Source: Candidatus Parcubacteria bacterium (GTDB lineage: Bacteria > Patescibacteriota > Minisyncoccia > Phycocordibacterales > UBA918). Taken from it: a DNA stretch of 39,360 bases. Numbering within the stretch: position 1 is the first letter of the stretch; the number at the start of each line of letters is the position of its first letter. Below are positions 1 through 39,360 of the stretch, in pieces. Below the pieces are notes generated by a model. That model searched no databases. It saw only the letters and a program-made list of their open reading frames with translations, and was not told the DNA's origin. The stretch lies in NCBI GenBank assembly GCA_009995385.1, contig JAACPT010000005.1:1-39360 (forward strand), read 5' to 3'. The translations under genes were made by a program, and so were the position numbers.

Positions 1-1071
1 CACTGTTTGTTGCAGTGTATCATTGAGTGCATACACATCATTTGCTTCATCGACGATTACAATAAAGGTAAAAGTCGCTACTTTAGGGGCGGAGAAGCCA
101 ATAGTCATAACTGCTCGTTCATTTGGTTTAAGTGCAATCTCATCATTTGATTCATAGTGCGAACCATCGGGAAGGGTGACTGAGAGATCCCATGTTCCTG
201 AAGTCTTGGTGCCATAGTTCTTTACTTCAAATTGGATTGCACCGGCCTTGTCTTGTGATACCACACCAGGGACGAAACTGTTGTTTATAATACTTCCAGT
301 TCCAATGAATCTGACACCGAGGTCAGTTCGACCATTCGGGTCAGAGACAGGAGTAGTATAGGTTATTTTTTCGGTATACGTCGGTGTTATTGCTTTTGGT
401 GGAATACTGTTAGGTACTGTCTCGGGAGTTGGTATAACAGGTGTGGTTGGAATTTCTGTGATCACTGGCTCGGTAGTAAGTACTGTCTCTTCCGGCAATT
501 CGATATCTGGTACACTTTCTTGATTACTCGCGATGGCATTATTGACTACGGTTAGCTGTATAGTCTTAAAAGCGCGCGGTTTAGTATCATTAGTTCCAGA
601 AAAAGAAATGGTATACGCAAGATCAGCGTACCGGTCTTTCTCTGAATCAACAGAAAATACTACTTCAGTAGCATTGCCCAGACTGTACTCGGTGGCACAG
701 GTAATACTGCTGAGTGCCCTAACGCCAATTAGATCAACAGCAACTCCTTCTTTACAAGCATAAGAAAAAGAAAACGTACCAGGAATTTTTGATTCATTCC
801 AGGTTGCTTTGACGGGGACTCCAACAGTAGTTAAGGTATTATCACTCGCTACTACTAAAGACCATTTGTCGGTAGTAGAGTCCACGATATCAAGACGTCG
901 TTCATTGAGAGTCTCAGCCAAAGAGGCGAGAGAGGAAAAGGCGCTAGGAGCTAGACCGACTAACTTTATTGCCAACCAGGCAATTAGGATAGTGACACCG
1001 AAAAATCCAATAATAGCAGTTATCTTGAGAAGAGAGTTTTTCTTCGGTAATAGTTGTTCTGACTCATTCAT
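1..1071 (-). CDS. Membrane-anchored surface protein with CARDB/APHP-like domain (partial, C-terminus off the window)
   Basis: Manual reverse translation from ATG at 1071: MNESEQLLPKKNSLLKITAIIGFFGVTILIAWLAIKLVG... then ...FEVKNYGTKTSGTWDLSVTLPDGSHYESNDEIALKPNERAVMTIGFSAPKVATFTFIVIVDEANDVYALND..., open to base 1. N-terminal TM segment and CARDB-like beta domain. Absent from the ORF track because it has no stop in the window. Confidence 0.8.
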   Translation of the reverse strand, partial: MNESEQLLPKKNSLLKITAIIGFFGVTILIAWLAIKLVGLAPSAFSSLASLAETLNERRLDIVDSTTDKWSLVVASDNTLTTVGVPVKATWNESKIPGTFSFSYACKEGVAVDLIGVRALSSITCATEYSLGNATEVVFSVDSEKDRYADLAYTISFSGTNDTKPRAFKTIQLTVVNNAIASNQESVPDIELPEETVLTTEPVITEIPTTPVIPTPETVPNSIPPKAITPTYTEKITYTTPVSDPNGRTDLGVRFIGTGSIINNSFVPGVVSQDKAGAIQFEVKNYGTKTSGTWDLSVTLPDGSHYESNDEIALKPNERAVMTIGFSAPKVATFTFIVIVDEANDVYALNDTLQQTV

Positions 1072-1199
1072 ATTTTGAGAAAGTACCATACTGATAAACT
1101 TTTGTCAATACATGGAAAGACTCTTTTCGCGTACTCTGGAAAAGATGAAAAAGAGCTAAGTGATTGACTTTTATGCTAAATGTATTATAATATAAAAAC

Positions 1200-1901
1200 A
1201 TGGACGCGCTATTTGAGCAAATTTGGAGTAGAAAAGTAGTGTTTTTTAGCACGTTCTTTTTGATATTCTCACTAACGTATCTAGTCTTTCTGGCTTTTGA
1301 TATGTTACCGGAATTGAAAAACCCGGCGATTGAATCAGAGAGTAATGTAGACACCGTGATCCAAGTACAAACCGCTCAAGAAATAAATGAAATCGTAGAG
1401 ACAGTCTCAGAAGCTGGTAGTGATCCTGCTCCATCGGTAGTAGAGACTACACCGACTCAAGCAATTCTCCCAGTTTCTCTCTTTATTCCAAAACTTAACC
1501 GATCAGTGTCCGTACTTAATCCAAATTCACGCAATGTGATTGACCTTGATGCGGCATTACTTGAGGGGGTGGTACGTCACCCTGATTCGGCGGCGCTAGC
1601 GCAAGAGGGTACGGTATTTATTTTGGGACATTCTAGTTACCTTCCTAAAGTTTTTAATAAAAATTTTCAGGCATTTAATGGTATCCAGAATCTTGAGTGG
1701 GGAGATAAAATAGAACTGCTTGCAGCTGAAACTACGTATATCTATCGAGTCGAAAAAGTTTATCGTGCCAAGGCGAATGATTTGACTGTGGCAATCGCTG
1801 GAACAGAGAAGACATTAACACTGGCGACCTGTAACAGTTTTGGAAGTACTGATGATCGGTACATTGTAGAAGCCAAGCTAATCGAGACGCGAAATTCATG
1901 A
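1200..1901 (+). CDS. Sortase family transpeptidase
   Basis: N-terminal TM; catalytic His in FILGHSSYLPKVFNKNFQAF, TLATC catalytic Cys motif and downstream Arg (TLATCNSFGSTDDRYIVEAKLI). Confidence 0.85.
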   Translation: MDALFEQIWSRKVVFFSTFFLIFSLTYLVFLAFDMLPELKNPAIESESNVDTVIQVQTAQEINEIVETVSEAGSDPAPSVVETTPTQAILPVSLFIPKLNRSVSVLNPNSRNVIDLDAALLEGVVRHPDSAALAQEGTVFILGHSSYLPKVFNKNFQAFNGIQNLEWGDKIELLAAETTYIYRVEKVYRAKANDLTVAIAGTEKTLTLATCNSFGSTDDRYIVEAKLIETRNS

Positions 1902-2080
1902 GGCAAGGGCTGATTGACTTGACAAAACAGTTTTTATTACTTATCATTTTATAGTATCGTTCTCCTCGGTCTGTCTATCCCATAAGGATTCACCTGCTCT
2001 TTTTGAAGTATCTACGAAGTACTTCATCGGCTTCAGTACTCTTGCGTAACAATTTTGGTGTAGGTGAGAGTATAAAGCTT

Positions 2081-5000
2081 ATGAATAAACAGGAAATTGT
2101 TATGACTAAAAATAGTAGAACCATTGTAGGCACTGCAATGTTGTTTGTCGTTGGTCTGGTGGCAATCGCATTTTTATCGCCTACGTTAGTAGTGGCGACT
2201 GAATTTAGTTTTGGCCCAGAACAGGACTTTTTGTATAATCCAAATCCAGTAGTGACCACTTCCACTTATATAACGGAACCTGGAGTCACGGTCACTGGTA
2301 CAGAGAGTAGCTTCACGAGTAGCTTCACTGAATGTGCGATTGAAGCTAGTCGAAATTTGGTGACTATCGGAGATAGTATTGATCTTAGTTGGTATACCAG
2401 TGGCTTTTCTGCTATTACCGTTAATGGTCAAACTGTGTCTCAAAACACTGGAACAATGACGATACAAAATCTTCAAAATAGTACGACCTTTACGTTGCAA
2501 GCTCTCAGCGATAATGGTGCGCGCTGTTTTGAACAGGTGACGGTTTTGTGTGCTCCACCAGTGGTGCCACCAGCCTGTGCACTTTTGGTTGAAAAAACAG
2601 TCAATTCGACAGCCACTACTGTCGGGGCTGAACTCACCTACACCATCACCGTGACTAATACCGGCGACGCAAATTGTTCAGGGGGAGGAGTGAAGATTGA
2701 AGATGTTATTGATGCTAATCTACTCTACCTACGACACACGCTTACCAGTAATCTCACTGCTGGATACGGCAGTACTCCAGTGTATACCAGCAGTGATCGT
2801 ACGCTTCATTTCAATGGTAATACTTTAACACCAGGGGAATCAGGTACCATCACATGGACTGGTAAAGTACAATTACCGACACAATGTGGTGATTTTACGG
2901 TGAAGAATCAAGCCAAGGCGACGGCGTATGAACTCAATAATTTCCAAACGTGGGTATATAGTCCGCAAGTCACTACTACTATTAATAATGACTGTGTCAT
3001 TCCGCATCCTCCAGTGTGTACGCTAGTACCGGATACTCAAACTGTCGGTCATGGTGGTTCTGCTGTCCTTACTTGGACTACAGAGAATGCGACAGCGGTA
3101 ACATTGACCGATTTTGGTGCAGTTGCATTAGATGGTACAAAGACAACGGCGGCACTATATACAAATAAAACCTATACGCTGTTAGCAACTGGTCCAGATG
3201 GGCAAGTTACTTGTACCGCTATCGTATTGGTCACTCCAGAACCACCAGCTCCAACTTGTACATTACTCCCTGATACGCAGACTATCCAAACTGGGCGGAG
3301 TGCGACCTTCACTTGGGCAACTACTAATGCAGATACGGTTACACTCACAAGCTTGGGCGACGTGGCAAAAAATGGCACTGCTACTACGGCACCGCTTACT
3401 ACCGGTGGAATATATGAATTGGTAGCTACCGGCAACGGAAAAACAGTTTCTTGCTCGGCTGCAGTTATTGTGGAAACTGTCCCACTCCCAACGTGTGATA
3501 GTTTTGTCGCTAGTCCAACAACAATAATGGTTGGTACTAGTACGACACTTGCATGGCAGACTTCAAATGCTACTAGTGCATATATCAATAATGGTGTCGG
3601 TGTCGTCGCTGTTGATGGGTCGGTAATAGTAACACCACTTGCTAGTCTCACGTACCAGTTGACTTTAGTTGGTGAAAACAATCAGACTACCAACTGTTTC
3701 GCTCCGGTCACAGTAACCGCAGACCCAGTTCCGGTTTGCGAAGTATTTACTGCATCACCAAGCTCACTTTCCGCTGGTGGTGGTTCAGTCACCCTTAATT
3801 GGAAAATTTCGAATGCAAAGACGGTAACTATTGCTCCTTCTATCGGTGCGGTGGCACTCGTAGGTTCGCAGGTAACGAACATCACTCAATCAACCACCTT
3901 CACTCTCACTGCGCTTGATGATAATGGTGATGAAGTGCGTTGCACGGCACCGGTAATAGTTGCTGACCCAGTTGCACCATTTACGTGCGCTAACAATGTT
4001 CTTTTTAGTGCTTCCCCAAGTTCTTTCTTGCGAGGAAATACATCGACACTAACGTGGAGCACTACGGGCGTAGAGACAGTATCGATAAGTGGTATCAATG
4101 CTACGACACTTTCTGGCAGCCAGACTGTCTCACCAGCGAGTAACACGACGTATGAACTCACTGCCACGAGTCAAGGAAAAACAATATACTGTCCAGTTTC
4201 AGTCAATGTTACTACCAGTGGAGGTGGTGGCGGGGGGAGTGTGAGTCCACGTTGTGAACTTACTATTTCAGACAAACGTATCAAAGCGGGCGAAAAGGTA
4301 ACACTTACCTGGGATACTACCAATGCTACGGGAGTAACTCTATCGGACGATCGAGGGGAAGTACTTTTCACCACTGATGAATATTTGGCTTCAGATAAAA
4401 GAAAGTACTATGACTATGCACTAACCCTGAAACCAACTCGTACCACGGAGTACACACTCTTAGCAGAACGTAGCTCTCGTGATGAGGAATGTTCGGTGAA
4501 AGTAGTCGTCGAAGATGATGTGGTGGTACTACAGACACGCGATCAAGGACTGGTGGCTGGTATATCACTGACACAAGTTCCGTACACTGGATTTGAAGCC
4601 GGACCATTTATGACTGCGATGTTCTATTTGCTACTCATCGCTTGGTCGCTCTATATTACATATTTACTTGTGGTACGAAAGCAAATGGTGACGAGCATAG
4701 CGGATAATCACATTGTAATGACGCCGAACGAGGTTGTTATGCAGCAAGCAGAAAGCGTCCGACCAGATCTCTTTGTGAAGACTGCAGTCGCAACACCGAT
4801 ACAGTCTGAATTAACACCGGCTAACCTCCCAATTGGACCAGTGGTCGTGGGATACGAAAATCAGATTACACATAAGTCGATGGTCACTCACAATCCACAC
4901 CAAGTTGGAGAGGCGGTGGTGACTGATCTTGAAAACCGAGCGCACACACAGAAAGCGTTACTTTCAAGTGATGCTGTCCGTCATTTCATTAGTACTACTG

Positions 5001-5485
5001 ATGGCTCAGTAGACCGACACGCATCACTCGACGAAGTTATCGGTGAAGCAAAGAAAACATACCCACTAGAGGATGGCTGGATTGTAATAAATGAATCACG
5101 AATGCGTAATCTTTGTACTATCTGCAAAGAAAATCAAGTCGCTTCGAGTGATCGACCATTTATCCCAGCTACGGTACCAGAAGGAACGGGATCACTTGCT
5201 GAAGCAATTGTGACTGGTAATATCGTTGCGGCATACAAAATGATTGGTAATCGTCCGATGTTTGCACTGGCTGATGCTGCTGCTGATATCGATGCCTTAT
5301 ACCGCAATCGTCGTGGTGGTACCGCAACGGTCTCAGATATGCTTACTACCGAAACGAAGCAACTATCTGATGAACAATTAAAAAATACTATCTCGGCATT
5401 AACGGGAGCGCTTGATGGGACGTACACTAGCGAAGAAGAGGCGGTGAAAGTAGCAATCATGAAAGCAGTGAAGGCAGTGGCGTAG
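2081..5485 (+). CDS. Large surface protein: signal/TM, DUF11 domain, about 7 Ig-like repeats with paired Cys, VPYTG + TM, C-terminal cytoplasmic domain
   Basis: ORF track 2003..5485; ATG at 2081 (MNKQEIVMTKNSRTIVGTAMLFVVGLVAIAFL) preferred over TTG 2003. DUF11-like LLVEKTVNSTATTVGAELTYTITVTNTGDANC; repeats of the type C-T-L-x-P-D-T-Q-T...LTWTT.NA..VTL...C. Confidence 0.85.
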   Translation: MNKQEIVMTKNSRTIVGTAMLFVVGLVAIAFLSPTLVVATEFSFGPEQDFLYNPNPVVTTSTYITEPGVTVTGTESSFTSSFTECAIEASRNLVTIGDSIDLSWYTSGFSAITVNGQTVSQNTGTMTIQNLQNSTTFTLQALSDNGARCFEQVTVLCAPPVVPPACALLVEKTVNSTATTVGAELTYTITVTNTGDANCSGGGVKIEDVIDANLLYLRHTLTSNLTAGYGSTPVYTSSDRTLHFNGNTLTPGESGTITWTGKVQLPTQCGDFTVKNQAKATAYELNNFQTWVYSPQVTTTINNDCVIPHPPVCTLVPDTQTVGHGGSAVLTWTTENATAVTLTDFGAVALDGTKTTAALYTNKTYTLLATGPDGQVTCTAIVLVTPEPPAPTCTLLPDTQTIQTGRSATFTWATTNADTVTLTSLGDVAKNGTATTAPLTTGGIYELVATGNGKTVSCSAAVIVETVPLPTCDSFVASPTTIMVGTSTTLAWQTSNATSAYINNGVGVVAVDGSVIVTPLASLTYQLTLVGENNQTTNCFAPVTVTADPVPVCEVFTASPSSLSAGGGSVTLNWKISNAKTVTIAPSIGAVALVGSQVTNITQSTTFTLTALDDNGDEVRCTAPVIVADPVAPFTCANNVLFSASPSSFLRGNTSTLTWSTTGVETVSISGINATTLSGSQTVSPASNTTYELTATSQGKTIYCPVSVNVTTSGGGGGGSVSPRCELTISDKRIKAGEKVTLTWDTTNATGVTLSDDRGEVLFTTDEYLASDKRKYYDYALTLKPTRTTEYTLLAERSSRDEECSVKVVVEDDVVVLQTRDQGLVAGISLTQVPYTGFEAGPFMTAMFYLLLIAWSLYITYLLVVRKQMVTSIADNHIVMTPNEVVMQQAESVRPDLFVKTAVATPIQSELTPANLPIGPVVVGYENQITHKSMVTHNPHQVGEAVVTDLENRAHTQKALLSSDAVRHFISTTDGSVDRHASLDEVIGEAKKTYPLEDGWIVINESRMRNLCTICKENQVASSDRPFIPATVPEGTGSLAEAIVTGNIVAAYKMIGNRPMFALADAAADIDALYRNRRGGTATVSDMLTTETKQLSDEQLKNTISALTGALDGTYTSEEEAVKVAIMKAVKAVA

Positions 5486-5504
5486 AAGAGATGATAAAGA
5501 AAAG

Positions 5505-5536
5505 CGGGGCGGCTCCAAAAGAGCCGCCCCGTTTTT
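5505..5536 (+). terminator. Rho-independent terminator (bidirectional, between convergent genes)
   Basis: cggggcggctc-caaaa-gagccgccccg + ttttt, 11-bp perfect stem. Confidence 0.95.
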
Positions 5537-5550
5537 GTACTATCAAGTTT

Positions 5551-7323
5551 TTATACGTTTACCTCAGCTATTAATTTCATACTCAAGGCTTCGATGGTGA
5601 GTAATTCTGACTCACCAGTGTCACGAGATTCGAGGGTGATTGTTTTACTTTCGACTTCTTTATCGCCAATCACAATAAAGTAAGGAAGTCTCATCTGTTT
5701 GGCGCTGCGAATTTTCTTTCCCATTGATTCATTGGAAGTATCGAGTGTTACTCGGAATCCAGTTGCTCTAAGTGTTTCGGCTACTTCGGTGGCATACGTG
5801 ACATGAGTATCAGCAACGGGAATGACAGCGAGCTGCGTTGGACAGAGCCAGAGTGGGAAGTTACCAGCAAAGTGTTCAATCATGATTGCCATAAAGCGTT
5901 CGAGTGAACCAGCAATTGCGCGGTGAATCATCACCGGTGTTTGCTTCTTACCCGCATTGTCTGTGTACTCCAAATTAAAGCGCGCTGGCATATTGAAGTC
6001 GAGCTGAGCGGTAGCGAGTTGTCGCTCACGACCAATTGCATCTTTAAACATGAAGTCAAGCTTTGGTCCATAAAAAGCAGCTTCGCCTTCGACCCGCTTG
6101 TAAGGAAGGTTGAGACGTTTTGCTACTGCTTCGAGCATTTGTTCCGCCTTTTCCCAGTTTCCTCTTTCGCCAATATACTCGTCGGGTTTGGCTGGATCAC
6201 TCACTGAGAGTGATACCCAGAATTTTCCTTCTTCAAACATACCAAGAGAGGTATAGAACTGCTTGATGACGTTTACAATGTTCTCTACTTCTTGGTCAAT
6301 TTGATCGACGGTACAGAACACGTGCCCATCGTCCTGTGTGATACTGCGTACTCGACCAAGACCAATGAGTTCGCCAGCTTGCTCATCACGGTAGACCATA
6401 GTGGTCTCAGCAAAGCGAAGGGGTAGTTCTTTGTATGATCGAGGTCTGGCGTCGTAAATCTGAGTATGATGCGGACAATTCATTGGCTTCATGACAAACT
6501 CAGTATCAGATTGACCCTTCACATGGAAAAGTTCGTCTTTAAATTTTTCCCAGTGCCCGGAGGTCTTGTAGAGATCACTTTTGGTGATGTGTGGAATAGT
6601 TACCTTTACATATCCATACTTAGCTTGAATCTGGCTGATTTTTTCGACAATCAGATCACGCATAAGGGTACCATTCGGAGTGAAAAGTGGCAGCCCGGCG
6701 CCAACCAGTTCGGAAAAAGTAAAGAGGTCAAGTTCTTTGCCAAGTTTACGGTGATCACGTGCTTTAGCTTCTGCTTGTTGCTTTTCGTAGGCTTCGAGTT
6801 CTTCTTTGGTTTCAAAAGCAAGACCGTAAATGCGAGTGAGCATAGGATTTTTTTCATCACCGCGCCAGTAGGCGCCAGCAATTTTTTCAAGTTTGAACGC
6901 GTCGGTGTCTAGTTCATTGTTGGGGTGTTCAGTGTGTCCACCGCGGCAAAGATCGGTAAAACCACCACAAGAGTAAAGGGTAATCGTCTCACCCTTTTTT
7001 TCAATCTCATCGATAAGTTCAAGTTTGAATTGATTGCCTGCAAATATCCCACGTGCCTTTTTTGCAGAAACTTCTTCGTGGGTGAATGTGGTCCATTTGT
7101 TGAGCAGTTTCTTCATTGACCTTTGCAGTTCTTTGAGATCGGTATCACCAGGAGTATCGCCTCCAGAAAAATCGATATCGTAGTAAAAACCAGTATCAAT
7201 GGCTGGACCAAGGGTGAGCTTGGCGTGTGGATATTTTTCTAACACTGCTGCTGCCAAGAGGTGAGCGAGCGTGTGTCGTTTATGTTCTAATGATTCGTTC
7301 ATAGATTTGACTTGATTGCACAT
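5551..7323 (-). CDS. thrS: Threonyl-tRNA synthetase lacking an N-terminal TGS domain
   Basis: Class II motifs: MKPMNCPHHTQIY, LRFAETTMVYRDEQAGELIGLGRVRSITQDDGHVFC; editing domain HTLAHLLA...CRGGHTEH. Confidence 0.97.
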   Translation of the reverse strand: MCNQVKSMNESLEHKRHTLAHLLAAAVLEKYPHAKLTLGPAIDTGFYYDIDFSGGDTPGDTDLKELQRSMKKLLNKWTTFTHEEVSAKKARGIFAGNQFKLELIDEIEKKGETITLYSCGGFTDLCRGGHTEHPNNELDTDAFKLEKIAGAYWRGDEKNPMLTRIYGLAFETKEELEAYEKQQAEAKARDHRKLGKELDLFTFSELVGAGLPLFTPNGTLMRDLIVEKISQIQAKYGYVKVTIPHITKSDLYKTSGHWEKFKDELFHVKGQSDTEFVMKPMNCPHHTQIYDARPRSYKELPLRFAETTMVYRDEQAGELIGLGRVRSITQDDGHVFCTVDQIDQEVENIVNVIKQFYTSLGMFEEGKFWVSLSVSDPAKPDEYIGERGNWEKAEQMLEAVAKRLNLPYKRVEGEAAFYGPKLDFMFKDAIGRERQLATAQLDFNMPARFNLEYTDNAGKKQTPVMIHRAIAGSLERFMAIMIEHFAGNFPLWLCPTQLAVIPVADTHVTYATEVAETLRATGFRVTLDTSNESMGKKIRSAKQMRLPYFIVIGDKEVESKTITLESRDTGESELLTIEALSMKLIAEVNV

Positions 7324-7597
7324 TCCTACCTTTTTCCAGACACGCGTCCTCGTCTCTTGCGAGCTTGGTGCTCTGTTCGTTCGATTTTCGCACTAACGTG
7401 TGATCAAGAAAAATCGAGTTGCGCGGGGTCTGTCAAAAGGTAGGTATGGACAATCACTGTGTAGGTCGTGACTTCAGTTTTTGCTAGCTCCTGCGGAGCG
7501 ACAGTCCTATCGAGATGCGAAGCGTCTTGACCGGTTCGCGTCGCGAGCGGAGAACTTGATTCGTGTCTGGCAAATGCTAAAGTCAACGACCGGACTT

Positions 7598-7795
7598 AAA
7601 ATTAATAAATCGCCCAAGTGAATGTACGAAAACTTCGTACGCTCACTCGGACGATTTGGGAATCGCGGTTCCACCGAGCTTCCGTCTGGTATGCCAGACG
7701 GCGCTTCATTATGACAGATTAGAAGGGAAGTGATTCCACATGACGACACGCGAAGCGTGCTATCTGGCGATTGGTGGTCGCCACAATCTCCGTTT
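7598..7795 (-). promoter_or_regulatory. T-box riboswitch leader (antiterminator/terminator) upstream of thrS
   Basis: Minus strand CUCGG-UGGAACC-GCGAUUcccaAAUCGU-CCGAG antiterminator (7679-7645) with canonical 7-nt UGGAACC bulge; preceding 8-bp Stem III (CCGUCUGG CAUA CCAGACGG, 7701-7682); overlapping terminator hairpin 7657-7607. 5' end estimated from the promoter. Confidence 0.88.
7607..7657 (-). terminator. T-box terminator hairpin
   Basis: aaatcgtccgagtgagcgtacgaa gtt ttcgtacattcacttgggcgattt followed by attaatttt; deviations from perfect pairing are G-U wobbles on the minus strand plus one C/A mismatch. Confidence 0.8.
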
Positions 7796-7800
7796 GTCTA

Positions 7801-7828
7801 ATCTTAGCTCGTTGATTGAGATTGTCAA
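7801..7828 (-). promoter_or_regulatory. Promoter of the T-box/thrS transcript
   Basis: Minus strand TTGACA (7828-7823), 16-nt spacer, TAAGAT (7806-7801), starting 3 nt after the dnaE stop codon. Confidence 0.7.
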
Positions 7829-7831
7829 ACA

Positions 7832-10800
7832 TCACCGTATTTCGGAGAGAGGTTCGCCAATCATTTCATCGTTGCCGAGGAGTTTTACCTTATCAATTAG
7901 GATACTTGGCTCATCATTACGGAGGTTAAATTTGCCTTTAATAGCGACACAATTGCCAGGCACAAGTAATTCACGATTATCATGATACGTTTCAGGAAAG
8001 GCAACTGTCTCGATACTGTCGTCTTGGTCAGTAAGTTTAATGAATGCCATTCGGTCGCCTTTTTTGGTGAGGAGCTCCTTTACTGATTCGACTAGCCCAG
8101 TGGTCACGACGGTGGTACCTTGATAGCCTTTCTTAATCTGGGTGATACGGGGACGTTTTTCTACCTCAGCTCGTACTGCATCGAGGGGATGTCCGGAAAC
8201 ATATACACCAAGCAATTCTTTTTCCCAGAGTAATTTCTGCCCAATGGAGATTTTTTCAGTCGGAGTAAGTACCAACCCGCTCAACTCGGTGAATCCTCCA
8301 AAGAGCGAGTCTTGCCCGGTTTCTTTGCTAGAGACGTGCTCTCGATTGAACGCAAGCAAGTTTTCGAGGTTGCCGTAGAATTGACTCCGACTGCCAAAAT
8401 TATCAAACGCTCCAGCGCAGGTAAGCGCTTCAAGTGATTTTTTGTTGAGTCCACGATCCTGGATGCGAGTGAGGAAATCTTGCATTGAAGTAAATGGTCC
8501 ACCTTGTTTTCGTTCTGTAATGATGAATTCGGCGATACCTTCACCAAAGTTCTTTATGGTTGTCAGTCCAAAGCGAATGGTATTTTTGTTGGGCACTACT
8601 GAAAAGTCTTCAAATGATTCATTGATATCAGGTGGCAGTACTTCTATACCCATTCGCTCACATTCGTGGATGATTTCAGAAATCTTTTCAGTATCACCTG
8701 AATCAGCGGTAAGTACTGCCGACATATATTCAACCGCGTAGTTTGCTTTCATATAGGCAGTTTGATACGCAACGCGACCATAACTTGCAGCGTGCGCCTT
8801 GTTAAATCCGTACGCCGCAAACGGCTCGATGAGTTTCCATAATTGCTCTGCTTTGGTATTGGTGAGTCCGTGTGCGAGGAATCCTTTAAAAAGTTTGTCT
8901 TTTTCTGCCGCCATAACCTCAGGAATCTTCTTACCCATCGCTTTACGGAGTTTATCTGCTTCTAGCCACGAATAACCAGCGAGTTTGATGGAAGTCATCA
9001 TGACGTCATCCTGATAGGTAATGACTCCGTATGAGCGGTCGAGGATATCTTCCAAGCGCGGATCAAGGTATGTCACCAACGACGGATTGTGTTTGCGCTC
9101 GATGTAGGTTGGAATCATTTCCATTGGTCCTGGGCGATAGAGTGCCACCATCGCATTAATGTCGTGAATAGTTGAAGGACGCAATTGTTTGAGGAAGGCA
9201 GTCATGCCAGAACCATTGAGTTGGAAAAGTCCCATTGTCTCACCGCGCGCGAGCATGGCAAAAGTTTTTTCATCATCAAGTGGAATCGCTTCGATGTCAA
9301 TTTTCTGGTGATGGATTTTTTCAACCCGCTTTACCGCGTCGGCGAGGATGGAAAGGTTTTTGATTCCGAGGAAATCGAACTTGAGGAGACCAACGCCATC
9401 CTCACCGACACTCTTCATTTCATACTGAGTGATAAGCTTTCCGGTCTTTGGATCGGGTTGTACCGGTACGAACTGGTCAAGCGGAAGTGGGGCAATCACC
9501 ACTCCTGCCGCGTGTACTCCGAGATGTCGTACTCGACCTTCAATCTGTTTGGCAAGATCAATAACCTCACGACTTTCGGCATCTTTTTTATACAATTCAG
9601 CCAAGTCTGGTTCGATCTCGAGCGCTTTGGTAATCGTCATTGGAAAACCCTGGCTACCCATCGGGATTAGCTTTGCGATGCGGTCACCAGTTGTGTAGGA
9701 ATGACCGAGTGCACGCGCGACATCACGCACTGCCGCGCGTGCCATCATGGTGCCGAAGGTACCGATTTGCGCTACTTTATCTGCTCCGTATTTTCTTTTT
9801 GCATAGTCAATTATTTCATCGCGCCGATTATCAGCATAGTCCATGTCGATATCAGGTGCGGACGGTCGTTCAGGGTTGAGGAAACGTTCAAACGGTAGTT
9901 TGTATTCAAGTGGATTTACATTGGTAATCCCTAACACGTAGGTCGTCAGCGATCCTGCCACCGAACCTCGAATGGTAGTGAGGATACCTTGTTCACGTGC
10001 TTCTCGGATGAGGTCTCCTACTACGAGGAAATAGCTTGCGTATCCCTTCATCTTGATGACATCGAGTTCGTAGGTGAGACGTTGCTTTAACTCTGGATCT
10101 TCCGGATTAAGTCCACGCCAGAGGACTCCTTCCCAGGCGGTGGTGTGTAACTCATCGTCAGGTTCACGGCCACTTTCGATAATGTAATCAGGAAAGTACC
10201 AGTGCGTGCCGATTTCTATTTCTACGTTGCATTCTTCGGCTATTTTTAGGGTATTTGCTATCGCTTCAGGGACAGTAAGAAACCACTCCTTCATTTGCGC
10301 TTGGGTAGTGAAAGAAAAGTTCTCTCCCGTATCGTGGTCGGCAGTAGTATCAACCACACCACCACTTTGGATTTTGAGCATGGTTTCTCTTGCGAGACGG
10401 TCTTCTGGTTTTAAATAGTACACGTCTTGTGCTGCTACTAAGGGAGTATTGGTTTCTTTAGCGAGTGCTTTGATACGAACTTGATTTTCTTCATGACCGA
10501 AGACTTCAGGGTGGTGCGAAAGCTCAAGGTAACAATTGTCTCCAAATAGTCGCTTGTACCAATCAAGACGTTCAGCAGCTTTCTCAGGATTGTGATCCTT
10601 GAAGGCTTGAGCAATCTCACCGGAAAAAGAGGGGATAATACAAATTAAATCTTCTCTAAATTTTTCCAGTAATGCTGCGTCGATGCGTGGTCGATAATAA
10701 AATCCTTCGAGATTAGAAGCTGTGACCAGCTTGATCAGATTTTGATATCCTTGAAAAGTTTTAGCAAGTAAGACTACACGGGAGCGTGGCTTGTCGATAT

Positions 10801-11062
10801 TCACTTCCTTATCAAACCGCGTGCGGGGAGCGAGAAAGGCGTCGAGTCCGAGAATTGGTTTGACACCTTCATTGGTACACGCCTTATAAAAATCTATGAG
10901 TCCGTAGAGTGCGCCGGCGTCGGTGAGGGCAAGGGCCGTTTGTCCATCGGCTTTGGCAGCCTTGGCGAGTTCTTTTGGGGTGGGGACGGCATTGAGGAGG
11001 GAATACATCGAGTGAACGTGTAGGTGAACGAAATCAGTACAATGTGGCTGTGGTTCGGACAT
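7832..11062 (-). CDS. dnaE: DNA polymerase III alpha subunit
   Basis: PHP domain start FVHLHVHSMYSLLNAV; PolC/DnaE core ...PDIDMDYADNRRDEIIDYAKRKYG..., YGFNKAHAASYGRVAYQTAYMKANY; C-terminal OB fold. Confidence 0.97.
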   Translation of the reverse strand: MSEPQPHCTDFVHLHVHSMYSLLNAVPTPKELAKAAKADGQTALALTDAGALYGLIDFYKACTNEGVKPILGLDAFLAPRTRFDKEVNIDKPRSRVVLLAKTFQGYQNLIKLVTASNLEGFYYRPRIDAALLEKFREDLICIIPSFSGEIAQAFKDHNPEKAAERLDWYKRLFGDNCYLELSHHPEVFGHEENQVRIKALAKETNTPLVAAQDVYYLKPEDRLARETMLKIQSGGVVDTTADHDTGENFSFTTQAQMKEWFLTVPEAIANTLKIAEECNVEIEIGTHWYFPDYIIESGREPDDELHTTAWEGVLWRGLNPEDPELKQRLTYELDVIKMKGYASYFLVVGDLIREAREQGILTTIRGSVAGSLTTYVLGITNVNPLEYKLPFERFLNPERPSAPDIDMDYADNRRDEIIDYAKRKYGADKVAQIGTFGTMMARAAVRDVARALGHSYTTGDRIAKLIPMGSQGFPMTITKALEIEPDLAELYKKDAESREVIDLAKQIEGRVRHLGVHAAGVVIAPLPLDQFVPVQPDPKTGKLITQYEMKSVGEDGVGLLKFDFLGIKNLSILADAVKRVEKIHHQKIDIEAIPLDDEKTFAMLARGETMGLFQLNGSGMTAFLKQLRPSTIHDINAMVALYRPGPMEMIPTYIERKHNPSLVTYLDPRLEDILDRSYGVITYQDDVMMTSIKLAGYSWLEADKLRKAMGKKIPEVMAAEKDKLFKGFLAHGLTNTKAEQLWKLIEPFAAYGFNKAHAASYGRVAYQTAYMKANYAVEYMSAVLTADSGDTEKISEIIHECERMGIEVLPPDINESFEDFSVVPNKNTIRFGLTTIKNFGEGIAEFIITERKQGGPFTSMQDFLTRIQDRGLNKKSLEALTCAGAFDNFGSRSQFYGNLENLLAFNREHVSSKETGQDSLFGGFTELSGLVLTPTEKISIGQKLLWEKELLGVYVSGHPLDAVRAEVEKRPRITQIKKGYQGTTVVTTGLVESVKELLTKKGDRMAFIKLTDQDDSIETVAFPETYHDNRELLVPGNCVAIKGKFNLRNDEPSILIDKVKLLGNDEMIGEPLSEIR

Positions 11063-11114
11063 AGTGGGGTCAGTATATCATTTTGTAAGCATTGACGAAA
11101 AATGAGTTGGAACA

Positions 11115-11199
11115 GGTTGCTGTGACTGTCAGACTCAATGTTTTCTCTTTGGGTATTGTCGCTGTGAATGTTTCGCGAGAAAATCGTAGCAACCTTTTT
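11115..11199 (+). ncRNA. Candidate structured RNA ending in terminator-like T-run
   Basis: Nested inverted repeats GGTTGCT(11115-11121)/AGCAACC(11188-11194) and TTTTCTC(11141-11147)/GAGAAAA(11177-11183), followed by TTTTT. Confidence 0.35.
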
Positions 11200-11279
11200 C
11201 GGTGACCTAAAAACTAATGGCGTTCCTTAATTTTATTAGTATTTATGAGTTTAGGGTGAAGATTTGGTACACTGTAGCG

Positions 11280-11879
11280 ATGAAAAATAAGTGGTTGATT
11301 GGCATTGATGAGGCGGGGAGGGGGCCACTAGCAGGTCCAGTAGCTGTCGGGGTAGTGACAGTACCGACTAACTTTGAATGGAGACTTATTCCAGGAGTAG
11401 GAGACAGTAAGGGAATTGCGGCAAAAAAGCGTGAGGCGATTTTTTTCCAAGCACAAAAGCTTCGTCACCACCGAACATTGGATTTTGCAGTGGCAATGGT
11501 TGGTGCCTCGGTGATTGATGAAAAAGGAATCGTGTATGCCGTTAATCTAGCGATGGAGCGCTGTATTCATCGTCTCGCTCTCAATCCAGAAGATTGTCAT
11601 ATTTTACTCGATGGATCACTGGTGGCACCGAAGACGTTTTCTCAAGAAACCATTATAAAAGGAGATGTCACTGAACCGGTAATCGGTCTAGCTTCTATTG
11701 TCGCCAAAGTAACTCGTGACCGCTTTATGGCTGGTACCGCACAAAAAAGGTACCCCCAGTATGGGTTTGAGCAACATATGGGCTATGGTACAGAGCTGCA
11801 CCGAAAGATGATTACTACCGTTGGTAGATGCCCTATCCACCGAGCGAGCTATTGTAAAAACATAAAATATGTTGTATAA
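11280..11879 (+). CDS. rnhB: Ribonuclease HII
   Basis: WLIGIDEAGRGPLAGPVAVGVV; ATG 11280 preferred over ORF-track start at 11217 because -10 box TACACT lies at 11268-11273. Confidence 0.95.
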   Translation: MKNKWLIGIDEAGRGPLAGPVAVGVVTVPTNFEWRLIPGVGDSKGIAAKKREAIFFQAQKLRHHRTLDFAVAMVGASVIDEKGIVYAVNLAMERCIHRLALNPEDCHILLDGSLVAPKTFSQETIIKGDVTEPVIGLASIVAKVTRDRFMAGTAQKRYPQYGFEQHMGYGTELHRKMITTVGRCPIHRASYCKNIKYVV

Positions 11880-11937
11880 ATAAAACTCTAAGAATTGTAC
11901 TTGGAGATAGTTCTTTATGTAATGAAAGGAAAAGAAG

Positions 11938-12192
11938 ATGAGAATAGGAGAAGAGGTAAAAAAAGCTGTAGGGGAAAAGACAACCTGGATAGCTCAGGCT
12001 AATAAACCATTCACTGCGCTCGGCGCTTGTACAAACTGTCCAAAATACAGAGTGTTTCGTTCACATGAACTTTGTGGTGGGCATATACGAATAAGTTGCG
12101 AAGGGGCGGGTGGTATGGTGACGGTCAAAATTACACTCGCTTCATATGAAGAATGCGAGTACTATCAGAGGTCACCTCGAACAACCTACTAG
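11938..12192 (+). CDS. Small Cys-containing hypothetical protein
   Basis: 84 aa ORF, SD-like AAAGGAA upstream, followed by a terminator; CTNCPKYRVFRSHELCGGHIRISC. Confidence 0.65.
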   Translation: MRIGEEVKKAVGEKTTWIAQANKPFTALGACTNCPKYRVFRSHELCGGHIRISCEGAGGMVTVKITLASYEECEYYQRSPRTTY

Positions 12193-12204
12193 GGAGTAAC
12201 AGTA

Positions 12205-12236
12205 AAAGCCAGCAAGCGTAGCGAGCTGGCTTTTTT
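12205..12236 (+). terminator. Rho-independent terminator
   Basis: aagccagc aagcgtagcga gctggctt + tttt. Confidence 0.85.
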
Positions 12237-12290
12237 ATATTTGCGGCAGACAGTTGCATTTTTTAGCCTTTCTGCTATAGTTTCGCCACT

Positions 12291-12575
12291 ATGGTAGTAC
12301 GAATGCGTCACACGCGGTCACATACCGCAAATCGTCGTTCACATCATGCGCTCACCGCGCCAACTTTGGCAACGTGTTTACACTGTGGTGCCAAGCATCG
12401 ACCACATCATATGTGTCTCGAGTGTGGGCACTACAATGGGCGAATGGTAGTGGATATGACGGCTAAAAAACAAGCCCGAGAAGCCCGTTTACAGGTCAAA
12501 CGAGAAGCCATCCAAGCCCAACAAGGAGAAGTAGCAACTACCACTCCGGAGCCAGAAGTAAAAGACAAGAAATAG
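12291..12575 (+). CDS. rpmF: 50S ribosomal protein L32
   Basis: [17 protein letters not shown]...[25 protein letters not shown]32p zinc-ribbon signature. Start may be 12303. Confidence 0.92.
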
Positions 12576-12581
12576 TCCACC

Positions 12582-12614
12582 GAAAATTGCTAGACACATT
12601 CGTCTGGCATTTTC
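12582..12614 (+). terminator. Rho-independent terminator downstream of rpmF
   Basis: gaaaattgctagac acattc gtctggcattttc. Confidence 0.7.
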
Positions 12615-12693
12615 TTTATATGGTGTGGATTTTTAGCTAACGGACACTTTTTTAATGGTACACTGTGGGCAGTAAAAGTTTAGTACATTTGAT

Positions 12694-13596
12694 ATGGCCA
12701 ATCGACATTTATCACGTAGCATTGTTCTTCAGTCACTCTTTGAGTGGGATTTAAATGCGCTTGAAAAAAAAGCAGTACAGGAGGTGCTCGACCGCAACGT
12801 CGCCGAGTTTGCACCCAACAAAACCGATATGCCGTTCATGAGTAAACTGCTTGACGGAGTGATGGCAAAACAGCCAGAGCTTGACTTGATTATAGAAAAA
12901 GCCGCTCCAGAGTGGCCAATCGATCGTATCTCTCCGGTAGATAGAAATATTCTCCGACTCGGACTATATGAACTCTTGTTCGCTGACCGTTCCGAAGTTC
13001 CGGCTAAAGTGGCGATTAACGAAGCAATCGAACTCGCCAAGCAGTTCGGTGGCGATAACAGCAGCCGCTTTGTAAATGGTGTACTTGGTGCTGTTTATAA
13101 AGAGATCGGTGAACCAGGGAAGGAAGAGCAAAGCAAACGTCGCAACCGTGAAGTGCCATTCGACCAGATGCCCGTTGAGCGCTTATCAGGAGCGGTGGTG
13201 TACGCCGAACATGAAGGTCAAATTTACCTAGCCCTGGTCCATGATATTTTTGGACATTGGACTCTTTCTAAGAGTAAGGTGCGAGAAGATGAAAAAGTTG
13301 AAGACGGAGCAGTACGGGCTTTGATTGAAGAGATTGGTTTGCCAATCGTCATAGATGCGGCGCTTGGTCAAAATGAGTACATTGCGTCACAACCTGAGCG
13401 TGGCAAACTACGTAAACAGGTCTATTATTTCTTGGCAAAGGCGCCGTACCAAGACATTGAACTACTAAAAAAGGGTGGACTTGATGATGCCAGGTGGTTC
13501 AAAGTTGCTGATATTTTGGAGCTTAATTTTTATGAAGACATTTTGCCAATAGTAACAAAAGCAATCACCATGCTGGTTGGCAGGTCCTTTAAATAG
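12694..13596 (+). CDS. nusB: NusB antitermination factor fused to a Nudix-like domain
   Basis: NusB: MANRHLSRSIVLQSLFEWDLN...ISPVDRNILRLGLYELLF...VPAKVAINEAIELAKQFGGDNSSRFVNGVLGAVYKE; then Nudix-like SGAVVYAEHEGQIYLALVHD...SKVREDEKVEDGAVRALIEEIGL. Confidence 0.88.
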   Translation: MANRHLSRSIVLQSLFEWDLNALEKKAVQEVLDRNVAEFAPNKTDMPFMSKLLDGVMAKQPELDLIIEKAAPEWPIDRISPVDRNILRLGLYELLFADRSEVPAKVAINEAIELAKQFGGDNSSRFVNGVLGAVYKEIGEPGKEEQSKRRNREVPFDQMPVERLSGAVVYAEHEGQIYLALVHDIFGHWTLSKSKVREDEKVEDGAVRALIEEIGLPIVIDAALGQNEYIASQPERGKLRKQVYYFLAKAPYQDIELLKKGGLDDARWFKVADILELNFYEDILPIVTKAITMLVGRSFK

Positions 13597-13641
13597 TGCT
13601 ACTGTACATTTTATTATTTGTACTAGTGACAAGGTTTCTCT

Positions 13642-14352
13642 ATGGAAGAGCGAGATATACATACAGATCTACAGAAGCTACAAAAGGTACTCCAAGTGCA
13701 GTTTGCCGACACGGCAGTGCTCCTTTCTGCAGTCACCCATCGCTCGTACCTCAATGAGCATCGTGAAGCGACATGGGACCATAACGAACGACTTGAATTT
13801 CTTGGAGACGCGGTACTCGAACTAGTAGTCACCGATTATCTATTTCATAAATATCCAGAAAAACCAGAAGGGGAGCTCACGGCGGTACGGGCAGCGCTTG
13901 TTAATACCGTGTCACTTTCAGCTGCCTCTGAGGAGCTTGGCGTTAATGACTATCTTTTAATGTCAAAGGGTGAGGCTAAGGATATTGGTCGGGCTCGACA
14001 ATACATTCTTGCCAATGTGTTTGAAGCTTGTATTGGTGCAATTTACCTTGATCAGGGATATGAAGCAGCCAAGCAATTTATTGCTAATCGTCTATTTGTA
14101 AAGACTGATGCCATCGTACAACAACGTCTTTGGCAAGATGCTAAGAGTCGTTTTCAAGAACTAGCCCAAGAGCACGCTTCAGTGACGCCTACGTATGAGA
14201 CAATTGCCCAAGATGGACCTGACCATGATCGCATTTTTACTGTCGGTGTCTATTTGAGAAAAGAATTTGTCGCCGAAGGAAAGGGTCGATCCAAGCAAGA
14301 GGCCGAGCAGCAAGCAGCGCACGCTGCACTCGCTGCTAAAAACTGGGAATAG
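13642..14352 (+). CDS. rnc: Ribonuclease III
   Basis: HNERLEFLGDAVLELVVTDYLFHKYP; C-terminal dsRBD (GKGRSKQEAEQQAAHAAL). Confidence 0.96.
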   Translation: MEERDIHTDLQKLQKVLQVQFADTAVLLSAVTHRSYLNEHREATWDHNERLEFLGDAVLELVVTDYLFHKYPEKPEGELTAVRAALVNTVSLSAASEELGVNDYLLMSKGEAKDIGRARQYILANVFEACIGAIYLDQGYEAAKQFIANRLFVKTDAIVQQRLWQDAKSRFQELAQEHASVTPTYETIAQDGPDHDRIFTVGVYLRKEFVAEGKGRSKQEAEQQAAHAALAAKNWE

Positions 14353-14412
14353 ATTTGAGTAGTTTATAGCTGAAAAGCGTTGTATCAGATGGTGTCGTGC
14401 TATAATTTTTTT

Positions 14413-15180
14413 ATGATATTTTGTCGACAAAAGGTGATGAAAAATGATGGCTTCACCTTAGTAGAATTGATAGTGGTCTTGTCAGTGCTTTCAATCCTCG
14501 CGTCAATGGTGATTGCTGGCATGAATGGTTCGTCGGCGATAGCGCGGGATGCACAGCGGAAAGGAGATTTGCGTAACCTGCAACAGGCGATAGAGTTGTA
14601 TCATCAAGAAGTGGGCAGGTACCCAAAAGGGTGCAATGGAACAGATGGTGAAGATTGGTCAGGACAAATCGGGACGATGTTTGCCTGTACTGCTGACTCT
14701 TCTCAGTATATCGTCGACTTGGCACCAAAATACCTGTCAGTTCTACCGACTGATCCCAAACCTGACACTGGTAATTATGGCTATGTGTACCGCACCAATG
14801 CTAATGGGACAGTGTACAAACTAGTGGCCAGTAATAGTGTCGAGTCAGAAACCATCAGTTACACTAGTGATTTTTCTCCATGTGCAGTAGTCGCTGATGG
14901 TGTTGGAAATTTGTTTGCCGCTACTCCCATTACTGGTCTTCCACAAGAAGGATCTTCGGGTGGTAATCCAGCGTACGCGTATGCATCCTGTAATCGAATT
15001 TCTAATGGCGCAGGAGGTTTCATTAATCTAGGTGCTACAGAATGTAAATCAAGTAATATCAACAGTTCATTTGCAGTCTGGGGTGGATACGCTGATCCAG
15101 CTCACGTCGGTGGTGGTGGTAGCGACGAAGAAAGAATCGAGATTGGTACGGAGCAAGTCATCTGTGATATGCCTAACTAA
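14413..15180 (+). CDS. Type IV pilin-like (prepilin N-methylation) protein
   Basis: MIFCRQKVMKNDG/FTLVELIVVLSVLSILASMVIAGM; TATAAT 6 nt before ATG 14413. Confidence 0.88.
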   Translation: MIFCRQKVMKNDGFTLVELIVVLSVLSILASMVIAGMNGSSAIARDAQRKGDLRNLQQAIELYHQEVGRYPKGCNGTDGEDWSGQIGTMFACTADSSQYIVDLAPKYLSVLPTDPKPDTGNYGYVYRTNANGTVYKLVASNSVESETISYTSDFSPCAVVADGVGNLFAATPITGLPQEGSSGGNPAYAYASCNRISNGAGGFINLGATECKSSNINSSFAVWGGYADPAHVGGGGSDEERIEIGTEQVICDMPN

Positions 15181-15238
15181 TGTTGTACGTGTGTACACAG
15201 AGCTGAGATAATCTACTCTTGATGATATGATGGAAAAT

Positions 15239-15811
15239 ATGAAACATGCTTTCTCGAAGCAAAAAGGATTTACGTTAATTGAGATGCTAGTGGTAATTTC
15301 TATTATTGGTATTTTATCCGCCGTGCTGTATGCATCGTTTGGAGAAGCGCGGGTGACTGCTCGCAACCGATCACTGCAAGCTGAGATTCGAGAAGTGCAA
15401 CTTTCCTTGGAGCTTTACAAGGCACAGAATGGTCGGTACCCAGAGGTGCCAAGCAGTCCGTGTGGTTCGGATACTTTTGTCGGTAGGAAGGCTGATAGCA
15501 CAAACGCGGCTTGTGTTACGGCATACATTGCCAACTTGATACCCGACTACATCTCTGAGTTACCTTCACATCAGCTATCAGCCAATGCGAACTGTAATAT
15601 AAGTTATCAAGTCGCTAACGATGGCTCGTGGTACAAACTCACTGCCGAGCGTTGCCATGCAGGTGCTACAACAGCTGCCGAAGGGGTACAAGTGGGGGAT
15701 GAGTTTGCACGGTGTCTCAATTCATGTGGAATTAGTTGTACGAGCATCGTGGCAACTGAAGCATTTTACGAGTCATACGCAGTCTATAGTGCTGGTGGTG
15801 AGTGTCAATAA
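15239..15811 (+). CDS. Type IV pilin-like protein
   Basis: MKHAFSKQKG/FTLIEMLVVISIIGILSAVLYASF; start 15239 (in frame with ORF-track 15227). Confidence 0.85.
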   Translation: MKHAFSKQKGFTLIEMLVVISIIGILSAVLYASFGEARVTARNRSLQAEIREVQLSLELYKAQNGRYPEVPSSPCGSDTFVGRKADSTNAACVTAYIANLIPDYISELPSHQLSANANCNISYQVANDGSWYKLTAERCHAGATTAAEGVQVGDEFARCLNSCGISCTSIVATEAFYESYAVYSAGGECQ

Positions 15812-15813
15812 CC

Positions 15814-18060
15814 ATGTACCTCAAGGAACTTACCATTAATGGGTTTAAATCCTTCGCTCGAAAAAGCGAATTAGAATTTTCTGCTCCCATCACCGCTATT
15901 GTCGGACCAAATGGTTCTGGGAAGAGTAACATCGCAGAATCATTTCGCTTTGTGCTGGGTGAGCAATCAGTAAAATCCCTGCGTGGAAAACGAGGAGAAG
16001 ATCTCATTTGGGGTGGTTCCGAAAAAGTGTCGCGTGGTAATCGCGCCAGCGTGGAAGTAGTGTTTGATAACAAAAGTCGTACCTTGGCACTCGATTTTGA
16101 TGAAGTGCGGATTGAACGCATTGTGCACCGTGACGGACAGAATGAGTATAAGTTAAATGATTCAGCGGTACGCCTCAAAGATATTCATGAACTCCTCGCT
16201 AATGCTAATATTGGTTCAACTGGGCATCATATTATCTCGCAGGGTGAAGCTGATCGAGTGTTGGCAGCTGGTCCAAAAGAGCGGAGAGAAATGATTGAAG
16301 ATGCACTCGGGCTCAAAATCTACCAACTTAAAAAACAGGAGACTGAGCATAAACTCGAAAAGACGCACGAAAATATTGCCCAGGTGGAGTCGCTGCGCCG
16401 GGAGGCTGCGCCACACTTGAAATATCTTAAGAAACTAGTGGAAAAGGCAGAACGTTCACTTTTAGTACAGAAAGAACTACGGAGCAAGTACGCTGAGTAT
16501 CTGAAGCGAGAAGATACGTACGTAGCGTTTCGTAGCGATACGCTCATCAAAGAACGCCTAGTGCCAGCCGAAAAGCTAGTCGCAGTGGAAGAGAGACTCA
16601 CGGTCGTCAATCAATTACTACAAAAAACATCAGACACTACTGCTGATGGTCATCTACCACAGGCAGAAGCAGTGCTAAAGACCAGAGAGCGAGAGCGGCA
16701 AGAAGCCGAACGGACACTGAGTCAGATTGAAGGACAAATCTCGTTTCTGAAACGTCGCCTCACCGCCGTATCCACGGCAAAGCCGACCGTTAATGCGGTG
16801 ATTTCGCGCGAGCAACTAAAAAAGCTGGTGGCAAGCATCGAAGTGACGGTGGAAAAGGCACTTAGTAACGGTGAGCAATCAGTGCTGGAACGAGCACTGT
16901 CTGACCTTCTCCATCTGTTGCGAACGTTTTTGCAGCGAGAAGTAGGTACAGTAGTAGCGCCAAACAAAGTTGATGTCTCTGAACTTGAGCAATTGCAAAA
17001 GAGTCTTGTTGCCATAGAGGCGCAAGTAACAAAAGCGCTTACCGAAGAACAGCAGGCGAGAGAACGAGTCAAAACCTTGCAGGCGGCACTCGTGGCAGAT
17101 TCTAAAAAAGACCGTGAGGTAGAGCGAGAAATGTTTACCCTCATTAACGAGCGGCGTGAACTCGAAAGTGTCATCCGTACTATCGACCGTGAGCTGACGG
17201 TATTGGAACGTGACCGAAATGATTTTAAGCAACAACTGCAAGAAGCAGTGGCGCTCTTGGGCCGAGGTGCTACTGAATACTATGCCTTCACCATTATCGA
17301 TGAGAACGGACAGAGTGTCAGTGATGCCATCATTGCCAACGAGGATCGTTCTATGCAACGTACCAGACAGTATGAACTTGAGAAACTAAAGATTCGGCTC
17401 GAAGAACTTGGTGTCGGTGCCACGGAAGAGTTGCTAAAGGAATACCATAACGCCGTAGAGCGTGATGAATTTTTAGCCCGGGAACTAGCCGACCTCTCAC
17501 AATCAGTGGCAAATCTCAAAGCGCTCACCGTCGAAATGCAGGAAAAACTGCAAGAACAATTTGCGATAGGAATTGAAAAGATCACCAAAGAATTCAACAC
17601 TTTTTTCATTCTCATGTTTGGTGGAGGTACTGCCTGTTTAGAGCAAGTAAAATTACGGACCAAAAATTCTGATGGACAAACCGAGGGAATAGAAGAGGTA
17701 TTAGAAGAAGGGGTCGATTTGCGGATTTCACTACCTAACAAGCGAGTAAAAGGACTGGAAATGCTCTCGGGCGGCGAACGGGCACTCACTTCAATTGCAC
17801 TCATTTTTGCGATGAGTCAAGTTAATCCACCACCGTTCATCATCCTTGATGAGACTGATGCTGCACTTGATGAGGCTAATAGTCGTCGCTACAGTGATAT
17901 GATTGAAGCTCTTGCCAAACGTTCACAGCTGGTCCTCATTACCCATAACCGTGAGACGATGAGTCGAGCGGGAATTATTTACGGTATCACCATGGGAAGT
18001 GATGGGGTCTCTAAAATTCTCTCGGTAAAATTCGATGAAGCGGCAGCGGTTGCCAAGTAA
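15814..18060 (+). CDS. smc: Short SMC-family chromosome segregation ATPase
   Basis: MYLKELTINGFKSFARK...IVGPNGSGKSNIAESFRFVLGE; MLSGGERALTSIAL; FIILDETDAALDEANSRRY. About 750 aa. Confidence 0.92.
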   Translation: MYLKELTINGFKSFARKSELEFSAPITAIVGPNGSGKSNIAESFRFVLGEQSVKSLRGKRGEDLIWGGSEKVSRGNRASVEVVFDNKSRTLALDFDEVRIERIVHRDGQNEYKLNDSAVRLKDIHELLANANIGSTGHHIISQGEADRVLAAGPKERREMIEDALGLKIYQLKKQETEHKLEKTHENIAQVESLRREAAPHLKYLKKLVEKAERSLLVQKELRSKYAEYLKREDTYVAFRSDTLIKERLVPAEKLVAVEERLTVVNQLLQKTSDTTADGHLPQAEAVLKTRERERQEAERTLSQIEGQISFLKRRLTAVSTAKPTVNAVISREQLKKLVASIEVTVEKALSNGEQSVLERALSDLLHLLRTFLQREVGTVVAPNKVDVSELEQLQKSLVAIEAQVTKALTEEQQARERVKTLQAALVADSKKDREVEREMFTLINERRELESVIRTIDRELTVLERDRNDFKQQLQEAVALLGRGATEYYAFTIIDENGQSVSDAIIANEDRSMQRTRQYELEKLKIRLEELGVGATEELLKEYHNAVERDEFLARELADLSQSVANLKALTVEMQEKLQEQFAIGIEKITKEFNTFFILMFGGGTACLEQVKLRTKNSDGQTEGIEEVLEEGVDLRISLPNKRVKGLEMLSGGERALTSIALIFAMSQVNPPPFIILDETDAALDEANSRRYSDMIEALAKRSQLVLITHNRETMSRAGIIYGITMGSDGVSKILSVKFDEAAAVAK

Positions 18061-18101
18061 CCTTGCTTTTTTGTTGAAATATGTCATACTAAATAAGGTT
18101 G

Positions 18102-18127
18102 CTTCTTAATTCTAAGAAGTGTTTTTT
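18102..18127 (+). terminator. Rho-independent terminator after smc
   Basis: cttctta attc taagaag tg tttttt. Confidence 0.7.
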
Positions 18128-18161
18128 ATTGTCCGAGAGGACTTTTTGATGGAGGTGTACC

Positions 18162-18743
18162 TTGAATACTTTAAAGCAATGGCTATTGGCAACGGTAGCA
18201 GCGGTGGTGGTGTCAACAGCTTCGGCGACGGTCGTGATGACCGACGGTACATTGGTGGTCTATGACCCTAATGAAACGTATGTGGCAAGCGGGGTGCTCG
18301 GCCCGGCTCCAGCAGGGAGAATTTCTTCCTTCAGTATTGGTTGGACTTACGCAGACCCAAGCTACATCAATCAGATTACGGTGCAAGCACCAAGTGATTT
18401 GGTGGGTTACTTGTTGTTGGGTGTCTCTGCGGGCATCGACGGAAGTGGTCTTACATACGGCGGTGCGGCTCTGTTGGCTGGTGAAAGCGTATCGATTGCG
18501 ATGGGTGGATTTCCACAGGCGTCAATAAGCAAACCTGTAAGCCAGTGGTTCTCCATGGTCGCTCGCGATATGCCCACGCCAATTGCTTTTGGTCCTGGTG
18601 TCGGTGGCGGAAATGTTGTCGGTCTTCCAAACGATAATTTGGTCTCACCGGTGCCTGAGCCATCGATGGCCCTGTTGTTTGGGGCCGGACTTCTGGCAGT
18701 CGCCTCGGTAACCAAAAGACGCCGCCATAAGCTGTATGAGTAG
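18162..18743 (+). CDS. PEP-CTERM sorting-domain protein
   Basis: Signal peptide MNTLKQWLLATVAAVVVSTASA; C-terminus VPEPSMALLFGAGLLAVASVTKRRRHKLYE; TTG start with GGAGG SD at 18151-18155. Confidence 0.88.
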   Translation: MNTLKQWLLATVAAVVVSTASATVVMTDGTLVVYDPNETYVASGVLGPAPAGRISSFSIGWTYADPSYINQITVQAPSDLVGYLLLGVSAGIDGSGLTYGGAALLAGESVSIAMGGFPQASISKPVSQWFSMVARDMPTPIAFGPGVGGGNVVGLPNDNLVSPVPEPSMALLFGAGLLAVASVTKRRRHKLYE

Positions 18744-18753
18744 TGGCGGCGAT

Positions 18754-18802
18754 AAGCGCGAAGGAATAATCCATTTTTGGATTAGCTCCCTCGCGCTTTT
18801 TT
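18754..18802 (+). terminator. Long imperfect-stem terminator
   Basis: aagcgcgaaggaataatcca tttt tggattagctccctcgcgctt + tttt. Confidence 0.85.
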
Positions 18803-18880
18803 ATTTAGTTGTGTACCGACTTCTCCTCAGACTGTGTATGAGACGTCTGACACTGATTTATTTTGCTATGATGGGCATAT

Positions 18881-20245
18881 ATGGAAAAGGAATCAAAATT
18901 TAAAATTATTGGTGAAACTCCGTATGGTCCAATACTAGAGCGTGTACCCGACGCTACTACTGACACAGAGGGGGAGAAGAAAGTCTCTCCATCAGCTACC
19001 CCTTTGCCAGAAAAGATAAACACTAGTCGACGTAATTTTCTTGGTGTTGGTCTCGCTACTGCTGGTGCGGTCGTGGCATCATCGGTTGGAATAGGATTCG
19101 GTAAATTACGTGAAGACATAAAATCAATTGGAGCAACAGAAGATATCGAAGCTACCATGCCGATGAAGATCATACCTAAAGAATCTTCACGTGAGAAAGT
19201 TGAGGTTGTTGAACGAACATATAATAGTTTTGAAAAAGAGTTGATGGGGTACAAGGCATTTTTTGAACTAAAAAAGGATGAAGTCTTATTTGTTGATGAA
19301 AATAACGTACCGGTTGGTGGTCCAATCAAGATGCGTGATTTTGTCGATACAAAGTACCATAAGGATGGGCGAGTCGTGGCAGATAAATACCGTTTTTCTC
19401 CTGGCAAATGGAGTGATTCAGGAGTGTTAGAAGCGGGGATTGCGGGAGAGTGGATACAGTATGTTCGGGAACTCAGGCAGGCGGAGTACCCTAATCGTCC
19501 GATTGCTCGTTGTCTTCACGCGACAGGTGATTTTGCTGCCGCTGCAAATAACACTACCGAACCAGGACTCGCGGCGGCTATCGCTGGTGGCAAAATAAAA
19601 GGATATAAAGACTTGGTTGGATTTTATGCCAATAAACCAGTGGTGGGCGCTGAAGAGCTGACACGGGTAGAGTATGTGCAACAAGAGATGCAGTTTGCAC
19701 CAGCAGTCCCAGCTGTAGTGCAGACTGAATTGCGACAAATTATTCCGGGACTCTGTGCGCAAGAATCGAAGTTTAATAATGGGCTCACCAGTCCAGCCGG
19801 AGCACGTGGTATTTTTCAATTTATGCCTGAGACATGGGCACATTATGGTGGTCTACCGGAAGAAATAACCTCCCTTAAACGTCAAGTGGAGATTGCTGGT
19901 GCATTTTTTTCTGATTTGTATCAGCAGTTGCAAAGTCAGATTGGCAAAGTAGAATTATCTACCTTGCGGGCACATTTTTCAGATGAGGAATCGTTTGAGC
20001 GGGATTTATTGGTGCCACTGATGGTCAATTCATACAACGCTGGCGCTGCTAGAATCGGTGAAGGAGTTAAGCGATATTTAGCGACGACCAACGGAAGACA
20101 TCTGCCGAAAGGAAAAGATCTTTTTCTAGCCATCGTAGACTTTTCAAAACAATCAAAACATGGGCGGTATTTAGCGGCGTATGGACCTGATGCGCGTGCC
20201 TACGTACCAAAAATCTACGCCCAAGCAGCAGTGCTCCAAGCGTAG
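18881..20245 (+). CDS. Lytic transglycosylase (SLT domain) with Tat-type signal
   Basis: TSRRNFLGVGLATAGAVVASSVGIG twin-Arg motif; SLT core LCAQESKFNNGLTSPAGARGIFQFMPETWAHYG...NSYNAGAARIGEG. Confidence 0.88.
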   Translation: MEKESKFKIIGETPYGPILERVPDATTDTEGEKKVSPSATPLPEKINTSRRNFLGVGLATAGAVVASSVGIGFGKLREDIKSIGATEDIEATMPMKIIPKESSREKVEVVERTYNSFEKELMGYKAFFELKKDEVLFVDENNVPVGGPIKMRDFVDTKYHKDGRVVADKYRFSPGKWSDSGVLEAGIAGEWIQYVRELRQAEYPNRPIARCLHATGDFAAAANNTTEPGLAAAIAGGKIKGYKDLVGFYANKPVVGAEELTRVEYVQQEMQFAPAVPAVVQTELRQIIPGLCAQESKFNNGLTSPAGARGIFQFMPETWAHYGGLPEEITSLKRQVEIAGAFFSDLYQQLQSQIGKVELSTLRAHFSDEESFERDLLVPLMVNSYNAGAARIGEGVKRYLATTNGRHLPKGKDLFLAIVDFSKQSKHGRYLAAYGPDARAYVPKIYAQAAVLQA

Positions 20246-20265
20246 ACATACTATTTTGGTGTTAT

Positions 20266-22227
20266 TTATTTGGGTGTGCTTTTTTCTTCAATCAGCTCAA
20301 AGTCGAGTTGCCGTTCTTCTTTATCAGCACGAGTGAGCTTTACTTTTACTGGGTCACCGAGGAGATAAACCTTGCCGGTGCGCTGTCCTTTGATGCGGTA
20401 CTTTTTTGCTTCATGCTCAAAGTAGTCACTTTTAATAGTTGCGAGGCGTACCATACCTTCAGCGAGAGAATCAACGTCCTGAACATAAATACCCCAGTCG
20501 GCGACCCCAGTAATGACGGCGTCGAAGATTGTTCCGATTCGATTCATCATGTATTCGGTCTGCTTGAACTTAATTGAGTCGCGTTCTGCTGAGACCGCCT
20601 CCATTTCGCGTAGAGAACATTGAATTGAGACTCGCTCAAATTTTGCCGTCTCTTTTTGACCGATGAGTGAACCATCAAGATGGCGGCGGAGCATTCGGTG
20701 CACCATCATGTCTGGGTACCGGCGAATGGGAGAAGTAAAGTGCGTGTAGTATTTGAATGCCAATCCAAAGTGACCAATATTTTTGGTTGAATAAATAGCT
20801 TTTGCCATAGAACGAATACTGGCGGTCTTGATGAGGTTTTCTTCTGGTGTTCCTTCAACTTCCTTCATCAATTTATTAATTGATTTAGCTTCTACAATGC
20901 CTTTATTTGTTTCAAATTCATATCCGAGGGCGTGGACAAAAGTGGCGAGTTCTTCTATTTTGTCTGGATTTGGTACATCGTGGATACGGTACACAAAGGC
21001 TAAATCACGATTGTTTTCTTTGGCGATAGTGTTGATATGGGTGGCTACTTCGCGGTTAGCGAGAAGCATGAAATCTTCAATCATGAGCATGGTCTCGGTG
21101 CGATTCTTTTTGTAGACCCGAATCGGTGCACCGCGTTCATCGAGTTCAAACTTTACTTCTGGTTGTTCAAAAGCGATGGCACCACTTTGGTATCGTCTCT
21201 TGCGGAGGAGGCGAGATAGGTCCATAAGCGTAGTGAGTTCAGAAAAAAATTCACCGGTTTGTTCATCGAGGACTTTCTGAGCATCTTCGTAGGAGAAACG
21301 TTTATCAGAATTGATTACTGTCTGCCCGTACCATGCTTTCGTGACAACGGCGTCTTTCGTCATTTCAAAAATTGCAGAAAAGGCTAATCGGTCTTCATTA
21401 GGGCGCAGGGAACAGAGGTCATTAGAAAGGACTTCTGGAAGCATGGGGATTACTCGATCAACAAGATAGACAGAGGTACCGCGTTCTTGTGCTTCGGTGT
21501 CGAGTGGCTCACCGTCGATGACGTAGTGTGATACGTCAGCAATGTGGACACCAACCTCGATATTTCCGTTGGGTAATGTCCGCACAGAGAGCGCATCGTC
21601 AAAATCCTTCGCATCAGCTGGATCGATGGTCATAGTAGGGACTCCTCGCACATCACGTCGCTTGGGGTCAGCGAGCGCGTCAGCGAATATCTTTTCTTTT
21701 GTCTCATACAATGTATGTGCTGCTTGCTGTACTGATTCTGGAAAATCTTTAGAGAAACCACCAGAGCGAATGATTGCTTGCATCTCAGTTTCGTGATCAC
21801 CAGCGCGACCGATGGTCTCAACAATTTTAGCAAGCGGATCAAGTGCGGGTTGTGACCAGGTAGTGATTTCGATGACTACTTTCATGCCAAGATCATTGGC
21901 CGTCGCTTCAGGAAGAAGAGGGCGGACGTGGATGCGTCGGTTATCGGGCTGGAGGAATTTGATAGTCTGGCCGTTTTCTTGGCGTTCTTTTACTACCCCA
22001 ATTAGTTCCCGGTGCGCTGATTTGATTACTCGTATAACGGTACCGTCTTGTCGTCGACCGAGGACTTTTTTCTTGAGGGCAACTTCGACTATGTCGCCAT
22101 CGAGCGCGAAGCCAAGGGCTTCGCGCTCGACTACGATATCTTCAGTAAAATCTGGATGGGCGACAAATCCAGTCCCTTTGCCACGAATCATAATGGCGCC
22201 TTCGTAAACTGTTTTAGTATCTGACAT
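20266..22227 (-). CDS. rnr: Ribonuclease R / RNase II family
   Basis: TIDPADAKDFDDALSVRTLPNGNIEVGVHIADVSHYV; HFTSPIRRYPDMMVHRML; C-terminal S1 domain. Confidence 0.95.
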   Translation of the reverse strand: MSDTKTVYEGAIMIRGKGTGFVAHPDFTEDIVVEREALGFALDGDIVEVALKKKVLGRRQDGTVIRVIKSAHRELIGVVKERQENGQTIKFLQPDNRRIHVRPLLPEATANDLGMKVVIEITTWSQPALDPLAKIVETIGRAGDHETEMQAIIRSGGFSKDFPESVQQAAHTLYETKEKIFADALADPKRRDVRGVPTMTIDPADAKDFDDALSVRTLPNGNIEVGVHIADVSHYVIDGEPLDTEAQERGTSVYLVDRVIPMLPEVLSNDLCSLRPNEDRLAFSAIFEMTKDAVVTKAWYGQTVINSDKRFSYEDAQKVLDEQTGEFFSELTTLMDLSRLLRKRRYQSGAIAFEQPEVKFELDERGAPIRVYKKNRTETMLMIEDFMLLANREVATHINTIAKENNRDLAFVYRIHDVPNPDKIEELATFVHALGYEFETNKGIVEAKSINKLMKEVEGTPEENLIKTASIRSMAKAIYSTKNIGHFGLAFKYYTHFTSPIRRYPDMMVHRMLRRHLDGSLIGQKETAKFERVSIQCSLREMEAVSAERDSIKFKQTEYMMNRIGTIFDAVITGVADWGIYVQDVDSLAEGMVRLATIKSDYFEHEAKKYRIKGQRTGKVYLLGDPVKVKLTRADKEERQLDFELIEEKSTPK

Positions 22228-22325
22228 GTGGCACTGATAGTAACATGGAGCTCTTTACATTTCCATCTAGAGTGCTACAGTCCTGCGGTCGTACCGGCGA
22301 ATCCGGTGTTCTTTTGGAGTTAAAA

Positions 22326-22799
22326 ATGTCACCTACCATAAAAACTTCTCGTGGGGAAGTAACTTTTTCTGATGTGTACCGTGAATATCGAAATGACTGG
22401 TCATGCTTGGTTATTTTAAAAGATGATTGTTTTGGACATTCGTTCAGCTTGTCTACTGGAGCGTGCAAGTATTACGACACGCTCTGGCCAGAAATAGTCG
22501 TGGTGTATGACAATGCGTTCTGTTCCGTGAGTGTGCCTGCTACCGAGTGTATGCGGTACACACAATCTTCACTCGATGGTGCACTCCTCGGGTACGTAGT
22601 GAAAGACGTTGTAAAAAATTTGCGCGATGAGCAAATAAGCTCTGAAATGCGAGATGGGGATACAGCATTTATTTACGGACAAAGACGTAAGAGTGGGTAT
22701 AAAGTTTTACAGCTTCAAAACCTGTATTTACCAAAGCCACAGGTCTCTGGTGAATGGGAATTGCTGGGTGCACTGCAAAAAAGGGGTACGAGTAGGTGA
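22326..22799 (+). CDS. Hypothetical protein
   Basis: In-frame ATG 22326 preceded by ttGGAGttaaaa (SD); upstream TTTACA-N16-TACAGT promoter-like; the upstream ATG (22245) overlaps promoter elements. Confidence 0.6.
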   Translation: MSPTIKTSRGEVTFSDVYREYRNDWSCLVILKDDCFGHSFSLSTGACKYYDTLWPEIVVVYDNAFCSVSVPATECMRYTQSSLDGALLGYVVKDVVKNLRDEQISSEMRDGDTAFIYGQRRKSGYKVLQLQNLYLPKPQVSGEWELLGALQKRGTSR

Positions 22800-22810
22800 T
22801 GGACTCCTTT

Positions 22811-22840
22811 AAAAGCCTTGTGTATAACATGAGGCTTTTT
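22811..22840 (+). terminator. Rho-independent terminator
   Basis: aaaagcct ... aggcttttt. Confidence 0.75.
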
Positions 22841-22989
22841 ATTTTAAGCATTTGGTAATGTGCCTATTGACCAAATAATTACTATCTGATACTCTAGCGT
22901 CCACTACAGCCGAGTGAGCGAGGGTCAGCGTCAAATTTTTTTGAACAAGACCGAGCGAGCGCTGGGTGTATAAATTTCTCAAATTTTCT

Positions 22990-23418
22990 ATGTTAAAGAT
23001 GCGATTGCAACGAACTGGACGAAAAAATAACCCATCATACCGGGTGGTAGTTACTGATTCACGAAATGCCGTGTCACGTGGACGAAGCGTCGACTTGATT
23101 GGTTCATACGATCCAAAAATGGGACGTGTTCAAATCGATAAAGATAAAGCAACTCACTGGCTTAGTCATGGAGTGCAACCTTCAGACACTGTGTATAATA
23201 TGCTCATAGCACAAGGAATTGTTGAGGGGCGTAAGAAGAATGTCCTTCCAAAGAAGTCTCCAATCATTGATGAAGCAAAGATTAAAGCAGAGGCGGAAGC
23301 GAAAGCCGCCGAAGAAGCTGCTGCAAAAGCTGAAGCCGAGAAAGCCGCCGCTCTAGACGTAGCTGAAGAAGCAGTGGTGGAAGAAACTTCGGTTACAGAA
23401 GAACCAGTCGCTGCCTAA
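22990..23418 (+). CDS. rpsP: 30S ribosomal protein S16 with Ala/Glu/Lys-rich C-terminal extension
   Basis: MRLQRTGRKNNPSYRVVVTDSRNAVSRGRSVDLIGSYDP; tail KIKAEAEAKAAEEAAAKAEAEKAA. Confidence 0.94.
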   Translation: MLKMRLQRTGRKNNPSYRVVVTDSRNAVSRGRSVDLIGSYDPKMGRVQIDKDKATHWLSHGVQPSDTVYNMLIAQGIVEGRKKNVLPKKSPIIDEAKIKAEAEAKAAEEAAAKAEAEKAAALDVAEEAVVEETSVTEEPVAA

Positions 23419-23436
23419 ATTTTACCCACACGTGTA

Positions 23437-23465
23437 TTGACTCATATGAGACACTCTCGTATGAT
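23437..23465 (+). promoter_or_regulatory. Promoter of the KH-domain gene
   Basis: TTGACT (23437-23442)-N17-TATGAT (23460-23465). Confidence 0.65.
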
Positions 23466-23522
23466 TTTAGAAGCACGTTACATTCAGTGACGCTTGCTTA
23501 CCAGTATAGACAAAAATGATGT

Positions 23523-23876
23523 ATGGATACCCACGAAGATAAGCAGTTTCTCGAGAATCTAGTAAAAGCACTTGTCGATCATCCTGAAGCGGTTACTATT
23601 AGCCGTACCGTTGATGAGATGGGTGTTCTCCTTACTTTGGATGTGCACGCGGAAGATATGGGAAAAATTATCGGCCGTTCCGGTAATACCGCCAAAGCTA
23701 TTCGCACCCTATTGCGTGTTGTTGGAATGAAGCATGACGCTCGAGTCAATCTCAAAATAAACGAACCAGAAGGTGGTCGTGGCATGAGTCGCGAAATGTC
23801 TGAAGCGATGAAAGAGGACAATTTGGCGGTTGAACCAAAGTCACTCGATCAGGCTATTGATGACCTCAAGATTTAA
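23523..23876 (+). CDS. khpA: KH-domain RNA-binding protein
   Basis: LDVHAEDMGKIIGRSGNTAKAIRTLLRVVG: KH GxxG motif, located next to rpsP and trmD. Confidence 0.88.
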   Translation: MDTHEDKQFLENLVKALVDHPEAVTISRTVDEMGVLLTLDVHAEDMGKIIGRSGNTAKAIRTLLRVVGMKHDARVNLKINEPEGGRGMSREMSEAMKEDNLAVEPKSLDQAIDDLKI

Positions 23877-23936
23877 GCATAAAAAAGCGGGGGAACTGTT
23901 TTTTACGCCAACTCTCGACAGTTAAGAATTTACGAC

Positions 23937-23966
23937 AAGGCAGTCTTTATTGAGGACTGCCTTTTG
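23937..23966 (+). terminator. Rho-independent terminator
   Basis: aaggcagtc tttattgag gactgcctttt. Confidence 0.8.
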
Positions 23967-24062
23967 TTTTTAGCATTTGTTGGAAAATAATCGCATATTA
24001 CAGCGCATTCACTTTTTAATTACTGTTGAGCAGTAGTGATACTTTTATGCTAGGATTTCTAC

Positions 24063-24734
24063 ATGCATTTCCATGTCATCACATTATTTCCCGAGGTCTG
24101 TCAAACATACACTGATTCGGGTGTCCTTGGTCGTGCTCAAAAGACTGATAAAGGAAGGGGGGCGAAGGTGCGGGGAAAAAAGATACAGGTGAGCTACTAC
24201 ACCCCGCGAGATTTCACGACAGATAAGCATCGTAAAGTAGATGATAAACCGTATGGCGGTGGACCAGGGATGGTTATGAAAGCCGAGCCAATCATAAAAG
24301 CCTGGGAAAAAGCGGTGGGGAGAAAAAGAGATATATCAAAGGTAAAGACGCTCATCATGTCACCACGCGGACGTTCGTTTACTCAGTCTTGTGCCAAAGA
24401 GTATGTCCAGAAATATGACCACCTGGTACTTATCTGTGGTCGCTATGAGGGGATTGATGCTCGTGTCGTAGAAGCACTAGGGGCTGAAGAAATAAGTATT
24501 GGAGATTTTATCTTAACGGGAGGAGAATTACCGGCGCTTTCTATCATTGATGCTACAGCCCGACAGATTGCAGGTGTGCTTGGTGCACATGAGTCACTTG
24601 AAGAAGAACGAGCCACCACCGGTGAAACGTACACCCGTCCGGAAGAATTCATCTATAAGAAAAAACTGTTTTCGGTACCGAAAGTATTTGTTGGAGGAAA
24701 TCACGCTGAGATTGAGAAGCGCCGGCAACAATAG
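24063..24734 (+). CDS. trmD: tRNA (guanine-N1)-methyltransferase
   Basis: DKPYGGGPGMVMKAEPI; CGRYEGIDARVVE; EEISIGDFILTGGELPAL. Confidence 0.95.
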   Translation: MHFHVITLFPEVCQTYTDSGVLGRAQKTDKGRGAKVRGKKIQVSYYTPRDFTTDKHRKVDDKPYGGGPGMVMKAEPIIKAWEKAVGRKRDISKVKTLIMSPRGRSFTQSCAKEYVQKYDHLVLICGRYEGIDARVVEALGAEEISIGDFILTGGELPALSIIDATARQIAGVLGAHESLEEERATTGETYTRPEEFIYKKKLFSVPKVFVGGNHAEIEKRRQQ

Positions 24735-24831
24735 TGGCATTTGCAAGAAAAAATGGTTTGATTGCTGTGTCATACTAAAAAACCTCCACTCATGGTACTA
24801 TTTTTCTATCGTTAATAGCTAACCATTTTGT

Positions 24832-25245
24832 ATGGAATTAGAAAATAAAGAAGAAGTAAAAGTCGCTGCGGAAGAAACTAAAAATGTTCCAGAAGAGACC
24901 GTAGCAAAAACGACTGACGCACCATCATCAGCACCGAAGCTCTCATTTTCAGTGATTGGATATATACTTCCGTTTCTTTTTTTCTTGCCACTACTAGATG
25001 AAAAGACCAAACGCGATCCAATGGTCAAATTTCATGCTAATCAGCAATTGTTACTGTTGATTTTGATTGGTGGTGTGTATCTTCTCCACAGCACTGTTTT
25101 GGCGGTCCTTTCTTCATTTGGCTATTTCGTAATGCAGTTACTGAGTGTAGGTATAATCATCTTGATTGCAATTGGTGCCTATAATGCCCAAAGAGGGAAA
25201 ATGAATGAACTACCGTACGTTGGACAGTTCAGAATCTTGAAATAG
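24832..25245 (+). CDS. DUF4870/Tic20-like small membrane protein
   Basis: KRDPMVKFHANQQLLLLILIGGVYLL and hydrophobic helices. Confidence 0.65.
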   Translation: MELENKEEVKVAAEETKNVPEETVAKTTDAPSSAPKLSFSVIGYILPFLFFLPLLDEKTKRDPMVKFHANQQLLLLILIGGVYLLHSTVLAVLSSFGYFVMQLLSVGIIILIAIGAYNAQRGKMNELPYVGQFRILK

Positions 25246-25298
25246 GCAGAACATACTATTTAATTAAAAATATAGAGAACCTATCCCTAGGTTCGCTA

Positions 25299-25326
25299 TT
25301 GCGTATTTTACGAAAAGCGGTATACT
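25299..25326 (+). promoter_or_regulatory. Putative rpoBC promoter
   Basis: TTGCGT-N16-TATACT (25321-25326); implies a ~225-nt leader to ATG 25557. Confidence 0.55.
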
Positions 25327-25556
25327 ACCGACCACAAACGCAAGTCAATGCGATCTCGAGTGAGTCAAGGTGGAGAGATTCAGATACGCGGGGGTAAAGA
25401 GCACCGTTTACTAGATAATGGATGTGTGTAGTAAAGGGTAATCACAGTCGTGATGTTTTTATTCATCGGGTAGGAAATGGTAGTGAGCAAGAGCGCGTTG
25501 GCGTGCCCTTTTGTTCTGTACCAATTTTAACTCAATCATACTTAGATTATAACGTT

Positions 25557-28500
25557 ATGAGCAAACAAGAGATTTCAGTTGGTCAGTGGCCACAGAAGCG
25601 CTTCGAGAAAGCGGCTGCACCACGAATACCACTACCAGACCTCATTGAACCGCAGCGTGAAAGCTACAAGTGGTTTGTTGAGACGGCTTTGAAAGAGATC
25701 TTCAAGGAATTTTCTCCGATTACCGACTACTCAGAGAAAAAGTTTGAGATGCAGTTCAAGAAGTATGAACTTGGTGCACCAAAGTACTCGCCAGAATTTG
25801 CGTGGCAGAATAAGCGTACCTACGAAGCACCATTGCGGGCTACGGTCGTACTAAAAAATAAAACGTTCGAGTCCGAAAAGGAGCAAGAAATCTTCATGAC
25901 TGATATTCCAGTGATGACTGATAACGGTACCTTTATCATCAACGGCGTCGAACGAGTCATTGTGCCACAGCTCGCACGTAGTTACGGTATTTTCTTTACT
26001 GCTGCTGAAACAAAAGGTAAGACTCTCTTCGGGGCAAAGATTATTCCAGCACGCGGGGCGTGGGTTGAAATTGAATCTGAAGCTGACGGCGTCGTCTACG
26101 TAAAGATTGACCGCAAGAAGAAATTCCCAATTTCTTCTTTGCTTCGTGTTCTTGGTCTCACCAAAGACACTGAAATGATCAAGCTTGTGAAAGGAATTGA
26201 ACGAGGGGAAGAGTACATGAAGGCTACACTAGCCAAAGATCCAGCCAAGACGGCTGACGATTCATATATCGAAATCTACCGACGTCTACGTGACGGCGAT
26301 TTAGCGACGGTCGAAAACGCCCGTGAGTTTGTCGATTCCATTTTTGCACCGGAACGCTACGACCTTTCAGAAATTGGTCGCCACCATTTCAATGGTCGTT
26401 TTGGTTTGCCAACCGACGCCAAGGCAACTGCCAACCGTACGGTTACCACCGAGGACCTCAAGCTCATCCTCAAGCACATCATTGAGAGTAATCACGATGC
26501 TTCCGCACTTCCTGACGACATCGACCACCTTGGTTTCCGTCGCGTGCGCTACTTTGGTGAAATGCTCCAGCAGCGCGTGCGTGTCGGTATGACCCGCATG
26601 AAGCGAAACATCCAAGACCGTATGTCTACCATTGAGGCTGAGACTTCACTGCCGATGCAGATCATCAACCCTCGACCACTCCAGGCTGCGATTAAAGAAT
26701 TCTTCACGACTAACCAGCTCTCCCAATTTTCACAACAGCAAAACATCCTCGCTGAATTGGAACACCTCCGCACGCTTTCAGCGCTTGGACCAGGTGGATT
26801 GACGCGAGAAAGAGCGAGTTTTGAAGTGCGTGACATCCATCCATCGCACTACGGTCGACTCTGTCCAATCCAGACTCCGGAAGGACCAAATATTGGTCTT
26901 ATCCTTCGTCTTTCGATGTATTCTCGCGTGAACCGCTTCGGTATTATCGAGACGCCATATCTTAAGGTTAATAAGGGTAAATTGACCGATGAGGTAATTT
27001 ACATGAACGCTCATGAGGAAGAAGGGTTTACGATCGCCCACGCAGCAATTGAGATTGATGAAAAAGGAAAAATCAAACCAGAACTCGTCGAGGCTCGATT
27101 CAAAGGTGAGCCGCGCATTGTGTCTCGTGAGAGCATTGATTACATTGACGTCGCTACCAACCAAGCCTTCTCTGTAGCTACCTCAATGATTCCGTTCCTC
27201 AACCACGATGATGCCAACCGTACCCTCATGGGATCGAATATGCAGAAGCAATCAACACCATGTATTGTTCCTGAAGCACCAATTGTTGCCACTGGTGTAG
27301 AAACTGGAGTGGCTCGTGACATCGGTCGTGTACTCTACGCGCTCGAAGCTGGTGAAGTGGTTGCCGTCGATGCCCGTAAAATTATTATAAAAAACAAGGA
27401 TGGTAAAGATCATGAATACCCGCTCACCCAACTGCAGCGTACAAACGATTTTTCTGCCTTTATGCATCGTCCAGCGGTATCGCTTGGGCAAAAAGTAAAA
27501 CGTGGTGATTTGCTTGCCGATACCACTTCAACCGATAATGGGCAGATTGCCGTTGGGCAGAATGCGTTTGTGGCCTTCATGAGTTGGAACGGTGCTAACT
27601 ACGAGGATGCTATTGTCATCTCGGAGCGACTTGTGAAACAGGCGAAATTCTCGTCAATCCACCTCGATGAACTCGATGTGGCAGTACGAGATACCAAGCT
27701 TGGACCAGAGGTTACTACTCCAGATATCCCAAACGTCTCAGAACTAAAACTTCGTAACCTTGATGAAACAGGAGTCATCCGCATTGGTGCGGAAGTTCGT
27801 ACGGGAGACATCTTGGTTGGTAAGGTAACACCAAAAGGTGAAACACAACTTACACCAGAGGAGCGATTGCTTCGTTCAATTTTCGGTGAAAAAGCTAAAG
27901 ATGTAAAAGACACCTCACTTCGCCTTGAAGCTGGAAAGCGTGGACGTGTCATCGGTGTGAAGATCTTCTCACGTGAAAATGGCGATCAACTCGAAAGTGG
28001 TGTGATCAAGCGAATCCATATTACGGTCGCCCAAGTGCGTAACGTATCAGTCGGTGACAAACTCGCTGGTCGTCACGGTAACAAAGGCGTTATCTCTCGT
28101 ATCCTTCCAGAAGAAGATATGCCGTTTACTGAGGATGGACTACCAATTGACGTCCTTCTTACTCCACTCGGTGTACCAAGTCGTATGAACCTCGGTCAGA
28201 TTCTTGAACTGCACTTGGGAATGGCCGCGAATACGCTTGGATACCAGGCTGTCGTTCCACCATTTGCGGGAGCAAATGAGAAGGATGTAAAAAATGAATT
28301 GGTCTCAGCAGGCTTGCCTCCTGATGGTAAAATACAGCTTCGTGATGGGCATACGGGTGAATTATTTGCGCAGAAGACGGCGGTGGGATATATGTACATC
28401 CTAAAGTTGCATCACATGGTGGAAGATAAAATCCATATGCGATCGATTGGGCCGTACTCACTCATTACCCAGCAACCACTTGGCGGTAAAGCGCAGATTG

Positions 28501-28760
28501 GTGGACAACGTTTCGGAGAAATGGAAGTGTGGGCACTCCTTGGATATGGAGCGGCGTACACACTTCGAGAAATGCTCACTATCAAATCTGACGATATTGT
28601 CGGACGTTCAGCCGCCTTTGACGCGATTGTTCGCGGAGAAAAGATTGCACACCCACATACCCCAGCAGCGTTCAATGTACTCCTTAACCAGCTCCGTGGG
28701 CTTGCTCTTGATGTAAAACTCGAGAAAGAAGAAGTGCGCCGTAATTATGAGAACAACTAA
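25557..28760 (+). CDS. rpoB: RNA polymerase beta subunit
   Basis: ORF track 25422..28760; start placed at ATG 25557 (MSKQEISVGQWPQKRFEKA). Hallmarks HPSHYGRLCPIQTPEGPNIGLI, GDKLAGRHGNKGVIS. Confidence 0.97.
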   Translation: MSKQEISVGQWPQKRFEKAAAPRIPLPDLIEPQRESYKWFVETALKEIFKEFSPITDYSEKKFEMQFKKYELGAPKYSPEFAWQNKRTYEAPLRATVVLKNKTFESEKEQEIFMTDIPVMTDNGTFIINGVERVIVPQLARSYGIFFTAAETKGKTLFGAKIIPARGAWVEIESEADGVVYVKIDRKKKFPISSLLRVLGLTKDTEMIKLVKGIERGEEYMKATLAKDPAKTADDSYIEIYRRLRDGDLATVENAREFVDSIFAPERYDLSEIGRHHFNGRFGLPTDAKATANRTVTTEDLKLILKHIIESNHDASALPDDIDHLGFRRVRYFGEMLQQRVRVGMTRMKRNIQDRMSTIEAETSLPMQIINPRPLQAAIKEFFTTNQLSQFSQQQNILAELEHLRTLSALGPGGLTRERASFEVRDIHPSHYGRLCPIQTPEGPNIGLILRLSMYSRVNRFGIIETPYLKVNKGKLTDEVIYMNAHEEEGFTIAHAAIEIDEKGKIKPELVEARFKGEPRIVSRESIDYIDVATNQAFSVATSMIPFLNHDDANRTLMGSNMQKQSTPCIVPEAPIVATGVETGVARDIGRVLYALEAGEVVAVDARKIIIKNKDGKDHEYPLTQLQRTNDFSAFMHRPAVSLGQKVKRGDLLADTTSTDNGQIAVGQNAFVAFMSWNGANYEDAIVISERLVKQAKFSSIHLDELDVAVRDTKLGPEVTTPDIPNVSELKLRNLDETGVIRIGAEVRTGDILVGKVTPKGETQLTPEERLLRSIFGEKAKDVKDTSLRLEAGKRGRVIGVKIFSRENGDQLESGVIKRIHITVAQVRNVSVGDKLAGRHGNKGVISRILPEEDMPFTEDGLPIDVLLTPLGVPSRMNLGQILELHLGMAANTLGYQAVVPPFAGANEKDVKNELVSAGLPPDGKIQLRDGHTGELFAQKTAVGYMYILKLHHMVEDKIHMRSIGPYSLITQQPLGGKAQIGGQRFGEMEVWALLGYGAAYTLREMLTIKSDDIVGRSAAFDAIVRGEKIAHPHTPAAFNVLLNQLRGLALDVKLEKEEVRRNYENN

Positions 28761-28765
28761 TCTTC

Positions 28766-31700
28766 ATGACTATGTCTAACGAATCAACATTCAAGAAAAC
28801 AGAGTTCAAAAAGCCAGCACCGGCTCCAACAAACTATACTGGTGTGAGTCTTAAACTCGCTTCACCAGAGACTATTCTCGAATGGTCATGGGGTGAGGTG
28901 ACTAAACCAGAGACCATCAATTACCGCACGCAGCGACCAGAAAAACATGGTCTTTTCGATGAACGTATCTTCGGACCGGTTGAGGATTATGAATGTAGTT
29001 GCAAGAAGTACCGTGGCATTCGCTACAAGGGTATTGTCTGTGAAAAGTGCGGCGTAGAAATTACTCGCGCCATTGTCCGTCGTGAACGTATGGGTCACAT
29101 TGATCTTTGTGTACCAGTGTCACATATTTGGTTCCTTCGTGGTGTACCAAGTCGTATCGCGATGATTCTCGGTATCACTGCCTCTTCAGTAGAAAAGGTA
29201 GTCTACTTTGCTGGATACATTGTGACGAAAGTCAGCGAAAGTGACCGAGCCCGTATTCTCTCAGAACTCGATACTGAATTTAAGACGAAAATCAAGAGTC
29301 TCGCCAACGAAGAAGCTCGTGAAGCACTTAAAGTGCGTATGGATGAGGTGAAAAAAGAAATCGAAAGTATCAATCTCGGTGTGGTGCTTGATGAGATAAC
29401 ATTTCACAAATTCTCTATTAAGTACAGTACACTCTTTGAAGCACGGATTGGTGCGGAAGCAATTTTCGACCTTTTCAAGAATCTCGATTTAGCAAAACTA
29501 GCCATTGAATTAGAGGAACGGTACACCAAAGCTGGAGCCATGGAGCGATTAAAACTCGATAAACGATTAGCGCTGATTCGCGGTATGCTGAATGCTGGAG
29601 TCCGACCAGAATGGCTTTTCCTCACTCGTATCCCAGTAGTGCCACCAGCAATCCGTCCAATGGTAGCGCTTGAAGGCGGGCGTCACGCTTCTTCAGATCT
29701 CAATGACCTATACCGGCGCGTGATTAACCGCAATAATCGTCTCAAGAAACTGATTGATATTCAGGCGCCAGACGTTATTCTCCGAAACGAGAAGCGTATC
29801 CTCCAAGAAGCAGTAGACGCACTCATTGATAATTCTATCCGCCATGGCGGTGGTGCATACTCAGTGATGAGTCAGGCACAACGCCGTCCGCTCAAGTCAC
29901 TTTCTGACTACCTTAAGAGTAAACAAGGATATTTCCGTCAAAACTTGCTTGGGAAGCGTGTTGACTACTCTGGACGATCGGTGATTGTAATCGGTCCAGA
30001 ACTTGCTCTTGACCAGTGTGGTCTTCCTAAACACATGGCACTTGAACTCTTTCGACCATTTGTGATTGCGGTGCTGCTTAAGCAAGAACTGGCGTATAAC
30101 ATTCGAGGTGCCGGCCGTCTGATTGAAGATGGTGTACCAGAAGTGTGGGCAATCTTGGAAGATATCATTAAGCATAAGTATGTGCTCCTCAACCGTGCAC
30201 CGACACTGCACCGACAGGGTATCCAGGCGTTTCGACCGGTATTGATTGAGGGTAATGCTATTCAGGTGCACCCACTCGTTTGTCGCGCGTTTAACGCTGA
30301 CTTTGACGGTGACCAGATGGCGGTACACGTACCACTCTCAGATGAAGCACAACTTGAAGCAAAGACCATCATTTCAGCCAACAAAAACATCCTGAAACCA
30401 GGATCATCAGAACCAGTGGTATCTGAAAAGCTCCTTGATATGGCACTTGGTGCGTACTGGATGACTAAAATTGTTGAAGGAGCAAAAGGCGAGGGTAAAT
30501 ACTTCGCTTCACCAAATGATGCTATCAATGCGCATGATTACGGGGTGATTGATTTCCGTGCCAAGGTTAAGGTGCTTGCAACCGATACACCAAAATACGC
30601 ACAGTATGAGAATAAGATTTTTGAGACAACAGTTGGTCGTCTACTCTTTAACTCGGTACTTCCTAGTGACCATATGTTCATTAATGACGTGGTGGTACAA
30701 CGAACACTCTTTACGGTTATTATCGATATCATCGATGATCGTGGAACCCAAGCCGTGCCAGCGATTGTAGATAAACTCAAGAAATTTGGGCTTCGCTACG
30801 CAACGCTCTCAGGAACAACGTGGGGTATTGATGAAGTGATTGTACCAGCGCAAAAAGTGGCGATTGTTGCAGCCGCCCGAGCAGAGGAGAAAACGATAAT
30901 CGAACATTACGGAGAAGGGCTACTTTCACGTGATGAACGACGACGCATGATTGTTGGCATCTGGCACCGTGCGAAGACAGAGATTGAAAAAGCACTACCA
31001 GAAACACTCAGTGAAAACGGTTCAGCCTATGAAATGTGGAAGTCGGGCGCTCGAGGATCACTCGGACAGATTGCTCAGATGGCCGGTATGAAAGGACTGA
31101 TTGTTAACACTCGTGGAGAGACACTCGAAACGCCGGTTATTTCCTCAATGAAAGAAGGACTAACACCGATTGAATACTTCAATACGACACACGGTTCACG
31201 TAAAGGTCTCGCTGACACTGCACTTCAGACTGCTAAAGCAGGGTACCTCACGCGTCGTCTCTTTGTGGTAGCGCAAGATGCAATTATTACTGAGCCCGAT
31301 TGTAAAACAAAGAAAGGTACAAAGATTAGCCGCATATCAGCCTCAGGAATTGAAATCGCTTTTTCTAAAGCAATCAAGGGTCGCATTCTTTCTGAAGACG
31401 CAGTTGATGCAAAAGGAAATGTCATTTTCAAAAAAGGGCACTTGCTCAGTCGTCGTGAAGCTATCATGGTTGAGGAATCTACCTGTGAAGCGGTCGTTGT
31501 TCGATCACCGATGACCTGTAAGACTCTGCGCGGTGTTTGTCAGCAGTGTTACGGTATTGACCTCACGACTAATGAACTGGTTGATATTGGAGAAGCAGTC
31601 GGAACCGTAGCCGCCCAAGCGATTGGTGAACCAGGTACACAGCTCACTATGAACACTAAACACGCCGGAGGAGCAGCATCGGCTGGGGGTGATGTAACCC

Positions 31701-32455
31701 AAGGTTTACCGCGTGTAGAAGAAGTGTTTGAAAAGCGCCAACCAAAGATTCCGGCGATTGTTGCGAAGTATGGCGGAATTGTGACTGACATCCGTACAGA
31801 GGGACGTGAAAAGGTAATTGTTGTAACGCCAGATATGAGTGCAGCGGGAGCACCCAAGAAGAAAGATGCAACTGAGTACGAATCGCACTATCGTCGTGTG
31901 GTGGTTGTCTCAAAAGGTGATGAAATCAAAGCGGGTCAATTACTGACGGATGGTTCAGCACACCTGCCAGAACTCTTTAAGTACGGTGGACAAGAAGTCA
32001 CTCAAGACTACATCATCTCTGAAGTGAATAAGATTTATGAACTTCAAGGTGTGACCATTGCCCGTAAGCACATTGAGCTTATTGTGAAGCAAATGATGTC
32101 ACGAGTAAAAATCACCCATCGTGGTGATAGCCCATTCACTATTGGTGAGGTAGTAGAAGAGTGGATTATGGTAGAGGTCAATGAGAAATTGAAGACAGAA
32201 GGAAAGGAGTTGGCAAAGGGTGATCATCTCATTCTTGGTATCACTGAAACATCACTTTCACGGAAGAGCTTCCTCTCAGCTGCCTCATTCCAAAACACCA
32301 CTCGTGTACTCATTAATGCTGCAGTGAAGGGAAGCCATGATAGTCTCTCTGGACTTATGGAAAATGTCATTATTGGTAAGTTGATTCCAGCTGGTTCTGG
32401 CTTCAAGGGAAGTAAGAAATACCAAATGATAGAGGACCTGCAAAAAAGTCGATAG
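28766..32455 (+). CDS. rpoC: RNA polymerase beta' subunit
   Basis: CSCKKYRGIRYKGIVCEKCGVE; FNADFDGDQMAVHVPLS; GEPGTQLTMNTKHAGG. Confidence 0.98.
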   Translation: MTMSNESTFKKTEFKKPAPAPTNYTGVSLKLASPETILEWSWGEVTKPETINYRTQRPEKHGLFDERIFGPVEDYECSCKKYRGIRYKGIVCEKCGVEITRAIVRRERMGHIDLCVPVSHIWFLRGVPSRIAMILGITASSVEKVVYFAGYIVTKVSESDRARILSELDTEFKTKIKSLANEEAREALKVRMDEVKKEIESINLGVVLDEITFHKFSIKYSTLFEARIGAEAIFDLFKNLDLAKLAIELEERYTKAGAMERLKLDKRLALIRGMLNAGVRPEWLFLTRIPVVPPAIRPMVALEGGRHASSDLNDLYRRVINRNNRLKKLIDIQAPDVILRNEKRILQEAVDALIDNSIRHGGGAYSVMSQAQRRPLKSLSDYLKSKQGYFRQNLLGKRVDYSGRSVIVIGPELALDQCGLPKHMALELFRPFVIAVLLKQELAYNIRGAGRLIEDGVPEVWAILEDIIKHKYVLLNRAPTLHRQGIQAFRPVLIEGNAIQVHPLVCRAFNADFDGDQMAVHVPLSDEAQLEAKTIISANKNILKPGSSEPVVSEKLLDMALGAYWMTKIVEGAKGEGKYFASPNDAINAHDYGVIDFRAKVKVLATDTPKYAQYENKIFETTVGRLLFNSVLPSDHMFINDVVVQRTLFTVIIDIIDDRGTQAVPAIVDKLKKFGLRYATLSGTTWGIDEVIVPAQKVAIVAAARAEEKTIIEHYGEGLLSRDERRRMIVGIWHRAKTEIEKALPETLSENGSAYEMWKSGARGSLGQIAQMAGMKGLIVNTRGETLETPVISSMKEGLTPIEYFNTTHGSRKGLADTALQTAKAGYLTRRLFVVAQDAIITEPDCKTKKGTKISRISASGIEIAFSKAIKGRILSEDAVDAKGNVIFKKGHLLSRREAIMVEESTCEAVVVRSPMTCKTLRGVCQQCYGIDLTTNELVDIGEAVGTVAAQAIGEPGTQLTMNTKHAGGAASAGGDVTQGLPRVEEVFEKRQPKIPAIVAKYGGIVTDIRTEGREKVIVVTPDMSAAGAPKKKDATEYESHYRRVVVVSKGDEIKAGQLLTDGSAHLPELFKYGGQEVTQDYIISEVNKIYELQGVTIARKHIELIVKQMMSRVKITHRGDSPFTIGEVVEEWIMVEVNEKLKTEGKELAKGDHLILGITETSLSRKSFLSAASFQNTTRVLINAAVKGSHDSLSGLMENVIIGKLIPAGSGFKGSKKYQMIEDLQKSR

Positions 32456-32471
32456 TTTTTCCGTCGAGGAT

Positions 32472-32500
32472 AAAAACCGAGCCTTATAGGCTCGGTTTTT
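32472..32500 (+). terminator. Rho-independent terminator after rpoC
   Basis: aaaaaccgagcc ttata ggctcggttttt. Confidence 0.95.
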
Positions 32501-32574
32501 ATTATAATTTTACTGTTCATAAGGATATGTGAACTGCGCTGTTTTCTCAAAAAATGACGTGATAAAATCAATAA

Positions 32575-33252
32575 ATGGAAACACTACTTGGATTCTTTCA
32601 GTCATTTGTCCAGGCTTCATTTTGGAGTACTGTCACCGCAGTAGCAATTGCGGCACTAGTTGGAGGAGTTATTGGTATTGAACGAGAATACCGTGATAAA
32701 AGCGCAGGTTTTCGCACGATGATACTGATATCGGTTGGGTCTTGCTTGTTTACGGTATTTTCTCAGAAGATGGGGTATCCCGATGGAGAGACCACTCGCA
32801 TTGCTGCTTCAATTGTCGCCGGTATTGGTTTTTTGGGTGCGGGGGCAATTGTAAAAGACGGTCCAACAGTACGTGGTCTTACGACGGCGGCATCCATCTG
32901 GTTAGTGGCCTCACTAGGGATGGGGGCTGGTATCGGCGAATATGCATTGGTACTAACTACCACAGTGGTAGCATTAGTAGTGCTGCTCATGCTACCGCCA
33001 TTTGAACGTTGGTTAGACCGCTTACATGATTTTTCAGAATTTCACATTACGATTAAGAATACTGATCTGGCTGAGGAAAAAATACTTGATATTCTCGAAG
33101 CTCAAAAAATCGAGGTAGTTGAAGTGCGTCGCACAAAATTGGTCAAAGATGAACGAATTCTCCATATTAAAGCAAATATGGATCTGGTGCAGCATGAAGA
33201 ATTGGGTGCTGCTCTGGTCGCCAGTGCTACCGTTATTGCTGTCCACGATTAA
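32575..33252 (+). CDS. MgtC/SapB family membrane protein
   Basis: ALVGGVIGIEREYRDKSAGFRTMILISVGSCLF...GIGFLGAGAIVKDGPTVRGLTTAASIW. Confidence 0.92.
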   Translation: METLLGFFQSFVQASFWSTVTAVAIAALVGGVIGIEREYRDKSAGFRTMILISVGSCLFTVFSQKMGYPDGETTRIAASIVAGIGFLGAGAIVKDGPTVRGLTTAASIWLVASLGMGAGIGEYALVLTTTVVALVVLLMLPPFERWLDRLHDFSEFHITIKNTDLAEEKILDILEAQKIEVVEVRRTKLVKDERILHIKANMDLVQHEELGAALVASATVIAVHD

Positions 33253-33306
33253 CTTACTCATACGCGCAATTGTGCGAGTAGGTGTATTTTCGGTATACTA
33301 GTCACC

Positions 33307-35070
33307 ATGAGTGATGCCGTAGAAGAAATAAAACGTCGATTGAGTATTCTTGATGTGATTTCCCCGTATGTAGAGCTCCACAAAGCGGGGAAAAATTTTA
33401 AAGGAAAATCACCGTTTTCAGCGGAAAAAACACCATCGTTCTATGTTTCTCCCGATCGTGGGATGTACTATTGCTTCTCTACCTCACAGGGTGGGGATAT
33501 GTTTAATTTTGTACAGATGATGGAGGGAGTTGATTTTAAAGAAGCACTAAAAATATTAGCACAAAAAGCTGGAGTAGAATTAATTCCCGAGGATCCAAAA
33601 AAACGAAGTGAACGAGAACGATTGTACGCAGCGCTTGAGACGGCAACACTCTTTTATGAAGAACAACTGCGTACAGAACCAGAAGCACTCGCATACCTCA
33701 AACGTCGCGGTCTGGCACCAGAGACGGTTTCGAAATGGCGCATAGGTTTTGCACCTGGTCCACCAAAATATGGTTGGCGTGAGACTAAAATGTATCTTGA
33801 AGCTAAAGTATTTACACCTGACGAACTTTTAAAAGCTGGTATTACCAAAACCACGGAAAGCGGAAAGGAACCATTTGACGTGTTTCGTGATCGGATTATG
33901 TTCCCGATGTCAGAACCGAGTGGTAAGATAGTAGCTTTTTCTGGACGAATTCTTCACCCCGATGAGAAAACCCCTAAATATGTCAATTCACCAGAGACAC
34001 TGTTGTATAAGAAATCAGAGCTATTATATGGGTATGACAAAGCAAAAAATAGTATTCGGCAGTTAGATTTTTCACTGATTGTTGAAGGACAGTTTGATGC
34101 AGTGATGTGTCATCAAGCGGGGTATAGTAATGCGGTGGCAGTTTCAGGTACGGCACTCACCGTGCAACACGTACAGCTACTCGAACGTTTATCAAACCGG
34201 GTAGTGCTTTCACTCGATGCTGACCGAGCGGGTATTTCGGCGATGAAGAAAGCGGCGGCGGTTATGTTGCGACGAGGGCTCGATGTAAAAGTTGCAGAAC
34301 TACCACTTGGTCAAGATCCAGCCGATGTAATTTCCGTTAATCCTGATGCCTTCAAAAAAGTAATTGGTGAATCAGTACACGTGATAGAATTTTTACTGCA
34401 CGTTCTTCGGCGTGAGATTGCCGACAGTAGATCATTTAAATTAAAAGTACAGGAAGAGGTTTTGCCGTTTATTTTGCTTCTTCCGAGTCGGATTGACCAG
34501 GAACATTTTGTCGGCAAAGTGGCTGAATCGATTAGGACGACTGTCGATGCAGTCCGCTACGAACTTGAGCGGCAACGAGAACAATTGACTACCACCACTG
34601 AAAGAGAATCAAAGATGGTATCTACCACAGAAAAGAAGTCGGTTGTAACTGCCCGACGCTCATCGGATGTACCGCAAAAGGCATATGAGTATTTACTAGC
34701 AGCAGCGGCTTTAGTTGATATGCCGCTGTCAGCCCAATTGCAAGAAGAGCTAAAAAAGATGTCTCTGCTTGGTGAACTTGTGGAGCCAGGCGAATCTGAG
34801 CGGGCGAGGTTGCTATTCACAGTAGAACAACAGTACGTACAGTATTCCCCCTTGACCATCGCTGAGGAAGTGGTAGCTAGACTTAATCAATGTAAGTCAG
34901 GACTCATCCGGAAGCAACTAATGCATTATCGGGAAATCTTACGCGCGGTTGAAGACCAAGGTGAAACTGTACCATCCGAAGAGACGATGGCTAAGATTAA
35001 AGTGCTCGAAGCAAAACTTCGTGAGCCGGCGTACCAAGTGGAAACCTTCCTTGGTGATACAAAGCACTAG
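33307..35070 (+). CDS. dnaG: DNA primase
   Basis: [38 protein letters not shown]; Toprim core [38 protein letters not shown]. Confidence 0.95.
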
Positions 35071-35105
35071 ACAAATCAAGGTTTTTCTGTATAGTTGGGG
35101 ACATT

Positions 35106-36497
35106 ATGGCTACCAAAAAGGCCACAAAAAAAGTTGCAAAAAAAGCGGTCACTAAAACCGTCAAAAAAATAACAAAAAAATTGGCTCCAAAAAAAACTTC
35201 TAGTAAAAAGTTAGTGATTGCCAAAAAGAAAATTGTTGTGAAGGGTGCAAAGAAAGTTGTTGCAAAAAAAATAAATAAAACTGTCAAAAAGACAATTGTA
35301 AAAACAGCAAAAAAAGTTGCAAAAAAAATCGTACCTAAAACAGCAGTGAAGGTACAAAAAAAAGAAGCAGTTGTGGAGACTCCGGTGGCAGTAGTAAAAG
35401 TGGTACCAAAAAAACTCACCAAAAGTGAGCGTCTTCTAGAGGTTAAAGCGGCTGAACTCATGCAACTTGGAAAAGAGCGTGGATATGTAACCTATGATGA
35501 ACTGCTTCGGTCATTCCCAGAAATTGAAAAAGACATTGCATTCCTTGATGTGTTGTATGAACGTTTTGGAATCGCGGGTATTGATGTGCTTCAAAGCGGT
35601 GGTATGCTTGGCGATGATGCCAATGTTGATGTGATCGCACATAAAAACGCTTTTAAACGCAGTGATAGTAACTATGACTCGATTCAAATGTACCTCCGCG
35701 AGATTGGTCAGTATCCACTCCTTAATGCGCACGAAGAACGAGTGTTGGCAAAACGTATTGTTGACGGTGATGATGAGGCACGTAACCTGTTAGCTCGAGC
35801 CAACCTCCGTTTAGTGGTATCGATTGCTAAAAAGTATGTTGGGCGAAGTCCAGATCTTACCTTACTTGACCTCATCCAGGAGGGGAACCTCGGTCTTTTC
35901 AAGGCGGTGGATAAGTTTGACTTCACTAAAGGATTTAAGTTTTCAACGTACGCTACATGGTGGATTCGCCAAGCGATTACTCGGGCGCTGGCTGACCAGT
36001 CACGCACTATTCGTATCCCTGTCCACATGGTAGAAACTATGGCGAAGTACAAGCAAGTGTCGCGCCGTCTCGCGCAGGATCTTGGTCGCGACCCAATGCC
36101 AGAAGAAATTGCTACAGAGATGGGAGTCGAGGTAGAAAAGATTTACCAGATTGAAAAAATATCTCAAGATACAATCTCACTTGAACTCCCTGTGGGTGAT
36201 GATGATGATCGGTCTCGACTGTCTGATTTTATTTCTGATGACAAAATTGTCTCACCTGATCAAGAGGTATCACACAGCATACTCACCGATCAGATTACTG
36301 AGATTTTAGATACCCTATCAGAAAAAGAACGAAAGATTCTCGAAATGCGGCATGGGTTACTTGATGGTACATACCATACGCTCGAAGAAGTAGGAAAAGA
36401 ATTTGGAGTGACGCGTGAACGTATCCGTCAGATTGAAGCGAAGGCCTTGGAGAAAATTAGGCAACATGAGAAGGCTCGTAGACTGAAATCTTACTAG
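35106..36497 (+). CDS. rpoD: Primary sigma factor with Lys/Ala-rich N-terminal tail
   Basis: [91 protein letters not shown]. Confidence 0.97.
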
Positions 36498-36512
36498 TGT
36501 ACGATTTCATGG

Positions 36513-36549
36513 CAACATAAAACCGACCAAGCTGGTCGGTTTTATGTTG
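36513..36549. terminator. Perfect 17-bp inverted repeat; bidirectional terminator between rpoD and the CBS gene
   Basis: caacataaaaccgacca agc tggtcggttttatgttg. Confidence 0.88.
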
Positions 36550-36991
36550 CGCGCATGAATTTGTCGAGAATTTGTTTTAATCCTTGACGTGAAATGATAC
36601 CAATTGGTCGCCCTTCTTCATCGACAACTGGAATACGAGCGCGTTCATTAGTAATAGCGGTAGCAATTATTGTCATGAGAGAGTCATTGATGGTGAGTGC
36701 AGAAAAGTCACGTGACATGAATTCGGAGACTGGTAAATCTTTTACAACGGTAATTGAATCGATGAATGCTTCATCAGTAGTAAAATGTTCTATGACCTCA
36801 CTACCGTTTAAGGTGTCAGGGACAAGCGCTGCGAGGAGATCAGTCACTGTTACTTCTCCAGTAAGTGTCCCATCTTCTCTGCTGACGAGTAGAGTATTAG
36901 TATTTTTTGTTACCATTGCCGTGAGGGCAGTGGCAAAGGTGTCATTTTCGGAGATGATGACTGCTGGTTTTACAATGTTTTTTACCTGCAT
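36542..36991 (-). CDS. CBS-domain pair protein
   Basis: Two CBS repeats: KNIVKPAVIISENDTFATALTAM...LTGEVTVTDLLAAL and SEFMSRDFSALTINDSLMTIIATAI...IPVVDEEGRPIGIISRQGL. Confidence 0.88.
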   Translation of the reverse strand: MQVKNIVKPAVIISENDTFATALTAMVTKNTNTLLVSREDGTLTGEVTVTDLLAALVPDTLNGSEVIEHFTTDEAFIDSITVVKDLPVSEFMSRDFSALTINDSLMTIIATAITNERARIPVVDEEGRPIGIISRQGLKQILDKFMRAT

Positions 36992-37080
36992 ACTCTTTTA
37001 GTATACTCCCATAATATCGCTTGTCACCGTTCAATTTTCTTATGTCCTAAAATAGGAGTGTTTCTGCTATACTGACTACC

Positions 37081-39360
37081 ATGAATTCTACACTCAATCA
37101 AGAAGGGGAAAAGACATTTAATGAGGCGTACGCGTCATTAAATGTCGCGCAGAAGGAAGCAGTCGATACTATAGAAGGACCAGTGATGGTAGTAGCTGGA
37201 CCAGGCACAGGAAAGACACAAGTGCTTACTCTACGTATTGCGAATATCCTACTTAAGACGGATACTCCAGCAGATGGTATTCTTGCTCTCACCTTCACCG
37301 AATCTGGCGCCAAAGCGATGCGCGAACGATTACGAAAGTACATTGGTGCAACTGCATATCAAGTACCAATTTTCACCTTTCACGGATTTGCACAACAGCT
37401 CATTGCACAGTACCCAGATGCGTATGAACGGGTGATTGGCGGTCGTCCGGCGGGTGATCTGGAAAAGATAGCTATCATCGAAACTATCATCAATGATGGT
37501 CAAATTAAGCTACTGCGACCGATGGGTGATCCTTCATATTATGTGACGCACGTACAGCGAATCATCAGCCAATTAAAACAAGAATATATCACTCCTGACG
37601 GATTAGTTTCGATTATTAATGCCCAAGTGGTGACGCTTAGTGAAATTGAGCAGTTTCATGAAAAAGGTGCGCATAAAGGAAAGGTGCGTAGCGAGTATAG
37701 TAAATTTGAAAAAGCTATTGAAAAGAACCGTGAGCTTTTATATATCTACCGTCGCTACGAAGTAATGCTTAGTGACCAAAGACTGTACGATTTTGATGAC
37801 ATGATAGTTGAGACGGTGAATGCGCTTCAAAATAATGAAGAGATGCTTCGTGATCTCCAAGAACGTTATTTGTATATTCTTGCGGATGAGCACCAGGACG
37901 TGAATGGTTCCCAGAACAAGATTCTTGAGCTACTAGCATCATTTCATGCAGCGCCTAATATTTTTGCAGTGGGAGATGAAAAGCAGGCTATTTACCGATT
38001 CCAAGGGGCGTCGCTTGAAAATTTCTTCTTTTTTACCGAGCGTTTTAAAGGAACAAAAGTAATCACTCTGACTGAAAATTATCGTTCTGGCCAAACTATC
38101 CTTGATGCTGCCCATAGTCTAATTAAAGTTGCATCTGGTCCTCTTCATGCACTTCGAATACCGTTACTTGCTAAAGCGGTTGACGCTTCGGTACTCACTC
38201 GGCGCTCTTTTTCCCATCAAGCTGTTGAAGATGAGTGGGTCATGGAAGCGGTGCAGTCTGAAATCAGGCGGGGGACACCAGCGCACGAAGTAGCGGTTAT
38301 TGTACGTACAAATCGAGAAGTAGAAATTTTTGCCTCAGTTTTACGTAAAGCTGGTCTGGCAGTGACTGCTTCCGCAGACGGTGATATCCTCCGTCATCCG
38401 GTGACGCAAGCAATACGTTCGCTCATTGATGCGGTTATCGCTGATAAGAGTGAACAAGCACTTTTCAATGTTTTACACGGTGCCTATTGGGGGATTCCTA
38501 CTGATGATTTACTGCGGCTGCTCAGTGCTCGCTCGTATACACAAAGCCTCAATAGTTTGTTTTCTAGTGAGACAACATTACGCGATCTTGGTATCACTGA
38601 GCCAGAACGATTATGTAAAGTCCAGGCTGTGCTCATCGAAGCCAGGGCCAGAGAAGTACATGAAGCACCACAGCGAGTACTTGAATACGTGCTGCAAGCC
38701 AGTGGATTTCTTGACCATATTATTGCCCACGACCCATTTGAAAGTACCCGAGTAGTTCGAAGATTGTACGATGAGATTGAAGAGTTAGTCTTACGAGACG
38801 GAGTAGGGAGTCTTCGTGAAGTAAGTGAAGCATTTACAGCTCGCCTAACGTATGGATTACCACTTACGGCACCATACATTGCTACGAATACAGAATCAGT
38901 GCAAGTAATGACAGCACATAAATCTAAAGGTCTAGAATTTGAAACGGTATTCATTCCACACCTCATTGATAGTGCTTGGAGTGGCACATCGAAAAAACAA
39001 TACTTCACTATTCCACTTAAACAACACGAAGGAGTCGATGCTCAAGCGTTCATCGAAGATGAGCGACGGTTGTTGTATGTAGCAATGACTCGTGCTAAAC
39101 GGAGTTTGCACCTCTCTTCAGCAGAGAAGAATACAGAAGGAAGAGAGCTCCTCCCCGGGCGCTTGTTAGAAGCTATTGACACTAGGTTTGTTGAGAGTTG
39201 TGAGACAAAAGAGAAAGAAGAGGAATTTAACCCAGTTACTGCACTTACCAAGACAGAAACTAAAGAGATGGTAGACGTCGCCTTTTTGAGACAAGTTCTT
39301 GCTGAGCGCGGTCTCTCAGCTACGTCACTTAATAACTACCTCAGTAGTCCTTGGAATTAC
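37081..39360 (+). CDS. UvrD/Rep-type ATP-dependent helicase (partial), probably with a C-terminal PD-(D/E)XK domain
   Basis: Manual translation from ATG 37081: LNVAQKEAVDTIEGPVMVVAGPGTGKTQVLTLRIANIL; LADEHQDVN; VMTAHKSKGLEFETVFIPHL; DERRLLYVAMTRAKRSLHLS; runs off the window at LSATSLNNYLSSPWNY. Confidence 0.93.
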   Translation, partial: MNSTLNQEGEKTFNEAYASLNVAQKEAVDTIEGPVMVVAGPGTGKTQVLTLRIANILLKTDTPADGILALTFTESGAKAMRERLRKYIGATAYQVPIFTFHGFAQQLIAQYPDAYERVIGGRPAGDLEKIAIIETIINDGQIKLLRPMGDPSYYVTHVQRIISQLKQEYITPDGLVSIINAQVVTLSEIEQFHEKGAHKGKVRSEYSKFEKAIEKNRELLYIYRRYEVMLSDQRLYDFDDMIVETVNALQNNEEMLRDLQERYLYILADEHQDVNGSQNKILELLASFHAAPNIFAVGDEKQAIYRFQGASLENFFFFTERFKGTKVITLTENYRSGQTILDAAHSLIKVASGPLHALRIPLLAKAVDASVLTRRSFSHQAVEDEWVMEAVQSEIRRGTPAHEVAVIVRTNREVEIFASVLRKAGLAVTASADGDILRHPVTQAIRSLIDAVIADKSEQALFNVLHGAYWGIPTDDLLRLLSARSYTQSLNSLFSSETTLRDLGITEPERLCKVQAVLIEARAREVHEAPQRVLEYVLQASGFLDHIIAHDPFESTRVVRRLYDEIEELVLRDGVGSLREVSEAFTARLTYGLPLTAPYIATNTESVQVMTAHKSKGLEFETVFIPHLIDSAWSGTSKKQYFTIPLKQHEGVDAQAFIEDERRLLYVAMTRAKRSLHLSSAEKNTEGRELLPGRLLEAIDTRFVESCETKEKEEEFNPVTALTKTETKEMVDVAFLRQVLAERGLSATSLNNYLSSPWNY

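Follow-up and report, generated by a model that had tools for sequence, protein, structure and literature searches.

A predicted T-box riboswitch with a reduced Stem I ahead of thrS in a Parcubacteria genome

Known T-boxes and the thrS leader

A 2008 survey placed T-boxes in Firmicutes, Actinobacteria, Chloroflexi, Deinococcus and two Proteobacteria (PMC2494555). Class II T-boxes were searched for only in Actinobacteria in TBDB (PMC7778990), and a 2025 riboswitch survey makes no mention of Patescibacteria (PMC12452182). No paper on T-boxes in CPR, Patescibacteria or Parcubacteria was found in open-licence full texts; Rfam-passing CPR T-boxes may sit in databases uncommented. The class I T-box (RF00230, Bacillus subtilis thrS and glyQS) shares with the thrS leaders described here (the thrS class) a specifier codon, a Stem III with RRRxG...AA flanks, a UGGNACC antiterminator, a terminator and a synthetase gene downstream. 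Missing from the thrS class are a K-turn frame, Stem II and the long Stem I that binds the tRNA elbow, and its specifier sits in an apical loop rather than an internal bulge. In Bacillus subtilis glyQS Stem II is missing too, although a long Stem I is retained. As Sherwood 2015 is cited in PMC7583486, the ultrashort T-boxes before ileS in Actinobacteria (Mycobacterium tuberculosis ileS) have in common with the thrS class a short Stem I, an apical specifier and no elbow module. They also have a K-turn, a Stem II S-turn and a Stem IIA/B pseudoknot and are mostly translational, whereas in the thrS class no such element is seen and the leader closes with a terminator.

The window, meaning the whole stretch of 39,360 nucleotides analysed, contains a dnaE-thrS spacer on the minus strand, with dnaE ending at 7832. 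Judged from sequence and comparison, positions 7598-7828 (minus strand) are a genuine T-box riboswitch ahead of thrS, made up of a promoter, a leader, an antiterminator and a competing terminator (Table 1). The sequence, fold and covariation meet the broad T-box definition of a UGGNACC bulge in a two-helix antiterminator, and the flanked Stem III, the cognate specifier, the discriminator-complementary bulge base and the mutually exclusive terminator are met as well.

Table 1. Predicted features of the thrS leader in the window
Feature	Position	Strand	Basis
-35 TTGACA, directly past the dnaE stop	7823..7828	-	sequence
-10 TAAGAT, spacer 16 nt	7801..7806	-	sequence; conserved promoter placement
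Closing helix P1, 5' strand ACGGA, pairs with 7714-7718	7789..7793	-	alignment of 34 leaders
Conserved GAUUG, just 3' of the P1 5' strand	7788-7784	-	alignment of 34 leaders
Specifier hairpin UGGCGA-CCACCAA-UCGCCA	7765..7783	-	two-sided changes in 34 leaders; fold
ACC, the Thr specifier, within the 7-nt apical loop; complements anticodon GGU of own tRNA-Thr	7773..7775	-	codon scan; tRNA
Variable hairpin within P1, neither sequence nor length conserved	7742..7764	-	alignment
P1 3' strand, in conserved CUAAUCUG(U) element	7714..7720	-	alignment, covariation
Stem III, 8 bp, CCGUCUGG/CCAGACGG	7701-7694 / 7689-7682	-	sequence
Stem III with flanks AAGCG ... AA, fits RRRxG-Stem III-AA T-box motif	7680..7706	-	sequence; motif PMC7583486
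Antiterminator GCUCGG-UGGAACC-GCGAUU...AAUCGU-CCGAGU; UGGA complements tRNA-Thr UCCA	7645..7679	-	sequence, covariation, fold, U73
Terminator hairpin reusing antiterminator 3' half (AAUCGUCCGAGUGAG)	7607..7657	-	fold; 37/42 leaders with U-run
U-tract after terminator, AUUAAUUUU	7606-7598	-	sequence
thrS, regulated gene, start 7323 or 7301	5551..7323	-	NCBIfam TIGR00418, 662.9 bits

An inferred transcription start lies near position 7794, at the first helix. A TTGACA-like/TANNNT pair was found ahead of this helix (P1) in 30/34 thrS leaders compared to 2.8% in shuffles. The -10 ends 6-12 nt ahead of P1, so the transcript would begin at the sensor. In leaders of the thrS class P1 encloses the specifier hairpin and an insert that varies between about 16 and 60 nt, flanked by two conserved motifs, GAUUG and CUAA. 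The specifier hairpin of the window, loop CCACCAA on a 6-bp stem, had a predicted energy of -8.0 kcal/mol (z -3.8). It was absent from the RNAfold minimum of the full leader and present in the fold ending at the antiterminator. The antiterminator folded at -11.5 kcal/mol and the terminator, of about 21 bp, at -30.8 kcal/mol (z -8.8, 0/200 shuffles as good). The two compete for one shared strand and are predicted to be mutually exclusive. A preliminary description of this DNA had listed the promoter, Stem III, antiterminator and terminator overlap; all lie where it had put them, base for base, and the antiterminator folds as it described. It was also right that the terminator reuses the 3' half of the antiterminator.

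A U-run hairpin 3' of the antiterminator was present in 37/42 thrS leaders. Together with the well-placed promoter this indicates transcriptional control. The U-tract of the window itself is modest and those of most relatives are longer. An exact repeat pattern after the terminators of relatives was suspected and searched for but was not found. The leader meets the apical-loop specifier in a short Stem I of the Actinobacterial type (class II, ultrashort) but, with U-run terminators this frequent among thrS leaders, not its Shine-Dalgarno sequestration. A translational T-box resembling Actinobacterial ileS, in which a Shine-Dalgarno sequence is freed rather than termination stopped, is very unlikely. 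An apical specifier on a short Stem I is typical of translational T-boxes (PMC7583486), and the aspS T-box of the same genome has GGAGGAG in its competing hairpin and no U-run. Against this stand the strength and frequency of the U-run hairpins and the distance in the window, where thrS starts about 280 nt past the hairpin. A transcriptional T-box riboswitch controlling thrS is a prediction held with high confidence, in the absence of binding or transcription data.

At the curated Rfam cut-offs nothing was found in the window. The RF00230 gathering cut-off is 93 bits and a lowered threshold was required; the 2025 survey likewise adjusted this cut-off (PMC12452182). The only meaningful match at the lowered threshold was RF00230 at 7644-7844, over the full model span (31.6 bits, E 2.5e-5), and the locus is not a member of the family as curated. 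Nearly all Stem I positions were deleted in the alignment, and the absence of most of Stem I as modelled accounts for the weak score. Despite this score, the comparative data below settle the predicted T-box identity.

Specifier, covariation and match to tRNA-Thr

Hairpins with a YY-codon-A type loop were scanned without selection, supplanting a noisier scan for CU-NNN-A in any hairpin. The apical-loop codon tracked the gene. Among the thrS leaders 36/42 had ACC, with 3 for the runner-up codon; for GAC in aspS leaders the figures were 21/45 and 3, and AUC was present in 7/13 ileS leaders. No other codon rose above 3 in these groups. One exception in the thrS class, L141 (Kaiserbacteria, 2777-2917), has ACG, a synonymous Thr codon. 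The preliminary description had left the specifier loop unassigned while suggesting that Stem I might be minimal or of a variant form, with ACC codons at GCGACCACCAAUCG. The suggestion was right, and the loop is in the GCGACCACCAAUCGC hairpin, the site it had pointed at.

The 34 aligned leaders were chosen on ACC, making its invariance there a matter of construction; the independent count is the 36/42 above. Two-sided changes were seen at 6/6 stem pairs of the specifier hairpin, and the outer pair of P1 was A-U in 12 leaders and U-A in 12. Across four helices (specifier hairpin, P1, antiterminator) 95.6% of cells were paired, with 93 two-sided changes compared to 26 in shuffles (0/500 as good). 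Pairing dropped to 27-37% in slid controls.

The tRNA-Thr(GGU) of the genome has U73 and the anticodon loop AUGGUAA. U73 was present in tRNA-Thr of 30/30 genomes examined, in keeping with the earlier proposal that UGGA would pair with a tRNA 3' UCCA. The GGTGGAACC bulge base was constant (A; UGGA) in 42/42 thrS leaders. Elsewhere the bulge base agreed with the expected discriminator, being A for glyS and cysK, C for serS and trpE, and U for ileS, valS and proS. In aspS leaders it was C in 37 and U in 7, and the tRNA-Asp(GUC) of the genome has G73. UACCA could pair with U33-G34-G35-U36-A37 over five bases, and U precedes ACC in 30/34 leaders. The window has C in place of this U, leaving four possible pairs.

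No experiment shows a response to tRNA, and gene regulation in CPR is largely uncharacterised, so a terminator or attenuator blind to tRNA, or a decayed relic, can be imagined. It is hardly credible, as codon and discriminator complementarity with covariation across many genera need continuing selection for tRNA pairing. Most likely the thrS leader is an ON-switch responsive to uncharged tRNA-Thr, which is likewise inferred without experiment. In the proposed mechanism transcription would begin at the first helix of the leader. ACC in the apical loop would pair with the GGU anticodon of tRNA-Thr, and UACCA might extend this to five pairs, or four in the window. The UCCA end of uncharged tRNA-Thr would pair with UGGA of the antiterminator bulge, stabilising the antiterminator and blocking the terminator, and thrS would be transcribed. 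The 3' end of charged tRNA could not dock; the terminator would then form and transcription would halt. The binding of tRNA, its geometry and the direction of regulation are inferences only.

Stem I, Stem II and the source of affinity

A long Stem I with a K-turn and elbow-binding module, as in canonical class I, was not met by the thrS leaders. The K-turn frame was found in only 1/42 and a K-turn-framed Stem I is absent; a K-turn reading of thrS Stem I was rejected on this count. The S-turn strand pair that marks Stem II was found in 0/42 thrS leaders, with single motifs near chance, and a Stem IIA/B pseudoknot was not recognised (motif test only). The term "complete-looking" in the preliminary description was thus too strong, as the leader has neither the canonical long Stem I nor Stem II. 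The aspS, ileS and serS T-boxes of the phylum have K-turn-framed ultrashort Stems I and enriched S-turn motifs. In 31/45 aspS leaders the frame is N3-GA-hairpin-GA, and the apical loop of the hairpin holds the codon. The layout of these T-boxes is close to the Actinobacterial one, except that most have terminators.

A truncated Stem I hardly binds tRNA absent Stem II, and transcriptional T-boxes generally need a long Stem I (PMC7583486). The combination of short Stem I and apical specifier is known from Actinobacteria, where Stem II is needed (PMC7583486). The thrS class unites features that these statements exclude. With no recognisable Stem II, no K-turn frame and no long Stem I to bind the tRNA elbow, affinity would have to come from the loop-loop contact and/or the GAUUG...CUAA junction. 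This junction looks similar to the known UAA/GAN internal loop, a resemblance that is untested. The binding result with truncated Stem I (PMC7583486) counts against the scheme: either there is another source of affinity here or a cryptic substitute for Stem II was missed.

An ordinary T-box with a diverged, unrecognised Stem II or long Stem I, and so an architecture that is not truly minimal, is unlikely but deserves consideration. The variable hairpin within P1 could serve as a reduced Stem II, and the near-invariance of GAUUG...CUAA indicates tertiary structure that has not been read. On the other side, S-turn signatures at or near chance in thrS leaders are enriched in aspS (AGTAGA in 19/44 compared to 3.5 in shuffles) and ileS leaders. 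The insert falls to about 16 nt in the shortest case (L125), which leaves no room for the arm of a long Stem I, and the RF00230 alignment omits nearly all of Stem I. Somewhat favoured, with considerable doubt, is a third T-box architecture specific to thrS of Patescibacteria. It would capture the anticodon by loop-loop pairing (≤5 pairs) without tRNA-elbow contact or Stem II, act on transcription, and belong to a phylum-wide regulon undescribed in the open literature searched.

Distribution in Patescibacteria and significance

The T-box core GGTGGNACCGCG occurs in exactly 2 copies in the 723-kb genome, in the window and ahead of aspS, and a reversed control gave 0. The second RF00230 match in the genome, ahead of aspS, was equal in strength. 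This aspS T-box (L005, contig C15, 4120-4346) has a K-turn-framed ultrashort Stem I with the loop CGGACA (GAC). Its competing hairpin has no U-run and contains GGAGGAG; next comes a very short ORF (MVLFLFPNSYI), the stop codon of which overlaps the start of aspS. Control of aspS may be translational or coupled. Elsewhere in the window, 18162-18743 (plus strand) encodes a small secreted-looking protein whose end, VPEPSMALLFGAGLLAVASVTKRRR, resembles a PEP-CTERM sorting signal, which is unexpected in a CPR genome.

Matches to RF00230 at E<=0.1 were found in 57/117 relatives, none above the cut-off, and at E<=1e-3 in 129/384 genomes of the phylum, 13 above it. The locus is therefore no isolated oddity, since T-boxes are common among Patescibacteria. 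Sequences were fetched for 76 matches in relatives and 90 others from the phylum; 75/76 of the relatives' matches contained UGGNACC. None of the conditions that would have refuted the original claim held: there is a covariance match, weak as it is, UGGNACC is conserved among relatives, and tRNA-Thr has U73. The reading of the locus as a T-box ahead of thrS in an ultrasmall CPR bacterium is thereby supported. By NCBIfam the downstream genes included thrS, aspS, ileS, valS, leuS, proS, argS, tyrS, trpS, alaS, glyS, hisS, lysS and serS as well as argG/argH, trpE/trpB, proB and cysK-like genes. A list of this breadth makes a chance motif untenable. Some loci labelled tyrS were assigned by clustering alone and were left out of the argument. 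T-boxes ahead of synthetase or amino-acid biosynthesis genes were observed phylum-wide (L210-L299), some with canonical long Stem I. L210, at 126.5 bits, is a full-length canonical element of this kind.

In the order 36/248 genomes had a match to a covariance model of the thrS class, and in the phylum 10/337. Of the 17 loci inspected, 15 precede thrS and the two weakest do not. Named carriers were Candidatus Elulimicrobium, Kaiserbacteria, Campbellbacteria, Pacebacteria and Nomurabacteria, with weaker matches in one Komeilibacteria and one Uhrbacteria record. The model had no match in the few named thrS loci outside the phylum, including Helcococcus, which were the sole outside controls. Foreign DNA, whether a Firmicutes contig binned in error or the product of one recent transfer, would agree with the classical home of T-boxes (PMC2494555). 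It can practically be set aside, since the thrS of Candidatus Elulimicrobium shares 89% identity with this one and has the same leader, and the class is spread through the order as above.

Two further observations were made at synthetase loci. AAC (Asn) lies in the apical loop of five T-boxes before aspartyl-tRNA synthetase genes (L048, L062, L075, L083, L268), as expected if a non-discriminating AspRS is under tRNA-Asn control. At seven loci (L093, L109, L113, L060, L304, L307, L309) the ORF past the T-box is a ThrRS whose start lies close to the catalytic core (MEERDH...). It seems to lack the N-terminal TGS/editing domains, yet the thrS-class T-box is kept.

The amino acids of CPR bacteria are thought to derive largely from the host, and regulation in the reduced genomes of Patescibacteria is almost unknown. 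T-boxes, described as mainly a feature of Firmicutes and Actinobacteria, precede synthetase and amino-acid genes throughout this phylum. The thrS class is apparently a stripped-down and undescribed shape, kept among relatives, within this large and seemingly unreported set. It lacks both elbow contact and Stem II, one or other of which was thought necessary for tRNA binding. With a leader of about 150 nt, the minimal RNA requirement for tRNA recognition becomes directly testable.
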